Position numbers and translations under genes: made by a program | In this document: piece after piece, positions 1 through 54,241 of the stretch | Layout of the letters: each line of letters starts with the position of its first letter | Position numbering within the stretch: the first letter of the stretch is position 1 | Virus record (IMG/VR): IMGVR_UViG_3300037139_000049 | Span: 1 to 54,241 of that record | DNA length: 54,241 bases | Strand: one strand, 5' to 3' | DNA from: a virus | Notes under the pieces: generated by a model | What the model was told of the DNA's origin: nothing | Databases searched by the model: none | The model's input: only the letters and a program-made list of their open reading frames with translations

Positions 1-221
1 GTTGCCGCCCGCGAGCTGCTTGACCGTGGCTACGGTAGGCCGACGCAGACGACAGAGCTTAGAATGCTGACGTTGGATCTATTCGACCAAGCGATCCAGG
101 ACCTGGAAACGCAACTTGCCGAGCGATGACCCGCGGCTCGATAGACGACAACGCGATCAACCTGTCCGAGGAGGCCCTGGTCGAGCTGCACCGCCGCTAT
201 GACGGTACACGGCTGGGCAGG
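1..221. repeat. Chimeric terminal duplication (terS piece plus terL piece)
   Basis: Bases 1-121 repeat 222-342 (also 54115-54235), and bases 122-221 are a copy of 1044-1143 inside the terminase ATPase gene. The window therefore begins with a terS-terL-terS sandwich that makes no sense as a gene order. It creates a false fused reading frame from 126 to 416. An assembly or amplification chimera is the likeliest cause; the true circular genome then lacks this segment and is about 53.9 kb. Confidence 0.85.
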
Positions 222-348
222 GTTGCCGCCCGCGAGCTGCTTGACCGTGGCTACGGTAGGCCGACGCAGACGACAGAGCTTAGAATGCTGACGTTGGATC
301 TATTCGACCAAGCGATCCAGGACCTGGAAACGCAACTTGCCGCCAACG
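222..348. repeat. Terminal redundancy, copy 1 (127 bp)
   Basis: These 127 bases are identical to the last 127 bases of the window (54115-54241). An exact overlap of 127 is what a de Bruijn assembler with k=127 leaves on a circular or circularly permuted molecule. It joins the small terminase gene across the ends. Confidence 0.85.
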
Positions 349-416
349 ATTCAGATCGACCCAGCCGTACCGCCGGAGAAGATTCGGCGCTACCGGCAGC
401 TACGCGCACAGCTTGA
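222..416 (+). CDS. Terminase small subunit, 3' part (continues from 53767)
   Basis: Carboxy-terminal 64 codons and TGA stop of the small terminase gene whose start is at 53767. Joined through the 127-bp overlap the complete protein has 180 residues. This part begins with VAARELLDRGYGRPTQ, a typical TerS segment. It overlaps the TTG start of the large terminase (337) by 80 bases, so the two subunits are translationally coupled. The apparent start at 126 comes from the duplicated terL piece and is not real. Confidence 0.75.
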   Translation, partial: VAARELLDRGYGRPTQTTELRMLTLDLFDQAIQDLETQLAANDSDRPSRTAGEDSALPAATRTA

Positions 417-1236
417 GGAGCACGAAGCACGCGGGCATTGGTTCTGCAAGAGGCCCGACTGTGACGGCCAGCCGCACGCCGGCTACCACTGGTGTGAGCA
501 TCCGCTAGGCGGTGAGCATGAGCCCGAGTGCAGGCACGCTCGAGCGGCACAGCGGCCACCGTGGCTCGATGGACTATCTGCCGCTCGCTACTGGATCGTC
601 ATGGCTGGGCGGGCGTGGGGCAAGACGCGCACGGGTGCCGAGTGGCTGGCGTATGAAGCGAGGACGCACCCGGCCCGCGACTTCGGTGTCATCGGCCGGA
701 CGATCGAACAGACCCGCGAGGTGTGCATGGAGGGCGAATCGGGGTTGCTGAGAGCCCTTGGGCTGAGCATCATCAGCAAGGAGTACAACCGCACGACGCA
801 GGAGATCAAACTGGCCAACGGCGCGACGATTTACGCCTACACGGCCGAGAATCCCGATTCGATGCGCGGGCCGAACCTCTCGGGGGCCTGGTGCGATGAG
901 CTTGCAACCTGGCACTACGAACAGGCGTGGCACGAGGGCCTGATCCCGGCCACGAGGATCGGCAACCCCCGCATCGTCATCACGACTACACCGAGGCGTA
1001 CCAAGCTCCTGAAAGCCCTTGTCGAGCGAGACGACGGCACGGTAGCGATGACCCGCGGCTCGATAGACGACAACGCGATCAACCTGTCCGAGGAGGCCCT
1101 GGTCGAGCTGCACCGCCGCTATGACGGTACACGGCTGGGCAGGCAGGAACTGGGCGGCGAGTTCTTGGAGGACGTGCCGGGCGCGCTGTGGACGGCCAGC
1201 GTGATCGAGCAGACACGGGGCGTGCTCATCGACTAG
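337..1236 (+). CDS. Terminase large subunit, ATPase half (split TerL)
   Basis: Packaging motor ATPase that pumps phage DNA into the prohead. Residues about 35-75 hold a Cys/His-rich stretch with RPDCDG, PHAGYHWCEHP and CRHARAAQRPP, as I recall from actinophage terminases. The Walker A motif is AGRAWGKTRTGAEW and Walker B is GAWCDELATW; ITTTPRR follows as the coupling motif. The reading frame stops after the linker motif GALWTASVIEQTRG, exactly where the nuclease domain should begin. The nuclease domain lies 540 bp downstream (1780-2460), beyond an endonuclease cassette. The TTG start is chosen because the sequence before the Walker motif is conserved in style and overlaps terS. Confidence 0.88.
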   Translation: MPPTIQIDPAVPPEKIRRYRQLRAQLEEHEARGHWFCKRPDCDGQPHAGYHWCEHPLGGEHEPECRHARAAQRPPWLDGLSAARYWIVMAGRAWGKTRTGAEWLAYEARTHPARDFGVIGRTIEQTREVCMEGESGLLRALGLSIISKEYNRTTQEIKLANGATIYAYTAENPDSMRGPNLSGAWCDELATWHYEQAWHEGLIPATRIGNPRIVITTTPRRTKLLKALVERDDGTVAMTRGSIDDNAINLSEEALVELHRRYDGTRLGRQELGGEFLEDVPGALWTASVIEQTRGVLID

Positions 1237-1275
1237 GCGGCCTCGATCGAGCCTATGTAGTCCTCTATAGTGCTA

Positions 1276-1281
1276 TATACT
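1276..1281 (+). promoter_or_regulatory. Leaderless -10 box (TATACT) for RHH/GIY-YIG cassette
   Basis: TATACT ends seven bases before the GTG at 1289, so transcription probably begins at the start codon. It lies just after the stop of the terminase ATPase half and gives the inserted cassette its own promoter. No convincing -35 box is visible. Confidence 0.5.
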
Positions 1282-1288
1282 CTCGCCG

Positions 1289-1426
1289 GTGGCGCTCAAG
1301 ACCATCTCGCTCCAACTCGACGAGGCTCTGCTCAAGCGGCTCGATGAGGTTCGTGGCGGGGTGCCTCGGCAGAAGTGGGTGGCGTGGGCGATTGAGGCTC
1401 TACTGCGACGAGAGGACGACAAGTGA
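1289..1426 (+). CDS. Ribbon-helix-helix DNA-binding protein
   Basis: A 45-residue Arc/CopG-type protein. The N-terminal strand is KTISLQL, followed by two helices (DEALLKRLDEVRGG and QKWVAWAIEALLRR). It starts with GTG behind a leaderless-type TATACT box and overlaps the GIY-YIG gene by GTGA. The likely role is autoregulation of the homing cassette or help in DNA targeting; that is inference from position. It lies inside the gap separating the two terminase halves. Confidence 0.75.
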   Translation: MALKTISLQLDEALLKRLDEVRGGVPRQKWVAWAIEALLRREDDK

Positions 1427-1725
1427 ACACGCTCTATCGGTTCTTCGACCACGAGGGGCGGCTGCTCTACGTCGGGAAGACCACGAACATCGCGGGACGA
1501 CTTGCCACGCATCGCTCGGAGAAGGCGTGGTGGACGGAGGTCGCGGCGATCGAAGTCGAGCACTACGCTTGCGAGCGGCATCTCAACCGGGCCGAGCGAA
1601 ACGCGATCATCGCCGAGCGCCCGCTCTACAACGTGACGCACAACCCGGCCCCGCCGACTAGTGCGGGAGTGCCACCGGTTGCGCCTCGGCCGATCGCAAG
1701 CGAGCCAGCGGTGGCAGTGGCATGA
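1423..1725 (+). CDS. GIY-YIG homing endonuclease
   Basis: A 100-residue GIY-YIG nuclease domain. LYRFFDHEGRLLYVGKT is the GIY...YVG core with its conserved spacing. The helix NIAGRLATH carries the catalytic Arg, and an E-R pair in HYACERHLNRAERNAI precedes PLYNV, typical of this superfamily. There is no obvious separate DNA-binding domain; the upstream RHH protein may supply specificity (inference). Start is GTG overlapping the RHH stop. The gene sits between the ATPase and nuclease halves of TerL, as free-standing homing endonucleases do in split phage genes. Confidence 0.85.
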   Translation: MNTLYRFFDHEGRLLYVGKTTNIAGRLATHRSEKAWWTEVAAIEVEHYACERHLNRAERNAIIAERPLYNVTHNPAPPTSAGVPPVAPRPIASEPAVAVA

Positions 1726-1767
1726 TGAGCGAGGTCACTAGGGCGCTCACCGCTCGCCGAACGCAAG

Positions 1768-1773
1768 TAGACT
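1768..1773 (+). promoter_or_regulatory. Leaderless -10 box (TAGACT) for TerL nuclease half
   Basis: TAGACT is followed by six bases and the GTG start at 1780. The same hexamer and spacing occur before 19191 and 33497. It implies that the nuclease half is transcribed and translated as its own protein rather than restored by splicing. Confidence 0.55.
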
Positions 1774-1779
1774 GCTCGT

Positions 1780-2460
1780 GTGAACGTCAGTCGCTCCGAA
1801 CTGTCGCGGATCGTAGTAGCGATTGACCCCGCCGGATCGGCGAATGAGGACTCAGACGACACCGGCATCATCGTCGTGGCCAAGGGTCCGCACCGCGTCG
1901 AGGAGCAAGCCGAGGTCAAATGCCAGTACCCCGACTGCGGCGGCCACGGCTACGTGCTCGATGACCGCACCTGCCACCTGCTGCCGCACGAATGGGCAGC
2001 AGTAGCGCTTGACGCCTACGACTACTGGAAAGCGGATCGTGTCGTGGCCGAGCGCAACTTCGGCGCGGACATGGTCGAGAACACGGTCAGGGCCGTGCGT
2101 CGTGGTGTGCCCTTTACGGCCGAGTGGGCATCGCGTGGCAAGCGGGTACGTGCCGAGCCCGTTGCTGCGCTGTACGAGCAGGGCCGCATCCACCATCTCG
2201 GCATCTTCGAGGAGCTCGAGCAGGAGCAGCAGACGTGGACACCGGACGAGCGCTGGTCGCCTAACCGCCTCGACGCGCTGGTGTGGGGCTTGACGAACCT
2301 CGGCCTGATCAAGGGCGGCCCTGGTGCCCTGCTTACCGCTAAGGGCGAAGTCCCCCGCAACACGGTTAGCCAACGGGAACGGGAGCTGAACGGTGGTAGG
2401 GACTCGCGGCAACTGCCGCCGCACCTGCGACGGCTGGCGAGGAACTCGGGACTGCGATGA
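1780..2460 (+). CDS. Terminase large subunit, nuclease half (split TerL)
   Basis: RNase H-fold nuclease domain of the large terminase, which cuts concatemeric DNA at packaging start and end. The acidic triad is visible: Asp in IVVAIDPAG, Glu in VVAERNFGADMV, and Asp in NRLDALVWGL. The C-tail is basic. It begins in the normal interdomain linker (SELSRIVVAIDPA), so little or nothing of the protein is lost by the split. It has its own TAGACT box and GTG start, and must pair with the ATPase half made from 337-1236. The stop overlaps the next start by ATGA. Confidence 0.88.
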   Translation: MNVSRSELSRIVVAIDPAGSANEDSDDTGIIVVAKGPHRVEEQAEVKCQYPDCGGHGYVLDDRTCHLLPHEWAAVALDAYDYWKADRVVAERNFGADMVENTVRAVRRGVPFTAEWASRGKRVRAEPVAALYEQGRIHHLGIFEELEQEQQTWTPDERWSPNRLDALVWGLTNLGLIKGGPGALLTAKGEVPRNTVSQRERELNGGRDSRQLPPHLRRLARNSGLR

Positions 2461-2720
2461 GTGTTTCACGTGAAACACAGGTCGAGCGCAGCGAGCAGGA
2501 TGTGGCCTGGGATGTGCGCGGGCGATGGGCGGCGCACAAGCGAGTCGTGCTGACGTTGAGCGATCGTTGCATGGTTCAGCGTGTCGAGGGTGTGATTGAG
2601 TATGTGGCCGTCACGGGCGCCTACTGCATCGTCGACGGTTGGCATATTCCGATGATCGATGTGGTCGGGGTTGCCGCGCCGCACTTCCATCAGCGACCCG
2701 ATATGCGGCTGGTCAAGTAG
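2457..2720 (+). CDS. Small beta-rich protein of unknown function
   Basis: 87 residues. The N-terminus (MSVSRETQ) is encoded by the parS-like palindrome at 2462-2477. The body has short alternating hydrophobic strands (RVVLTLSDRCMVQRVEGVIEYVAV, GAYCIVDGWHIPM read in two runs), suggesting a small beta-barrel. It follows terL by ATGA overlap. I cannot name a function; one possibility is that the segment is kept mainly for the palindrome. Confidence 0.65.
   Translation: MSVSRETQVERSEQDVAWDVRGRWAAHKRVVLTLSDRCMVQRVEGVIEYVAVTGAYCIVDGWHIPMIDVVGVAAPHFHQRPDMRLVK
2462..2477. promoter_or_regulatory. parS: Perfect parS-like palindrome (ParB binding site)
   Basis: TGTTTCACGTGAAACA is a perfect 16-bp palindrome and matches the bacterial chromosomal parS consensus at every position. 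Chance expectation for one exact 16-mer in 54 kb is about 1 in 100,000. It lies in the first codons of the gene after terL. No ParA- or ParB-like gene is visible in the genome, so host ParB is the likely ligand (inference). Confidence 0.8.
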
Positions 2721-2879
2721 ATGCGTCTCGAGGCCGCAGACCCCGCCGACGACGGCCCACGGCCAATACTTGCGCGGGCGCGTATCCTCAACGACGGTAC
2801 GATGTTCACGATCCACTACTGGCCGCACAGGGCAGCCTGCGTCGGCTCCAAACCGAATCACGGAGGCCAAGACGTATGA
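2721..2879 (+). CDS. Small hypothetical protein
   Basis: 52 residues, from the ATG directly after the previous stop to a TGA that overlaps the next start (ATGA at 2876). Contains RARILNDGTMFTIHYWPHRAACV; no family recognised. Tight packing on both sides supports it as a gene. Confidence 0.55.
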   Translation: MRLEAADPADDGPRPILARARILNDGTMFTIHYWPHRAACVGSKPNHGGQDV

Positions 2880-3529
2880 GCGCAGGTACAGCCATCACAG
2901 ACAACGCTGAGAAGCTTCTAGGCATCCTTGGTGCGGCACCCGCCACCGATGCGGTAGCCGGAACGCTGGTGCAGACCTCGGGGAACAACGCCTCGCCCGC
3001 TAGGACGTCACTCGCGTGGCCCTGCCTCGGTGTGCCGACGAACACGGCAGCGCAAGCGGCGGAAGTCGGGAACTTCGTCGCGGTGCCGGTAGCGATCGGC
3101 GACGTGTTCAAAACGGTCGGAGTGCTCGGCGGCTCGGCCGCGGCGGGAACGGTCGCGGAATACATCGTGGCGCTGTACGCGGGCAAAACGGCTGGTGTGC
3201 TGCTCGCTCAGAGCAAATCCGCAACGCCCGGCTCGCACCCGAAGGAAGAGTTCTACGAATCGACGCTAGAAAAAGCAGTCACGATCACCGCGGCCAACGC
3301 TCCTGCCGGCTACATCTGGGTGCAGGTCTCGGCCGGTGCGGCGGGCACGATGTTCAGCTTCTACTCGTCCACGTACACGACGGCAGGGCAGGAAATCGCA
3401 GGCAAGCTCGGCAAATCAGCGCCACCGTACCTGAGTGCTAAAGGCGGCGCGGCGATCAAAACGGCTGCGGAAGCGGTCCTGCCGACGCTCTCCTCGATCG
3501 CCAACGTCCCGATCGTCGCACTCTTCTGA
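2876..3529 (+). CDS. Putative virion surface protein, paralogue 1
   Basis: 217 residues, rich in Ala, Gly, Thr and Val, with a beta-strand pattern. The segment IGDVFKTVGVLGG...ALYAG...TITAANAPAGYIWVQV parallels AGDIFSKVGLFVG...ALYEG...TITATNAPNGFIYANY of the following gene, so the two are tandem paralogues. The start is the ATG at 2876, with cggagg upstream and ATGA coupling; the frame is open further upstream but without support. Such Ala/Thr-rich sandwiches are usual in capsid decoration or fibre proteins; the role here is inference. Confidence 0.6.
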   Translation: MSAGTAITDNAEKLLGILGAAPATDAVAGTLVQTSGNNASPARTSLAWPCLGVPTNTAAQAAEVGNFVAVPVAIGDVFKTVGVLGGSAAAGTVAEYIVALYAGKTAGVLLAQSKSATPGSHPKEEFYESTLEKAVTITAANAPAGYIWVQVSAGAAGTMFSFYSSTYTTAGQEIAGKLGKSAPPYLSAKGGAAIKTAAEAVLPTLSSIANVPIVALF

Positions 3530-3530
3530 C

Positions 3531-4310
3531 ATGGCGATCACACTGACAGAACGGATCTTGGATCTGGCGTACTCGGGGCTGGATATGACCGAAATCGCCC
3601 AGCTCACGGGTGCCAGCCAAGCCACCATCCAAGCTGCACTACAGAACCTCTCGGCCACACCCTCGACGCAGAAGGGCGTCGGTGGCGCGCAGGAAGCCAA
3701 CCCGGTGTCGCTGCTGTACGGCAATATGCGTCAGGTTCTCAACCCGGCACGGGCCGCACGATCGAACATGGAGTATCTCGGGCTCTCGGGAGCCAAAGAC
3801 GAAGCGACCGGGGCGGCCACGAAATACGGTGTCTCGGTGCCGATCGGCGTCAAGGCTGGCGACATCTTCTCGAAGGTGGGCCTGTTCGTCGGGGAAACCG
3901 CGTTCTCGGCTATCACACACCAGCAGGCGGCGCTGTACGAAGGTATCGGAGGTGCTGGGGCCAAACCGCTCCTGCTTGCCAACTCCGCCGATGCGACCTC
4001 GACGGCGATGCCGGCGAACACGATCACGTTCTGGACACTGGCGGCCCCGCTGACGATCACGGCAACCAATGCGCCCAACGGGTTCATCTACGCGAACTAC
4101 GTGGTGGTTGGGACGGTCGGCACAGCCCTGATCGCCCCGGCAGAAGTCAAGTTGGCGGTGATTGCCAAAGGCGGCGAGGCGGGTGCGGTATCTCCGCTGT
4201 TCATCGCGGCGTCGAACAAACCGGCCTCGGAAGAAGGCGAAAAACCCGAAGCGAAACTTGAAACGACGCTGACGGCCATCGCCAAAGCGCCGTTCATGAT
4301 CCTGGCCTAG
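3531..4310 (+). CDS. Putative virion surface protein, paralogue 2
   Basis: 259 residues. The N-terminal 40 residues form a predicted helix-turn-helix-like segment (LDLAYSGLDMTEIAQLTGASQATIQAAL) absent from the first paralogue. The rest repeats its beta-rich plan (AGDIFSKVGLFVGE, LTITATNAPNGFIYANYVV). The start lies one base after the previous stop. The added DNA-binding-like head followed by a virion-like body is odd. Function unknown. Confidence 0.6.
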   Translation: MAITLTERILDLAYSGLDMTEIAQLTGASQATIQAALQNLSATPSTQKGVGGAQEANPVSLLYGNMRQVLNPARAARSNMEYLGLSGAKDEATGAATKYGVSVPIGVKAGDIFSKVGLFVGETAFSAITHQQAALYEGIGGAGAKPLLLANSADATSTAMPANTITFWTLAAPLTITATNAPNGFIYANYVVVGTVGTALIAPAEVKLAVIAKGGEAGAVSPLFIAASNKPASEEGEKPEAKLETTLTAIAKAPFMILA

Positions 4311-4313
4311 CTG

Positions 4314-4631
4314 ATGGAGCTGCTGAGGCGCGATCTGTTCCCGATGGAGCTGTCGTTTTCCGATGGCCGAGTGGTCAAGGAAGCCCGCGTGTTCATCACG
4401 ACCTACCGCCTGCTGGCCTGGACGATTGAGAACTCAACGATCCAGGTGGTGGCCGACATCGAGCTAACCGAGTCGGTAGAGGCCAACAGGGGCACGCTGC
4501 CGGGCTCTCTGGCGGTTGAGACAACTGAGGGCACGGTGTACGTCAACAAGGGGCGTGGGTGCGGGTGTCATAGCCCTCTCAAGGGCCTGTCGGCTCCGGT
4601 GCCGTGGACGAGGCAGGCGGTGGCGGTGTGA
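4314..4631 (+). CDS. Hypothetical protein
   Basis: 105 residues, mixed beta pattern (RVFITTYRLLAWTI, IQVVADIELTES) with a GRGCGCHSPL cysteine cluster near the end. Starts three bases after the previous stop and ends inside the GTG of the next gene. No family recognised. Confidence 0.6.
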   Translation: MELLRRDLFPMELSFSDGRVVKEARVFITTYRLLAWTIENSTIQVVADIELTESVEANRGTLPGSLAVETTEGTVYVNKGRGCGCHSPLKGLSAPVPWTRQAVAV

Positions 4632-4798
4632 GGTGGCTTGTGTTCTCTGCGATGTGTGGCGGACTACTTGTGGGGATGGGTATTGGTTGGCTGGAGTCGT
4701 CAGCGGCAGGATGGCTCATCGTGACCTCCGTCGTCGGTGGTCTAGTGATTCTTGGGCTGGACTACTTCGTGGCCGATCGTTTCGGGAGTGGGCGATGA
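4628..4798 (+). CDS. Small membrane protein, two TM segments
   Basis: 56 residues from a GTG that overlaps the previous stop (GTGA). Two hydrophobic segments (LVFSAMCGGLLVGMGIGWL and WLIVTSVVGGLVILGLDYF) are separated by a short loop, and the tail is basic. Its place in the head-gene region is unusual for a holin. Role unknown. Confidence 0.6.
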   Translation: MRWLVFSAMCGGLLVGMGIGWLESSAAGWLIVTSVVGGLVILGLDYFVADRFGSGR

Positions 4799-4956
4799 GC
4801 AAAGCAACGCGCCGCACAGCCCGCAAGCAGGACATGGCACGGGTCGCTGACCGCCAGCTCCGGGCCGAGCTGGACAAGATCCGCAAACTGAAGGGGTTCA
4901 GGCCAGCTTCGGTTGGCGACATGCTCGACGCGGTTGGCAGACGAAAGGCGCGCTGA
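4795..4956 (+). CDS. Small basic protein
   Basis: 53 residues, highly basic and helical (ATRRTARKQDMARVADRQLR, ELDKIRKLKGFRP). ATGA overlap with the preceding gene and a one-base overlap with the next. No family recognised. Confidence 0.55.
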   Translation: MSKATRRTARKQDMARVADRQLRAELDKIRKLKGFRPASVGDMLDAVGRRKAR

Positions 4957-5300
4957 TGGCACTTACGTCGATCACGATTACGGCAACCGAGACGGCCCCC
5001 TCGGGCGGTGAAGCGACGGGCACGATCACCGCGACCCTCTCGGAGCAGATTCAGAACGCCACGACGACCATCGAGCCGGAGCCGATCCTCGGGGAACTCG
5101 TCGGCGGCAAACTCCTGAACCAAGCCCACAAAGCCTTCACGCTGTACGCCAACGATGATGCGGCGACTAGCCCGGCTGGCACCTACTACTCGTTCGTGGT
5201 GCAGGTGGCCGGCGCTCCGGTCAGGGAGTTCACGGCGATCATCAAACACACGGCAGCTGAAGGCAAGGTGGACATCACGGAATTGGAGACGCCGATATGA
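4956..5300 (+). CDS. Beta-sandwich virion protein (fibre or decoration type)
   Basis: 114 residues. It resembles a domain often found in actinophage tail fibres: GTITATLSEQIQN, then LYANDDAATSPAGTYYSFVV, then FTAIIKHTAAEGKVDITEL. Here it stands alone as one domain, so it may decorate capsid or tail. It ends with an ATGA overlap onto 5297. The similarity is remembered, not searched. Confidence 0.6.
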   Translation: MALTSITITATETAPSGGEATGTITATLSEQIQNATTTIEPEPILGELVGGKLLNQAHKAFTLYANDDAATSPAGTYYSFVVQVAGAPVREFTAIIKHTAAEGKVDITELETPI

Positions 5301-5545
5301 GCGCGAATGGCCAGCAGCAGGCACCGCCGCCAAGGCAGATCATGGAGTTGCCGCCGCCGTTCAATCACTTCGAGATCCAGGCGCACCCCGATCCGAACAT
5401 GGTCCTGTTGGTCATCGTGGACAGGACGAAAAACGAACTGCACTCCTATCCGATGGCGCGAAAGTATGCGGAGGAGCTTGGCCGTGAACTGACGGCGCCG
5501 AGCATCGAGGTTGCCAGCGTCATCCCGCCGAACGGCAAGGCGTAG
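5297..5545 (+). CDS. Hypothetical protein
   Basis: 82 residues. A Pro/Gln-rich N-terminus (QQQAPPPRQ) is followed by a small alpha/beta segment (FEIQAHPDPNMVLLVIVDRT). Coupled by ATGA to the upstream gene. No family recognised. Confidence 0.55.
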   Translation: MSANGQQQAPPPRQIMELPPPFNHFEIQAHPDPNMVLLVIVDRTKNELHSYPMARKYAEELGRELTAPSIEVASVIPPNGKA

Positions 5546-5546
5546 T

Positions 5547-5813
5547 GTGCTCACGCATTCGTGGTGGTGGTTGGCCGTGGACGGACTGGCCGTCTATCGC
5601 CTGGCGGTTCTCATCGGCAAGGACATGATCGCCGAGCCGATCCGGCAAAGGGTCGGCACTCGGATGCTCGCCTTCATCACCTGCCCTTGGTGCATTGGCC
5701 TTTGGTTCGCAGCGGCGGCAGTCATTCTCACCCGCTTCTGGCCGCAGGGCTGGCAGTATGTGGCTATGGCCCTTGCTCTCTCTGCTGTTGCAGGATTCTT
5801 GGGGGAGCGATGA
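5547..5813 (+). CDS. DUF1360-like membrane protein
   Basis: 88 residues. The pattern AVYRLAVLIGKDMIAEPIRQRV followed by FITCPWCIGLWFAAAAVIL (read as two runs) and a last hydrophobic segment matches the small DUF1360 membrane family, with its CPWC motif. GTG start one base after the previous stop. DUF1360 proteins occur in phages and actinobacteria; their function is unknown to me. Confidence 0.65.
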   Translation: MLTHSWWWLAVDGLAVYRLAVLIGKDMIAEPIRQRVGTRMLAFITCPWCIGLWFAAAAVILTRFWPQGWQYVAMALALSAVAGFLGER

Positions 5814-6028
5814 CGTACAGTAATGTCGCTGAGCAGCGTTGCGGAAGGCACTTTGCTCGCCACGATGGCTGGGCCTCGCTTCGACTTGACGGTGTGCTGG
5901 TGGGCGACATACGCAGGTGTGATCCATACAGCTGGCAGGCGCGGCTCTTGGATGGCACGATCATGCCACGGCTGTACTGGCGGCGGTTGGAAGCGGCCGA
6001 GGACCTACACGCACGCACGGCTCGCTGA
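5810..6028 (+). CDS. Hypothetical protein
   Basis: 72 residues, ATG overlapping the previous stop and stop overlapping the portal start by one base. Contains ARHDGWASLRLDGVLVGDI, suggesting a small beta fold. No family recognised. Confidence 0.5.
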   Translation: MTYSNVAEQRCGRHFARHDGWASLRLDGVLVGDIRRCDPYSWQARLLDGTIMPRLYWRRLEAAEDLHARTAR

Positions 6029-9000
6029 TGCCCCTCTTCCGCAAACAGCGCACAGCCAAGCACGGCCTACGTGTCCTCGCCGCCTCATCGCTCCGGCTGA
6101 ACCTCGAAGACAAGACGGAGGCCAAGCGGCTGCGAGCGCTGCGGCAGGGCTGGCAGTGCGCGGACGCGGAGACGGAGATCTTGACGACGCGAGGTTGGCT
6201 GGGCTATGGCGAGCTGGCCGTGGGTGATATGGCGCTGACGCTCAATCACGAGACCGGCGAGTCCGAATGGCAGCCGGTTGAAGCGGTCAACACCTACGAA
6301 GTCGAGGACGCCGAGATGATCAGCATGGAGGGTCGGTTGCATTCCTCGCTGACCACGACCGGGCACAAGTGGCCCGTGCTGGACAGGCAGAGCGAGTGGA
6401 CATCGGCCGATACTGCCCGCCGACGCGAAAGGCGGCACGGTCTTGAGCCGCAGACCGTACTGGCCGATAGAGCGCCTGCCACGATGGCGCGGCGTATGGT
6501 GTGTTCGGATGCCCTGACGAGCAGGCAGAGTCTTGTGACCGCCGCTCCATGCGTGGACCTACCGCAAGGGGAAGTTCACGACGATGCATTTGTCGAGCTG
6601 GTCGCTTGGTTCTGGACCGAGGGCTATCAGCGACCGACTGGCTACACCGCAATCACGCAGTCCGAGCGCGTAAATCCCGAGTGCGTGAAGCGTATCCGAG
6701 CGGCGCTTACTGAGACGTTCGGGCCAGCGCATGGGACGACAAGGGGCTTGACGCGACCGGCGTGGCGTGAGTCGCGCGATGGCGATTGTGTGGTGTTCGC
6801 ACTCAACCGCTTCGCTGGGCGTCGGCTCATGGCCGTGGCACCTTGCAAGATCGTGGATAGTGGATTCATTCGCTCGCTGACGTTGGCGCAGCTTGAGCTA
6901 TTCGTGCAGACCTCCATTGATGCCGACGGGCACCGCGACGATGGCACGAACGTGGTTCTCACACAGGCGAAGCGAGAGCGTATTGAGCCGCTGATCTTGG
7001 CGGCGATCCTAACTGGGCGCACCCCGCATCTCTACCCGAGACGCAATGGGCAATGGACCGTGCATCTCCGCGACAAGGCAACCGTCTCCCCAGTAGGCGC
7101 GTCGAAGACCGAATGGACCAACCGTGCCAAGGTTGTCCGCAAGCGCTACACAGGCACGGTCTGGTGCCCGACGCTGCCGAACCACACTTGGCTGGCACGA
7201 CGCAATGGCACCGTCTATTACACGGGCAACTCGGATGCGTGGAACTACCGCGACTCGATCGGCGAGCTTCGGTATGCGATCAACTTCCTCGCCAACTCGG
7301 CTGCCCGGATGCGTCTGTTCGTCGGCGTTGAGCCGATGCCAGGCGAAGAGGAGAAGAAGCCGCTCCAACTCTCGGAGTCAAGCGGCATCCCGGCCGAGGT
7401 CGCAACGGAGGCCAGCCTGGCGCTTGCAGACCTGGCCGCCAACGAAGGCACGCGCCGCACGATCATGAAGATGCTCTCGACGAACGTCTCAACGGCCGGC
7501 GAGTGCTTCGTGCTGGGCCGCGTTGATCCCGAGACGAGCGAGGAGACCTGGACGATCCGTTCGCTTGACGAGCTGGCGTTCCAGAACGACGAGTATGAGC
7601 TGCGCGAGATCCCCGATGGCCCGCAGGGGATCATCCCGTGGGTCAAGCTCGATCCGAAGTTGACAACCGCTTCGCGTGTTTGGTTACCGCACCCGCGTTT
7701 CAGCCTGCTGGCGGATTCCTCGATGCGGGCGATGCTGGCCGACAACGAGAGCCTGCTCATCATGCGCCGGATGATCCGCTCAGACTCACGCTCACGGCTC
7801 GGCAGGGGCCTGCTACTGATCCCCGACGAGCTGTCGATCAAGGTCCCCGAGGACGACAACGAAGACCCCGAGGCGGATCCGTTCATGGGCGCGTTGACGC
7901 AGGCGATGATGGAGCCGATCTCAGACGAGGGAGTGGCGAGTGCTGTCGTGCCGATTGTGATTCGCGGGCCTGCGGAGGCGATGAAAGAGCTTCGCAAGAT
8001 CGACCTCCACCAGCCCTATGAAAAGGAGGCGGCGGAAACGCGCGAGGAGCTGATCGGCATCATCGCCACGAGCTTCGACTTGCCCAAGGAGGTGATCATG
8101 GGCACGACCGATCTCAACCACTGGTCGGCGTGGAACGTCGACGACAACACCTTCCGCCACCACATCGAGCCCCATGTCATCGACCTTTGCGATGCGCTGA
8201 CCGGCGGCTACTTCCACCCACGCCTGTTGGCGAACGGCGTGCCGCCCGAGTACGTCAACCGGCTCGTGATCTGGTATGACCCGACGGAGCTCGTTACGCA
8301 TCCCGACCAGACCTCGGACGCGCTGAAGCTGCACGAAAACCTCGTGCTGTCCGATGCGGCGCTGTTGCGGATCGCGGGCTTCTCCGAGGAAGACGCACCA
8401 ACGAAGCAGGAGATCCAGGTGCGGCTGTTGGAGAAGATGCGCCAGTGGCCACCGAACCTCGTGATGGCGTTCTTGCACGCTTGGGACCCCACTCTGACCG
8501 CTCCGGCGATGGCTGGGCCTCCTGCGATCCCTGGCATCTCACCGAAGGGCGTCGAGACTGCACAGGAGCCGGAAGCGATCTTGCCCGGTCGTCCGGGTGC
8601 GCCGCAGATACCAGCCGAGACGAACGGCACGGCTCCCGTTAGTGAAGCCGAGCAGCCACAGATCGGGCCACCCGCCGAACCCATCACTGCTGCTGGCAAC
8701 CCCGAGACAGACCGTCTCAGCCGCAAGTTGGCGCAGATAGACCGGGACCTACGCACAAGGCTTCAGACGGCCGCCAATGCCGCGATGCGCCGCCAGCTTG
8801 AGCGTGTCGGGGCGAACCTCAGAACGAAAGTCGCCAAGGATGAGACGATGCGAACGAAGATCGCGCACCGGCCGAACGAGCGAGTCTCGGCGATCCTCGG
8901 GAAGCAGGCCCTCACCGCGGCTCATATCAGCCCGGAAGACTTGATGGGCAACGACTGGTCTGCCCTCAGAGCGCAGTTCTATGACTGGACGGAGGCCGCG

Positions 9001-9600
9001 CAGAAGCAGGCTGTCGCCACGGCGGTCAGGATCGGCGCTCTGACCGCAGAATCGGATGCTGTGAGGGTTGCTGAGGCCGCGATGATCCAGGGCCGTGACA
9101 AGGCGTGGGCGTGGCTGAGCGAAGCCCTGACGCATCTAGGCGACCATCTGCTGTACAACCCCGACGCCAACGTGGGACCAGCCGAGTGGGGCGATCTGAA
9201 TCCCGATGCGCTGGTGCCGACGGGTACGATCCGCGCGGCACTCGGGATTGCGGGTGGCGGCGACGTGGCCCTTGATCCCGGCGGTGTCACGACGATGGCG
9301 GCAGGCGAAGTGGTCGGGCAGATCGGCACGGGCGCGACGATCACCGAACTGCTCGGCGAAGGTGGCACCGAAGTCGCCGCATACGTTTGGGAACACGGCT
9401 CAATGACGATCCATCCGTTTGAGCCGCACCTAGCGCTCGACGGCGTGCAATTCGTCAACTTTGACGATCCGGTCTTGGCGAATCCCGATGACTGGCCGGA
9501 CAACCAATTTCTGACGCCCGGAGACCACAGCGGGTGTGGATGCGATGCCGTTCCGATCTACGTCACCGCAGAACAGGCCACCGAGTTAGAAACCGCGTAG
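6028..9600 (+). CDS. Portal-MuF fusion protein with intein
   Basis: 1190-residue precursor. Residues 1-43 and 402 to about 870 form the portal, the dodecameric DNA gate at the capsid vertex. Portal signs include WNYRDSIGELRYAINF, ARMRLFVG and the DLNHWSAWNVDDNTFRHHIEPH segment. A Pro/Ala-rich linker leads to a C-terminal MuF-like (SPP1 gp7-type) domain ending in IHPFEPHLALDGVQF and TPGDHSGCGCDAVPIY. An intein occupies residues 44-401; after its removal the protein has 832 residues. Portal-MuF fusions are known in actinophages. The start overlaps the previous stop by one base. Confidence 0.85.
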   Translation: MPLFRKQRTAKHGLRVLAASSLRLNLEDKTEAKRLRALRQGWQCADAETEILTTRGWLGYGELAVGDMALTLNHETGESEWQPVEAVNTYEVEDAEMISMEGRLHSSLTTTGHKWPVLDRQSEWTSADTARRRERRHGLEPQTVLADRAPATMARRMVCSDALTSRQSLVTAAPCVDLPQGEVHDDAFVELVAWFWTEGYQRPTGYTAITQSERVNPECVKRIRAALTETFGPAHGTTRGLTRPAWRESRDGDCVVFALNRFAGRRLMAVAPCKIVDSGFIRSLTLAQLELFVQTSIDADGHRDDGTNVVLTQAKRERIEPLILAAILTGRTPHLYPRRNGQWTVHLRDKATVSPVGASKTEWTNRAKVVRKRYTGTVWCPTLPNHTWLARRNGTVYYTGNSDAWNYRDSIGELRYAINFLANSAARMRLFVGVEPMPGEEEKKPLQLSESSGIPAEVATEASLALADLAANEGTRRTIMKMLSTNVSTAGECFVLGRVDPETSEETWTIRSLDELAFQNDEYELREIPDGPQGIIPWVKLDPKLTTASRVWLPHPRFSLLADSSMRAMLADNESLLIMRRMIRSDSRSRLGRGLLLIPDELSIKVPEDDNEDPEADPFMGALTQAMMEPISDEGVASAVVPIVIRGPAEAMKELRKIDLHQPYEKEAAETREELIGIIATSFDLPKEVIMGTTDLNHWSAWNVDDNTFRHHIEPHVIDLCDALTGGYFHPRLLANGVPPEYVNRLVIWYDPTELVTHPDQTSDALKLHENLVLSDAALLRIAGFSEEDAPTKQEIQVRLLEKMRQWPPNLVMAFLHAWDPTLTAPAMAGPPAIPGISPKGVETAQEPEAILPGRPGAPQIPAETNGTAPVSEAEQPQIGPPAEPITAAGNPETDRLSRKLAQIDRDLRTRLQTAANAAMRRQLERVGANLRTKVAKDETMRTKIAHRPNERVSAILGKQALTAAHISPEDLMGNDWSALRAQFYDWTEAAQKQAVATAVRIGALTAESDAVRVAEAAMIQGRDKAWAWLSEALTHLGDHLLYNPDANVGPAEWGDLNPDALVPTGTIRAALGIAGGGDVALDPGGVTTMAAGEVVGQIGTGATITELLGEGGTEVAAYVWEHGSMTIHPFEPHLALDGVQFVNFDDPVLANPDDWPDNQFLTPGDHSGCGCDAVPIYVTAEQATELETA
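6157..7230 (+). other. LAGLIDADG intein inside the portal gene
   Basis: 358-residue protein-splicing element. It begins with Cys44 (CADAETEILTTRGWLGYGEL, block A), carries TTTGHKW as the block B T..H motif, and ends TWLARRNGTVYYTGN before Ser402. The penultimate residue is Gly rather than His, seen in some inteins. The two LAGLIDADG helices are LVAWFWTEGY (near 6600-6630) and LFVQTSIDADGH (near 6900-6935), so it is a full-length intein with its own homing endonuclease. Ser at +1 is a valid splice nucleophile. Confidence 0.88.
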
Positions 9601-9618
9601 CATGAGACAGGAGGCACC

Positions 9619-11742
9619 ATGAAGCAGCGAAAGCTATCCACCGGCCAGCCACGCTCGGCCCTCATCGCCTCCTATGCGGCCGCGGTTCCACCGCCCGCAC
9701 CCGAGAAGACGCCGCCACCGCCTGCGGATGACAAAGCACCACCGGAGCCCGACGCCAAGCCCGAAGGCCCCGACCTCGACGCCGACGTTGACGTGACCAA
9801 GGCCATCGACGCCGCTATCAAGGCTCAGGAAGCCGACCCGGACAAAGCCGACCCGAACGACGAGAAGGTGCTGAAGCTACTCAACGAAGCCAAGGCAGCG
9901 CAGGCGGCTGACACGGAGGACACGGCCAAAGAGTCAGCGGCACCGCCCGAGAAGGTGCCACCACCTGCCAAGGCTCCCCCGGCCGAGGTCAAGACGGCGG
10001 CAACCCAAGCCCCGGTCGTCGTACCGCCCGCCACGGCCGACAAACCCGCGAACCCCGTTGATGAGAACGGCAACGTGGACGACGAACACCCCTGCACACG
10101 CCCGGACTGCGGACACTTGGCCTCAGCGCACGAAGACCTGCCCGCTGGCGATAACACCGGCAAATGCACGATGGGTGGCTGTCATTGCCCGGCGATGGAA
10201 GTGGCCTCAGAACAGGACGAACCGGAATCCGAAGACGCCTCGGATATGGAGGCACCGGCCGGCGCAGGCGACGATGAGCAGAAGACGGCCATCGGCCAGC
10301 CCGTCCCCGTGGCACCAATCGACGATGCTGCCGCGCAGGAACAGAACCCACCGCCGCCGGTTGAGAGTGGCGAAGCGATCGGGCCAGCCTTTACTGCTGT
10401 GCTCATCATCGAGGGCCAGCCAACGGGTGACGGCCGGGAAATCAGCCCGCAGGCGTTGACATGGCGCACCCCGCCGATCCCGCTGATGTTCCTGAAGACC
10501 GAGACGCACGATCCCGAGGGCTTCGATATGAACGACCCGGCTGTGATCGGCGGCAATATCACGTCCGTCACGCGCGAACAGGGCGAGGGTGACACGCAAC
10601 TGCTGATCGGCAAGGGCAACCTTCTGACGACCGAAGACGGCATCTACGCCGCCGAAGTGATCGAGGGGATGGGCCGCATGGGGATCAGCGCAGACGTGTC
10701 CGTCGGTGATGTGGACATCTCGGTTGGTGACGTGGACGAGATTGGCTTCCCGACGGACATCACGGAAACGCTCACCACGGGCACGCTCATGGGTGCCACT
10801 GTCTGCCCGTTCCCGGCGTTCGAGGGTTGCTACATCGTGCTCGGCGACGAGCTGCCCGGTGCTGAGCCGAAGCAGATCGAGCAGGCCGTGGAAGCCCCCG
10901 AGCAGATCACGGCCGGCGGCATGTTGATCCACTGGATGTCCGAGACGGAGTGCGAGCCGTGCCAGCAGGGTTTTGAGGTCATCACAGCGTCAGGGGCAGG
11001 GCCTACGCGCCCCCCGGCCGCATGGTTCGCTGATCCGGGCTTCACCGAGGACGATGGGCGGCTGGTGGAGATTCTCGGCAAGCACGGCCAGCGCGAAGAC
11101 AAGTACGCCTGTCCGATCACCGTCGATGATGATGGGCGCGTTTACGGGCACCTTGCGGCATGGGGAACGTGCCATTCCGGCAAGCCTGGCCGCTGCGTGA
11201 CTGCACCGCACTCGGCCAGCGACTACGCCCACTTCAAGCACGGCTACGTCATCACGGCCGAGGGCGAGAAGATCCGCGTCGGCTCGATCACCGCTGACAC
11301 CGGCCACGCGAATCTCCAGTTCGGTCCCTATGCGGCGATGGGTCACTACGACAACACGGGCTATCAGGTCGCGGACGTGAACGCGGGCGAGGACGCCTAC
11401 GGCATCTGGCTTGCCGGAGCGGTTCGGCCCGACGCAACCGAGGAGCAGCTACGCAAGCTCATCGCGTCATCGCAGTCTGGGGACTGGCGCGAGATCGCTG
11501 GCCAGCTTGAGCTTGTCGCCTCGCTCTGTGTCCCGCTACCAGGATTCCCATTGGCTGTGGTTGAGGAGGCGTTCGTCGCTCATGGCCAGTTGGAGACGGT
11601 CACGGCGGCCGGTGCGAACGTTATGGCTCGGCTCAAGATGCCCGCTGAGCCCGTCGAGGTTGACCTGTTGAAGCTGGCCGCTCCGACGTTGACCCGGTTG
11701 GTTCGTGAGGATGCGCGGGAGCGGATCGGGGCGCTGGGATGA
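9619..11742 (+). CDS. Capsid maturation protease / scaffold protein
   Basis: 707 residues, preceded by acaggaggcacc. A long Pro/Glu/Ala-rich acidic region (residues 20-150) is scaffold-like. A CTRPDCGH...CTMGGCHCP zinc-knuckle lies near residues 158-195. The protease-type domain (about 255-415) has FTAVLIIEGQPTGDGREI, LTWRTPPIPLMFLKTETHD and GRMGISADVSVG. The C-terminal region (about 490-650) carries RVYGHLAAWGTCHSGKPGRC and GDWREIAGQLELVASL, as I recall from actinophage head proteases. It lies between portal and capsid, the normal place. Confidence 0.78.
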   Translation: MKQRKLSTGQPRSALIASYAAAVPPPAPEKTPPPPADDKAPPEPDAKPEGPDLDADVDVTKAIDAAIKAQEADPDKADPNDEKVLKLLNEAKAAQAADTEDTAKESAAPPEKVPPPAKAPPAEVKTAATQAPVVVPPATADKPANPVDENGNVDDEHPCTRPDCGHLASAHEDLPAGDNTGKCTMGGCHCPAMEVASEQDEPESEDASDMEAPAGAGDDEQKTAIGQPVPVAPIDDAAAQEQNPPPPVESGEAIGPAFTAVLIIEGQPTGDGREISPQALTWRTPPIPLMFLKTETHDPEGFDMNDPAVIGGNITSVTREQGEGDTQLLIGKGNLLTTEDGIYAAEVIEGMGRMGISADVSVGDVDISVGDVDEIGFPTDITETLTTGTLMGATVCPFPAFEGCYIVLGDELPGAEPKQIEQAVEAPEQITAGGMLIHWMSETECEPCQQGFEVITASGAGPTRPPAAWFADPGFTEDDGRLVEILGKHGQREDKYACPITVDDDGRVYGHLAAWGTCHSGKPGRCVTAPHSASDYAHFKHGYVITAEGEKIRVGSITADTGHANLQFGPYAAMGHYDNTGYQVADVNAGEDAYGIWLAGAVRPDATEEQLRKLIASSQSGDWREIAGQLELVASLCVPLPGFPLAVVEEAFVAHGQLETVTAAGANVMARLKMPAEPVEVDLLKLAAPTLTRLVREDARERIGALG

Positions 11743-11918
11743 GGCGCCTACGTGAAGCATGGCTGGTACTGATTGGCCGAACGAAGACCCTTGAGCGAGG
11801 GACAAGGGAACGCCTAGAGGAGCATCGGGCATTTATGGATACTCCTGAGTGGTGGGAGGCGATGGGCTACGAGCGGATCGCAGACAAGATGCGGGAGGAG
11901 GCAGATGCTACGCTGTAG
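11739..11918 (+). CDS. Small helical protein
   Basis: 59 residues, ATGA overlap with the protease gene. Charged helices (RTKTLERGTRERLEEHR, GYERIADKMREEAD). No family recognised. The -10 box for the next gene lies within its last codons. Confidence 0.5.
   Translation: MRRLREAWLVLIGRTKTLERGTRERLEEHRAFMDTPEWWEAMGYERIADKMREEADATL
11909..11914 (+). promoter_or_regulatory. Leaderless -10 box (TACGCT)
   Basis: TACGCT ends seven bases before the ATG at 11922, the leaderless spacing used elsewhere in this genome. No RBS lies before that ATG. Confidence 0.4.
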
Positions 11919-11921
11919 CGC

Positions 11922-12119
11922 ATGGGCACAACGCGACACCCTGATCCGCCGTTCGGTTATTTGGCGACCGTGCGGAGCCCTGAGCGTATGCCACGGGTAA
12001 TTCGTATCAACATCGCGCCCGAGGCGTGGAAGGCGCTTAGGATCAAGGCCGTGGAAGAGGGCTGTTCTATGGCAACCCTTCTCGGTGATCTTCTGGAATG
12101 GACCGCCAGTGGTTACTGA
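11922..12119 (+). CDS. Ribbon-helix-helix type regulator
   Basis: 65 residues. The second half, RVIRINIAPEAWKALRIKA then SMATLLGDLLEWT, fits strand-helix-helix of the Arc/CopG fold. An internal ATG at 11988 could give a 43-residue form with just the RHH domain. Likely a small regulator within the late operon; target unknown. Confidence 0.6.
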   Translation: MGTTRHPDPPFGYLATVRSPERMPRVIRINIAPEAWKALRIKAVEEGCSMATLLGDLLEWTASGY

Positions 12120-12315
12120 CACTGGTCGCACTCCCTTGGTCTATACGCTGGCCAGCTCGGAGGTTTACCATAGGTCTCGCGACTGCCCAGCGCTTGAGCG
12201 TCGCTCGCGGTCGTCGAAATTACGCATCGGCACGGCAGTTGACCTTAGTCGTGAGCGGTACTTCTGGGGCAGGCGTCGTCCATGCGCCCTATGCGTTGTT
12301 GAGGTGCAGCCATGA
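12109..12315 (+). CDS. Small Cys/His zinc-binding protein
   Basis: 68 residues from a GTG inside the end of the RHH gene. The pattern VYHRSRDCPAL...WGRRRPCALC is a small HxxxxC...CxxC knuckle. The overlapping +2 frame from 12098 lacks any motif and is rejected. Ends with ATGA at 12312. Confidence 0.5.
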   Translation: MVTDTGRTPLVYTLASSEVYHRSRDCPALERRSRSSKLRIGTAVDLSRERYFWGRRRPCALCVVEVQP

Positions 12316-12383
12316 GCGAACGTGATGAAGGGCAACGGCGAGGTAACATGGAGCATCGGGGTGCCAGCCATCACGCAAGATAG
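12312..12383 (+). CDS. Possible 23-residue peptide
   Basis: ATG overlaps the previous stop (ATGA) and the frame ends at TAG 12381. Very polar. Supported only by coupling; could be a spurious frame. Confidence 0.25.
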   Translation: MSERDEGQRRGNMEHRGASHHAR

Positions 12384-12492
12384 CCGAGCGGTTGTTGCGG
12401 CGGCTCTGGACGCTTCCGTGGATGAGGCACTACGTATCCACCAACGTCTCGAGGATGAGTTCGTACGCCGCACAAGGAGGCAGCATGGCTGA
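12361..12492 (+). CDS. Small helical hypothetical protein
   Basis: 43 residues from GTG; helix SRAVVAAALDASVDEALRIH then QRLEDEFVRRTRRQHG. It ends eight bases into the next gene, whose RBS (aaggagg) lies in its last codons. Fills an otherwise empty gap. Confidence 0.42.
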   Translation: MPAITQDSRAVVAAALDASVDEALRIHQRLEDEFVRRTRRQHG

Positions 12493-12718
12493 CACCATCT
12501 ACCCAACCACGCCGCCCGAGTACATCAGGGCTTGGGTTGAGGCCGAGGCGCAATCGCTGGCGGCGAATCAGCGCGCGACAGAAGCTCAGAACCTCGTCAT
12601 ATTCCTGTCCGAGGAGGCGCACCTAGCGCAGGAGCGGCTCCGCAAGGCATCTAGGCATGCGGAGCAGGTGGACGTTCTTGCCCTACGTGCTGCCGAATCG
12701 AGGAGAGAGACATCATGA
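12485..12718 (+). CDS. Helical hypothetical protein
   Basis: 77 residues; the ATG follows aaggaggcagc, a strong RBS. Long helix (EAEAQSLAANQRATEAQNLV, EEAHLAQERLRKASRHAEQ) with coiled-coil character. Ends with ATGA onto 12715. Function unknown. Confidence 0.6.
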   Translation: MADTIYPTTPPEYIRAWVEAEAQSLAANQRATEAQNLVIFLSEEAHLAQERLRKASRHAEQVDVLALRAAESRRETS

Positions 12719-12939
12719 CCGACGCATGGGCCACAGATGACCAACCACAAGCCGACTCGCTCCCGCCGTTCGATGACGGCGAGGCGAGCCCCGATGACGA
12801 GAAGGTGGCCGCGATCCTCGGTGCAGGCTACCCGCCCTGCTCCACTTGCGGGAAGGCCAGACCGTCGATGACCGCCAAGACTCAGGCCCTTGCGGCGAGC
12901 GGGGCTGAGACTTGTCCAGGGTGCGGGAGGCCGCGGTGA
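12715..12939 (+). CDS. Small zinc-ribbon protein
   Basis: 74 residues. An acidic N-terminus precedes two CxxC knuckles (PPCSTCGKARPS and ETCPGCGRPR), a small zinc ribbon. ATGA overlap upstream and GTGA overlap downstream. Function unknown. Confidence 0.55.
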   Translation: MTDAWATDDQPQADSLPPFDDGEASPDDEKVAAILGAGYPPCSTCGKARPSMTAKTQALAASGAETCPGCGRPR

Positions 12940-13094
12940 GCGCCAAGGAAATCATCGTGATCGATGGTGTTGAGGTCGAGTTTGAGACGACCGACGATGC
13001 CTTTACGGCGGAGCAATCGGAAGACAATCGCAGGTTCGTTGAGTTCGCGATAGCGGAGAGGCGTAGGCGCGATCTAGCCGGCGAGTGGCCATGA
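12936..13094 (+). CDS. Small hypothetical protein
   Basis: 52 residues from GTG. Beta hairpin IIVIDGVEVEFETT then helix DNRRFVEFAIAERRRRDLAG. Overlaps both neighbours by four bases. No family recognised. Confidence 0.5.
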   Translation: MSAKEIIVIDGVEVEFETTDDAFTAEQSEDNRRFVEFAIAERRRRDLAGEWP

Positions 13095-13231
13095 TTTGGC
13101 ACTCATGGACGCCCCTGCGACCGTACTGGCCTAGGGGCACCATTCCGAGACGCGCCCGCACTAGTCGGACATCGGGTGGCCGAGTGTATTGGGTCACCGA
13201 AGGGCAGCGCCGTCTACTTCTCTTTGCATAG
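13091..13231 (+). CDS. Small basic Trp/Arg-rich protein
   Basis: 46 residues, ATGA overlap with the previous gene. Arg- and Trp-rich (MIWHSWTPLRPYWPRG). The -35 box of the capsid promoter lies in its last codons. Possibly translated; no family. Confidence 0.4.
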   Translation: MIWHSWTPLRPYWPRGTIPRRARTSRTSGGRVYWVTEGQRRLLLFA

Positions 13232-13251
13232 CCGCACGTAGGCCCTATACT
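13224..13251 (+). promoter_or_regulatory. Capsid gene promoter (TTGCAT-N16-TATACT)
   Basis: TTGCAT at 13224-13229 and TATACT at 13246-13251 are separated by 16 bases: a strong sigma-70-type promoter. It leaves an untranslated leader of about 95 bases before the capsid ATG at 13353, which has an aggag RBS. This is one of the few late genes with a long leader, so extra capsid expression is likely. Confidence 0.65.
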
Positions 13252-13352
13252 CACGGGCAACAGCAGTCTCGTCGCCATAGGCGGCTCCTGAACGCGGCGC
13301 TATAAGCCACCCGCGCTCGCCATATCCTCACACGAGCACAGGAGCAGTCACA

Positions 13353-15116
13353 ATGGACGAGATTCGTGAGCTACAAGGCAGGCTCGCCGAGCTGAGCGCA
13401 GAGGAGTTTGCGAAGCTCACTGAACTTGTCAAGGCCAAGGCCGCCGAGATCAACGACGACGACACCTCTGACGAGGCCACGTCGGTCCTCTCGGAGCTGG
13501 GCGACATCACCGATCAGATCGTGGCGGAGAAGACGAGCCGCGAGACGAAGGCTCAGGAGGGCCAGGAAGCCCGCGAGGCTGCCCGCGCACGGATCAACGC
13601 TATCTCCGGCGAGGAGGACGAGGAGGAGACGGCCGAGGAGCCAGAGAAAGACGAGGACGAGCCGGAGGAGGAGAAGGACGAGCCAGAGGCCGAGGCGACC
13701 GAGGAGGCCGAGACCGAGGAGGCTCCCGCCGAGGCCGTTGTCGCATCCGGCAAAAAGGGTGCCGTGCGGAACATGGCCAAACGCAAGCCGACACCGAGCC
13801 CCGAGGCAGTCGAGGAGCCGCGAGGAGCTACCCTGACCGCTTCCGCCGGCTACCAGGCCGGGCGTCCGATCACCGACCGCGAGGACTTGGCGCGAGAGTT
13901 CTGCCAGCAGCTTGAGCGGATGGACCGCCACGGCGGCAGCCAAGGCAAAGTCATCGTCGCCTCAATGGACTGGCGCGACCAGTACCCCGAGGATCGCAAA
14001 ATCGGGGGAAGCGTCGATGAGGCCAACGCGAAGATCGAAGCGGTCTGCGGGCGCACGGCGCAGAAGTACGACCCCGACACCGGAGCCCTCGTCGCAACCG
14101 GCGGCATCTGCCAGCCGGTGAACGTCGACTACACCGTGCCGACGTGGAGCACAGACGAGCGGCCGATCCACGACGCGCTCCCGTCCTTCGAGGCGACACG
14201 AGGCGGGATCAGGTTCGTCCAGCCACCGGACATCGCCGAATGGGAAGCGGCCACGGGGATTTGGACCGAGGCAACAGACGCGGAACCCGGCTCCTCGACG
14301 AAGCCTGTCAAGTCCCTCGCCTGCGGCACGGAAGAATCTGCATATGTCGAGGCGATCTCGACCCGCATCGGCTTCGGCAACATGCAGGCCCGCTTCGCAC
14401 CGGAGCAGGTTGCAGCTAACACGGATATGGCGATGGACGCCGCAGCCCGCGTGGCCGAGGTCAACCTCCTGAACCTGATCCAGACCTCCTGCGTGAAGAC
14501 GATCGAATTCGGCAAGCAGCTCGGGCTCGCCCGCGACCTGCTGGCACAGGTCGACGCTTGCTTGGCGGCCTATCAGTCGATCCACCGCATCCCGCAGTCC
14601 CAAGCCTTCACCGCGATCTTCCCGATCTGGGCGAAGGACATGTTCAGGATGGACATGCTGCGCGAGCAGGCCCACGACAACAGCGGCAGCTTCAACGTGT
14701 GGGAAATCTCAGACGAGCAGATCGACGGCTTCTTCAAGGCCCGCAACGTGAACGTGATCTGGCACCTGGACGGCCAGCCGACCAAAGGTACGACGTTCTA
14801 CAACCAGATCATGGAAGTGCCGGGCGAAACGGCGAAATTCGACTCGACCACGAACAAACTGTGGGAATCGGCCGCCAAAGTCGTCTGGTACTTCTTCGCG
14901 GAGGGGCAGATACAGTTGCTGGACGCGGGACGGCTCGATCTCGGGGTGGTGAGGGACTCCACTTTGGATGCCACGAATGATTATGAGACCTTTATCGAGG
15001 TCTTTGAGAGCATCGCTTTTCGAGGCTTCGCCAAAGGCGCATGGCAGCTAAACAGCGAAGTGCTGGCCTCAGGCGCAACCTCACTGCCCACCACTGGCGC
15101 AGCGAAGAACGTCTAA
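13353..15116 (+). CDS. Major capsid protein with N-terminal scaffold domain
   Basis: 587 residues. Residues 1-160 are helical, then extremely acidic (Glu/Asp blocks near 84-128), like a built-in scaffold (delta) domain removed by the upstream protease. The rest (from about 165) fits an HK97-fold capsid: REDLAREFCQQLERM, PVNVDYTVPTWSTDERPI, GGIRFVQPPDIAEW, RFAPEQVAANTDMAMDAAAR, and IFPIWAKDMFRMDML. It follows the protease with its own promoter. Identification is from fold-typical segments and gene order. Confidence 0.82.
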   Translation: MDEIRELQGRLAELSAEEFAKLTELVKAKAAEINDDDTSDEATSVLSELGDITDQIVAEKTSRETKAQEGQEAREAARARINAISGEEDEEETAEEPEKDEDEPEEEKDEPEAEATEEAETEEAPAEAVVASGKKGAVRNMAKRKPTPSPEAVEEPRGATLTASAGYQAGRPITDREDLAREFCQQLERMDRHGGSQGKVIVASMDWRDQYPEDRKIGGSVDEANAKIEAVCGRTAQKYDPDTGALVATGGICQPVNVDYTVPTWSTDERPIHDALPSFEATRGGIRFVQPPDIAEWEAATGIWTEATDAEPGSSTKPVKSLACGTEESAYVEAISTRIGFGNMQARFAPEQVAANTDMAMDAAARVAEVNLLNLIQTSCVKTIEFGKQLGLARDLLAQVDACLAAYQSIHRIPQSQAFTAIFPIWAKDMFRMDMLREQAHDNSGSFNVWEISDEQIDGFFKARNVNVIWHLDGQPTKGTTFYNQIMEVPGETAKFDSTTNKLWESAAKVVWYFFAEGQIQLLDAGRLDLGVVRDSTLDATNDYETFIEVFESIAFRGFAKGAWQLNSEVLASGATSLPTTGAAKNV

Positions 15117-15156
15117 CCGGGAAAGCTGAGCGAGCACAGGAAAGGAATGGTCTGAG

Positions 15157-16494
15157 ATGGCGAATCGACTTCCGGTCGTCGTCCCGGCCATTCCCCCTGA
15201 GCCGCCGCAGCTTTCGCTTCTCAACTCAGCTCTCCGGCCCGACAAGACCAGCGACCCGGCGCTCGCCACGCTGGACACGATCACGCCGGAGCAGATGGCC
15301 AAGCTCCCCGATGATGTGCGCCTGGAGCTCGAGGCTCAGAAAGGCGATGCCTGGACGCGCGGCATCACCTACGCGCCCGAGAACCATTGGGAAACGTACC
15401 TGCGGGATGCGTGCGATACGACCACCGATGACCGGCCAGCACTGTTTGCTCCGCGCGGGCTGAAACTGACCGAAAAGGCGGCCGAAGGGACCCTCGCAGC
15501 CGAAGCCCACGAATTTCAGGTCACGGCGATCAACGCCAACGGCGAGACAACTGCCCTGGCCGCCAAATCGATCACCCTCGCTGCGGAAGGTGCGGTCCTG
15601 CTGACCTGGGAAAAGGTCAGCGACACGGCCACCTACCACGTCTTCCAGACCAAAGGCGCAACGGGCAAACCGCTACGGCTGAAATCGGGGGCGAAAACGC
15701 TCGTGGTGGCTGCGCCCGTCGAGGAGACGACGCTCACGGTGACGTATCTGGCGACAGGCACGGCCACCGAAGAAGCGGGCAAAGAAAAGCCAGCCACGAA
15801 CACCACGGGCGGCACGGGCGCCTACACGAACCTCGCCAGCGTCGAAGCGTATCCCTACGTGCTGCAGGTCGAGGACTTCTGTACGACGCTCGGCTTCGAT
15901 GCCAGGGACTTCGCGGGCCGCGCGGAACGGCTGTTGCAGAACGGCCAGCACAAGGCGATCGAGAAGGAGTTCTGGGCTGGTGCTCTGGCGACCAAAGAAA
16001 ACTACCCGAACAAGTTCCTCGCCTCCGAAGGGCTAGCAACGAACATCACGCCGAAAACGGGTACGCCCTCAGCCTCGCGTGGCCTGCAGTTGCTCCAGGA
16101 GGCCCTACAGGAATGCGGGTTCGGTGGCCGCGGCATGATCCACACGCAGGCCCAGACCGCCCCGAACTTCCTGCAGACCCGCCGTGTCGGTGCGCTGCTG
16201 CTCGACATCTTCGACAACATCATCGTCCCCGGCGTTGGCTATCCCGGTACGGGGCCGCTTGAAACCGGCACGGCCCTGGCACCCAAAGCGGGTAACACGT
16301 TCATGTACGCCACGGACCTCGTGTCCTGTCGGGTGGAGGATAAGCCGACGATCTTCGCCGACACGTTCGCCGAGTCGATGGACTGGGGCCAGGGTCCTGA
16401 ACCGAACACGATCCGGATGCGCGCCCGCAAGTTCGCGGTCGCCTATGCCGATATGGCCTGCGTGTTCTGCATCGAAGTGGAACTGCCCTCATGA
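15157..16494 (+). CDS. Second head protein with FN3-like insertion
   Basis: 445 residues, RBS aaaggaa upstream. The flanks (TPEQMAKLPDDVRLELEAQK, WETYLRDACD, and LQVEDFCTTLGFDARDF through KEFWAGALATKENYPNKFL in shorter runs) look like a capsid-type protein interrupted at residues about 105-220 by a fibronectin-like domain (HEFQVTAINANGETTAL, LLTWEKVSDTATYHVFQTKG). Some actinophages have separate hexamer and pentamer capsid proteins in tandem; this may be the second. That role is inference. Confidence 0.6.
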   Translation: MANRLPVVVPAIPPEPPQLSLLNSALRPDKTSDPALATLDTITPEQMAKLPDDVRLELEAQKGDAWTRGITYAPENHWETYLRDACDTTTDDRPALFAPRGLKLTEKAAEGTLAAEAHEFQVTAINANGETTALAAKSITLAAEGAVLLTWEKVSDTATYHVFQTKGATGKPLRLKSGAKTLVVAAPVEETTLTVTYLATGTATEEAGKEKPATNTTGGTGAYTNLASVEAYPYVLQVEDFCTTLGFDARDFAGRAERLLQNGQHKAIEKEFWAGALATKENYPNKFLASEGLATNITPKTGTPSASRGLQLLQEALQECGFGGRGMIHTQAQTAPNFLQTRRVGALLLDIFDNIIVPGVGYPGTGPLETGTALAPKAGNTFMYATDLVSCRVEDKPTIFADTFAESMDWGQGPEPNTIRMRARKFAVAYADMACVFCIEVELPS

Positions 16495-17006
16495 GCGAGC
16501 GGACCGACGTCGAGGCGGCAGGAGACGGCTACGGCGGGGTCCTGATCCTCCGCAACGTCTCCACGGGCTCGCTGGAGTACCAGCGCACGCCGACGGTGTT
16601 CAAGCCGATCACCGCGGCGATCACCCCCGAATACAAAGGCGAATGGGAAGCCACTAGCCACTACTTCCAGGCAGAATGGACGATCTGGACGCCCGCGACC
16701 GGCAAAAAGTTCAGGGTGCTCGGCTGGTCGCTGTGGGCGTCCGAACACATGCTGCTCGGTATCAAAGACGGCGGCGCGGCCACCGCTGGCACCACGGGCA
16801 TCATCATCCCCGTCTCAAAAGAAGGCAGCCCGGCCAGCACCCCACCGAACTTCGCTAACGGCTACCTGTCCTCCACGGCCGTGAACAAACTGACCCTGTA
16901 CTGCCGTAGCAAAACGGGGACGGGCGCTGAAACCTGCTCGGAAGCCGAAGCCAAAGTCGTCAGCGAATACAAACTCTACGGCTACATCTTCGGGACCGAA
17001 GAGTGA
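16491..17006 (+). CDS. Putative virion protein
   Basis: 171 residues, beta-rich (FRVLGWSLWASEHMLLGI, LTLYCRSKTGT, YKLYGYIFG). ATGA overlap with the preceding head gene. Possibly a head decoration protein; no family recognised. Confidence 0.5.
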   Translation: MSERTDVEAAGDGYGGVLILRNVSTGSLEYQRTPTVFKPITAAITPEYKGEWEATSHYFQAEWTIWTPATGKKFRVLGWSLWASEHMLLGIKDGGAATAGTTGIIIPVSKEGSPASTPPNFANGYLSSTAVNKLTLYCRSKTGTGAETCSEAEAKVVSEYKLYGYIFGTEE

Positions 17007-17037
17007 ACCCACGAACCCATAACGAAGGAGCGAACCA

Positions 17038-18288
17038 ATGGCATCTCTAACACCAGCCGCATCGGTATGGGTCGTGGCCACCCGCGTCACGTCCCTAACT
17101 GCAGAAGGCGAACCGGCGCCGGGTAACGCGATGTACGTCACCGAACAGCTCATGAAGCTGACGGCCGCCCCAGCGGTGGAGACCGGCGACGAAGTCAAGA
17201 TCAAGAACGCCTCGGGCAACCTCTCGGTGTACGCCAAGCACGGCGACATGCCGACGTGGGGCAAACTGACCTTCGACCTCGTGGAGCCCGACGCGAACCT
17301 TGAGGCGCTGCTGACGGGCGGCACGCTGCTCGGCTCCTCTGCTGCTGCGCTGGGGGAACCGTCCGCGGCCACAACGCTCAACCAGGAAAAAGGCGGCGAA
17401 CTCGCCAAAGCCTTCTATGGCTACCGCATCGCGAACTACAACAGCTTCGGAGAATCGAAAGCCACCGTCGAAGTGGCGGCCGAAGCGAAAAACGCGGTGG
17501 CGGAAAACACGATGGTCGTCATTCCAGCCACGGGCACCTTCACTGCGGGCACACTTGGTCTCAGGGTCTTCGGACGTACCGGGGGCGTGCAGCAGTACAT
17601 CGGCACGATCCCGAACATTGGCAAACAGAAATTGTCCGTTGCCATAGCGGCCAAAGAAGCGAAAAACAAAACGGTCATCCCGATCACTGTCACGGCCCTC
17701 ACGGAATCGATCCCGAAGGGCACGATCCTGATGGTCAAAGGTGACACGTCCGCGCCAAAGGCTCTGCTCAAGACGACGATCTTCGGAGCGAAGGGTGCGA
17801 CGGTCCTGGAAGTCGAAAACATCGCGGTGGAAAACTCGGCCAAAATCGAACCGGAAGAATTCATCCCCGTGTTCGTGGACACCGGGGCGATCACGCCTAG
17901 CGGTGGTATCCCGACGGTTGACCAAACAGCGGGTCCGGGCGAAAACATCGGTGTCAACGCTCCCGAACTTGGCCAGGTCGGCAACGAAAACGGCGTGTCG
18001 ATCGAGTGCTTCACCAAGGCCATATCCAAAGGCGTGCAGACGCTGACCCAGCCGTTCTACCACTGGATCTTCCCGCGCTGCACGAACTTCCACATCGCCA
18101 CAAGGGATCTGACGAACGCGAACGCTGCGACGACGATCGAAGGCGAGGCGTTCAATAACCTGAACTGGGGTTCGGGACCCGCAGGGGACTGGCCGTTCGC
18201 CTCGACGAAATGGTACGGGCGCGCTCGCTGCTCGCGCAACATCGTGCCGACGATCGAAGAGGGCGTCAACCAGCAAGCCAAGCTGTAG
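17038..18288 (+). CDS. Virion protein with FN3-like insertion (head or tail)
   Basis: 416 residues, preceded by aaggagcgaacc. N-terminal third has MKLTAAPAVETGDEVKIKN and WGKLTFDLVEP; the middle (about 125-270) is a fibronectin-like insertion (YGYRIANYNSFGESKATVEV). The C-terminal part (HWIFPRCTNFHIATRDLTN, WPFASTKWYGRARC) looks like a phage shell protein. It could be the major tail protein placed early, or another capsid component; gene order alone cannot decide. Confidence 0.5.
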   Translation: MASLTPAASVWVVATRVTSLTAEGEPAPGNAMYVTEQLMKLTAAPAVETGDEVKIKNASGNLSVYAKHGDMPTWGKLTFDLVEPDANLEALLTGGTLLGSSAAALGEPSAATTLNQEKGGELAKAFYGYRIANYNSFGESKATVEVAAEAKNAVAENTMVVIPATGTFTAGTLGLRVFGRTGGVQQYIGTIPNIGKQKLSVAIAAKEAKNKTVIPITVTALTESIPKGTILMVKGDTSAPKALLKTTIFGAKGATVLEVENIAVENSAKIEPEEFIPVFVDTGAITPSGGIPTVDQTAGPGENIGVNAPELGQVGNENGVSIECFTKAISKGVQTLTQPFYHWIFPRCTNFHIATRDLTNANAATTIEGEAFNNLNWGSGPAGDWPFASTKWYGRARCSRNIVPTIEEGVNQQAKL

Positions 18289-18291
18289 GTG

Positions 18292-19176
18292 ATGGCAACT
18301 CCCCGCTCGGGCGCTTGCTCACCCTGGCTCGACTCGGCCACCGTCGAAGGGCTGGCGAAGGTCAAGGAAGTCGGGGCGAAGCGGATCGCCGAATCGAAGA
18401 TCACGCAGGAGCAACTCGAAGCCCTCTGTGCGGAAGCGGCCACCGCGGCCAGTGATGTGCTGTACGAGCTCTCGGGCAAAACCTTCACGGGGAACTGCGG
18501 CCCGGTGACGGTACGACCTGTCTCAAGGCCGACAGACGTCGATACGCGGGCGTGGGGGGCGACGCTGTCGACAGTGGGCTGGGTTGCCTCCCAGGGCTTC
18601 GCGTCGGCTTACGGCAGCTTCAACCCTGGCGTGGTGGCCCATTACGGATCGCTCGAGCCGCCGACGATCATCCTGCCCTACCCGGTGACGAAGATCGAAC
18701 AGGTCAAGATCGACGGCATCGAAATCCCCGAAACGGAATACGAACTGCGCGATTTCCGCTCGCTGGTGAGGATTCGCCCGACGGGCTCGACGGTGCCCAA
18801 AGCCCGCTACGGCTGGCCGACATCGCAGATCATGGACCTGCCGGATACCGAACCGGGCACGTTCAGCGTGACCTACCTGTTCGGCAATCCCCCGTCGGCC
18901 GCTGGCATCCTCGCCGCCAAGAAGCTCGCGGAAGTCTATGCGCTCGGGGAGATGATGGGCGACGGCTATCCGAAACGGATCACGTCGATGACCCGCCAGG
19001 GTGTCTCGGCGATGATTACGGACGTGATGGATCTCGTGATGAAGGGCGGCGCAGGCATCTACGAGGTCGAGCTTTTCCTGAACGCTTATAATCCGCACCG
19101 CCTGCAGCGACAGTCGATGGTGTGGAGCCCCGACCTCGGTCGTCCCGGTCGCCGAACGGCTACCCCGAGCACGTAG
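18292..19176 (+). CDS. Head-to-tail adaptor protein
   Basis: 294 residues. ASDVLYELSGKTFTGNCGPV followed by TVRPVSR, VTKIEQVKIDGIEIPETEY and LRDFRSLVRIRPTGS matches the actinophage head-tail adaptor (Ad1) pattern: helical N-part that docks on the portal, then a beta region. GTG at 18289 is an alternative start. It opens the connector series that runs to 20539. Confidence 0.72.
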   Translation: MATPRSGACSPWLDSATVEGLAKVKEVGAKRIAESKITQEQLEALCAEAATAASDVLYELSGKTFTGNCGPVTVRPVSRPTDVDTRAWGATLSTVGWVASQGFASAYGSFNPGVVAHYGSLEPPTIILPYPVTKIEQVKIDGIEIPETEYELRDFRSLVRIRPTGSTVPKARYGWPTSQIMDLPDTEPGTFSVTYLFGNPPSAAGILAAKKLAEVYALGEMMGDGYPKRITSMTRQGVSAMITDVMDLVMKGGAGIYEVELFLNAYNPHRLQRQSMVWSPDLGRPGRRTATPST

Positions 19177-19178
19177 GG

Positions 19179-19184
19179 TAGACT
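19179..19184 (+). promoter_or_regulatory. Leaderless -10 box (TAGACT)
   Basis: TAGACT then six bases (gagctc) then ATG at 19191; same hexamer and spacing as before 1780 and 33497. Confidence 0.5.
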
Positions 19185-19190
19185 GAGCTC

Positions 19191-19613
19191 ATGTTCGATC
19201 GTCTAGCCAGAGCAGGAGCCACGCCGAAGGAGCTGGCCCAGCTGGAAGCCGAGCAGGCCGAGCGCGCGCTGACCGAGCAGGATGGTTGGCTCGCACGCTT
19301 TGAGCAGATGGCCCACGGGGATCTGGTCGAGTGGCTGGCGAAGATCCGCAAGGCCGGATACTTCAAGGCCAAGAAGGTCGACGATGACACGGAGAAGGTC
19401 CCCGACAAGGAGCACACCAAGGCCGAACTGATCGAGCAGGCCGAGGCTGCCGGGATCGAGGTCCCGAGCGATGCCACGAAGGCCGAGATTGCAGAGTTGC
19501 TTGAGAACCCACCGGAGACGACTGGCCAGGAGGACGAGGGCCAAGCCAGTCAGCAGGGCTCCACAGACGCGCCAGACGCCCCAGGAGCAGACGAGACGCC
19601 TGTAGAGCCGTAG
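19191..19613 (+). CDS. HeH/LEM-like domain protein of the connector region
   Basis: 140 residues. N-terminal helices (MFDRLARAGATPKELAQLEA) and a HeH/SAP-like helix pair (HTKAELIEQAEAAGIEVPSD, TKAEIAELLEN), then an acidic low-complexity tail. Small HeH domains of this type often sit next to head-tail connectors in actinophages. Leaderless start. Role is inference. Confidence 0.6.
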   Translation: MFDRLARAGATPKELAQLEAEQAERALTEQDGWLARFEQMAHGDLVEWLAKIRKAGYFKAKKVDDDTEKVPDKEHTKAELIEQAEAAGIEVPSDATKAEIAELLENPPETTGQEDEGQASQQGSTDAPDAPGADETPVEP

Positions 19614-19619
19614 TCCCCC

Positions 19620-20117
19620 GTGCTGGCCTCAGAAGCGGCGCAGGCCCTTCTAAACGCCTTTGTCGCGGAGCTTGAGGCGGTCCCGGGCTTCCAGATGCCC
19701 GAGCGCCGCTATGTCGCACCGGGGCAGATCGCGGTTTGGGACTCAGAACAGCTCGTCGTCAATCTGCAGGAGCTTCCTCGCGGTCAGCCTGAGCAGCCTA
19801 CGAACGCCGCCGGTTGGCCGATTCCGACGGTGCTCAACGCCCGCTTCGCCCTGCAGATCGTGCGCTCGGTGCCGAGCCTTGAGAACGAGGGCATCTCCGA
19901 GTCGATGGTGCCCGACGAAACAGAGCTGAACACGGCGGGCGTCCAGTTCGTCAACGATGCGCAGCAACTATCGCTGGCGGGGCTGGCAGTTCAGGCCGCG
20001 TGGGCGACGAACAACATCGCCGGTCCCGGCCAGTTCGCGCTCGGGCCATGTATGCCGCTTGGTCCCGAGGGTGGATTCGCGGCCAATCAGCTTCTCGTCA
20101 CGGTGGCGCTGTCATGA
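19620..20117 (+). CDS. Head-tail connector or tail terminator protein
   Basis: 165 residues from GTG. SEAAQALLNAFVAELEAVPG then FQMPERRYVAPGQIAVWDSE and ALQIVRSVPSLEN fit a neck protein. It is placed between the adaptor and an HK97 gp10-like gene, where head-closure or terminator proteins lie. Overlaps the next start by ATGA. Confidence 0.55.
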   Translation: MLASEAAQALLNAFVAELEAVPGFQMPERRYVAPGQIAVWDSEQLVVNLQELPRGQPEQPTNAAGWPIPTVLNARFALQIVRSVPSLENEGISESMVPDETELNTAGVQFVNDAQQLSLAGLAVQAAWATNNIAGPGQFALGPCMPLGPEGGFAANQLLVTVALS

Positions 20118-20539
20118 GCACAGTCAAGCTCGTGGTTGACGGAGCGCGTATGGCCGAGGTGCTGCGCGGCCCGGCGGGTCCCGTGACTAGGCACATACAG
20201 GAGCGCGCGTTCATCGTCCGGGAGGCCGCCCGTGCCAAAGCTCCGGTCAAGAGCGGCTGTTTGCGAAGCAGCATCGTGGTCCGCTACGAGGATCACGTCG
20301 GAGGAGTGGCCGCGCGCATCGTTGCGGATACAACGGCTTGCTCACCCGACCGCAAGAGCTACGCGCTGTTCGTACACAACGGAACCAAACCGCACGTCAT
20401 CCAGGGCAATCCAACGCTCGCGTTCTTCTGGCCGAACGGACCCGACGGAGCGGGCATGTACTACTTCGGCTCGGTCAATCATCCGGGCACTAAGGCCAAC
20501 CCATTCCTCGCCGACGCTTTGCCGTTGGCCGTCGTCTGA
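20114..20539 (+). CDS. HK97 gp10-like neck/tail completion protein
   Basis: 141 residues. ERAFIVREAARAKAPVKSGC then LRSSIVVRYEDH, YALFVHNGTKPHVIQG and TKANPFLADALP are the standard HK97-gp10 pattern (helix, LRxSI strand, YAxFVHxGTxPH, P-F-L-x-D-A). It helps join tail and head. ATGA overlap upstream. Confidence 0.78.
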   Translation: MSTVKLVVDGARMAEVLRGPAGPVTRHIQERAFIVREAARAKAPVKSGCLRSSIVVRYEDHVGGVAARIVADTTACSPDRKSYALFVHNGTKPHVIQGNPTLAFFWPNGPDGAGMYYFGSVNHPGTKANPFLADALPLAVV

Positions 20540-20549
20540 AAGGAGCAGC

Positions 20550-20999
20550 ATGAGACTAGATCCCATTGGAGTAGTCGACCACCCGGAGCAGATCGACCTA
20601 GAGCCGATCACCATCCCCGTCGTCGGCTACCGCATCAAGGACCGCAAGCCTGTCGAGGAGGAGTTCAACTTCCACGCCTCACGGCCGTGGGGGGTAGTGC
20701 TGGCCCTGTTCGAGTCGGAGACAGAAAAGGAGTTCGCCGAACGCACCATCGGCTGGCTCTCCTACTGCATGTTGAGCGACACCGAACGCGAGCGCTGGAA
20801 GGCGTTCCTGATGCGCGAGGACATCGCCATCGCACAGTCCACCGTGGAGGAGGTCTATAAGGCGCTGGCGGAGACCTACGCTGGCCGCCCTACCCTGCCG
20901 CTTTCCGACTCTTCTGGTGGTGGAAAGCGAACGAAGCAGACATCTCGGGCCGGCTCACGCGCGAGGGCTGCGGCCTCCAACGGCTCCGGCCAGTCATAG
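20550..20999 (+). CDS. Tail assembly chaperone, short form
   Basis: 149 residues, RBS aaggagca. Holds FNFHASRPWGVVLALFESET and ERWKAFLMREDIAIAQS, typical of actinophage tail assembly chaperones placed directly before the tape measure gene. The C-terminal tail is basic and Ser/Gly-rich, and the -1 frame is open beneath it, as in G/GT-type frameshift genes. Confidence 0.75.
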   Translation: MRLDPIGVVDHPEQIDLEPITIPVVGYRIKDRKPVEEEFNFHASRPWGVVLALFESETEKEFAERTIGWLSYCMLSDTERERWKAFLMREDIAIAQSTVEEVYKALAETYAGRPTLPLSDSSGGGKRTKQTSRAGSRARAAASNGSGQS

Positions 21000-21211
21000 C
21001 TCTGGACGTCCTCTACAGCCTCCTGCTCGATGACCGCCTCGGCCCCGAAGAATCCCGCTACAGGGCGTCCTCGCGCTTGGACGAAGACCTGCTGTGCCCG
21101 CTCGAGGAGAAGGCGGCCGAGGAGTACAGGCGCGAGCGCTGGGGCCTTGAAGATGAGGCGGTCGCGGCATCAGAGAACGTCGACGAGCTATTTCCGGAGT
21201 CGGTGGAGTAG
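20861..21211 (+). CDS. Tail assembly chaperone, -1 frameshift extension
   Basis: The -1 frame is open from 20861 to the TAG at 21209-21211 and has no start codon of its own at a sensible place. It encodes FRLFWWWKANEADISGRLTR, ALDVLYSLLLDDRLGPEES and an acidic tail. Ribosomes would have to slip by -1 between 20861 and 20999; the run ggtggtggaaag near 20916-20927 is one candidate. Frameshifting here is standard for the family; the exact site is inference. Confidence 0.65.
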   Translation, partial: GAGGDLRWPPYPAAFRLFWWWKANEADISGRLTREGCGLQRLRPVIALDVLYSLLLDDRLGPEESRYRASSRLDEDLLCPLEEKAAEEYRRERWGLEDEAVAASENVDELFPESVE

Positions 21212-24200
21212 ATGACGGTCGTCGGCACAGCAGAGATCCTGATTGTTCCCGAGACGGCTGGCTTCGCTGCCGCGCTCGAGGGCGAGTCTGCCGCGGGCTT
21301 TGGCAAGGTCAAGTCAGACGCCGAGACGGCAGGCAAGGACGCAGGAGCGAATCTCCGCACGGGCGTCAAGGATGGCACCAAAGGGCTTGAGTCGGACATG
21401 GGCAACGTCGGCAGCGTGGCCGGCGGGAACCTTCGCAAGGGCGTCAAGGATGAGACGGGCAAGCTCGGCTCGGACCTAGAGAAAGACGGGAAAGCTGGCG
21501 GCGAGGGCCTAACGAAAGGCATGTCGGGCGGGCTCGGGAAACTGGCGAACCTGATCTCCAACACGGGCCTGCCGCTCGGAGGATTGAGCTCGGGCCTTGA
21601 GAAGTCGGCAGGGGCCGCTGAGCACGCCGACAAGAGCACCGGGAGCTTTGTGGGGTCGCTCGGGAGTGCCGCCGGCCCGCTCGCTGCGGTGGGCGTTGGG
21701 TTGCTCGCAGGCGGCGGTTACGCAGTCCACCTGGCCGAGGGGATGGAAACGGCCGAGGCGTCCATCGCGGGCGCCGCGGGCACGTCTGTCACCGCGGCTG
21801 ACAAGATCGGTAACGCCCTGCTCGACACGGCTGGCAAGTCCGAGTTCAGCGGCACGGAAATGGCGAAGGCGTATGCGGAAGTCGCCGGCCAACTGAAGGC
21901 GACGGAGGGCCATGCGCTCAGTGCGGGCGAGGCGACGGGGGTTATGACGGCGGCCTCCAATCTCGCAGAGGCAAAGCAGATCGGGCTCGGCGAAGCGACA
22001 TCGACCGTGGCTAAGACGATGCAGGCGTTCCAACTGCCCACGACCCAAGCGGCACATGTCACCGATGTGCTGTTCAACGCATCCAACGCAACCGGGCAGT
22101 CCGTTGAAGGGCTCGCCACGCAGCTCACCAAAGTCAAGTCGAAGCTCGGGGAAATGGCCCCGTCCGTCGGCCAGCTCTCGGGGCTCTTGGTGGACATGAC
22201 CGACCACGGTGTCACTGGCCGTGCGGCGATGACCGGGCTGAACACGGGGCTGAACACGCTGCTCAAAGGCGCAGACGGTGTGACGACGGCCGTCAAGTCG
22301 CAGAACACCGCCTATGAGTCGATGACGCCGCAGCTGAAACACCTTGCCGACGAATACAAAAGCGGCGCGATCTCTGCCACGGCCTTCAAGAAAGAGGCGG
22401 GCGAACTGGCCCCGGCGCAGGCGGGCCTCGCCGAATCGTTCGCTAAGGGCGCGACCGCCGTGCAGACCGCGCAGCTCAAGCAGAAAGAACTCGGCGTCAC
22501 CGTCTTTGACTCGGCCGGCAAGTTCGTCGGCATGGGCTCCGTGATCGACCAGCTCTACCCGAAGTTCCAGAAGATGTCCCAACAGCAGCAGCTCACTACG
22601 GCTTCGACGCTCTTTGGTGCGGGCGCCGCGCGGCAGATGATGACGGTCATCGACGCTGGCCCCGCCGCCTACAACAAAGCCACAGCCTCGGTCGAAAGGC
22701 ACGGCGCCGCTGAGTCGGCCGCTAAGAAGCAGTCGGAAACCCTGCACGGTGAGCTGAAAACGCTTGAGGCCACGCTGGTCGATCTCGGCACGAAGATCGG
22801 CGTTGTGCTCATCCCGGTCGTGACGACGTTCGCGGGTGTGCTGCTGAAAATCATCCCCACGGTTGGGGCAGTGGTGGACTTCATCAAATCCCACTGGGTG
22901 CTCGTCGGCACGATTCTACTCGGGCCGATAGTCCCCACCATCGCCGCCTTCACCGTCTGGAAATCGAAACTCGAAAGCATCTTCACCGAGATCGTGAGCT
23001 GGATCAAGAACGCTTGGCATACCGTCGAAACAGACACGAGCCATCTAGTCGGCAGCATCGTCAGCTTCTTCACCAGCCTGCCGGGGAAAGTGATCTCGCC
23101 CCTCAAGGCCATCCCCGGCGACATCGTGCAGCTATGGGACAAAGTGGAAGGTGGTGTCTCAACGCTGATGACCAACATCGGCAAGTTCTTCTCAGAACTG
23201 CCGAGCCACATCATCGGCGATCTGAAAGCGCTACCGGGCGACATGCTCCACCTGGGAGAAGAACTTGGGGAAGAGCTGGTCAAGGGAGTCGAAAAGTTCG
23301 CAGAAAAGATCGAGCACGCTATCACGAACCCCGTCGAAGAAGCGGTCAAGGCGATCGAATCGCTCAACCCGTTCGGCGGTGGCGGTGGGAGCAGCCCGAC
23401 AACAGGCGGCGCCACGGCCGGTGTCACGGGCACCACGCAGGCCACCGGCACCAGCGCGGGGATGGTAAAGGCCCTAGAAGCCTCCGGCCTCTCTGCCAAC
23501 GCCGCACAGGGGATTGTCGCCGCCTACGGGGCCGAAGGCGGGACGAACACAGCAGAAGATCCGAAAGAAGGCGCGTATGGGAAAGCCCAGTGGGTCGGCT
23601 CCCGGAAGACGGCGCTCGGGCAGTTCGCAGCCTCCAAACACGAACCGATCTCATCCGAAAAGGCGCAGCTGGAATTCACCGCCAAGGAGATCAAGGAACG
23701 CGGGGAAACGGGCGAGCTGAACAAGGCCAAGTCGCCGAAGGAAGCCGCGGACCTGTTCATCAAAAGCTTCGAGCATCCAGCATCACCAGCGACCGTAGAA
23801 GGGCGTGTGAACGCATCGAGTCGCCCGGCCGCCGCAAAGCATACGGAAGCGACCACGAAGAACACCGCCGCTGTCGAACACAACACGGCTGCACACACCA
23901 AAGCCAAAGGCACGAAAGCCGAAGCGAGCCTCCCCGGTGGGGTGACAACGGCCGGTGAAGCCACCACGTCCACGGGTGCGGTCACGAAGGCCGGGGTTGC
24001 AAAGGAGGTGGCCCAGCAGAAGCAGGCACTCGCCGACTGGGTAGCCAAGATGCAGGCCGAGGCGAAGAACGGCAGCAAGGATCAGAAAGCCGCCATCGCC
24101 CAGGAGATCGCCGACCGCAAGGCTTACATAGCACGGCTGATCGCCGACGAGAAGGCCGGGCTCACCGTGACGCAGGCCGCTCAGAAAGAGAAGGCCAAGG

Positions 24201-25033
24201 CCGAAGTGGCACTCAAGTCCTCCGGTGAAAAGGAACTCACGAAGCTCCAGGGCGCGCTCACGTCGGGAAGTCTTGCCACGTTGAACAAGACACTGACGGC
24301 CACGCATGAGCGGGCGCTCGCGGCCATCGAGGGCAAGCTGGTAGGCACGCACAAGGCCGCTCTCGAAAAGCTCGACGCGGAGCTCGGCAAGACGTGGAAA
24401 GAGGCCGAGGCCAAGAAAGCCTCAGACGAACGCACGGAACGCGCGACGGCCGAGGCTGATGCTGCCACCGCCAACCGTGAAGCCTACGAAGCCAAAGAAG
24501 CGGCCGATCAGAAGATCCGCGAAGAATACATCTCGCTTGAGGCGGCGCAGATCACCAAGAACACCACCCTCGCCACCGACCAGTCCGATGCCGTTGTGCA
24601 GGGGATTCAGGACTCGACGAAGGTCGCCCTGGACAAGCAGGCCGAGGTCGGACTCACGGGCACCGCTGAGATCGCCGCGCGCCTGCAAACCGTGCTCGAT
24701 GAAGTCACAGGCGAACAGAACCAGGCAGTAGACGCGGCGAAGCTCGCGGCGGACAACGCCCAGGGTACGGGAGCCATCTCCGAAGCCCAGGCGGCGGCGC
24801 ACTTGGCTGAAGTCGAATCGAACGCCAAGCGTCTCGAGGCTGAAGCGCAGGCGAAGGAGGAAATCGCCAAAGGCACAGTGTCCACGGCCGCAGGAGCGAC
24901 CCCTGGCCCCAGTATCACCCTGAATCTCTACGGCAACGCGAACATGACCTCAACAGAGTGGATGACCGAGGTCGGCTGGACGCTCAAGACCGGTGAACTG
25001 CCAGCCCCGACACCTACGGCGCTGCCTGCCTGA
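21212..25033 (+). CDS. Tape measure protein with tail lysozyme domain
   Basis: 1273 residues, the largest gene after splicing is considered; sets tail length and helps DNA entry. Gly/Ala-rich N-part; hydrophobic segments near residues 150-172 and 528-583; long helical repeats at both ends. Residues about 748-868 are a phage tail lysozyme domain (GIVAAYGAEGG, GAYGKAQWVGSRKTALGQFA, EFTAKEIKERGETGELNKAK) that would open peptidoglycan at infection. The C-third is coiled coil. The start follows the chaperone stop at once. Confidence 0.88.
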   Translation: MTVVGTAEILIVPETAGFAAALEGESAAGFGKVKSDAETAGKDAGANLRTGVKDGTKGLESDMGNVGSVAGGNLRKGVKDETGKLGSDLEKDGKAGGEGLTKGMSGGLGKLANLISNTGLPLGGLSSGLEKSAGAAEHADKSTGSFVGSLGSAAGPLAAVGVGLLAGGGYAVHLAEGMETAEASIAGAAGTSVTAADKIGNALLDTAGKSEFSGTEMAKAYAEVAGQLKATEGHALSAGEATGVMTAASNLAEAKQIGLGEATSTVAKTMQAFQLPTTQAAHVTDVLFNASNATGQSVEGLATQLTKVKSKLGEMAPSVGQLSGLLVDMTDHGVTGRAAMTGLNTGLNTLLKGADGVTTAVKSQNTAYESMTPQLKHLADEYKSGAISATAFKKEAGELAPAQAGLAESFAKGATAVQTAQLKQKELGVTVFDSAGKFVGMGSVIDQLYPKFQKMSQQQQLTTASTLFGAGAARQMMTVIDAGPAAYNKATASVERHGAAESAAKKQSETLHGELKTLEATLVDLGTKIGVVLIPVVTTFAGVLLKIIPTVGAVVDFIKSHWVLVGTILLGPIVPTIAAFTVWKSKLESIFTEIVSWIKNAWHTVETDTSHLVGSIVSFFTSLPGKVISPLKAIPGDIVQLWDKVEGGVSTLMTNIGKFFSELPSHIIGDLKALPGDMLHLGEELGEELVKGVEKFAEKIEHAITNPVEEAVKAIESLNPFGGGGGSSPTTGGATAGVTGTTQATGTSAGMVKALEASGLSANAAQGIVAAYGAEGGTNTAEDPKEGAYGKAQWVGSRKTALGQFAASKHEPISSEKAQLEFTAKEIKERGETGELNKAKSPKEAADLFIKSFEHPASPATVEGRVNASSRPAAAKHTEATTKNTAAVEHNTAAHTKAKGTKAEASLPGGVTTAGEATTSTGAVTKAGVAKEVAQQKQALADWVAKMQAEAKNGSKDQKAAIAQEIADRKAYIARLIADEKAGLTVTQAAQKEKAKAEVALKSSGEKELTKLQGALTSGSLATLNKTLTATHERALAAIEGKLVGTHKAALEKLDAELGKTWKEAEAKKASDERTERATAEADAATANREAYEAKEAADQKIREEYISLEAAQITKNTTLATDQSDAVVQGIQDSTKVALDKQAEVGLTGTAEIAARLQTVLDEVTGEQNQAVDAAKLAADNAQGTGAISEAQAAAHLAEVESNAKRLEAEAQAKEEIAKGTVSTAAGATPGPSITLNLYGNANMTSTEWMTEVGWTLKTGELPAPTPTALPA

Positions 25034-25995
25034 TGCCCTTCCCGAGCCCCAGTGCCTTCACACCGTCCCTCTCGCTGTATCAGATGAGCTACCGCGGCGT
25101 GGAATTCGGCGGGATCGCAAAAGGCACAAACCAGGCGCTCATCAAGCTCACCAAAGGCCGCGAGCCGCCACCCGTCGTTTCTGGTGATGTGCAGCGCGCG
25201 CTCGATCAGGGCGAGTTTGCAGGGCTCGATCTGCTACCCGGCAAAGACGTGGAATTGGAACAGGTCATCATGAGCTCGACGGAAGGTGGGCTGGACCTAC
25301 AGCTCCAGCAACTAGCGAGCGTGCTGAGCCTCGGCCAGGTTGAGGTGCCGCTCTACCTCAAACTGCCCTCGGGCACCTACGCCTGTATGGCGAAGCCCCG
25401 CAAGCACGCGCCCGTAACGGCAGGGGTGGACGTGACAACGATCGTAGGACGCCCTCACGCAGGGCTATGGGCCACGCTGCTGCACTGCACCGACCCGCGC
25501 TGGTACGCCGTGCCGACGAAAACCATGACCGTTGGCCTACCCACCCCCGCCGGTGGGTTGGAATTCCCTGTTGCCTTCAACGCCTCGTTCGGCGGCGGCG
25601 GGACAGGGAGCCTCCTGGAACTCTCCAACCTCGGCAACTTCGAGATGCGCCCGGTGCTGATCATCAAAGGGCCATGCACGAATCCGGTCGTCACGAACCT
25701 CTCGCTTCCGGGCGAACCCTATGTCGGGTTCAACATCACCTTGGCGGAAGGCGACGTGCTGGAAGTCAAGATGGACTTCGAGAGCGTGCTTTACACGCCG
25801 TCCGGGTCACCCGGTGGGTCATCGCGGCGCAGTACGCTCATGCCCGGCTCGACGTGGTGGAACTTGCCGACCGTGAGCGAAGTTGAGGAACATGCCGCAG
25901 AAGGCGCCAACAAGATTCGGTTCACGAGCAGCGACGGCATCGCGGTCGCGGGCACGCTGACCATCAACTACGCAAGCGCCTACTCGGGAATATGA
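25033..25995 (+). CDS. Distal tail (Dit-like) minor tail protein
   Basis: 320 residues, one-base overlap with the tape measure stop. MSYRGVEFGG, GLDLLPGKDVELEQVIMS, CMAKPRKHAPVTAGVDVTT and LWATLLHCTDPRWYAVPTKT follow the Dit plan (N-terminal ring domain, then galectin-like part with LSLPGEPYVGFNITL). It forms the ring linking tail tube and tip. Confidence 0.75.
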   Translation: MPFPSPSAFTPSLSLYQMSYRGVEFGGIAKGTNQALIKLTKGREPPPVVSGDVQRALDQGEFAGLDLLPGKDVELEQVIMSSTEGGLDLQLQQLASVLSLGQVEVPLYLKLPSGTYACMAKPRKHAPVTAGVDVTTIVGRPHAGLWATLLHCTDPRWYAVPTKTMTVGLPTPAGGLEFPVAFNASFGGGGTGSLLELSNLGNFEMRPVLIIKGPCTNPVVTNLSLPGEPYVGFNITLAEGDVLEVKMDFESVLYTPSGSPGGSSRRSTLMPGSTWWNLPTVSEVEEHAAEGANKIRFTSSDGIAVAGTLTINYASAYSGI

Positions 25996-27260
25996 CTCCT
26001 ACCACCCACCAGAATCCCTTCACGTATCTCGCCTATGACGCGATGACGATGGCCGAGCTCGACCCGCTGCCCTACACCGGGCCAGTACCATTTTCACGCC
26101 AGGTCAACGCTGCGGGATCGTGGGGTGGCGCGCTGCCAATCGAGGCTCCCGAACTTGAGGTGTCGAACTTCCTCGGCTCATCGAATACGGGGCGCACGCT
26201 GCTATTCGTGGACTACGCGGGAATCCTCGTGTGGGGCGGGATGCTGTGGACTCGGCGGTATAAGAAATCAGAACGTAAGCTGGTCATCGGGGCCTCGGAG
26301 ATGCACTCCTACTGGGGCCAGCGGTTGCAGGCCAAGGACTATTCGACCTACTGGGAACCGAGCGGCGTGGCTGGCGAAACGAGCCCGCTTGAAATCGTCA
26401 AAAAGCTCGTCGAAGATGCGAAGGAACGCGAACACAAACTGATCGAAGAAGCTACCGGCACGGGCCGCTATATCGCGGGCGGCATCACCGTTCAAACCAA
26501 CTACTCCGAAGCCTACACAGCAGCCCCACCGATCAGTGTCAGCTACCCCTCGACGCAGTTGCAGACGATCGATTCGATCATGCAGACGCTCTCGCAGATG
26601 GGCTACGGGGCGGGCTACGACTACTCCTACGACGCCTCCTACAAACCGGGCACCAAAGAACCTGAAATCACCCTGAACCTGTGGTTCCCGCGCATGGGCC
26701 GGCGGGCAGCGCAGTCGGGCATCGTGATCCTCGACAAGAACTGCATCGACTCGGAATACCCGGAGGACTCAACCCAGCAGGCCGACTCGATCCACGTCAC
26801 GGGCTCAGGCTCGGGTGGCATCCAGCCGGACGAAGCGACCGCAGATAACGTCTTGCAGGCTGGCTACCCGTTGCTCGAGGCAATGGTGTCTCACACGCAG
26901 ATCAACAATCAGTCTGTGCTCGCCGATGTGTCGCTCGGGGAACTGGCGATGAGGGCATGGCCGGTTGTGACGCCCACGGTCGAACTGCCGATCCCGTTGC
27001 CAAACCCGGAAACCGGAGCGCTGAACCCGGACCTGCTGACGTTCGGCAGCTTCAACCTCGGCGACGATCTGATCTACCGTGTGGATCCGGTGGCCGCAGG
27101 CATGAACAGCGACCCGCGCTGGCCTAAAGGGCACGACTTCGAGTGGCGCATAAACTCGTGGACCGCTACCGTGAACGAAAAGGGCGTGCCCGTGCTGCTG
27201 CTTGACTTCGCGCTACCGCCGATCGAGGAAATCCCCGGTCCGATGCCTCCTCTCGAATAG
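25992..27260 (+). CDS. Minor tail protein (Gp37-like / Tal-like)
   Basis: 422 residues, ATGA overlap. AGSWGGALPIEAP, LFVDYAGILVWGGMLWTRRY and EMHSYWGQRLQAKDY match the tail-associated protein family of actinophages (ReqiPepy6 Gp37 type, from memory). It follows Dit, the usual place of the tip baseplate protein. Confidence 0.7.
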   Translation: MTPTTHQNPFTYLAYDAMTMAELDPLPYTGPVPFSRQVNAAGSWGGALPIEAPELEVSNFLGSSNTGRTLLFVDYAGILVWGGMLWTRRYKKSERKLVIGASEMHSYWGQRLQAKDYSTYWEPSGVAGETSPLEIVKKLVEDAKEREHKLIEEATGTGRYIAGGITVQTNYSEAYTAAPPISVSYPSTQLQTIDSIMQTLSQMGYGAGYDYSYDASYKPGTKEPEITLNLWFPRMGRRAAQSGIVILDKNCIDSEYPEDSTQQADSIHVTGSGSGGIQPDEATADNVLQAGYPLLEAMVSHTQINNQSVLADVSLGELAMRAWPVVTPTVELPIPLPNPETGALNPDLLTFGSFNLGDDLIYRVDPVAAGMNSDPRWPKGHDFEWRINSWTATVNEKGVPVLLLDFALPPIEEIPGPMPPLE

Positions 27261-28553
27261 ATGCCTGCCACGATCCAACCCGCCCGCAACGGCTTTCGAC
27301 AGATGGTCCGCGAACCCGCGCAGGCGGCACGGGCGCAGGCCACGCAGCAGCTCCACGTCGTCACTGACCCGACAGAAGCCAGCGGCGATCCGGTGCATGG
27401 GCACGCCACGGTGGTCATCGGGCCGCTGGCGGCGATCACGGGCCTCTCGGGGTTCGGCGTGGCGGTCTACACGAGCGGCAAATGGGTCCAGGTCACGGGC
27501 GGCGGCGGTGGTGGGGGTGGCGAAGAATACAAAGCCGGGGAAGGGCTTACAGAATCCGGCTCCAAACCCGTCGAATTCAAGATCAAAGCCCTAGGCATCG
27601 CCACGGGGATGTACGCCGCTGGCTCGATCACCACGACCAAGCTGGCGGAAGGGACGGTCACGCTCGAAAAGCTGTCCTCGGCGGTGCAGACCAAACTCGG
27701 GGAAATCAAAGCCTACACGGCTAAAGCGGCGGGCGGCCTGGAACTCTCGGGTACGGAATTCCTCGTCAAAGCCGAAGGCATCACGAACGCGATGATCGTG
27801 GCCGCCGCAGGTATCCCCGAATCGAAGCTGTCGCTGCCGGAAATGGTCAAACTGACGGGCACGCAGACGGTCACGGGCACCAAGAAATTCATCACGCCGA
27901 CACCCGCCTCCACCAGCAGCAGGGCAGGGACGAACTCCATAGAAGCGATCAAGGTCGAAACGGGTGCAGGTGGGGTCAGCACCAATGTTGAATCGACGGG
28001 AGGCAACTCTGCGCCTGTCATCGTAAAAGTGGGCGCAGGAGCAGCTTCCACCGGCTCAACGAGGGCACGCGGCGGCAATAGTGGCGAAATATCCCTGCAG
28101 ATAGGTGCCGGTGGGGCAGCGACCTCCTCGGCGGGGGAAAGCTACGGAGGGGTAGGGGGACCGTTCAGTTTCAACGCTGGCGCCGGCGGTGCGGCGCTCG
28201 GCAAAGGCGAAGAAAACGAAGGCGGCGAAGGCGGCGCTTTCGTGTTCGGTGCGGGTAAAGGCGGGGAAGCCAAAAACGGAACGGAAGCCAACGTAGGAGG
28301 GAAAGGCGGCAACCTGACATTCAGCGCTGGTGGTGGTGGTGCAGCCGCGGGGACGGGCGCAAAAGTAGGAGCTTCGGGCGTCATCAAATTCAACTTCGGC
28401 TACGCATACTTTGAAAAAAGCATTGGGGTGTGGAACGTGACTGCGCCAACGTCGCAGCACGCAGCGATAACTAACCCCACGACGCTGCTCGAAGTCGCCG
28501 CGGCCTTCAAAGAACTCAACGAAGTCGTCAAAGCCTACGGGCTCACGAAATAG
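27261..28553 (+). CDS. Glycine-rich tail fibre protein
   Basis: 430 residues. Residues 75-90 hold a poly-Gly run, then trimerisation-like repeats (GSITTTKLAEGTVTLEKLSS). Residues about 235-370 consist of Gly/Ala/Ser-rich repeats around GAGGA, and the C-terminus (LLEVAAAFKELNEVVKAYGL) is a helix typical of fibre tips. Likely receptor-contacting fibre. Confidence 0.65.
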   Translation: MPATIQPARNGFRQMVREPAQAARAQATQQLHVVTDPTEASGDPVHGHATVVIGPLAAITGLSGFGVAVYTSGKWVQVTGGGGGGGGEEYKAGEGLTESGSKPVEFKIKALGIATGMYAAGSITTTKLAEGTVTLEKLSSAVQTKLGEIKAYTAKAAGGLELSGTEFLVKAEGITNAMIVAAAGIPESKLSLPEMVKLTGTQTVTGTKKFITPTPASTSSRAGTNSIEAIKVETGAGGVSTNVESTGGNSAPVIVKVGAGAASTGSTRARGGNSGEISLQIGAGGAATSSAGESYGGVGGPFSFNAGAGGAALGKGEENEGGEGGAFVFGAGKGGEAKNGTEANVGGKGGNLTFSAGGGGAAAGTGAKVGASGVIKFNFGYAYFEKSIGVWNVTAPTSQHAAITNPTTLLEVAAAFKELNEVVKAYGLTK

Positions 28554-28561
28554 GAAGACTC

Positions 28562-28783
28562 ATGGCTCAAGCGGAACTAGCCGTCGCCTACAACATCAAG
28601 AAAGCGGCAGTCGACCCCTACGTCAAAGCGTTCTGTGCGCTCACGGGGCAGCCCGAACCGCCCAAGGGCGAAGTCACGGTGCCCGAGTTCCATTCACTGC
28701 TCCGCGCGGTGATGAACAAGGTGGAAGGCGACTATCAGCGCGCGAACTTCGTCCCGGTCCCTGCGGAAGGGGCGAACGAATGA
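28562..28783 (+). CDS. Small helical protein of the tail region
   Basis: 73 residues, RBS aggaag upstream. Helical (ELAVAYNIKKAAVDPYVKAF, SLLRAVMNKVEGDY). No family recognised; ATGA overlap downstream. Confidence 0.5.
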   Translation: MAQAELAVAYNIKKAAVDPYVKAFCALTGQPEPPKGEVTVPEFHSLLRAVMNKVEGDYQRANFVPVPAEGANE

Positions 28784-29052
28784 CCGCCCGCAAACGCACG
28801 CCCCGCAAGACGCCGCCGGGGACCAAGCCGTTGCCGAGGAAGATCAGCCCCGCCGATCTGACCGCACGCAAGGAGCTGCAGGAGCGAGACGCGATGCTCG
28901 GACAAGCCCGCGCGGATATCGAGACAGAGATCGTCAAGCTCGCCGGCCGTTGGGAACAACTGCGCGAGATGCACGGAGAGAAGTATCGGATGAGCCCCGC
29001 CGACACGATCGGCGATGATGGCGGTATCGTGAGGGCCGATGCCGACCGTTGA
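28780..29052 (+). CDS. Basic coiled-coil protein
   Basis: 90 residues. Arg/Lys/Pro-rich N-terminus, then helix RKELQERDAMLGQARADIET. Overlaps both neighbours (4 and 14 bases). Function unknown. Confidence 0.5.
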   Translation: MTARKRTPRKTPPGTKPLPRKISPADLTARKELQERDAMLGQARADIETEIVKLAGRWEQLREMHGEKYRMSPADTIGDDGGIVRADADR

Positions 29053-29497
29053 GAAGCTCCTACCCGCGGTAACGGTCCTCTCGGGGCCAGCAGAGAGCCG
29101 TGAGCAGGTCGCTGAGGCCCTGCAAGGCGTTGGGCTGAAGGTGATGCAGGATGTCCTCGACGGAAGGGGCCAGCACTGTGTCCCCGTCGAGCACGGCCTG
29201 CCGTCCTATCCGAACCCCGCGGCAGCCAAGAAGGCCAAGCGTCCCTACTCGGGCCACACGCCCGGCACCCTGCTCGACGACGAGGGGTACGAAGAGGACC
29301 CGCGCATCGCGTGGCTGACCGTCGAGGGGGAACGGATGGATGAGGCCGTTCGAGTTGCTGAACCCCTCGGCTGGCAATACAGGATGCACTCCGCCGAGAG
29401 CCGGATGGTGGTTGAGGAGCTGAGCGTCGAGGAGCATCTGGCCGCGATCGACGCCCACCGAGCCGAGGTCGACGCGCTGCTGAGGGACCGGGCATGA
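29039..29497 (+). CDS. Hypothetical protein before the HNH insertion
   Basis: 152 residues; alpha/beta pattern with AWLTVEGERMDEAVRVAEPL and a helical end SVEEHLAAIDAHRAEVDALL. Its TGA overlaps an ATG at 29494 (ATGA) that begins MTVAA, the apparent original start of the tail gene now split off by the HNH insertion. No family recognised. Confidence 0.5.
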   Translation: MPTVEKLLPAVTVLSGPAESREQVAEALQGVGLKVMQDVLDGRGQHCVPVEHGLPSYPNPAAAKKAKRPYSGHTPGTLLDDEGYEEDPRIAWLTVEGERMDEAVRVAEPLGWQYRMHSAESRMVVEELSVEEHLAAIDAHRAEVDALLRDRA

Positions 29498-29508
29498 CGG
29501 TCGCGGCG

Positions 29509-30090
29509 CTAGTCAAGCCATGCCCAGTTTCTGCGGTGGATGATGTCGTAAATGGACCCCTGCGTGACGCCGTAGAGCCGCGCGAGCGCCCGCTGGGAGA
29601 CGCCGCCTGCGCCGTAGGTGGTGCGAATCGCACGCACCTCCCCCTCGGTGAGCTTCGATCCCTTGACCGTGCGGCCGCGGGGAACGGGAGCGCGGCGCCC
29701 CTTGGCGGCCATGTCGTCCATGTTGTCCTGGTGCGTTCCGAGAAACCAATGCTCCGGTGTCTGGCAGGCGGGAACGTCGCAGGTATGCAGAACGAAGTAA
29801 CCATCGGGAATCGGCCCAACCAAGTGGGCGTAGCCGTAGCGGGAAGCGGTCCAAGTGGTTTGACGCCCAGCTCGACCAGTATTGAACTTGCCGTAGCCTT
29901 TGCGACCCCTTCCCGCCATCCACAGACGACATCCGTTCTCGTCGGGCGGTGCGCACTTCGACAGGTAGCGCTCAAGGTCCGTCAAGCGCATCGAGTCCGT
30001 CGTGCCGTGGACCCGCCAGCGGCGAAGATGCATCGGACACCAGCCGCGTGCCCATGCGGTTTTGGTGCAGCCCTCGACCGTACATTCCAT
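29509..30090 (-). CDS. HNH homing endonuclease (reverse-strand insertion)
   Basis: 193 residues. N-terminal zinc-knuckle (MECTVEGCTKTAWARGWCPM), then an HNH core in GYAHLVGPIPDGYFVLHTCD, VPACQTPEHWFLGTHQDNM, and a helix-turn-helix at the end (RALARLYGVTQGSIYDII). This is the common phage free-standing HNH. It lies antisense in a forward tail operon, beginning 15 bases after a displaced start codon. TATAAT lies six bases before its ATG (leaderless). Upstream frame extension to 30168 lacks support. Confidence 0.85.
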   Translation of the reverse strand: MECTVEGCTKTAWARGWCPMHLRRWRVHGTTDSMRLTDLERYLSKCAPPDENGCRLWMAGRGRKGYGKFNTGRAGRQTTWTASRYGYAHLVGPIPDGYFVLHTCDVPACQTPEHWFLGTHQDNMDDMAAKGRRAPVPRGRTVKGSKLTEGEVRAIRTTYGAGGVSQRALARLYGVTQGSIYDIIHRRNWAWLD

Positions 30091-30096
30091 CCTTCG

Positions 30097-30102
30097 ATTA
30101 TA
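30097..30102 (-). promoter_or_regulatory. Leaderless -10 box (TATAAT) for HNH gene
   Basis: Reverse strand TATAAT, six bases, then ATG (30090). A perfect consensus -10 hexamer at leaderless spacing; the inserted gene brings its own promoter. Confidence 0.6.
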
Positions 30103-30117
30103 GCGAATAGGGGCTGA

Positions 30118-31023
30118 GCAGCTATCACCGTCGCGGCCATCCCAGCGTACATTCAGTCCGGCTCCCACAGCAGCCAGCTATTCAGACAGGCGATCTCCTC
30201 GCTGTTGAACTCGGCCGGCGGGACGGTAGGCGCCGGTGGCCTTCTCGTCAGCGAACACGTCGCAGCGAACATGAGCGTGAACGTGCTTGGCGGTGCGCCG
30301 GAAAAAGGCGGCATCTGGGTCCCCGGTACGAGCTCCGCTGGTATCCAGGGCGAGTATTACGGCTGGAACGAAAGCACGACCAACGTCGGTATCAGCGCAT
30401 CCTCGGCGTCCAACAACCGCACCGATCAGATCGTTGCGCAGGTCAAGGATGCGTTCTACGCCGGGGCCGAATCCCTGTTCACGCTCTCCTATGTCGCGGG
30501 CACAGCCGAAGCGGGCGTCACGAAAGAAAACCACAAAGGTGCGGGGGCGCTTCCGGCTAGCTCGTTGCTCTTGGCCTACGTGTTTGTGGAAGCCAGCGTG
30601 GCGTCGATCACGAATGCGGCGATCACGAACGTTGTAGCTCAGGCGACCCCTGGCGTAACTGGCGCTAGTTACCGAGAAGGCACTGCACGGCCAGCAGCTG
30701 CGGTCAAAGGGCGCGTCTACTACGCCACCGACACAAAGACCTTCTCAGTCGACTCGGGGTCCGCGTGGCTCCCGATCTCACGGGTGGCGACATACGGGGC
30801 CACGGCCGAAGGTATCTCTGGGACTGGGCTCCTGATCACCGAAAGCCGCACGCATGTCTGGGTTGGATGCTCAGCCGTGCTCACCGAAATCAACGTGGGC
30901 GGTGTCCAGCTGAACATTGAAGGCAGCCCCCACAACGCCTCGTTTATCGTCGACGTGGGGCAGGAATTCGCCGTGAAAACGACCGGCGGCGTGAACTACA
31001 AGTACAACCTCAAGCTCTTCTAG
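30118..31023 (+). CDS. Tail/fibre protein with start disrupted by HNH insertion
   Basis: The frame is open from 30118 to TAG 31021-31023 and encodes virion-like sequence from its first codons: ITVAAIPAYIQSG, HSSQLFRQAISSLLNSAGG, GAGGLLVSEHVAANMSVNV and later YATDTKTFSVDSGSAWLP. There is no ATG or GTG before VAAIPAY; the first standard candidates are TTG 30205 and ATG 30271. MTVAA at 29494 upstream of the HNH gene repeats ITVAA here (gtcgcggc in both), showing where the original start was. Expression level uncertain. Confidence 0.6.
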   Translation, partial: AAITVAAIPAYIQSGSHSSQLFRQAISSLLNSAGGTVGAGGLLVSEHVAANMSVNVLGGAPEKGGIWVPGTSSAGIQGEYYGWNESTTNVGISASSASNNRTDQIVAQVKDAFYAGAESLFTLSYVAGTAEAGVTKENHKGAGALPASSLLLAYVFVEASVASITNAAITNVVAQATPGVTGASYREGTARPAAAVKGRVYYATDTKTFSVDSGSAWLPISRVATYGATAEGISGTGLLITESRTHVWVGCSAVLTEINVGGVQLNIEGSPHNASFIVDVGQEFAVKTTGGVNYKYNLKLF

Positions 31024-32300
31024 CGCACTTCCACGCTCGCGCTCGGCCCCGCCTCGTCTCCGTAATGCGAATCCGCCGAGGCATACCCAACGTTCACAGG
31101 GTAGTCACCCGCCTTGGGGTACACAAGCGAGCACTGAGCAACAGCCTGCCCCGAGCCGTTGAATACTTCGCTGCAGTCCGCTGAGCCGTCGAGATCGTTC
31201 GTCGTTTCAGCATCCGGGGCGGTGAAGGCCATGAAGCCGAGTGGGGTTTCGTCACCGGGGAAGTTGCCGGTGGCGGCGGCTTTGAGGATGAGCCGTTCGC
31301 CCACGTTGAGGATGATGGGGTCCGGCGGGGCGCCCTTGCCGAACGTCCCGGCCCTGCCGCTGGTCCCAATCTCCCAGCCCGCCCACGAGAGGGTGGCCGC
31401 GTAGGCCGTGACCTTCGGGATGATCGGCAGGCTCTCGGGCGCCCATTCTTCTGTGAGCTGGCGTTCGCCGTTCGGAGCGACCAGTTGGGTGATCGTCGCG
31501 CCCGTGCCGCCGGGGTAGTTGACCGTGAGGCTCGAGGGCGTTCCGAGCATCGAACAGGAGGCTTCATAGTCAGACACCTGTGCTTGGCAACTCTGGCCTT
31601 CCTGATCTTCAATCCCGACCGAGGCCGCTCCTTGCCAATTCGGCGAGGTCAAGGTGATCTGAGCGGTCCCGTTTTCAACGGTGGCCTTGGCGCTCGGTGC
31701 GGGCCATGCTTTCGTGATCGTCGCAGCCGGTGGCTCGATCCGGTCGACCTCGCCCTCGGTGGCGCTCAGGCCACCTGAGACGTATGCGGTGATGACCGAG
31801 TGGTTGCCGTAGGAGGAATAGAGCACGGGGCACTGGCCGCCGTTGGCTGGCCCTCCGACGTTGATCGCGCACTCAAGGCTGCCGTCGGAGTAGAGGAACA
31901 GGATTCCGCTCGGGAGGTTCTGTTCGGCCACGTCCCCGATGCTCGCGCTGGCAGAGAAGCTGTAGGTCACGCTAAGCGCGTCTGAGGGGTCCTGCTTGAA
32001 GGTTGGGTCCAGGTGGGCGTGGAGGGCCACAGGGGGCACGGGAGCGGGCGCAGGGGCCGCAATGGCCGGTTCGGGCACAATGACGATTTCCTCGATGGCC
32101 GGGGCCTTGGCCTTCGGTGCGATGTAGACGCAGAGCGTTCGCTTGACGCGGTGGCCGTGGACCTTGACGTGCTCGACGCGCTTCCAGTAGTGGACGCGGC
32201 AGTGTTCGTGCTTTGGGTGGTGCAGGACGTAGGACTTGCCTTCTGCCAGCGCGGGGAACGCGAGGGCGGCGAGGAGGAGGGCTGGGAGCAGGCGTCTCAT
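31020..32300 (-). CDS. Secreted Ig-like repeat protein (host-type)
   Basis: 426 residues. Signal peptide MRRLLPALLLAALAFPALAEG, then a basic motif CRVHYWKRVEHVKVHG...TLCVY of a kind I recall from Solirubrobacterales secreted proteins. A Pro/Ala linker leads to several beta-sandwich repeats with paired Cys (LFLYSDGSLECAINVGG, QCPVLYSSYGNHSVITAYVS, VAQCSLVYPKAGDYPVNVGY). The start at 32300 follows ggaaagag. Convergent with the tail gene, stops overlapping. Likely a moron acting at the cell surface; inference. Confidence 0.6.
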   Translation of the reverse strand: MRRLLPALLLAALAFPALAEGKSYVLHHPKHEHCRVHYWKRVEHVKVHGHRVKRTLCVYIAPKAKAPAIEEIVIVPEPAIAAPAPAPVPPVALHAHLDPTFKQDPSDALSVTYSFSASASIGDVAEQNLPSGILFLYSDGSLECAINVGGPANGGQCPVLYSSYGNHSVITAYVSGGLSATEGEVDRIEPPAATITKAWPAPSAKATVENGTAQITLTSPNWQGAASVGIEDQEGQSCQAQVSDYEASCSMLGTPSSLTVNYPGGTGATITQLVAPNGERQLTEEWAPESLPIIPKVTAYAATLSWAGWEIGTSGRAGTFGKGAPPDPIILNVGERLILKAAATGNFPGDETPLGFMAFTAPDAETTNDLDGSADCSEVFNGSGQAVAQCSLVYPKAGDYPVNVGYASADSHYGDEAGPSASVEVR

Positions 32301-32515
32301 GGCTCTTTCCAATCGCGCGCCGCACGGACCATCGCTTCCATCGGTACGGCTAGGCGCTCACCGAGATTGCGTCCGAGCTCGTCAACGGCTTGTCTGAGCT
32401 TCTCGGCTTCCTCGAAGTACGTTGGCTGCGAGGGTCCGCGTAGAAACAGCACACCGATGATCCATCCGCCGATCAGGCCAAGCACGATGGCCGACACGAT
32501 CGCCAGCGCGATCAT
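32297..32515 (-). CDS. Small membrane protein with coiled coil
   Basis: 72 residues. N-terminal TM segment (MIALAIVSAIVLGLIGGWII) then a helical cytoplasmic or external part (EEAEKLRQAVDELGRNLGER). Start 32515 overlaps the upstream stop (ATGA); stop overlaps the secreted protein start. Reverse-strand cluster member. Confidence 0.6.
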   Translation of the reverse strand: MIALAIVSAIVLGLIGGWIIGVLFLRGPSQPTYFEEAEKLRQAVDELGRNLGERLAVPMEAMVRAARDWKEP

Positions 32516-32739
32516 CGTGACCTCGCCAGCGCGTCGGACTCCTGAGCCTCGCGTAAGCCGGCCACGATGGCGTCCTGCACGAGCCGATGATACGGCCCGT
32601 CGAGGTCGTAGGAGAGGCCCCGATACCACAGGATCGCCTTCTCGAAATCTCCTCCGCTAACGGCTACGGCCAAGGCCGTCTGGCATGCCGCCTGGCGCAT
32701 CGCATTACAGGCTGTGGAGAGGACGTCGTCTTCGTTCAT
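32512..32739 (-). CDS. Small helical protein
   Basis: 75 residues, helical (NAMRQAACQTALAVAVSGGD, HRLVQDAIVAGLREAQ). ATGA overlaps on both sides within the reverse-strand operon. No family recognised. Confidence 0.5.
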   Translation of the reverse strand: MNEDDVLSTACNAMRQAACQTALAVAVSGGDFEKAILWYRGLSYDLDGPYHRLVQDAIVAGLREAQESDALARSR

Positions 32740-32990
32740 TCGGACTGCTTTAGTCGCTTAGCTTCGCGCAGGGCTTCTTCGGTCGCCTTGTCTTCCTTGC
32801 CAGCGGCTTCGCGGTTCTTCTGGGCTTCGCACTGAGAGGCGAAGGTCGCGTTACTCGGTTCGAGTTCGTGGGCTTCGCACGGAGCGCCCTGCTTGGCTCG
32901 ATCACTGGCGACTTCGGAGCTTGAGCCACAGCCCGCAAGTGCGAGGGTGGCGAGGACAAAAACCAGCAAGAAGTGTTTCGTCTTAGGCAT
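32736..32990 (-). CDS. Small lipoprotein
   Basis: 84 residues. Lipoprotein signal: MPKTKHFLLVFVLATLALAG then Cys at the lipobox. The mature part has two further Cys (GAPCEAHE and SQCEAQK) and a charged helix. A strong promoter (TTGACA-N18-TAACCT) ends six bases before its ATG, so it is the first gene of this operon and leaderless. Small phage lipoproteins often block superinfection; that role is inference. Confidence 0.68.
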   Translation of the reverse strand: MPKTKHFLLVFVLATLALAGCGSSSEVASDRAKQGAPCEAHELEPSNATFASQCEAQKNREAAGKEDKATEEALREAKRLKQSE

Positions 32991-32996
32991 TGACTG

Positions 32997-33026
32997 AGGT
33001 TAGCACGTCCTAGTCGCGACTGTCAA
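32997..33026 (-). promoter_or_regulatory. Reverse-strand promoter (TTGACA-N18-TAACCT)
   Basis: On the reverse strand TTGACA (33021-33026) and TAACCT (32997-33002) are 18 bases apart, followed by six bases and the lipoprotein ATG. This is the best sigma-70-type promoter in the window and suggests strong, possibly constitutive expression of 31020-32990. Confidence 0.72.
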
Positions 33027-33168
33027 GGACTTCGGCCAGCGTCCTTGGAACGGTAGGGAACGACGGGAGCTTGCGCAGCTCGTCCTCAAGGTCGATGATC
33101 CGTTTGATGATCTGCTGGCGGTCTTGTGCTCGCCGTGCTGCTCTGAGGTGCTTCTCATTGGTTGTCAT
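33010..33168 (-). CDS. Small coiled-coil protein
   Basis: 52 residues; helix HLRAARRAQDRQQIIKRIID then EDELRKLPSFPT. Start 33168 has aaggtgtaggc upstream; further upstream frame is unsupported. Lies over the promoter of the lipoprotein gene. Function unknown. Confidence 0.45.
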   Translation of the reverse strand: MTTNEKHLRAARRAQDRQQIIKRIIDLEDELRKLPSFPTVPRTLAEVLDSRD

Positions 33169-33392
33169 GCCTACACCTTCGGCCAGATGATCGTCGAACT
33201 TGAGCAAGCTCAACAGATGTACGATCGGGACCCGTTGGCCTCCCCTACCGCTGCCGTGTAAAAACAAGTCCTCAGAAGAAACAACACGGCAGATTCGGGA
33301 AGTCCGAGTCGATAGCCGGGCAGGGACACGATCCACGATGACCCGACGCGAGGCCCCTCTGACGGGCGAGCGAGGCAGGCTAGCCAAATGCT
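33169..33392. other. Intergenic region between diverging clusters
   Basis: About 220 bases between the reverse-strand moron cluster and the lysis cassette. No gene with motif or RBS on either strand. The reverse-strand promoter for 33010-33168 should lie here but no clear box pair is visible. Confidence 0.4.
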
Positions 33393-33429
33393 GGTGTTCT
33401 TGCTAACCTAGAGCCACGGCCTGAACACC
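33393..33429 (+). promoter_or_regulatory. Inverted repeat around a TAACCT -10 box
   Basis: ggtgttc (33393-33399) and gaacacc (33423-33429) are perfect 7-base arms enclosing TAACCT (33404-33409), the -10 hexamer used by other promoters here. The arrangement is that of an operator overlapping a promoter ahead of the lysis cassette. No good -35 box. Confidence 0.4.
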
Positions 33430-33444
33430 GTGATCGTAGCAAGC

Positions 33445-33468
33445 GGCCCGCCCTTTGCCCGGCGGGTC
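33445..33468 (+). terminator. GC-rich hairpin before the lysis cassette
   Basis: Arms cccgcc and ggcggg (loop of eight) form a stable hairpin followed by tcgttctg, a weak U-tract. It lies after the TAACCT promoter and before the TAGACT promoter of 33497, so it may end a short transcript. Confidence 0.35.
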
Positions 33469-33484
33469 GTTCTGCGTCTAGGGG

Positions 33485-33490
33485 TAGACT
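33485..33490 (+). promoter_or_regulatory. Leaderless -10 box (TAGACT)
   Basis: TAGACT, six bases (gagccc), ATG 33497; nearly identical to the element at 19179, including the gag that follows it. Starts the lysis-cassette operon. Confidence 0.55.
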
Positions 33491-33496
33491 GAGCCC

Positions 33497-33634
33497 ATGA
33501 GCCTCATCGAGCTCCTGCTGGTCGTGCTGATCATCCTGCTGCTGGTCGGGTCGGTGGCCGTCTCGCCGCTGATCCTGCTTGTGATCGTGGTGGTCGTGCT
33601 GTTCTACTTCGCGGGTCCGCGACTGCGGCGCTGA
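33497..33634 (+). CDS. Tiny membrane protein (DUF3309-like)
   Basis: 45 residues, almost wholly hydrophobic: MSLIELLLVVLIILLLVGSV then LILLVIVVVVLFYFAGP and a basic end (RLRR). Two TM segments. Resembles small DUF3309-type proteins. First gene of the cassette; could be holin or antiholin-like. Leaderless. Confidence 0.6.
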   Translation: MSLIELLLVVLIILLLVGSVAVSPLILLVIVVVVLFYFAGPRLRR

Positions 33635-33990
33635 TGAGCTGGCTACCGGGAATCAACCGGCTCGAAGCCCAGCTAGAGGCTGACCGCAACGCGACCCGAG
33701 ACCATCGCACCTGGGAGGGCGATGCTTTGCGGGCGATCAAGACCGAAGCTGGCGAGATCAAGGACCGGGTAGACGCGACGAACGGCAAAGTGGCCGACCA
33801 TGCCATCGAGATCGCCGTGATCAAAGAGGCCGAAAGGCAGGCGGCCATAATGCAGGCGGCCAAGATCGAAGCCGACGCCGTGATCGTAGCTAAGCGTCTG
33901 ACGTGGAGACAGGGCCTCACCTTTGGGGCCTTCGGAGCGCTCGCCTCGGGGATCGTGCTGGCCATTATCTACGGCTCGGGTATCGCGTGA
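33634..33990 (+). CDS. Coiled-coil membrane protein (holin-type candidate)
   Basis: 118 residues. Long charged helix (residues 5-88) then one TM segment near the end (GLTFGAFGALASGIVLAIIY). This plan resembles XhlA-type lysis proteins that pair with a holin. One-base overlaps on both sides. Confidence 0.55.
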   Translation: MSWLPGINRLEAQLEADRNATRDHRTWEGDALRAIKTEAGEIKDRVDATNGKVADHAIEIAVIKEAERQAAIMQAAKIEADAVIVAKRLTWRQGLTFGAFGALASGIVLAIIYGSGIA

Positions 33991-34352
33991 TGCCCGATTC
34001 GGACCGTCGCGCGCAACGGCATGCAATGGGGACGGGGCTCCTTGTCGCTCTCGCTGTCGCCGTGACGGTGGGCCTGATCGGCAACGCCGTCATCGGCCTG
34101 CGGAACACGGCTCGCATCGACCAGCTCAATACCCAGCTGACCAGGACGGTCAGCGCAAGCGCCCGCACGCGGATCACGACCGTCCAGCAGCGCTGTGATC
34201 TGACGGACCACATCTATAACTGGACGCTGAAGGCGCATGTTGGCCCGACGCCGTCGGAAGTAAAGGCATCGGTCGAGTGGTTCCTGTCGAGTTATGAGGG
34301 CTGCGAGAAGCAGCTCCAGACCGTCGAGCGGATCGCAAGGGCCGCGCCGTGA
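33990..34352 (+). CDS. Membrane-anchored helical protein
   Basis: 120 residues. One TM (GLLVALAVAVTVGLIGNAVI) followed by an external helical part with Cys (QRCDLTDHIYNW, EGCEKQLQTVERIA). In the lysis cassette; a spanin-like role is possible but unproven. Confidence 0.5.
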   Translation: MPDSDRRAQRHAMGTGLLVALAVAVTVGLIGNAVIGLRNTARIDQLNTQLTRTVSASARTRITTVQQRCDLTDHIYNWTLKAHVGPTPSEVKASVEWFLSSYEGCEKQLQTVERIARAAP

Positions 34353-34603
34353 TCCTCGCCGCCTGGGTCTTCTGGGAACCCGTTTTCACGGACACCCCCA
34401 TCGAACTGTTCGGCTCGATAGCCGTCGTGGCGATCCTCGCGGGCGGCTACAGGCACCTGTGTTGTCACCAGAGCGGCTGCTATCGCCTTGGCAGGTTCCC
34501 TCATGGCCACCTTCGCCTCTGCCGCGCCCATCATCCCCTAGTGCCCAGCGGCGGTAAGATCACGCAGACACACATCGACGCAGAGACACAGCGCAAAGCA
34601 TGA
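34349..34603 (+). CDS. Membrane protein with Cys/His cluster
   Basis: 84 residues from GTG. One TM (IELFGSIAVVAILAGGY) then HLCCHQSGCYRLGRFPHGHL and RLCRAHHP, a Cys/His pattern I recall from small actinophage lysis-region membrane proteins. GTGA overlap upstream, ATGA overlap downstream. Confidence 0.6.
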   Translation: MILAAWVFWEPVFTDTPIELFGSIAVVAILAGGYRHLCCHQSGCYRLGRFPHGHLRLCRAHHPLVPSGGKITQTHIDAETQRKA

Positions 34604-35463
34604 GGCGATTCCTCCCACTACTGGCGCTCTTGGCCCTCACGGGCTGCGGGAAAGCCACCCAGACGGTCACCCAGACGGTTCCCGGCCAACAGGGATGCCT
34701 CACGCCGAACGGGATCTGCAAAGCGCCGCAGGCGATCAAGCCGACCACGCAACTACGCAAGGCTCGGACCTTCCCCGACGTGTGGGAAGGCGACCCGTAC
34801 ACGACCTACCACGGCCCGCAGGTCATCCGCCTGTCCTACGGCGACCACTTCTACGACCACCACGTCTACACGAACGCGGCGAGGCTCAGATCGTGGGGCG
34901 TGTGGTTCGGCGGCTACGTCTACCTGACCGGCAACGGCTGCACTCGGGAAGCCGAATACACGGTGCGCGAGCTCGGCTCCATCGGTGCGATCAACGGCCC
35001 GGTCATCCCCGACGGTGAGATCACGCTCCCGCGCGGCTACGTCGCCTGCTTCGAGAACTACATCCGAGCGCACACCCGCTATCCGACGGTGGAGTACACG
35101 GGCTGCTACTCGGGCATTGAACGGATCGGGCGCGTGTGGGTGCCGGACTATGGGGCAACGCCGCCGTGTGGCCCGCGCTTGGCCTGGCAATACTCCGAAG
35201 CTGCTGTTTGCGGTGAGCCGTGGGCTGGCGACTGTTCGGTTGACGAAGGGATCACGGCGATCGGGCCAGCGAAGCCAAAGCCACCGCCGCCTTCCCTCGC
35301 TGCCCTCCTGCACACCCGCGCGCTGCTCAGGGCCGACCTTACCCGTCATCGCTGCCGTGTGGCGCCGTACCACGGCCGCGGTCGATACCACGCTGTCTGC
35401 GCCCATTGGCTCAGCTACGGCGCGTCCGTAAATCGCCAGATCAAGGCCCTCGGGGGCCACTAG
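34600..35463 (+). CDS. GH25-like lysozyme, lipoprotein endolysin candidate
   Basis: 287 residues. Lipoprotein signal [17 protein letters not shown]; the Cys would be lipid-modified. The body follows the GH25 lysozyme plan: [50 protein letters not shown], and [14 protein letters not shown]-terminal basic Cys-containing domain. The classic DxE pair is not clear, so activity should be treated with care. A secreted endolysin would not need a holin to cross the membrane. Confidence 0.6.
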
Positions 35464-35471
35464 GAGGCACC

Positions 35472-36647
35472 GTGAGAAGCAAGGCAATCGCACTCATAGT
35501 TGCGATAGCCACGCTAGGGATGGCAGGCGTCGCGCAGGCAATCACCGTCACATACAGCCTGCCGGGCTGTACGGCCACAGTCACGGGCACGGGCACCGCC
35601 GCCGAAGTCCATGTCACCTGCCCACAGGGCGCGACCGGGCCGAGAGGGCCAACCGGAGCCCAGGGGGTGACCGGCGCGACCGGACCGACAGGCGCAAACA
35701 CTGGGCCTACTGGCGTTTCCGGTGGTCCTACGGGTTCCACAAGCAAAACGGGGCCGACGGGTTCCACTGGTGTCACGGGCTCTACAGGTTCGACGGGCGT
35801 CACTGGTAGCACAGGCGCGTTCATTGACGGTGTCAACGACGGCTCAGGCTGGGGACCACAGGACGCTGCACAGTTCATCGCCGGAGGGCTCACCTCAGAG
35901 CGCGTAGGAAGCGCAAGCCAGGAGGAATACTCCCGGTCGCTCGGGTTCCGCAACGACACCGTCATCGTCGGGGACGTCGGCTCAGCCCTGTCTTCGGTCA
36001 ATATGGCCTCGTGGACCATCTCGGCACTCGCAGAAGTCAAGTCGGCTGTAGCGAACGGCTTTCCGTTGGATGAGGTCGGGAACGAGATGTATCTGAAGGG
36101 CAACGGCAACGGGAACGGCGAACAGGCGAAGTACGCGGAAATGTACGTCAGCCTCCACAACGCGGTCACAGCAGCGGGTGTGAGGGCCACGCTCCTGTTC
36201 AACAGCTTCGGCGCGGGGTGGATTCCGGGCGCGGTCAAAGCCCAGCCGTCCCTGAAGACGCTGATCGACGGGTTCACCAACCATCCGTACGGGCTGGCGC
36301 ATGAAAACAGCGGCGGCAAGTGGGGTCCCGGTGCGATGGAACAGATGCACGGAGAAGCGGTCGCGGACGGCGTGGCAAACACGAGCTTTTATGTGACGGA
36401 GTTCGGTGTCGAAGACGGTATCGGCCCCAAACCACAGGTCGGCTCGAGCGGACCGGCGCAGCAGGCCGAACGCATCAAAGCCGTCTACAACGAGTTCCTC
36501 GCAACTGGCTACGTGAAGGGTTGCTGGTACTACCAGGGACATGACGACAGCACCGGCAAATGGGGGCTAATCGAACCGCAGACCTCAGGCTCTAGCCCGT
36601 TCATCCCGCGGCCTTCACTTGCGGTTGTCGAGTCCTTCGCACACTGA
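35472..36647 (+). CDS. Secreted clan-A glycosidase with collagen-like stalk
   Basis: 391 residues, GTG start after aggaggcacc. Signal peptide ([20 protein letters not shown]), a small Cys-containing domain, then a collagen-like stalk of Gly-x-x repeats ([19 protein letters not shown]; residues about 55-115). The catalytic region is a TIM-barrel of GH clan A type: acid/base Glu in [11 protein letters not shown] (near 204) and nucleophile Glu in [10 protein letters not shown] (near 308). Likely cleaves a cell-envelope or capsule glycan. Carbohydrate target unknown. Confidence 0.68.
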
Positions 36648-36674
36648 TCTTGCAGCATTACGAAAGGAAGAACC

Positions 36675-36935
36675 ATGCCCACCGCTGAACAGATCCGCCA
36701 GTTCCTCACTGGAGTTGTCCTACCAATCGGCGTCGGTATCGCAGCAGCGTGGATCGTCGCCACCGTCCACATCCTCAACCTGTTCGGGATCACCGAAGGA
36801 CAGGTCGCCGGAGAGCTCTCGCTGTTCGGCACTTGGGCCGTCTCCGCCGTCATCGCATGGCTGACGCAGCACAAGATCCTCTCGGCCACGTACACGCCGG
36901 CAGCCAAAGCCGCAGCGCGTAGGTCGCAGGTATGA
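36675..36935 (+). CDS. Holin-like protein
   Basis: 86 residues, RBS aaaggaagaacc. Two TM segments (TGVVLPIGVGIAAAWIVATV and GTWAVSAVIAWLTQHKI), short polar N-terminus and basic tail: the class II holin plan. Lies among wall-degrading enzymes. Confidence 0.65.
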   Translation: MPTAEQIRQFLTGVVLPIGVGIAAAWIVATVHILNLFGITEGQVAGELSLFGTWAVSAVIAWLTQHKILSATYTPAAKAAARRSQV

Positions 36936-37075
36936 GCGCCTTCCGCTTCTCCACCTGGGCGCAGCCCGTCACGCATCGTGGTTGGGCTGTCGCAGCTGTC
37001 CTCGCTGATCGCCTCTGGCGACTGACAAGGATCGACCTCGGCAAACACTCGGCGTGGGAACGAGCGACCCGATGA
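36932..37075 (+). CDS. Small basic protein
   Basis: 47 residues, ATGA overlaps on both sides. Arg/Trp-rich (TWAQPVTHRGWAVAAVLADR). No family recognised. Confidence 0.5.
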   Translation: MSAFRFSTWAQPVTHRGWAVAAVLADRLWRLTRIDLGKHSAWERATR

Positions 37076-37857
37076 GCGCCATCGAGGCTCGCCCACCGAC
37101 GGAGCACGCCTACGGATGGAAACGGCCACTTCCGGGAAGAGGTGCGCTTGACCTACTGCCCCACGTTGATACCTCGGAACTGACGATCCTCTCCGAGGTC
37201 GACCCGCGGACGCACATGCCACCGGCACTCAACCAAGGGCAGCTCGGCTCCTGCACGGCGAACGCGACCGCACGGTGCTTCCGCTACGACACGATCATGG
37301 ACGGGAAGGACTGCGGGGAGCTGTCACGACGTTGGATCTACCACTTCGAGAAAGTCATCGAGGGCACGCACGGCCAGGGCGACACGGGCGCTGAGGGCCA
37401 CGACGCCTTCACTGTGGCGAAGCACGGTATCCCCGACGAGAGCCTGTACCCGTACTCGGAAGACATCGAAGAGGTCGAAGCGAAACCGCCGAACGTCGAG
37501 CCCCGAGCGTACACGCTGAAGAAGCCTGTCCACGCGGTCCCGCAGAACCTCAACCAGATCAAGCAGGTGCTCTCCAACAGGCAGACGATCGCCTACGGCT
37601 TCACGGTCTACAGGGACTTTGAGGAACCGTGGAGCACCGAAGGCGAGATGCCCGAACCCAACCCGTCGGAAGAAGTGCTCGGCGGCCACGAGAACCTGCT
37701 CTGCGGCTACCTTGAGAAGTACCCGGGCTACCTGCTCAGCCTCAACTCGTGGGGCACTGCTTGGGGGATCTTCGGTGGCTACTTCCTGTTCCCCATCGCG
37801 ACGTTCTTGAATCCGAGCGTCACGTCTGACCTGCGGACGATCGTGAGGGCGGTATGA
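37072..37857 (+). CDS. Papain-like cysteine protease (C1A)
   Basis: 261 residues. The papain triad is intact: Cys61 in LNQGQLGSCTANAT (Gln55 for the oxyanion hole), His206 in LGGHENLLCGYL, and Asn225 in LSLNSWGTAWGIFGGYFLFP. No signal peptide is evident. Such proteases are rare in phage lysis cassettes; it may cut host envelope or crosslinking proteins, or act inside the cell. Start 37072 is chosen for the ATGA overlap. Confidence 0.82.
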   Translation: MSAIEARPPTEHAYGWKRPLPGRGALDLLPHVDTSELTILSEVDPRTHMPPALNQGQLGSCTANATARCFRYDTIMDGKDCGELSRRWIYHFEKVIEGTHGQGDTGAEGHDAFTVAKHGIPDESLYPYSEDIEEVEAKPPNVEPRAYTLKKPVHAVPQNLNQIKQVLSNRQTIAYGFTVYRDFEEPWSTEGEMPEPNPSEEVLGGHENLLCGYLEKYPGYLLSLNSWGTAWGIFGGYFLFPIATFLNPSVTSDLRTIVRAV

Positions 37858-38900
37858 GGCGCTTTGGGATCACACTAAGCCACGCGACCGACCAGGCTCA
37901 GAAGGACCAGCAGCCTGAGCTATCCGAACCGTTCGCGGCCCTACCGACACCGCCCGGTGCGGCGCCGTATCGGTGGGATCTGAACAAGGTGATCGGCGGT
38001 GACGGCCCGCTCGTGTTCCATGTCATCGGCGATCACGGCGGGGTCAAGGACCCGAACCCGCAGCTCGTCGTCGCGAAGGCAATGGTGGCCGACTGCCAGG
38101 ATCACGGGCTGTCGTTCTGCTACTCGGTCGGCGACGTGGACTACTTCACGGGCGAAGAGGCTGAGATCGGGCCTCAGTTTTACGAGGCATACGCCGACTA
38201 CCCGGTGCCGATCGTGGCAATCCCCGGCAACCACGACGGCGCGGGCGCCGACCAGCTCGCGACGTTCATGGCGACGTTCTGCGACCCGACGCCGAAACTG
38301 ATCCCGGCGCAGGCCGAGTATCAGCGGGACACGATGGACCAGCCGAACTGCTACTGGACGCTGACGGACGAGATGGTGACGATCATCGGGCTCTACTCGA
38401 ACGTGCCGAGCGGCGGCGTTATCGAGCAGGACCAGCAGGAATGGCTAGAGGGCGAGCTGGCAGCAGCGCCGAAGGGCGTGCCGCTGATCGTGGCTCTGCA
38501 TCACCCGCCGTACTCCTGCGACGCCCACCACGGCGGTTCGCAGAAGATGGGCACGCTGCTCGATGCGGCGTTCGTCGCAGCGGGTCGCTGGCCCGAGCTC
38601 GTGCTGGCCGGCCATGTCCACGACTACCAGCGGTTCACGCGGACAGTCCACCGGGAACACGAATGCACCTACGTCGTCTGCGGGGCCGGTGGCTACCACA
38701 ACCTCCACAAGATGGCCCCCGGCGCCGTCAAGGGCCTGCAAGCAACCCCTGACACGACGCTGGAGGCGTTCGACGACTCGCAGTTCGGCTTCCTGCGCCT
38801 GACCGTTGCGGCTTCGGAGATCGCCGGGGAGTACATCGGTGTGGACAAGGAAGGCACGGTCACAGCCAACGTGGACAACTTTGCCGTGCCGATCGGCTAG
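37854..38900 (+). CDS. Calcineurin-like metallophosphoesterase
   Basis: 348 residues with all the metal-binding motifs in order: VFHVIGDHGG, YSVGDVDYF, AIPGNHDGAG, IVALHHPPYSC and LAGHVHDYQRF. It resembles purple acid phosphatases in layout. No signal peptide. ATGA overlap with the protease gene. The substrate is unknown: teichoic or phosphodiester polymers, or a nucleotide signal, are possibilities (inference). Confidence 0.82.
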   Translation: MRRFGITLSHATDQAQKDQQPELSEPFAALPTPPGAAPYRWDLNKVIGGDGPLVFHVIGDHGGVKDPNPQLVVAKAMVADCQDHGLSFCYSVGDVDYFTGEEAEIGPQFYEAYADYPVPIVAIPGNHDGAGADQLATFMATFCDPTPKLIPAQAEYQRDTMDQPNCYWTLTDEMVTIIGLYSNVPSGGVIEQDQQEWLEGELAAAPKGVPLIVALHHPPYSCDAHHGGSQKMGTLLDAAFVAAGRWPELVLAGHVHDYQRFTRTVHREHECTYVVCGAGGYHNLHKMAPGAVKGLQATPDTTLEAFDDSQFGFLRLTVAASEIAGEYIGVDKEGTVTANVDNFAVPIG

Positions 38901-38903
38901 CCT
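38898..38903 (+). promoter_or_regulatory. Leaderless -10 box (TAGCCT)
   Basis: TAGCCT, seven bases, ATG 38911, overlapping the stop codon of the metallophosphoesterase gene. Confidence 0.42.
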
Positions 38904-38910
38904 TGCCTCA

Positions 38911-39189
38911 ATGACAGACATGGCCCACCGCAGCGACAGGGAGATCCTGCTCGCCACACATCGAAAAGTAGAGGAACTCATGACCACAGAACAGCTTACG
39001 ACCCTCACTACCGATCTCGAAGCTGACGCCACGGCAGCGCAGGCCGAGTTCACGAAAAGGTGCTGGCAAGGGCAGCCGAGCTTGGCTGAAGGCAAAGTCA
39101 CGCCGGAAAGCCTCGAACCGCTGAAGTCCCTCGTTGAAGGACTCGACACGAAGGTCAAAGCCGCAGCCTCGGAGATCCCGACCACTTGA
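38911..39189 (+). CDS. Helical hypothetical protein
   Basis: 92 residues, helical and charged (LLATHRKVEELMTTEQLTTL, LKSLVEGLDTKVKAAASEI). Leaderless start. Last gene before a terminator hairpin. No family recognised. Confidence 0.5.
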   Translation: MTDMAHRSDREILLATHRKVEELMTTEQLTTLTTDLEADATAAQAEFTKRCWQGQPSLAEGKVTPESLEPLKSLVEGLDTKVKAAASEIPTT

Positions 39190-39214
39190 CCCGCTCGGTG
39201 GTGTAGGCTAGTCC
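39186..39214 (+). promoter_or_regulatory. Promoter (TTGACC-N17-TAGTCC)
   Basis: TTGACC at 39186-39191 and TAGTCC at 39209-39214, 17 bases apart. Transcription from about 39221 would meet the hairpin at 39241 almost at once, giving an RNA of about 45 bases unless read through. Confidence 0.45.
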
Positions 39215-39240
39215 TGCATCCTCCTCCTGTTTCACATGAG

Positions 39241-39266
39241 CGCCCCCGGTCCACCTGGGGGCGTTT
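39241..39266 (+). terminator. Intrinsic terminator
   Basis: cgccccc...gggggcg arms with a nine-base loop, followed by tttgtg. Ends the lysis operon, and any RNA from the promoter just upstream. Confidence 0.65.
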
Positions 39267-39385
39267 GTGCGTTATGCTCCCGGCGAGTACCCCAGCGCAA
39301 GCTGAAGTCGTCTCCCGAGCATCTACAGAGGCGAGCAGCACCCAGGCCCCGGCCCTGTGTCGGGGTAATCCGCAGAGGAGGTCTA
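39267..39385 (+). promoter_or_regulatory. Leader of the lysozyme-like gene
   Basis: After the terminator a TATGCT box (39273-39278) begins a leader of about 105 bases ending in gaggagg (39375-39381). It holds a ccccg...cgggg stem (near 39344-39364) followed by gtaatccgc. A leader this long and GC-structured is unusual in this tightly packed genome. Confidence 0.35.
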
Positions 39386-39484
39386 GTGACTAATCCGACG
39401 CTTGTTGATTTCGCTCATCGTTGCATCCGCCTTGCCCGTAGCATCGACAGCAGAAGCCAGACCAAAGCACGCCCCGGGCCGTAG
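39386..39484 (+). CDS. Possible 32-residue peptide over signal-peptide frame
   Basis: GTG start at ideal distance from gaggagg; encodes MTNPTLVDFAHRCIRLARSI and ends at TAG 39482. It overlaps the lysozyme-like gene in another frame. Either a leader peptide for it, or a coincidence. Confidence 0.25.
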   Translation: MTNPTLVDFAHRCIRLARSIDSRSQTKARPGP

Positions 39485-39782
39485 GAGTGCCCGCTGCGAT
39501 CTGAGGGTGGCCCGAGCTTGGGGGAGGAAGCATCATTGGCATCCGCCTGTCGCTCGTGTGGCGAGCGAAGATCTGGCCGTCGTGCCGGGCGTGCCCTATG
39601 CGTTCGCTCAATGTGTCGCGCTACGGGAGTCCACGGACGGCGCGGGCTCGCCGAACATCTACGGCATCCTGCCGATGAACGGCTACTCGGAAGGGATGGG
39701 TCTGGCTGGGCAGAAGCGGCTGTTCGCCTCGATGTATGCCCGCGACGGCACATCGCCCTGGGCACCCTACGACGGCTGTTGA
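39402..39782 (+). CDS. Secreted lysozyme-like (Rpf/transglycosylase-type) protein
   Basis: 126 residues from TTG. Signal peptide LISLIVASALPVASTAEA, a basic linker, then YAFAQCVALRESTDG, NIYGILPMNGYSEGMGL and MYARDGTSPWAPYDGC, the Cys-RE...YGIL...W-x-P-x-x-x-C plan of actinobacterial lysozyme-like domains with a catalytic Glu. The domain is short. The start is uncertain because the RBS fits a GTG in another frame. Confidence 0.6.
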   Translation: MLISLIVASALPVASTAEARPKHAPGRRSARCDLRVARAWGRKHHWHPPVARVASEDLAVVPGVPYAFAQCVALRESTDGAGSPNIYGILPMNGYSEGMGLAGQKRLFASMYARDGTSPWAPYDGC

Positions 39783-39783
39783 C

Positions 39784-39885
39784 ATGCTCATCGCTCTGGG
39801 AGCCGTAGCTTGGCTGGTGGTCCTTGTGATCGTCTGGGCTTTGTGTTCGGCAGCGGCGAGGGGAGATCGTGAACTGCGGCGGTGA
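39784..39885 (+). CDS. Tiny single-TM membrane protein
   Basis: 33 residues: MLIALGAVAWLVVLVIVWAL then a charged tail (RGDRELRR). Starts one base after the previous stop. Last forward gene before the reverse SSB pair. Confidence 0.42.
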   Translation: MLIALGAVAWLVVLVIVWALCSAAARGDRELRR

Positions 39886-39896
39886 GGGGCTACGGG

Positions 39897-40115
39897 CTAA
39901 CCCTCGTCAAGCTTGAGCCGTTCGCACACAACACAGGCGTCAGCCGTACCCCACCTACCGCCGCTGACCGTTGGCCCACGTTTGACGTAGCCGCAGCGAG
40001 CAACGTCCCCCGGCACTGGCAGGCGACCCTCCCTAGCCGCCTGCAAGTAGCCGTGATGGAGCTTGTCGAGCTCCCGATCTCCGAATGCAACAATCTCAGA
40101 AAGGGATGTCTTCAT
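39897..40115 (-). CDS. Small hypothetical protein downstream of SSB
   Basis: 72 residues; starts within the end of the SSB gene and has two Cys near its end (ACVVCERLK) plus RCGYVKRG, possibly a zinc site. Coupled to SSB. No family recognised. Confidence 0.5.
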   Translation of the reverse strand: MKTSLSEIVAFGDRELDKLHHGYLQAAREGRLPVPGDVARCGYVKRGPTVSGGRWGTADACVVCERLKLDEG

Positions 40116-40491
40116 CGCCCCGTCCCGACGCCGGTGGGCTGGTATCGCCCGTCGACGAACTCGCGGGTGTGGACGATTTACCGTTGCCCTTCTCACCGAG
40201 GAAATGGACTTCGTTGGCGCGGACGTCCAAGGACATGCGTGTCTCGCCGCCACTCTCGTAGGTGCGAGGTTCAAGTGCACCAGCTACGACCACCTGCCTG
40301 CCCTTGGAAAGGTACTGTTGGCACAGCTCGCCGAGCTTGCCCCAGGCGGCGACGTTGAACCAGTCGGTCACGTCCTCGCCTTTGACCTTGCGGTTGGCCG
40401 CGACTGAGAAGTTCGTCACGGTGCTGTCGCCTACTTCCTTGCCAGCGGGGTCTTGGCCGAGGTAGCCGACGAGCTGGATTTGGGTTCTCAT
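40096..40491 (-). CDS. ssb: Single-stranded DNA-binding protein
   Basis: 131 residues. OB-fold motifs in order: IQLVGYLGQDPAGKEV, VTNFSVAANRKV, DWFNVAAWGKLGELCQQYLS, KGRQVVVAGALEPRTY, SLDVRANEVHFLG; then a disordered Ser/Gly linker and the acidic tip GDEDIPF that recruits partner proteins. It protects ssDNA in replication and recombination. Divergent from RecT. Confidence 0.93.
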   Translation of the reverse strand: MRTQIQLVGYLGQDPAGKEVGDSTVTNFSVAANRKVKGEDVTDWFNVAAWGKLGELCQQYLSKGRQVVVAGALEPRTYESGGETRMSLDVRANEVHFLGEKGNGKSSTPASSSTGDTSPPASGRGDEDIPF

Positions 40492-40501
40492 CTGATCTCC
40501 G

Positions 40502-40529
40502 ATCTTAGGGTTGGGTCAGTTAGAAGCAA
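40502..40529 (-). promoter_or_regulatory. SSB promoter (TTGCTT-N16-TAAGAT)
   Basis: Reverse strand TTGCTT (40524-40529) and TAAGAT (40502-40507), spacer 16, just upstream of the SSB RBS (ggag) and ATG. Confidence 0.55.
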
Positions 40530-40536
40530 CTACGGT

Positions 40537-40556
40537 CGCGCACGCGCACGCGCACG
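40537..40556. repeat. GCGCAC triple repeat
   Basis: Alternating purine-pyrimidine run cgcgcacgcgcacgcgcacg. Such runs can adopt Z-form and unwind; located in the control region between diverging SSB and RecT operons. Confidence 0.5.
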
Positions 40557-40569
40557 TTGTAACAGGCAT

Positions 40570-40634
40570 CTATCTAGCTCGACTAGGGCCGCTGTCCCGA
40601 TACCCCCCCACGACCTCTCGGCGTGGCTAGATAG
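40570..40634. promoter_or_regulatory. Perfect 9-bp inverted repeat (ctatctagc / gctagatag)
   Basis: Arms at 40570-40578 and 40626-40634 with a 47-base spacer including a C-run. Could be paired operators or part of a replication origin in this 360-base gene-free region. Confidence 0.45.
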
Positions 40635-40677
40635 GACGACCCCCGGCGAGGATGTGACTTAGGCGGTCAGGGGCGGC

Positions 40678-40706
40678 TTGCGCGCTGTCTGGCAAGCCGC
40701 TAGACT
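40678..40706 (+). promoter_or_regulatory. Promoter (TTGCGC-N17-TAGACT)
   Basis: TTGCGC at 40678-40683 and TAGACT at 40701-40706, spacer exactly 17. Transcription from about 40713 would end at the terminator at 40762-40796. Confidence 0.55.
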
Positions 40707-40712
40707 GATCCT

Positions 40713-40796
40713 TGGTATTTGCATACCGACACCTTACCAACGGCGGTGAGGGTTTCAAGGGACGCCTCGGCTGGGAGCACTCGCCGGGGCGTTTCT
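40713..40796 (+). ncRNA. Candidate small RNA (about 85 nt)
   Basis: Bounded by its own promoter and an intrinsic terminator, with no start codon and RBS in between. It contains a perfect ggtat-ttgc-atacc hairpin (about 40714-40727) and a cacc...ggtg stem before the terminator stem. Sits before the RecT promoter. Candidate regulatory RNA; not confirmed by any known family. Confidence 0.42.
40762..40796 (+). terminator. Intrinsic terminator upstream of RecT
   Basis: Arms acgcctcggc and gccggggcgt pair over ten positions with one G-T wobble, followed by ttctt. It isolates RecT from upstream transcription. Confidence 0.7.
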
Positions 40797-40799
40797 TAT

Positions 40800-40828
40800 T
40801 TGCATTCCATCGGCTTACCTGCTAACCT
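40800..40828 (+). promoter_or_regulatory. RecT promoter (TTGCAT-N17-TAACCT)
   Basis: TTGCAT at 40800-40805 and TAACCT at 40823-40828, spacer 17, then a short leader with aggagg before the ATG. The same boxes and spacing recur at 50787-50815, and the following leader is similar (gatcccaac..gaggagg). Confidence 0.7.
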
Positions 40829-40855
40829 ACAGCGATCCCAACAGCAGGAGGCCAG

Positions 40856-41794
40856 ATGAGCGACAGCACAGCACTTGAGCGCAGGCAGGCGGCAGGCGTG
40901 AACACTCTGGCGGTGATGAGTGATTCGGAGATCAACCGGAGCTGGAGGCTGGCCGAGGCGCTGGCGGCCAGCGGTGCCTTTCCGGCCACGAAGGATGCGG
41001 CCAAGGCGTTCGCCATCATGCTCGTCGGGCACGACCTTGGACTCTCTCCGACACAGGCGCTCATGGGCGTCTACATCGTGGAGGGGAAACCGATGGTCGG
41101 GGCCAACCTGCTCGGCTCGTTTGTCAAGCAGATGCCCGGCTACGACTACAAAATCCTGGAGCACGATGAGGGCCAGTGCTCCATCGTGTTCTTCGATGTT
41201 GACGGCGAGGCGGGCGTCTCGACATTCACGATGGACGACGCCAAGAAGGCTGGGCTCGTCAAGGCGAAGTCGGGCTGGGAGAAATACCCGAAGGCGATGC
41301 TGTTCGCCCGCGCCTTGAGCCAGGGCGTCCGCTGGTACTGCCCGGACTGCACTGGCGGCATTCCCGTCTATGTCGAGGGCGAGATCGTAGAGACGCCAGC
41401 GATCACAGATGGAGACGGCTCGGGTGAGGTGCAGGGGCTTGACCTTGGCCTGAAGGTCGAAAAGGTGCTGGCAAGGGCAGCCGAGCTTGGCCACGCCGGT
41501 CTGGCCGACCGTGCAACAGCCGAGGTAACCCTTGGCGGTAGGTCCCCCGAGATCGCCGCACAGTGGGCCAGGGACGCAGAAGCTACCCTAGATACCTTCG
41601 AGGTCGAGCAGGATCAGCCGGCCATCGTCGTCACCCCCGGCGAGTCCGAGGCTGGCCCCGAGGAGCAGAAGGCCCAACGTGAGCGGATAGCCGAGCAGCT
41701 TGAGCAGGACGCCGTTGAAGCCGACGAGGAGGGCAAAGCTGACGAGGCGGTTACGCTACGCGCCCAAGCAGCCGAGATGCGCCAGGACGACTGA
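40856..41794 (+). CDS. recT: RecT-type single-strand annealing recombinase
   Basis: 312 residues. Follows the RecT plan: AFAIMLVGHDLGLSPTQALM, GVYIVEGKPMVGANLLGSFV, VSTFTMDDAKKAGLV, WEKYPKAMLFARALSQGVRW and PDCTGGIPVYVEGE. The C-terminal 90 residues are acidic and disordered. It anneals ssDNA made by the nuclease at 42799 and coated by SSB. Start has a strong aggagg. Confidence 0.85.
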   Translation: MSDSTALERRQAAGVNTLAVMSDSEINRSWRLAEALAASGAFPATKDAAKAFAIMLVGHDLGLSPTQALMGVYIVEGKPMVGANLLGSFVKQMPGYDYKILEHDEGQCSIVFFDVDGEAGVSTFTMDDAKKAGLVKAKSGWEKYPKAMLFARALSQGVRWYCPDCTGGIPVYVEGEIVETPAITDGDGSGEVQGLDLGLKVEKVLARAAELGHAGLADRATAEVTLGGRSPEIAAQWARDAEATLDTFEVEQDQPAIVVTPGESEAGPEEQKAQRERIAEQLEQDAVEADEEGKADEAVTLRAQAAEMRQDD

Positions 41795-41828
41795 CCCAAC
41801 CCAACGCCCCAATACACAGGAGGCCACA

Positions 41829-42802
41829 ATGCCAAGCATCGAATACGTCGAGCGGAAATTCAGCGAAGAGTCGGAACACATCATCATGCGCGCCAATGAG
41901 GTCTGCGAGAGCTATCGCCAGCAGGGCTACGACTTGACGCTGCGCCAGCTCTACTACCAGTTTGTCTCGCGCGACTGGCTACCGAACACCGAACGGAGCT
42001 ACAAGCGACTCGGCTCGATCGTCAACGACGCGCGCCTGGCGGGCCTGCTCGACTGGCACTACATCGTGGACCGCACGCGCAACCTGCGTGCGTTGCCGCA
42101 CTGGAACGACCCGGCCACGCGATCAAAGACGCAGCCGCACAGTTCCGTGTGGATCGCTGGGCGCAGCAGCCAACGCGGGTCGAGGTGTGGATTGAGAAGG
42201 ATGCGCTGGTCGGCGTACTGCAATCGGCTTGCCCGTCGCTCGACGTGCCCTACTTCTCCTGTCGCGGTTACACATCGCAGTCGGAGGTATGGGGAGCTGC
42301 GCAGCGCCTCGGCGGATACATCGATGCTGGGCAGAGCGTGGTCGTGGTCCACCTCGGCGACCATGATCCGTCGGGTATCGACATGACCCGCGACATTGAG
42401 GCTAGGTTGGCCATGTTCATCGCCCAGGACGTGAAGGGTGCGCCCCCGGGGCTAGATGCCGCAGAGTATGTTGCCGAAGTCGACGGACGGGACGACAATC
42501 CGTCGCTGAACATCCAGCGTATTGCTTTGAACATGGATCAGATCGAGCAGTACAAACCGCCGCCAAACCCGGCTAAGCTGACTGACTCACGGGCTACGAG
42601 CTACATCGCAAACTACGGTCGCTCGTCGTGGGAGCTTGACGCCCTAGAGCCGACGGTGTTGGTGGATCTGATCACGGAGGCTGTGTTCGACCATCGCGAC
42701 TTGGATTTATGGGATGCGGCAACGAAAACGGAAGAGGGCGAGCGCGAGGTACTGACGGCGGCAAGCGCCCGTTGGCCCGAGGTCAAGGAGCTGCTGGTAT
42801 GA
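41829..42802 (+). CDS. TOPRIM / topoisomerase VI-A-like protein, frameshifted
   Basis: Two frames encode one protein. From ATG 41829 (RBS aggagg): QGYDLTLRQLYYQFVSRDWL, SYKRLGSIVNDARLAGLLDW, then near 42115 the sense moves to the -1 frame, which gives AIKDAAAQFRVDRWAQQPTR, VEVWIEKDALVGVLQ and the TOPRIM motif LGDHDPSGIDMTRDIEARL, through to 42802. The first frame stops at 42386. A single missing base at gccacgcg would explain it, as an assembly error or true lesion; programmed slippage is possible. Family members resemble Spo11/TopVI-A TOPRIM proteins. About 324 residues when joined. Confidence 0.72.
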
Positions 42803-43863
42803 AGCCGCTAACGACTTACCGCCAATCCCTCCTGGCCGGGTTCGAGACCTGCCCGCGCCGCACTTGGTTCGGCCTCAATACCGACGATGACCTGACCGTG
42901 GGCTACATGGGATCATCGGCCGACCTTGGCAGCCTTGTCCACGCTGTCTACGCCGAGATCCTACGCACGCTGTATCGCCAAGGCGAGGAACAGATCAGCA
43001 CGCAGGAGGCAATTGAGATATGCCGCGAGGTTGAGGCCGAGTCGGATATCGTGCTGCCGGCCGATGAGCGCGAAACGCTGGTCTGGTTGACGCTCAGGTT
43101 CGTGGACTTCCGGTTCAACGCCAGCCGGGTCATCGCCATCGAGGAGAACCTGAGCGCGGAGATCCTGGGTCAAGACGGCGTGCTACGGACGCTGACTGGT
43201 CAGCCTGACGTGTTGATCGCAGACCCGCCAGACGGCCTGGTCATCATCGACTATAAGTCGGGCTGGGCCGTGCCGAAGGCCCCGCGCAAACCACCGCCGG
43301 ACGGCGAGACGATCACCGGCAAGCAATACCTATCGGATCGCGGGCACTTCCAACTCGACTGCTACGGCCTGCTGGCCATGCGCAACTACCCGTCCGCCAA
43401 CCACGTAACCCTCAGGGAGCTGCACCTGCGTTCTGGTGAGACGCGCGAGGCTACCTTGACCCGAGACGACCTAGAGCACGTCGAACGCGAACTCGGGATG
43501 CAGATGCAGAAGCTCGAGCGGGGCATAGCCGAAGGCGTCACGTCGGAGCTCTGGCAACCGCGGCCGAGCAAAGCCTGCCTGCGCGCGTGTCCGGTGGCCA
43601 AGTCGTGCCCGATCCCCGACGAGCAGAAGGGCGTAGGCTCACTGATCACGCCAGAGCTGGCAGACGAGGCCGCGGCTAGGTTCGTCGTCGTCGATGCCGT
43701 GCGTCAGCAGCTACGCGACGGACTCAAGGCGGTATTTGAGGAGACCGGCCGGGCACCTTTGGTCGGCGATGGCCGCTCTGTCCGATGGAAGGACAAGCCG
43801 ACCGGCGGCCGTAGCTTCGATGTTCACGAGATTGAGCCAACCAACGAGAAGGAGACAGCATGA
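42799..43863 (+). CDS. Cas4/RecB-like PD-(D/E)XK exonuclease
   Basis: 354 residues. Core: LTGQPDVLIADPP then DGLVIIDYKSGW (D...D-x-K), with a QLDCYGLLA helix motif downstream. Cysteines in AGFETCPRR at the start and in KACLRACPVAKSCP at the end are placed to bind an iron-sulfur cluster, as in Cas4 and AddB. It makes the single strands that RecT uses. ATG 42799 overlaps the upstream stop. Confidence 0.82.
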   Translation: MKPLTTYRQSLLAGFETCPRRTWFGLNTDDDLTVGYMGSSADLGSLVHAVYAEILRTLYRQGEEQISTQEAIEICREVEAESDIVLPADERETLVWLTLRFVDFRFNASRVIAIEENLSAEILGQDGVLRTLTGQPDVLIADPPDGLVIIDYKSGWAVPKAPRKPPPDGETITGKQYLSDRGHFQLDCYGLLAMRNYPSANHVTLRELHLRSGETREATLTRDDLEHVERELGMQMQKLERGIAEGVTSELWQPRPSKACLRACPVAKSCPIPDEQKGVGSLITPELADEAAARFVVVDAVRQQLRDGLKAVFEETGRAPLVGDGRSVRWKDKPTGGRSFDVHEIEPTNEKETA

Positions 43864-44162
43864 CCGACCCAGCACAGAACCTAGACGACGCACAAGCCCG
43901 GCTACAGGCAGCAGCGGAGTCCGAGCCAGCCAAGCGGAAGCAGAATCCGGTCTACGACGTGTTACGCGAGGTTGACGACGGTGAGGGCTACATGTTCATG
44001 GGCAGGCAGGTGCCAGCATCTTCCCGCAAGGAAGCGATCAAACTGGCGACTGCCGATGGCCCCGAGGGCGAGCGCTCCGGCACCTTTCTCGTCATCCCCT
44101 CGAAAGAGATCAAGACGATCACCCGTGCAACCCGCACGGAGACGGTAGACGAGTGGGACTGA
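43860..44162 (+). CDS. Hypothetical protein of recombination operon
   Basis: 100 residues, ATGA overlap with the nuclease gene. Contains GYMFMGRQVPASSRKEAIKL and GTFLVIPSKEIKTI, an alpha/beta pattern. Often such proteins follow phage exonuclease genes. No family recognised. Confidence 0.55.
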   Translation: MTDPAQNLDDAQARLQAAAESEPAKRKQNPVYDVLREVDDGEGYMFMGRQVPASSRKEAIKLATADGPEGERSGTFLVIPSKEIKTITRATRTETVDEWD

Positions 44163-44338
44163 GCGAGAAAATGGTCATACATCTCGGTGCGGTTGCCTAC
44201 TGGGCACGCATTGTGACGCGCATCGCGGACGGTGGCGGCGACAAAGACTTTACGCTGGCCGATGCGCTCGGAGGTCTGCGCAGTGCCCTTGAGGGCGTAG
44301 ACGACGCTCGCGGGATCAAGCCGATCAGGGACCCATGA
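44153..44338 (+). CDS. Small hypothetical protein
   Basis: 61 residues from GTG (or 55 from ATG 44171). Helical. ATGA overlap with the HNH gene downstream. Unknown function. Confidence 0.45.
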   Translation: MGLSEKMVIHLGAVAYWARIVTRIADGGGDKDFTLADALGGLRSALEGVDDARGIKPIRDP

Positions 44339-44715
44339 AACGAACCCCCCTCAAGCGCACGGGCAACGCTCTGGCCCGCTCAAAGCCGCTGGCCCGAGGG
44401 AAGGGCCTGCTCGGGCGCAAAAGACGGCAGAAGCCGGTTCTGGCCATCCCGATCAGGGTCGTGGCTTTCGACCGGACCGACGGCTGGTGTGCAGACGGCT
44501 GCGGCAGGCGAGCACAAGACCCTCATCACATCCTGCCAAGGCAGAAGTGGCCCGAGCTGATCAACGTGGCGGCTAACGTGATCGGCGTGCATCGGGTCTG
44601 CCACGAGGCCCACGAGAACGCGAGCAAACGCTTGCCTCGTTCCGTCTGTGCTCCTGTCGAAGCCTTGGAGTTGACTGGGGCTCAGGTGGCCTACATTGAG
44701 CGCTCCTACTCATGA
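44335..44715 (+). CDS. HNH nuclease (Ref/phage recombination type)
   Basis: 126 residues. Basic N-terminal arm (MKRTPLKRTGNALARSKPLA), then HNH core: CADGCGRRAQDPHHILPRQK, INVAANVIGVHRVCHEAHEN, with the Cys pair and His metal ligands. As part of the RecT-exonuclease operon it is likely a recombination or repair endonuclease rather than a homing invader. Confidence 0.78.
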   Translation: MKRTPLKRTGNALARSKPLARGKGLLGRKRRQKPVLAIPIRVVAFDRTDGWCADGCGRRAQDPHHILPRQKWPELINVAANVIGVHRVCHEAHENASKRLPRSVCAPVEALELTGAQVAYIERSYS

Positions 44716-44880
44716 GCGATCCCGTTCCAGCGCGCGGGCAAGTCCAGCGTCCAGCTCGCGGCGCATCTTCGCAGCGCGCCTATCCGTATGGCGTCGTTTC
44801 CGTTTACGCTTCGGCTTCAACCGGGCGTTCAGGACTTCGATCTTTCCGTCTGGCTTGGTGACCTTGATGCTGTTGTCCAT
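44710..44880 (-). CDS. Very basic small protein (reverse strand)
   Basis: 56 residues: DNSIKVTKPDGKIEVLNARL then KPKRKRKRRHTDRR and a helix. A start at 44937 is possible but has no RBS; 44880 follows gagagaggg. Convergent with the HNH gene. Could bind nucleic acid. Unknown function. Confidence 0.5.
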   Translation of the reverse strand: MDNSIKVTKPDGKIEVLNARLKPKRKRKRRHTDRRAAKMRRELDAGLARALERDRS

Positions 44881-45247
44881 ATCTAGACCCTCTCTCTGGC
44901 GGAGTACCACTTTGCCTTCGTGGTGGGTGGTTGGCATGGGGGGAGCTGAGTTCGGTGAGAGTGCGGCCTCTGTGGCCCGGGCTCAGGGTTCCCCGTTGAT
45001 AGCGCATCCTTTCGGGTTTGCTACCGGCAGCCGGCTTCGCGTTCCTCACCGCCGCTGTCGCTGCCTACGCTTGCCTTCCGTGGTGGGCGCGGGTTCGCCG
45101 AGTCTCTGTGCTGCGTTCTTCCGCCGTTCGTTTCGGGTTCGTCCCGCCTCTCGGCCTCAGCTTGAGGGTGCTGCGCTGGGCTACCGGGCAGTATGCAGCG
45201 GCACGAGGCTTGGCCGTCTGCGAGAATCCAACCTTGTTCGGTCCACG
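44881..45247. other. Unassigned region of unlike composition
   Basis: About 370 bases with more T and TTCG-type words than neighbours and no convincing gene on either strand. Open frames here lack RBS, motif or coupling. It may hold a control region or an unrecognised RNA; I see no clear promoter. Confidence 0.4.
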
Positions 45248-45412
45248 CTGAACAGGATAGCGCGTGGGCTGGGGATTGGGAGGCCCACGATCCCCAGCCC
45301 CGCGCCGTTTCCTCGATGCCCAACCTGCGACGGCTCCGGCATCCGCATCCACGGGGCCAGCCAAGACGCGTGGTGCTCAACGTGCAAGCCTGATGTTGGG
45401 CGGCTGGTGTGA
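45248..45412 (+). CDS. Possible small zinc-ribbon protein, start unclear
   Basis: The frame ending at TGA 45410-45412 has FPRCPTCDGSGIRIHGASQD and AWCSTCKPD, a CxxC...CxxC knuckle like others in this genome, and overlaps the helicase GTG (GTGA). No ATG, GTG or TTG lies near the front of the knuckle region. A strong hairpin lies inside it (45266-45300). Confidence 0.35.
   Translation: MNRIARGLGIGRPTIPSPAPFPRCPTCDGSGIRIHGASQDAWCSTCKPDVGRLV
45266..45300 (+). terminator. Strong hairpin before the helicase-methylase gene
   Basis: gggctggggat and atccccagccc are perfect arms (11 bp) with a 13-base loop, followed by ccgcgccgtttcct. May be a terminator with a distant T-run or a regulatory RNA fold. 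Confidence 0.4.
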
Positions 45413-47664
45413 GCTATCAGGAGTTCGTGGCGAGCAAGATGCAGGCCGCGGTGCCGTTGGCCGAGCGTGAGGCCGTAGCGCCAACGTGGGATCTGTTTCC
45501 TTGGCAGACGAAGCTGGTAGAGCGCGCCCTATTCCGTGGCCGCTCGGCGCTGTTCGCTGACACTGGCACGGGCAAGACGCGGATGGAGCTGGCGTGGGCC
45601 ACGGCGGTCTGTGCGGCTATCGCCAAGCCGACGCTTCTGCTCACGCCGCTGGCCGTCTCCAAGCAGATCGTCCGCGAGGCGGGAGAAGTCGGAGCCGAGG
45701 CTGCCTACTCATCTGGCGGTGAGCCCGAGAAGTGGATCACGGTCACGAACTATGAGCGGCTGCACAACTTCCGGCCAGAGCACTTCGGCGCGATCGTGCT
45801 TGACGAGTCGAGCATCCTCAAGAGTTTCGACGGCAAGACGCGCAAGGACCTGACGGCTTTCGCTTCGACGCTGGCCTACCGGCTCTGTGCCACGGCCACG
45901 CCCGCGCCGAATGACTACCTTGAGCTGGGCCAGCACTCCGAGTTTCTATCGGTGCTCAGCGCTAAGGAGATGATGGCGCTGTTCTTTACGCAGGACGGCA
46001 ACTCCACGCAGAAGTGGCGGATAAAGCGCCACGCTGAGACGGACTTCTGGCGGTGGGTTTCAAGCTGGGCGATGGCGATGCGCCGGCCGTCCGACGTGGG
46101 TTTTCCCGAGGGCGATGCTCTCTACGATCTGCCCCCACTGTCGATCCACCAAGTGCAGGTCGAGGCTCTGAACGATCACGCGATGGGCACGCTATTCCGT
46201 GACGAGGCCCGCACGCTCTCGGAGCGTAGGCGAGCCCGGCAGGAGACGCGAGACGAGCGCGTGAAGGCGGCGGCCGAGCTGGTCGCCAAAGAGCCTGGTG
46301 AGCAATGGCTTCTGTGGTGCGATCTGAACGCCGAGTCTGAGCAGTTGGCGAAGATCATTCCCGGAGCGGTCGAGGTCCGCGGCTCGGACTCGCAGGAGCA
46401 CAAGGAGAACGCGCTGCTCGGGTTCGCCGACGGGACGGTCAAGGTGCTCGTCTCAAAGCCCTCGATCTGCGGTCACGGCATGAACTGGCAAGGATGCGCA
46501 CGGATGGTGTTCGTCGGGCTCTCGGACTCATTCGAGCGCTACTACCAGGCTGTGCGTCGGTGCTGGCGGTTCGGCCAAGAGCGGCCAGTCGAGGTCTACG
46601 TGGTGACGGCCGACGTTGAGGGTGCCGTGGTCCGCAACATCGAAAACAAGCAACGGAGGGCAGAGCAGATGGCTGAGGAACTTCTAGAGGCGATGGCCGA
46701 CCGGACACTTGAGCATTTGGCCAAGGGCACCTACGAATCAGATGACGCCGAGGGCGATGGCTGGAAGGTCATGCTCGGCGACTGCGTGGAGCGATTGAGC
46801 GAGGTCGAGGACGACTCCGTGGGCCTGTCGGTGTTCTCGCCGCCCTTCCCGTCGATGTACGTCTACACCGACCAGGCGCGGGATATGGGCAACGTGGCGA
46901 GCGTCGAGCAGATGATTGAGCACTTCGGCTACCTCGTGCCCGAGCTGCTGCGCGTGACGATGCCCGGCCGCTCCGTGGCGATCCACCTGGCGCAGGCACA
47001 GACCCGCAAGCGCGACGGCGAGGAGATCGGCCTGCGCGACTTCCGCGGCGCGACGATTCAGGCGATGGAAGCGGGCGGCTGGACCTACTACGGCGAGGTC
47101 TGCATCGACAAGGACCCGCAGGTGAAGGCGATCCGCACGAAGGACCGGGGCCTCTTGTTCAAGACGCTGGCGAAGGACTCGGCCAACATGCGCATGGCGC
47201 AGGCCGACTACCTGCTGCAATTCCGCAAGCCGGGCGAGAACCCCCAGCCGATCGCCGCGGGGATCTCCGAGCGCTACGGCAACACGGACGGCTGGATCAC
47301 GCCCGAGGAGTGGATCGAGTGGGCGGCGCCCGTCTGGTATCGCGCTGGCCCAGACTACCCCGGCGGCATCCGCGAGACGGACGTGCTCAATGTCTCGGCG
47401 GCGAGAGATGAGCGAGACGAGCGCCACCTGTGCCCGCTACAGCTTGGCGTGATCGAGCGCGCGATCAAGCTGTGGTCAGCGCCGGGCGATCTGATCCTCT
47501 CGCCGTTCGCGGGCGTGGGCTCGGAAGGCGTGGTGTCCGTGGGGCTTGGCCGGCGCTATGTCGGAGTCGAGCTGAAGCGTTCCTACTGGATGACGGCCTG
47601 CCGCAATATCGCCGAGGCGCAGGCCAGCTCTGGCTCCCAGCTCACCTTCGCAGCATCGGAGTAG
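45409..47664 (+). CDS. SNF2-type helicase fused to DNA methyltransferase
   Basis: 751 residues. Helicase half (1-430): motif I ALFADTGTGKTRMELAWA, motif II IVLDESSILKS, motif III LCATATPAPND, and motif VI AVRRCWRFGQ. Methyltransferase half (about 445-751) is of the permuted beta class: catalytic SPPFPSMYV first (N4-C or N6-A type), AdoMet-binding LSPFAGVGSEGVVSVGLGRR then YVGVELKRSYW last. One chain that may move along DNA and methylate it. Protection from host restriction is a likely role (inference). Confidence 0.87.
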   Translation: MSYQEFVASKMQAAVPLAEREAVAPTWDLFPWQTKLVERALFRGRSALFADTGTGKTRMELAWATAVCAAIAKPTLLLTPLAVSKQIVREAGEVGAEAAYSSGGEPEKWITVTNYERLHNFRPEHFGAIVLDESSILKSFDGKTRKDLTAFASTLAYRLCATATPAPNDYLELGQHSEFLSVLSAKEMMALFFTQDGNSTQKWRIKRHAETDFWRWVSSWAMAMRRPSDVGFPEGDALYDLPPLSIHQVQVEALNDHAMGTLFRDEARTLSERRRARQETRDERVKAAAELVAKEPGEQWLLWCDLNAESEQLAKIIPGAVEVRGSDSQEHKENALLGFADGTVKVLVSKPSICGHGMNWQGCARMVFVGLSDSFERYYQAVRRCWRFGQERPVEVYVVTADVEGAVVRNIENKQRRAEQMAEELLEAMADRTLEHLAKGTYESDDAEGDGWKVMLGDCVERLSEVEDDSVGLSVFSPPFPSMYVYTDQARDMGNVASVEQMIEHFGYLVPELLRVTMPGRSVAIHLAQAQTRKRDGEEIGLRDFRGATIQAMEAGGWTYYGEVCIDKDPQVKAIRTKDRGLLFKTLAKDSANMRMAQADYLLQFRKPGENPQPIAAGISERYGNTDGWITPEEWIEWAAPVWYRAGPDYPGGIRETDVLNVSAARDERDERHLCPLQLGVIERAIKLWSAPGDLILSPFAGVGSEGVVSVGLGRRYVGVELKRSYWMTACRNIAEAQASSGSQLTFAASE

Positions 47665-47680
47665 GCTGGCCAGAACGAAA

Positions 47681-47715
47681 ACACCCCCAGCAGACGACGA
47701 ATCTGCCAGGGGTGT
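47681..47715 (-). terminator. Hairpin oriented as a reverse-strand terminator
   Basis: acacccccagcaga and tctgccaggggtgt pair with a small bulge. On the reverse strand the stem is followed by ttttcgtt, an intrinsic terminator; on the forward strand there is no T-run. No reverse gene precedes it, so it may work as a two-way or antisense stop. Confidence 0.45.
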
Positions 47716-47808
47716 AAGCTGAACGCTTCGCGGGCGCACAGGAAACGCTATCAGAGTTATTCCTACTTAGTGCGTCGGAGTTACAAACCGAACACAGGAG
47801 TGACGACG

Positions 47809-47832
47809 ATGGCCGACCCCGATGGCCGCTGA
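47809..47832 (+). CDS. Possible 7-residue leader peptide
   Basis: ATG at ideal distance from caggag encodes MADPDGR and stops 10 bases past the ATG of the next gene (47822). The RBS suits this frame better than the downstream one, so translation of 47822 may depend on re-initiation. Confidence 0.25.
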   Translation: MADPDGR

Positions 47833-48298
47833 ACCAGCGCTGAGGCTGATAGATGGCCGGCAGGTTGTCGAGGGATCGGCCGCCGAGCTCTGGGCCAAGA
47901 TCGAACAGCTGGGCGGCGACCTGGCCAACGCCGAGCGCGACCTGAGATCGAAGCGGGCGCTGATTACCAAGCTGCAGCGGGACAAGCAGCGCGAGCGCGA
48001 GGAGTGCATCGAGCGCGAGCTGGTCGAGGAGATATTCGCTGAATGGCAGGAGGTCTGCGGGCACGCCCGATCGAAGCTGACACCGGAGCGCTTCGATGCG
48101 ATCCAGGCTCGTATCCAGGACGGCTACGAGCGGGCAGACTTCGCCAAGGCCATCGCTGGCGGCAGCTTCGACCCGTTCATTACCAAGGCCAAGAACGGCC
48201 GCATGATCCGGCACGACGACATCGAGCTGATCTGCCGCGACGGCAAGCACTTCGAGTCCTTTGCCAACCGGGCACCGAGGAACGAACCCGTGCAATAA
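47822..48298 (+). CDS. Helical replication-region protein
   Basis: 158 residues. Coiled coil (AAELWAKIEQLGGDLANAER, EECIERELVEEIFAEWQEV) then a helical C-part (RFDAIQARIQDGYERADFAK, FDPFITKAKNGRMIRHDDIE) of a style seen next to phage replication genes. No enzyme motif. Function unknown. Confidence 0.55.
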   Translation: MAAEPALRLIDGRQVVEGSAAELWAKIEQLGGDLANAERDLRSKRALITKLQRDKQREREECIERELVEEIFAEWQEVCGHARSKLTPERFDAIQARIQDGYERADFAKAIAGGSFDPFITKAKNGRMIRHDDIELICRDGKHFESFANRAPRNEPVQ

Positions 48299-48299
48299 T
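48294..48299 (+). promoter_or_regulatory. Leaderless -10 box (AATAAT)
   Basis: AATAAT, six bases, ATG 48306; overlaps the stop of the previous gene. No RBS before that ATG. Confidence 0.42.
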
Positions 48300-48305
48300 C
48301 AGAAC

Positions 48306-48788
48306 ATGGAGACTGTCACGCTGATCGTCCACGGTGACTGCCAGCCATCGGGATCTAAGAAGGCGTTCGTGAATCCCAAGACGGGCCGGGCGATCGTGGT
48401 TGACGCGAATAACAAGGCGAAGGGCTGGAAGGAACGCATCGCCAAAGTGTGCGCCGAGCAGTATGGCGGCCCGTTCCTCGAGGGTGCGCTGGTGGCGACG
48501 ATCCGCTTTTATCAGGTTCGCCCACAGGGCCACTACGGTTCGGGCAGGAACGCTGGGCTACTCAAGGACTCGGCACCGGCCCAGCCGACGGTGGCGCCGG
48601 ATGTCGATAAGTTCGCCCGAGCCGTATTTGACGGCCTTCAGGGTCAGCTGTACCGCAACGATGCTCAGTGCGTGCGGCTCTTGGCCGAGAAGCACTACGG
48701 GGAGCCTGCTCGGGTTGAGATCGAAGTGGCGGAGGCCAGGGAGCAGACGGTTGGCGACATGCTTCGGCCCTCCCTCGTCGCCGCTTGA
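48306..48788 (+). CDS. rusA: RusA-type Holliday junction resolvase
   Basis: 160 residues. IVHGDCQPSGSKKAFVNPKT, KGWKERIAKV, APDVDKFARAVFDGLQGQLY and RNDAQCVRLLAEKHYGEPAR match RusA, with the conserved Asp residues (PDVDK and NDAQ) and Lys. Resolves junctions and branches before packaging. Works with RecT and SSB. Confidence 0.85.
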   Translation: METVTLIVHGDCQPSGSKKAFVNPKTGRAIVVDANNKAKGWKERIAKVCAEQYGGPFLEGALVATIRFYQVRPQGHYGSGRNAGLLKDSAPAQPTVAPDVDKFARAVFDGLQGQLYRNDAQCVRLLAEKHYGEPARVEIEVAEAREQTVGDMLRPSLVAA

Positions 48789-48793
48789 CCTGC

Positions 48794-48799
48794 TAACCT
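48794..48799 (+). promoter_or_regulatory. TAACCT -10 box
   Basis: TAACCT followed by a leader (ctacccaacccggagg) resembling those at 40829 and 50816. Its -35 box is weak, unlike those two. Confidence 0.4.
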
Positions 48800-48831
48800 C
48801 CCGGCTACCCAACCCGGAGGAGTGCAGTAGC

Positions 48832-49041
48832 GTGACGACCGAGTTAGAAGCAGTCAGTCGGATCGATGCAATCCTTGCCGAGTTTCCAGAGGAGCGTCGC
48901 CTCGCAATTGCCAGGTACGCTGTAGCGCGAGCCGAGTGGTGGCAAGAACGCCCCGAGGGTGTAGACACAGTCTGCAGGGTCATCCTGTCGCCCGAGACGA
49001 TGGAGCTAGTGGCCAGCGGCATACCCGAGGCCACCAAGTGA
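48832..49041 (+). CDS. Small helical protein
   Basis: 69 residues from GTG. VSRIDAILAEFPEERRLAIA then YAVARAEWWQERPEG. ggagg lies 11 bases before. GTGA overlap with the next gene. No family recognised. Confidence 0.5.
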   Translation: MTTELEAVSRIDAILAEFPEERRLAIARYAVARAEWWQERPEGVDTVCRVILSPETMELVASGIPEATK

Positions 49042-49358
49042 CCGCCAGCCCCGAGCAGAGCAAGGCCAAGGAGAAGAAGTGGCGCAGGGTCCAGAAGATG
49101 TGGGCCAGCAACCTCTCCCAGGCTGAGATCGCCAAACGTATGAACTGGTCAACGGGGCATGTGAAGATCGAGATCAGCCGTATGCGCTTGGCGGGCTGGG
49201 ACGTGCCGAAGAGAACCCAAACCCGCGTCCGGCCAACCGAGTGCGTGATCTGCTCTGGCCCGTTGGAGGGCGATAGGAGCACCTGCGGCGATGCGTGCCT
49301 GTCGGAGCTCGGCCGTAGGAACGCTGCGAAGAGGCACGGTAGGCAGCGAGGACGATGA
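49038..49358 (+). CDS. HTH plus zinc-knuckle regulator
   Basis: 106 residues. Helix-turn-helix MWASNLSQAEIAKRMNWSTG then HVKIEISRMRLAGWDVP, followed by CVICSGPLEGDRSTCGDACL, a Cys4-type knuckle like those seen at phage colony-control or HNH proteins, and a basic tail. Most likely a DNA-binding regulator of early genes; it is the best repressor candidate but too small to be sure. Confidence 0.6.
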   Translation: MTASPEQSKAKEKKWRRVQKMWASNLSQAEIAKRMNWSTGHVKIEISRMRLAGWDVPKRTQTRVRPTECVICSGPLEGDRSTCGDACLSELGRRNAAKRHGRQRGR

Positions 49359-49561
49359 GCGACCTACGGTTAGATGAGGCATCCGTGACGCAGGCGATCG
49401 AACGGTCTAGCTATCGGGGCAACATCGAAGAAGGCCGCCAGCTGATCCGAGCCTACCTAGACGAGATTGAGCAGGCGATCCAACTAAGCAGACCAGCGCC
49501 GCCCCACGTCGTTGCTCGCGTGCTGTATCCGGGCTCCTACGATGGGATCGATACAAAATGA
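49355..49561 (+). CDS. Small helical protein
   Basis: 68 residues. EASVTQAIERSSYRGNIEEG then RQLIRAYLDEIEQAIQL. ATGA overlaps on both sides. No family recognised. Confidence 0.5.
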   Translation: MSDLRLDEASVTQAIERSSYRGNIEEGRQLIRAYLDEIEQAIQLSRPAPPHVVARVLYPGSYDGIDTK

Positions 49562-49752
49562 GCGCCTGCTACCCCGAGTGCTACCCCGAGTGCTCCTGCG
49601 GTGGCACTGGCAAAGTCGAGCGTGGCCCATCGGGCGCGACCTACTCCTACCCGTGCTACCCGTGGGATTGCCGCAACCCTCGCTGCCGCTGTCACCTACT
49701 GGACAACGCACGGAAGGCTCTGGCTAGGCCCGGTAGGCCGAGGGGGCGGTGA
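49558..49752 (+). CDS. Cysteine-rich small protein
   Basis: 64 residues with eight Cys: ACYPECYPECSCGGTGKVER and YPCYPWDCRNPRCRCHL. The CxCGGTG motif recalls DnaJ-type zinc sites. ATGA coupling. Function unknown. Confidence 0.5.
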   Translation: MSACYPECYPECSCGGTGKVERGPSGATYSYPCYPWDCRNPRCRCHLLDNARKALARPGRPRGR

Positions 49753-49928
49753 TGGAACCCACGGCCCTATCCTCACCGCTTGGCAGCCGAGAGGCGATCC
49801 GTGAGCTTCTGATCGGCGTATCGCAGGTTCTGGCCGAGGAGGGCGACCTGGCCGAGTGCGAGCGTGACTACTGGGTACTGGTCAACCTCTTGGTCGATTG
49901 CATGGATGCGATTGAGTCGCTGCGGTGA
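49752..49928 (+). CDS. Small helical protein
   Basis: 58 residues: REAIRELLIGVSQVLAEEGD then YWVLVNLLVDCMDAIESLR. One-base overlaps on both sides. No family recognised. Confidence 0.5.
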   Translation: MEPTALSSPLGSREAIRELLIGVSQVLAEEGDLAECERDYWVLVNLLVDCMDAIESLR

Positions 49929-50650
49929 TGGGCGGCGTCAGCCTAGCCAGTCGCACCTGGATAGACCCCGAGACGGGCGTGATGACGCGGCTGTGCTCGT
50001 TGTGCGAGGAACCGAAGACGGACTTCCCGACGCGCGGCGACGGCAAGGAGAGCGGCATCTGCCACGACTGCCAGAAGGCGCGCAAAAAACGCTACGGCGC
50101 AGAAGGCAGGCTGACGGTCGACAAGACGGCCAATCGGGAGAGCAGCCGCCGCTACAACGAACGCCACCGCGAGCGGCGCCTGAAGTCCCACCGCGACTAC
50201 ATGGCGAGGGTCAAGGCCGACCCGGCAAAGCACGCCCGGTTCCTCGAAGCCCGACGGATCTGGTATCGGCTGAAGGCCGAGCAGGAAGGGCGTCCGCTTG
50301 AGTCGATCTCAGCGCCGCGGGCGACGATGGCGAAGGGTGCCGATGGCCGTCGCGTGCTGCCGAGCAAGCCACTGGCCGCCTTCATCGACGCCAAGGTGGC
50401 GACGGCCCGCGAGTTCGACAAGGTGCTGGGCATCCCCGCGGGCGACAAGGATGCGACGGGCGTCAGCGGAATGTGCCGCGAGCTGGGCGTAAACGAACGG
50501 CGCTTGCGGTCGTGGCGCGACGGCAAGGAGAACGTCACGCTGACCAAGGCCGAAGCCGTGCTTCTGGCGGCTGGTGCGTCGTGGGCTGAGGTCTGGGCGC
50601 CGGACGACTACCCCGAGCTCTACGCCGGACTGTTGGCGGGTGTGGCGTGA
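49928..50650 (+). CDS. Zinc-finger / HTH DNA-binding protein
   Basis: 240 residues. N-terminal knuckle CSLCEEPKTDF...ICHDCQKARKKRYGAEG as at the front of endonuclease VII-like proteins, a long basic helix (SRRYNERHRERRLKSHRDYM), then an HTH-like C-part (GVNERRLRSWRDGKENVTLT, KAEAVLLAAGASWAEVW). The catalytic endonuclease VII residues are not evident. Probably a regulator. Confidence 0.6.
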   Translation: MGGVSLASRTWIDPETGVMTRLCSLCEEPKTDFPTRGDGKESGICHDCQKARKKRYGAEGRLTVDKTANRESSRRYNERHRERRLKSHRDYMARVKADPAKHARFLEARRIWYRLKAEQEGRPLESISAPRATMAKGADGRRVLPSKPLAAFIDAKVATAREFDKVLGIPAGDKDATGVSGMCRELGVNERRLRSWRDGKENVTLTKAEAVLLAAGASWAEVWAPDDYPELYAGLLAGVA

Positions 50651-50847
50651 GGCTCATTCACGGCGACACGGTGGCCGAGAGCACGCCCGAGGGCATCTAC
50701 CTCGGCGACCAGGACACGCGGCTTCTGCACCTGACGCCAGAGGATTGCCGCTGGCTCTCTGCCGTTGCTCTACCTGCGGCACTGGCTTGCATTTCATCCG
50801 GCGTCGTGCTAACCTCCAAGCATCCCAACCGCGAGGAGGCAGTATGA
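50647..50847 (+). CDS. Small hypothetical protein
   Basis: 66 residues from GTG. Beta start (MRLIHGDTVAESTPEGIYLG). Its 3' third overlaps the promoter at 50787. ATGA overlap downstream. Confidence 0.45.
   Translation: MRLIHGDTVAESTPEGIYLGDQDTRLLHLTPEDCRWLSAVALPAALACISSGVVLTSKHPNREEAV
50787..50815 (+). promoter_or_regulatory. Promoter (TTGCAT-N17-TAACCT)
   Basis: TTGCAT at 50787-50792 and TAACCT at 50810-50815, spacer 17, leader with gaggagg before ATG 50844. Boxes and spacing are the same as the RecT promoter, so both are likely co-regulated. Confidence 0.68.
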
Positions 50848-51071
50848 GCACTGAGCTACACCCAGCCAAGCCGGACTCGTGGATTGATCCTGAAGCCGGG
50901 CTAGAGGGCGTGGACGGCAACGCCTTCAGCATTATGGGCTTCGTAAGGCGCTCACTGAAGCGCGCTGGCAATCCGCCCGAGGTACTGATGGCATACAGCG
51001 ACGCGGCCAAATCGGGCGACTACGACAACCTGCTGCGAGTCTCGATGGACTACTGCGGCGAACTCGGATGA
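50844..51071 (+). CDS. Small hypothetical protein
   Basis: 75 residues. DGNAFSIMGFVRRSLKRAGN then LMAYSDAAKSGDYDNLLRVS. First gene after a strong promoter, so probably well expressed early. Similar small proteins occur in other actinophages, from memory. Function unknown. Confidence 0.6.
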   Translation: MSTELHPAKPDSWIDPEAGLEGVDGNAFSIMGFVRRSLKRAGNPPEVLMAYSDAAKSGDYDNLLRVSMDYCGELG

Positions 51072-51265
51072 CCGACCAGAACGGCACAGCCCCACCCATC
51101 GTCCAAGCCGCTCTGGCAAGGAAAGCCCCAACGCCCGAGCAGCAGGAAGCCAGGGCAGCCGTTGACGCGCGGAACACGGCGCTGCAGGCCACGAGGCTGC
51201 CGATGCCGTCTACGGGGATCTTTGGCAGCCAGAAGAACAAGCCGCAGCCGAAGGTCAAGCCATGA
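51068..51265 (+). CDS. Small polar protein
   Basis: 65 residues, Pro/Ala/Gln/Lys-rich, probably disordered. ATGA overlaps on both sides. Confidence 0.42.
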   Translation: MTDQNGTAPPIVQAALARKAPTPEQQEARAAVDARNTALQATRLPMPSTGIFGSQKNKPQPKVKP

Positions 51266-51408
51266 TTGACTGCGCCAACTGCGGTAGGGAGATCGAGCCA
51301 GACGAAGACGGTCGCGCGACTGGCCAAGGCGATGATCTGTGCTCCGAGTGCGCCGTTGATGCCGGCCAGTTCGACGAAGGCTGGGAGATGGCGGGTGACT
51401 GGTCGTGA
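51262..51408 (+). CDS. Small zinc-ribbon protein
   Basis: 48 residues. IDCANCGREIEPDEDGR and DDLCSECAVDAGQFDEGWEM: two CxxC knuckles. ATGA upstream, GTGA downstream. Confidence 0.55.
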   Translation: MIDCANCGREIEPDEDGRATGQGDDLCSECAVDAGQFDEGWEMAGDWS

Positions 51409-51629
51409 CCCACGGCGAGCGTCTGGTCCTCCCGACCGCCATCACGAGCCTGCTGATCCTGGCGTGGCTTGAATGGCCGTGGCCGATAGCCCTGATCTTG
51501 ACTCTGGCCACCATCCTCATAGCCGACCGCCAGCACCGGCATCGGATGGAAGATGATTGGCGGCAACGGTGGGAAGTGCGCCAGCAGCTCTACTTGGCCG
51601 GCGATAGACACGCGAGGCCAAGGCGATGA
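51405..51629 (+). CDS. Small membrane protein
   Basis: 74 residues from GTG. Hydrophobic LVLPTAITSLLILAWLEW and PIALILTLATILIADRQ, then a very basic tail. Two short TM segments. ATGA downstream. Confidence 0.5.
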   Translation: MTHGERLVLPTAITSLLILAWLEWPWPIALILTLATILIADRQHRHRMEDDWRQRWEVRQQLYLAGDRHARPRR

Positions 51630-51892
51630 AGGACGGCACCCAGCCCGGCGAGACACAGCGCTGCGAGGCGTGTGAGGCGCCGCTGATCGCCTGCTTGACC
51701 AAGGCTGGCAAAGTGGCCCCGATTGTCTTCAACCCGAGCGACGAGGGCAACGTGCTCGTGTTCCGCAAGGACGGGGATCTGCATTGCCGGACGTTCGGCG
51801 GCGACACGCTGGCGAAGCTCCACGAGGAGGGCGTGCCGCTGCGCACGAACCACTTTGCGGATTGTCCCGAGCGCGAGAGGTTCAAGCGATGA
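51626..51892 (+). CDS. Zinc-knuckle protein
   Basis: 88 residues. CEACEAPLIACLTKAGKVAP, then GNVLVFRKDGDLHCRTFGGD and HFADCPERERF. The pattern of spaced Cys/His fits a small zinc fold. ATGA on both sides. Confidence 0.55.
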   Translation: MKDGTQPGETQRCEACEAPLIACLTKAGKVAPIVFNPSDEGNVLVFRKDGDLHCRTFGGDTLAKLHEEGVPLRTNHFADCPERERFKR

Positions 51893-52101
51893 CCATGACC
51901 GCGCGTAGGCAACGCAAGCCCGACCCTCACCACCCGCGCTGCACGCTGCCTCACGCCAAGCTGCGTTACAAGTCGATGACGGCCGCCGAGCGCACGCTGG
52001 CCAAGATCATCCTGCATGGTGCCGCGCGTTACCGCCCGCGGCGGGCCTACCAGTGCGAGGCGTGTGGCGGCTGGCACCTGACGTCGGAAGAGAAACGATG
52101 A
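51889..52101 (+). CDS. Zinc-ribbon protein
   Basis: 70 residues. CTLPHAKLRYKSMTAAERTL and RAYQCEACGGWHLTS: basic with one Cys pair, like small zinc-ribbon proteins that read YxCxxCxxWHLT in phages. ATGA on both sides. Confidence 0.55.
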   Translation: MTMTARRQRKPDPHHPRCTLPHAKLRYKSMTAAERTLAKIILHGAARYRPRRAYQCEACGGWHLTSEEKR

Positions 52102-52157
52102 CCCTCCCCGACCACGATCACGTCTCGATCGCCGACGTACAGGCGGCACGGACATGA
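52098..52157 (+). CDS. Possible 19-residue peptide
   Basis: MTLPDHDHVSIADVQAART, framed by ATGA overlaps at both ends. Only the tight coupling supports it. Confidence 0.35.
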   Translation: MTLPDHDHVSIADVQAART

Positions 52158-52408
52158 GCGCCACAGAGGCACTGCCGACTGCCTGGAAGGCGGCCGTGGA
52201 GTTCTGCCCCTTCTGCTCGGCCGACGGCTGCGTGCGTTGTGGCGGGACGGGCGACCTCATGGGCCACCTACTCGGCGAGGCGTATCAACGTGGCCGCGAA
52301 GAGGCGCTCGTCCAGATGCGCGAGGTCTACCAGGTGAGCCGGCTAGCTGGCCGCACGGTGGCCGAGCTTCCCGTTCCGGCCGATCTGAAGCGGAGTCTCG
52401 GGCTATGA
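52154..52408 (+). CDS. Zinc-knuckle protein
   Basis: 84 residues. FCPFCSADGCVRCGGTGDL is a DnaJ-type CxxC...CxxCGGTG knuckle, followed by a helix (AYQRGREEALVQMREVYQV). ATGA both sides. Confidence 0.55.
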   Translation: MSATEALPTAWKAAVEFCPFCSADGCVRCGGTGDLMGHLLGEAYQRGREEALVQMREVYQVSRLAGRTVAELPVPADLKRSLGL

Positions 52409-52455
52409 CCGACACAGGACTTGCAGGGCAAACAGGACAAGGGAGAGGCGCATGA
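52405..52455 (+). CDS. Possible 16-residue peptide
   Basis: MTDTGLAGQTGQGRGA, ATGA overlaps on both sides. It carries the gggagaggcgc RBS of the next gene and may exist only to keep ribosomes coupled. Confidence 0.3.
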   Translation: MTDTGLAGQTGQGRGA

Positions 52456-53039
52456 AACGACCATTCACACTGAAGATCACAGTGCTCGCCGTGCTGGTCG
52501 CGGTGGGTGCGGCGTTCGCCGCGACAGCACAGGCTGCCACGGTTGCCAGCACAATCAGGGCACCTACGGCGGTCGCTTTCAGCACGAGCGGCGAGCTTTG
52601 GGTTGCCGATCGTGCGGGAGATAGGCTGATTGGGTTCAACCCGAACCGTGAAGAGATCACGGAAGTCGGCTTGGAAGGCGCGGGCTTGGATCAGAACATG
52701 GCCGGTGGGATCGCCACGGACGCCGCAAGTGACGTGTATGTCACGGACGGCTTCGGCTTGCAGTGGGGTGGTATGAGCTCGACGAGCCGAGTGCGTGAGT
52801 TCTCGCCATCCGGCACGCTGCTGAAAACGCTCACGAGCCCGGCGCTAGGTAGTCCCGGTGCGTTGGCGATTGATTCGGGCGGGGACGTGTGGGTGCTGAA
52901 CACGCTCACCGGCACGGTCGTCGAGTTCTCGCCCAGCGGGTCCGTGATCGGTGGCTTCACAAAGCAGCTCGGCTGGTCCTACGGGCTGGCGATCACCATC
53001 AGCGAGAAGGGCGTCCAGACGTTGAAGGACGTGGCGTGA
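52452..53039 (+). CDS. Secreted NHL/beta-propeller fragment
   Basis: 195 residues. Signal peptide (LKITVLAVLVAVGAAFAATAQA read in shorter parts), then propeller blades: PTAVAFSTSGELWVADRAGD, GGIATDAASDVYVTDGFGL, GALAIDSGGDVWVLNTLTG and FSPSGSVIGGF. Only three or so blades are present, less than a full propeller. This resembles host secreted NHL proteins of Solirubrobacterales and is out of place among early genes. Probably acquired from a host. Confidence 0.65.
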   Translation: MKRPFTLKITVLAVLVAVGAAFAATAQAATVASTIRAPTAVAFSTSGELWVADRAGDRLIGFNPNREEITEVGLEGAGLDQNMAGGIATDAASDVYVTDGFGLQWGGMSSTSRVREFSPSGTLLKTLTSPALGSPGALAIDSGGDVWVLNTLTGTVVEFSPSGSVIGGFTKQLGWSYGLAITISEKGVQTLKDVA

Positions 53040-53479
53040 GCGCGATGTCGGAACGCGACGGAAGCGACATCTCGATCCCGCGCGAGCTGGCCGACGCGAT
53101 GGCACAGGCGATCAGCTACCTCGTGGACGAGAACTACGGCATCGAGGGCACGGACGGCAACGCTGGATGTTGTCCATCCCGTCCGTGCCTGCTTCTAGGG
53201 AGGAGACGGCCCGTGAGTGACGAGAGAGAGTGGACCGGCGATGCCGTTGTTCAGACTCACGCCTATGTTCGGGCCGCAACGACCCTCAAGGGCCACGGTG
53301 GCTCGATGTATAAGGCGTGGCGCGAGTACGACACGGGCTGGGAGCCTGAGGAAGTGCTGGCGATGCTGAAAGATATGCCGAGTTGGGATCTGCTCGACGG
53401 GGTTCAGCAGGGCAAGATGTTCGGCGTGGTCCTCGCCTTCGGTGCGTTGGCAATCGAGCGCGATCGTGAGCACCGATGA
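53036..53479 (+). CDS. Hypothetical protein
   Basis: 147 residues from GTG. DISIPRELADAMAQAISYLV, a short Cys group (GCCPSRPC), then VQTHAYVRAATTLKGHGGSM and EEVLAMLKDMPSWDLLDGVQ. Mixed alpha. No family recognised. Confidence 0.5.
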   Translation: MSAMSERDGSDISIPRELADAMAQAISYLVDENYGIEGTDGNAGCCPSRPCLLLGRRRPVSDEREWTGDAVVQTHAYVRAATTLKGHGGSMYKAWREYDTGWEPEEVLAMLKDMPSWDLLDGVQQGKMFGVVLAFGALAIERDREHR

Positions 53480-53568
53480 GCATTGGCCCCTCCACCTGGG
53501 AGCTACAGCGGATGCACGAGCTGGACTCCCTCCTGTCTGTCCTTCGTCCATCCGAGGGGCAGCGATGA
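53476..53568 (+). CDS. Possible 30-residue peptide
   Basis: MSIGPSTWELQRMHELDSLL and so on; ATGA overlaps at both ends. Amphipathic helix. Confidence 0.4.
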   Translation: MSIGPSTWELQRMHELDSLLSVLRPSEGQR

Positions 53569-53759
53569 CGGCCCACACACCGAACTACGGGCCAGTGCGC
53601 TACGCAGACACGAGGCTCAAGGGCTGCGAGTGCGAACGCCCAATCAGGGACGGCCTGGACTGCTTCAAGTGCGGCAGGCCCCTGCAACCGGCACAGCAGC
53701 ACATCACGCCTCGCTACGACAAGCTCGGCCGTAGGATCACACCACACGGGCTAGACTGA
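53565..53759 (+). CDS. Zinc-knuckle protein
   Basis: 64 residues. KGCECERPIRDGLDCFKCGR is a compact Cys knuckle; the rest is basic. The stop overlaps the TAGACT box of the terminase operon. Confidence 0.55.
   Translation: MTAHTPNYGPVRYADTRLKGCECERPIRDGLDCFKCGRPLQPAQQHITPRYDKLGRRITPHGLD
53752..53757 (+). promoter_or_regulatory. TAGACT -10 box for the terminase operon
   Basis: TAGACT is nine bases before the terS ATG at 53767, slightly longer than the 6-7 of the leaderless set. It likely drives the late packaging genes. Confidence 0.45.
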
Positions 53760-53766
53760 TCTGGCG

Positions 53767-54241
53767 ATGAGCAAGCGAGCCTGCAGGGGAACAGCCAAGA
53801 AGACGGGCGAACCCTGCGGAGCGCCACCACTGAAGCCGGGAACGATCATTGAGGGCATCACCGTCAGCGGCGACTGGTGTCGTAAACACGATCCGCTTCT
53901 ACCCGTTTCCGCCCGTTTGGAGCGATTTCAGGTCGGGGGTGGCAGGCCACGCAACCCACGAGCAGTGGACGTGCTCAAGGAGCGCATAGAGGCCAATGTC
54001 GACGCCGTGCTCGATCCACTGTGGGATGCGTTGCAGGCGGATCGTGGATTGGCGCTCAACGTCAAGGGCGGCGGCATGGTCATCGGTTACTCACCAGACC
54101 ACCCAACGCGGATCGTTGCCGCCCGCGAGCTGCTTGACCGTGGCTACGGTAGGCCGACGCAGACGACAGAGCTTAGAATGCTGACGTTGGATCTATTCGA
54201 CCAAGCGATCCAGGACCTGGAAACGCAACTTGCCGCCAACG
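53767..54241 (+). CDS. Terminase small subunit (5' part, continues at 349)
   Basis: Joined over the circular junction it encodes 180 residues. A Cys-containing front (KRACRGTAKKTGEPCGAPPL, DWCRKHDPLL) precedes a helical region (RAVDVLKERIEANVDAVLDP) and VIGYSPDHPTRIVAARELLD, typical of actinophage TerS. It recognises the packaging site and brings DNA to TerL. The Cys front recalls a zinc site. terL starts inside its 3' end. Confidence 0.78.
   Translation, partial: MSKRACRGTAKKTGEPCGAPPLKPGTIIEGITVSGDWCRKHDPLLPVSARLERFQVGGGRPRNPRAVDVLKERIEANVDAVLDPLWDALQADRGLALNVKGGGMVIGYSPDHPTRIVAARELLDRGYGRPTQTTELRMLTLDLFDQAIQDLETQLAAN
54115..54241. repeat. Terminal redundancy, copy 2 (127 bp)
   Basis: Identical to 222-348. 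Joining 54241 to 349 restores an uninterrupted small terminase reading frame, which supports circularity. Confidence 0.85.

Follow-up and report, generated by a model that had tools for sequence, protein, structure and literature searches.

The question raised by this locus is how a phage large terminase gene (terL) came to lie in two pieces and whether its products could still work as a packaging motor. The window, meaning the whole 54,241 nt stretch analysed (IMG/VR record IMGVR_UViG_3300037139_000049), carries terL as two ORFs, 337-1236 and 1780-2460, interrupted at the linker between the ATPase and nuclease domains. The TerS-like ORF, both terL halves, and the features mapped between them are on the + strand, and loci in other genomes are denoted by L numbers.

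The last 127 nt of the window (54115-54241) are identical to positions 222-348, and the molecule is therefore a closed circle of ∼53.9 kb. Positions 1-221 are an assembly tip composed of a terL fragment (an exact copy of 1044-1143) flanked by exact copies of 222-342, and do not represent genuine sequence order. Translation across the join revealed an ORF, TerS-like by position, that begins at 53769, runs to 54241, and continues through the join into 349-416, where it overlaps the ATPase half. The gene order around the join is the TerS-like ORF, TerL, two portal-family ORFs, the major capsid protein, and the tape measure protein. The portal-family ORFs are neighbors (6028-9600 and 9619-11742, matching phrog_776 and phrog_859), and the second has additional matches, in its C-terminal part, to head maturation protease families. 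Elsewhere in the window, a single ORF at 45409-47664 joins a DNA helicase (residues 24-441) to a DNA methyltransferase (residues 442-741).

Both pieces of terL were identified by Pfam. The ATPase half (337-1236, 299 aa, TTG start) matches Terminase_6N (PF03237) with an E value of 2.9e-22. The nuclease half (1780-2460, 226 aa, GTG start) matches Terminase_6C (PF17289, 5.9e-9) and phrog_979 (6e-23). The sequence-only reading held that the gene was split in its natural interdomain linker with all Walker and acidic-triad motifs in place, and both points were borne out. The ATPase half keeps Walker A (GRAWGKT), Walker B (GAWCDE) and motif III (TTTP), the RNase H acidic triad of the nuclease half is complete (D16/E91/D165), and the linker position agrees with alignments to intact TerLs. 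Together these features identify a large terminase of the Terminase_6N/6C type. Where the ATPase half begins is uncertain because the adjoining positions 1-221 are the chimeric tip of a contig that is a closed circle.

Recurrence was examined by a profile scan over fetched TerL loci and HNH relatives. Each scan returned the best 80 hits, so the frequencies of split genes given here are not prevalence estimates. terL is a single ORF in nearly all of the at least 310 loci with both halves (at least 269 distinct TerLs), including L003, the closest relative among the matches listed (N half 61–63% identical). In the L003 record (G001) an HNH_3 gene at 2211-2342 lies upstream of the intact terL. The measurable linkers, from GALW to RIVVAIDP, are 14–46 aa long, mostly 17–20. 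When the insert is removed from the window, TASVIEQTR is followed by VNVSRSELS (...GALWTASVIEQTR joined to VNVSRSELSRIVVAIDPA), which leaves a linker of ∼18 aa. As this residual linker is of normal length, the point of insertion is inside the linker, at the Arg/Val boundary. Alignment with the intact TerLs thus places the predicted cassette at 1216-1778, from the Arg codon of IEQTR to the Val codon of VNVSRSELS, with an ambiguity of ∼2 nt at its ends. The insert would start inside or just past the Arg codon and end ahead of the Val codon, which now serves as the GTG start of the nuclease half. GVLID, the final five residues of the N half, is probably derived from the insert.

Two small ORFs occupy the insert, leaving only 52 + 54 nt of non-coding DNA. 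The second (1423-1725, 100 aa) begins at a GTG within the stop overlap of the first, the two sharing 4 nt (GTGA), and is a GIY-YIG endonuclease matching PF01541 (6e-7) and phrog_3312 (2e-22). The superfamily residues Y5/Y16/G18/R26/H30/E58/N70 are all present. An AlphaFold2 model resembles the GIY-YIG domain of UvrC (TM 0.62, E value 3e-4), although residues 71-100 were modeled with low confidence. A catalytically complete endonuclease ORF therefore lies between the TerL halves; the protein has no DNA-binding domain of its own. The first ORF (1289-1426, 45 aa, putatively leaderless GTG start) is a probable RHH gene. Its match to PF01402 (E value 0.02) is under the Pfam cut-off, its modeled monomer consists of two helices compatible with an RHH fold in which the N-terminal strand is unresolved, and its GC3 is phage-like.

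The nearest relatives of the endonuclease are found in the phrog_3312 and phrog_16880 families of actinobacteriophages, whose domains are ∼41–54% identical to that of the window. Unlike the window protein, these are sited between other genes and often carry extra domains. None of those fetched splits terL or follows an RHH gene, and the suggested search for the RHH plus GIY-YIG pair elsewhere found no RHH gene adjacent to any related GIY-YIG gene fetched. No second copy of the cassette was found, and a search for the GIY-YIG across 396 genomes from the phylum to which a Streptomyces contig belongs gave one distant match. Related GIY-YIG domains are fused to varied proteins, among them the products of plasmid genes with GntR or XRE regulator annotations, and on this basis a separate DNA-binding partner for the window endonuclease is conceivable. 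That the RHH-like protein is this targeting partner, or a repressor, is a guess, since no fetched GIY-YIG relative has an adjoining RHH gene. In L151 (737-2560) and L152 a GIY-YIG relative is fused C-terminally to a protein that bears a GETGSGKS-type ATPase motif and by eye looks FtsK/TraB-like.

The cassette was proposed to have its own promoter, and the nuclease half a -10 box. A sigma-70 two-box scan found no promoter, and what stands of the first proposal is a TANNNT box ∼7 nt upstream of the RHH start. The second was upheld by TAGACT (1768-1773), a -10-like box of putative function 6 nt before the start of the nuclease half, which has no Shine-Dalgarno sequence. In a post hoc count, TANNNT stands 4–8 nt ahead of only 1.2% of + strand ATG/GTG codons in the window. 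Such boxes also occur 6–7 nt ahead of the endonuclease-operon start in L161 (TACAGT) and L208 (TACAAT), two loci with HNH genes described below. Because the boxes are well placed, rare in the window, and recurrent in these loci, a leaderless reading of the window starts is plausible. The perfect palindrome TATAG-TG-CTATA (1266-1277), whose exact 12-mer occurs once in the window, overlaps the -10-like TATACT (∼1276-1281). Judged from its position, it would make a fitting operator for an RHH repressor and would suit autoregulation; the candidate binding sequence is TATAGTGCTATA.

In three other lineages the interdomain linker of terL harbors a different endonuclease, an HNH_3 protein. In L161, whose N half is 60% identical to that of the window, the HNH_3 gene (4755-5345, Pfam 7e-7) overlaps the ATG of the nuclease half; the L161 record (G003) contains four HNH_3 genes in the phage. 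In L208 a related HNH gene (44% identical; 1728-2435, Pfam 2e-9) overlaps both the stop of the N half and the start of the C half. L383 and L384 are related genomes with an ATPase half of a different type and an HNH gene (Pfam 1.3e-10) whose stop is followed after 7 nt by the nuclease half, with GGAG ahead of its ATG. Of the at least 37 listed loci whose ATPase half is L383-like, none but these two is split, and in the next nearest (68%) terL is one ORF. At 2288-2350 in L383 and 1899-1961 in L384, a strong hairpin (CCCACGGGAGAG...CUCUCCCGUGGG) separates the TerL N half from the HNH gene. A second hairpin encloses the HNH ribosome site. Both resemble the hairpins that restrain homing endonucleases of T4-type phages and Aeh1 (PMC2988022).

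Other interrupted loci are not firm cases. In L160 (4606-4760, the same contig as L091) the TerL halves are out of frame with an overlapping ATGCTAG stop/start and no cassette, which may be a split without an endonuclease, a frameshift, or a single-base assembly error. L084 (1981-3757), in which the tail of the N half is far longer and the frame changes ahead of the nuclease half, may likewise be a split without a cassette or a single-base assembly error. L084 and the window have common Cys-rich insertions in both halves (WFCxRPxCDGxPHAGxHWCxH and GPH...C...C). L289 was rejected as a linker split, as its frame break is within the nuclease domain.

In the ATPase-half tree the window falls into one group with L003, L160, and L161, while L208 and L084 are elsewhere and L383/L384 are further off. 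If L160 and L084 are taken to be split, the well-supported branches require no fewer than three state changes. Since L383/L384 are more distant still, splitting probably occurred more than once; all of the split cases are metagenome assemblies.

L383 and L384 also allowed selection to be measured on halves that are already apart. dN/dS between them is 0.126 for the ATPase half, 0.068 for the HNH gene, and 0.042 for the nuclease half. As both halves are under purifying selection while separate, the split terL is probably functional in this pair. Although borrowed from a relative, this comparison is the strongest evidence that a TerL split at the linker is viable; no close strain of the window was found in which selection on its own halves could be tested. 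Identity between L383 and L384 is lowest in the second half of the N half (73–76%) versus ∼94% in the HNH gene and C half. The divergence profile is mosaic, and a co-conversion tract around the HNH gene is not claimed. Relative to the others, the N half of L383/L384 is only ∼30% identical but the C half 48–60%. An exchange of nuclease halves is unnecessary to account for this, as both types occur together in the intact TerL of Methanosarcina virus MetMV. Recombination of a foreign nuclease half into the window was also rejected. A quick tree set its C half apart from L003, L160, and L161, but an AU test does not reject the shared clade (p 0.456).

Several other explanations were weighed. An intron carrying the endonuclease gene, group I or other, could be spliced out to restore a single TerL chain. 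terL is a known target of group I introns (PMC12363816; PMC11878797), and in the window the two halves share one frame, which joins such as 1223/1779 would preserve. The Rfam gathering (curated) threshold missed the T4 introns, so a permissive E value of up to 10 was used; in this mode the group I intron of T4 nrdB was recovered at 3.1e-7, while no intron was found in the window, L161, L208, or L383. Non-coding DNA in the window insert amounts to only 52 + 54 nt, and in L161 and L208 the HNH ORFs overlap or nearly abut both TerL halves, which leaves no room for a ribozyme. The intron fold that would have overturned the sequence-only reading was thus not found in these loci, and we consider this explanation very unlikely. 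An intein was rejected because the TerL frame has stop codons at 1234-1236 and 1768-1770, which contradicts a Hint domain in frame with both halves, and the Pfam matches of the four ORFs include no intein family.

It is also very unlikely that the window terL is simply broken, the phage being defective or the nuclease half no longer expressed. Both halves lie on branches roughly three times longer than those of their sisters and the nuclease half is without a Shine-Dalgarno sequence, but the catalytic residues of both halves are complete, GC3 is normal, and the HNH-split pair L383/L384 is under strong purifying selection. The endonuclease might instead be a packaging accessory encoded in the packaging operon, a role proposed for the HNH proteins beside terL of HK97 (gp74), GVE2, and HrdP, and not a mobile invader. 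HNH genes are commonly found beside terL, as in Gordonia phage Kabocha, directly after an intact terL, and in Skunavirus with HrdP (PMC12724721). This too we regard as unlikely to the same degree, as the linker holds unrelated nuclease families (GIY-YIG, and HNH_3 with Cys-rich repeats), the closest relatives have no nuclease there, and relatives of both nucleases are found elsewhere in other phages. A misjoining of cassette and terL during metagenome assembly can be given hardly any weight. The chimeric tip at the contig start is partly terL sequence, yet its junctions and those of the cassette are at different places, the cassette fits the linker exactly, and four other assemblies have the same layout.

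The explanation we favor, and consider quite likely, is that a free-standing, intronless homing-endonuclease cassette encoding the RHH-like and GIY-YIG proteins was inserted in the terL linker, leaving a two-chain TerL. Counting against it are the long branches of the window halves, the sub-cut-off RHH match, the lack of an RHH plus GIY-YIG pair among relatives, and the failure to find a second copy of the cassette. Under this explanation, the linker could be severed without destroying either domain, allowing the gene to survive, with the insert supplying a stop codon for the upstream half and a start codon at its edge (GTG 1780) for the downstream half. The endonuclease would cut uninterrupted terL alleles and the cassette would be copied in through break repair. 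The cassette and the nuclease half may each be transcribed from their own leaderless promoters, with the RHH protein repressing the operon, lending DNA binding to the nuclease, or both. The two TerL chains would then assemble non-covalently into a packaging motor. This last step is not a given, since T4 gp17 cut at its linker loses translocation (PMC3012670), but the presence of other endonucleases at the same joint in unrelated phages suggests that two separate chains can make a working motor. A bolder version is possible but doubtful: TerL would be naturally two-chain, its linker a place where intronless endonucleases land again and again, and the window invader a two-protein system in which the RHH provides DNA recognition and autorepression for a GIY-YIG without a binding domain.

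In models of packaging, it is through the linker that ATP hydrolysis in one TerL domain drives the other. A terL kept split in several unrelated lineages would mean that covalent coupling is unneeded or is replaced by another contact, and phages with a split terL would be ready-made two-chain motors for testing domain coupling. The case further shows different endonuclease families repeatedly invading one linker, with no intron hiding the damage. We found no report of a terL split without an intron in the open-access literature; the host gene and the recurrence appear to be new, while the kind of event is already known.

Free-standing endonucleases split Aeh1 nrdA (mobE), T4 gene 60/39 (mobA), and phage 25 gene 43A/B (a seg-like gene), and the split products of Aeh1 nrdA and phage 25 gene 43 reassemble (PMC2988022). 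The likeness of the window to Aeh1 nrdA/mobE, claimed from the start, is supported by independently inserted HNH genes at the same linker, intact close relatives, the absence of an intron signal, and purifying selection in one split pair. In both, a free-standing endonuclease without an intron breaks up an essential gene at a position critical for function, leaving two ORFs. The window differs from Aeh1 in its target (terL), in its insert (RHH plus GIY-YIG, with HNH_3 in other loci), and in that several lineages have been hit at this one site. Group I introns interrupt terL in the Jug phages and in Bastillevirinae such as SIOphi (PMC12363816, PMC11878797). These share the target and the accompanying endonucleases with the window, but they are spliced, whereas in the window no intron is detectable and the insert is taken up by ORFs. 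T4 gp17 cut in vitro at the same ATPase/nuclease break point keeps its ATPase and nuclease activities and loses DNA translocation (PMC3012670). That cut is artificial, whereas the natural splits appear to be maintained.
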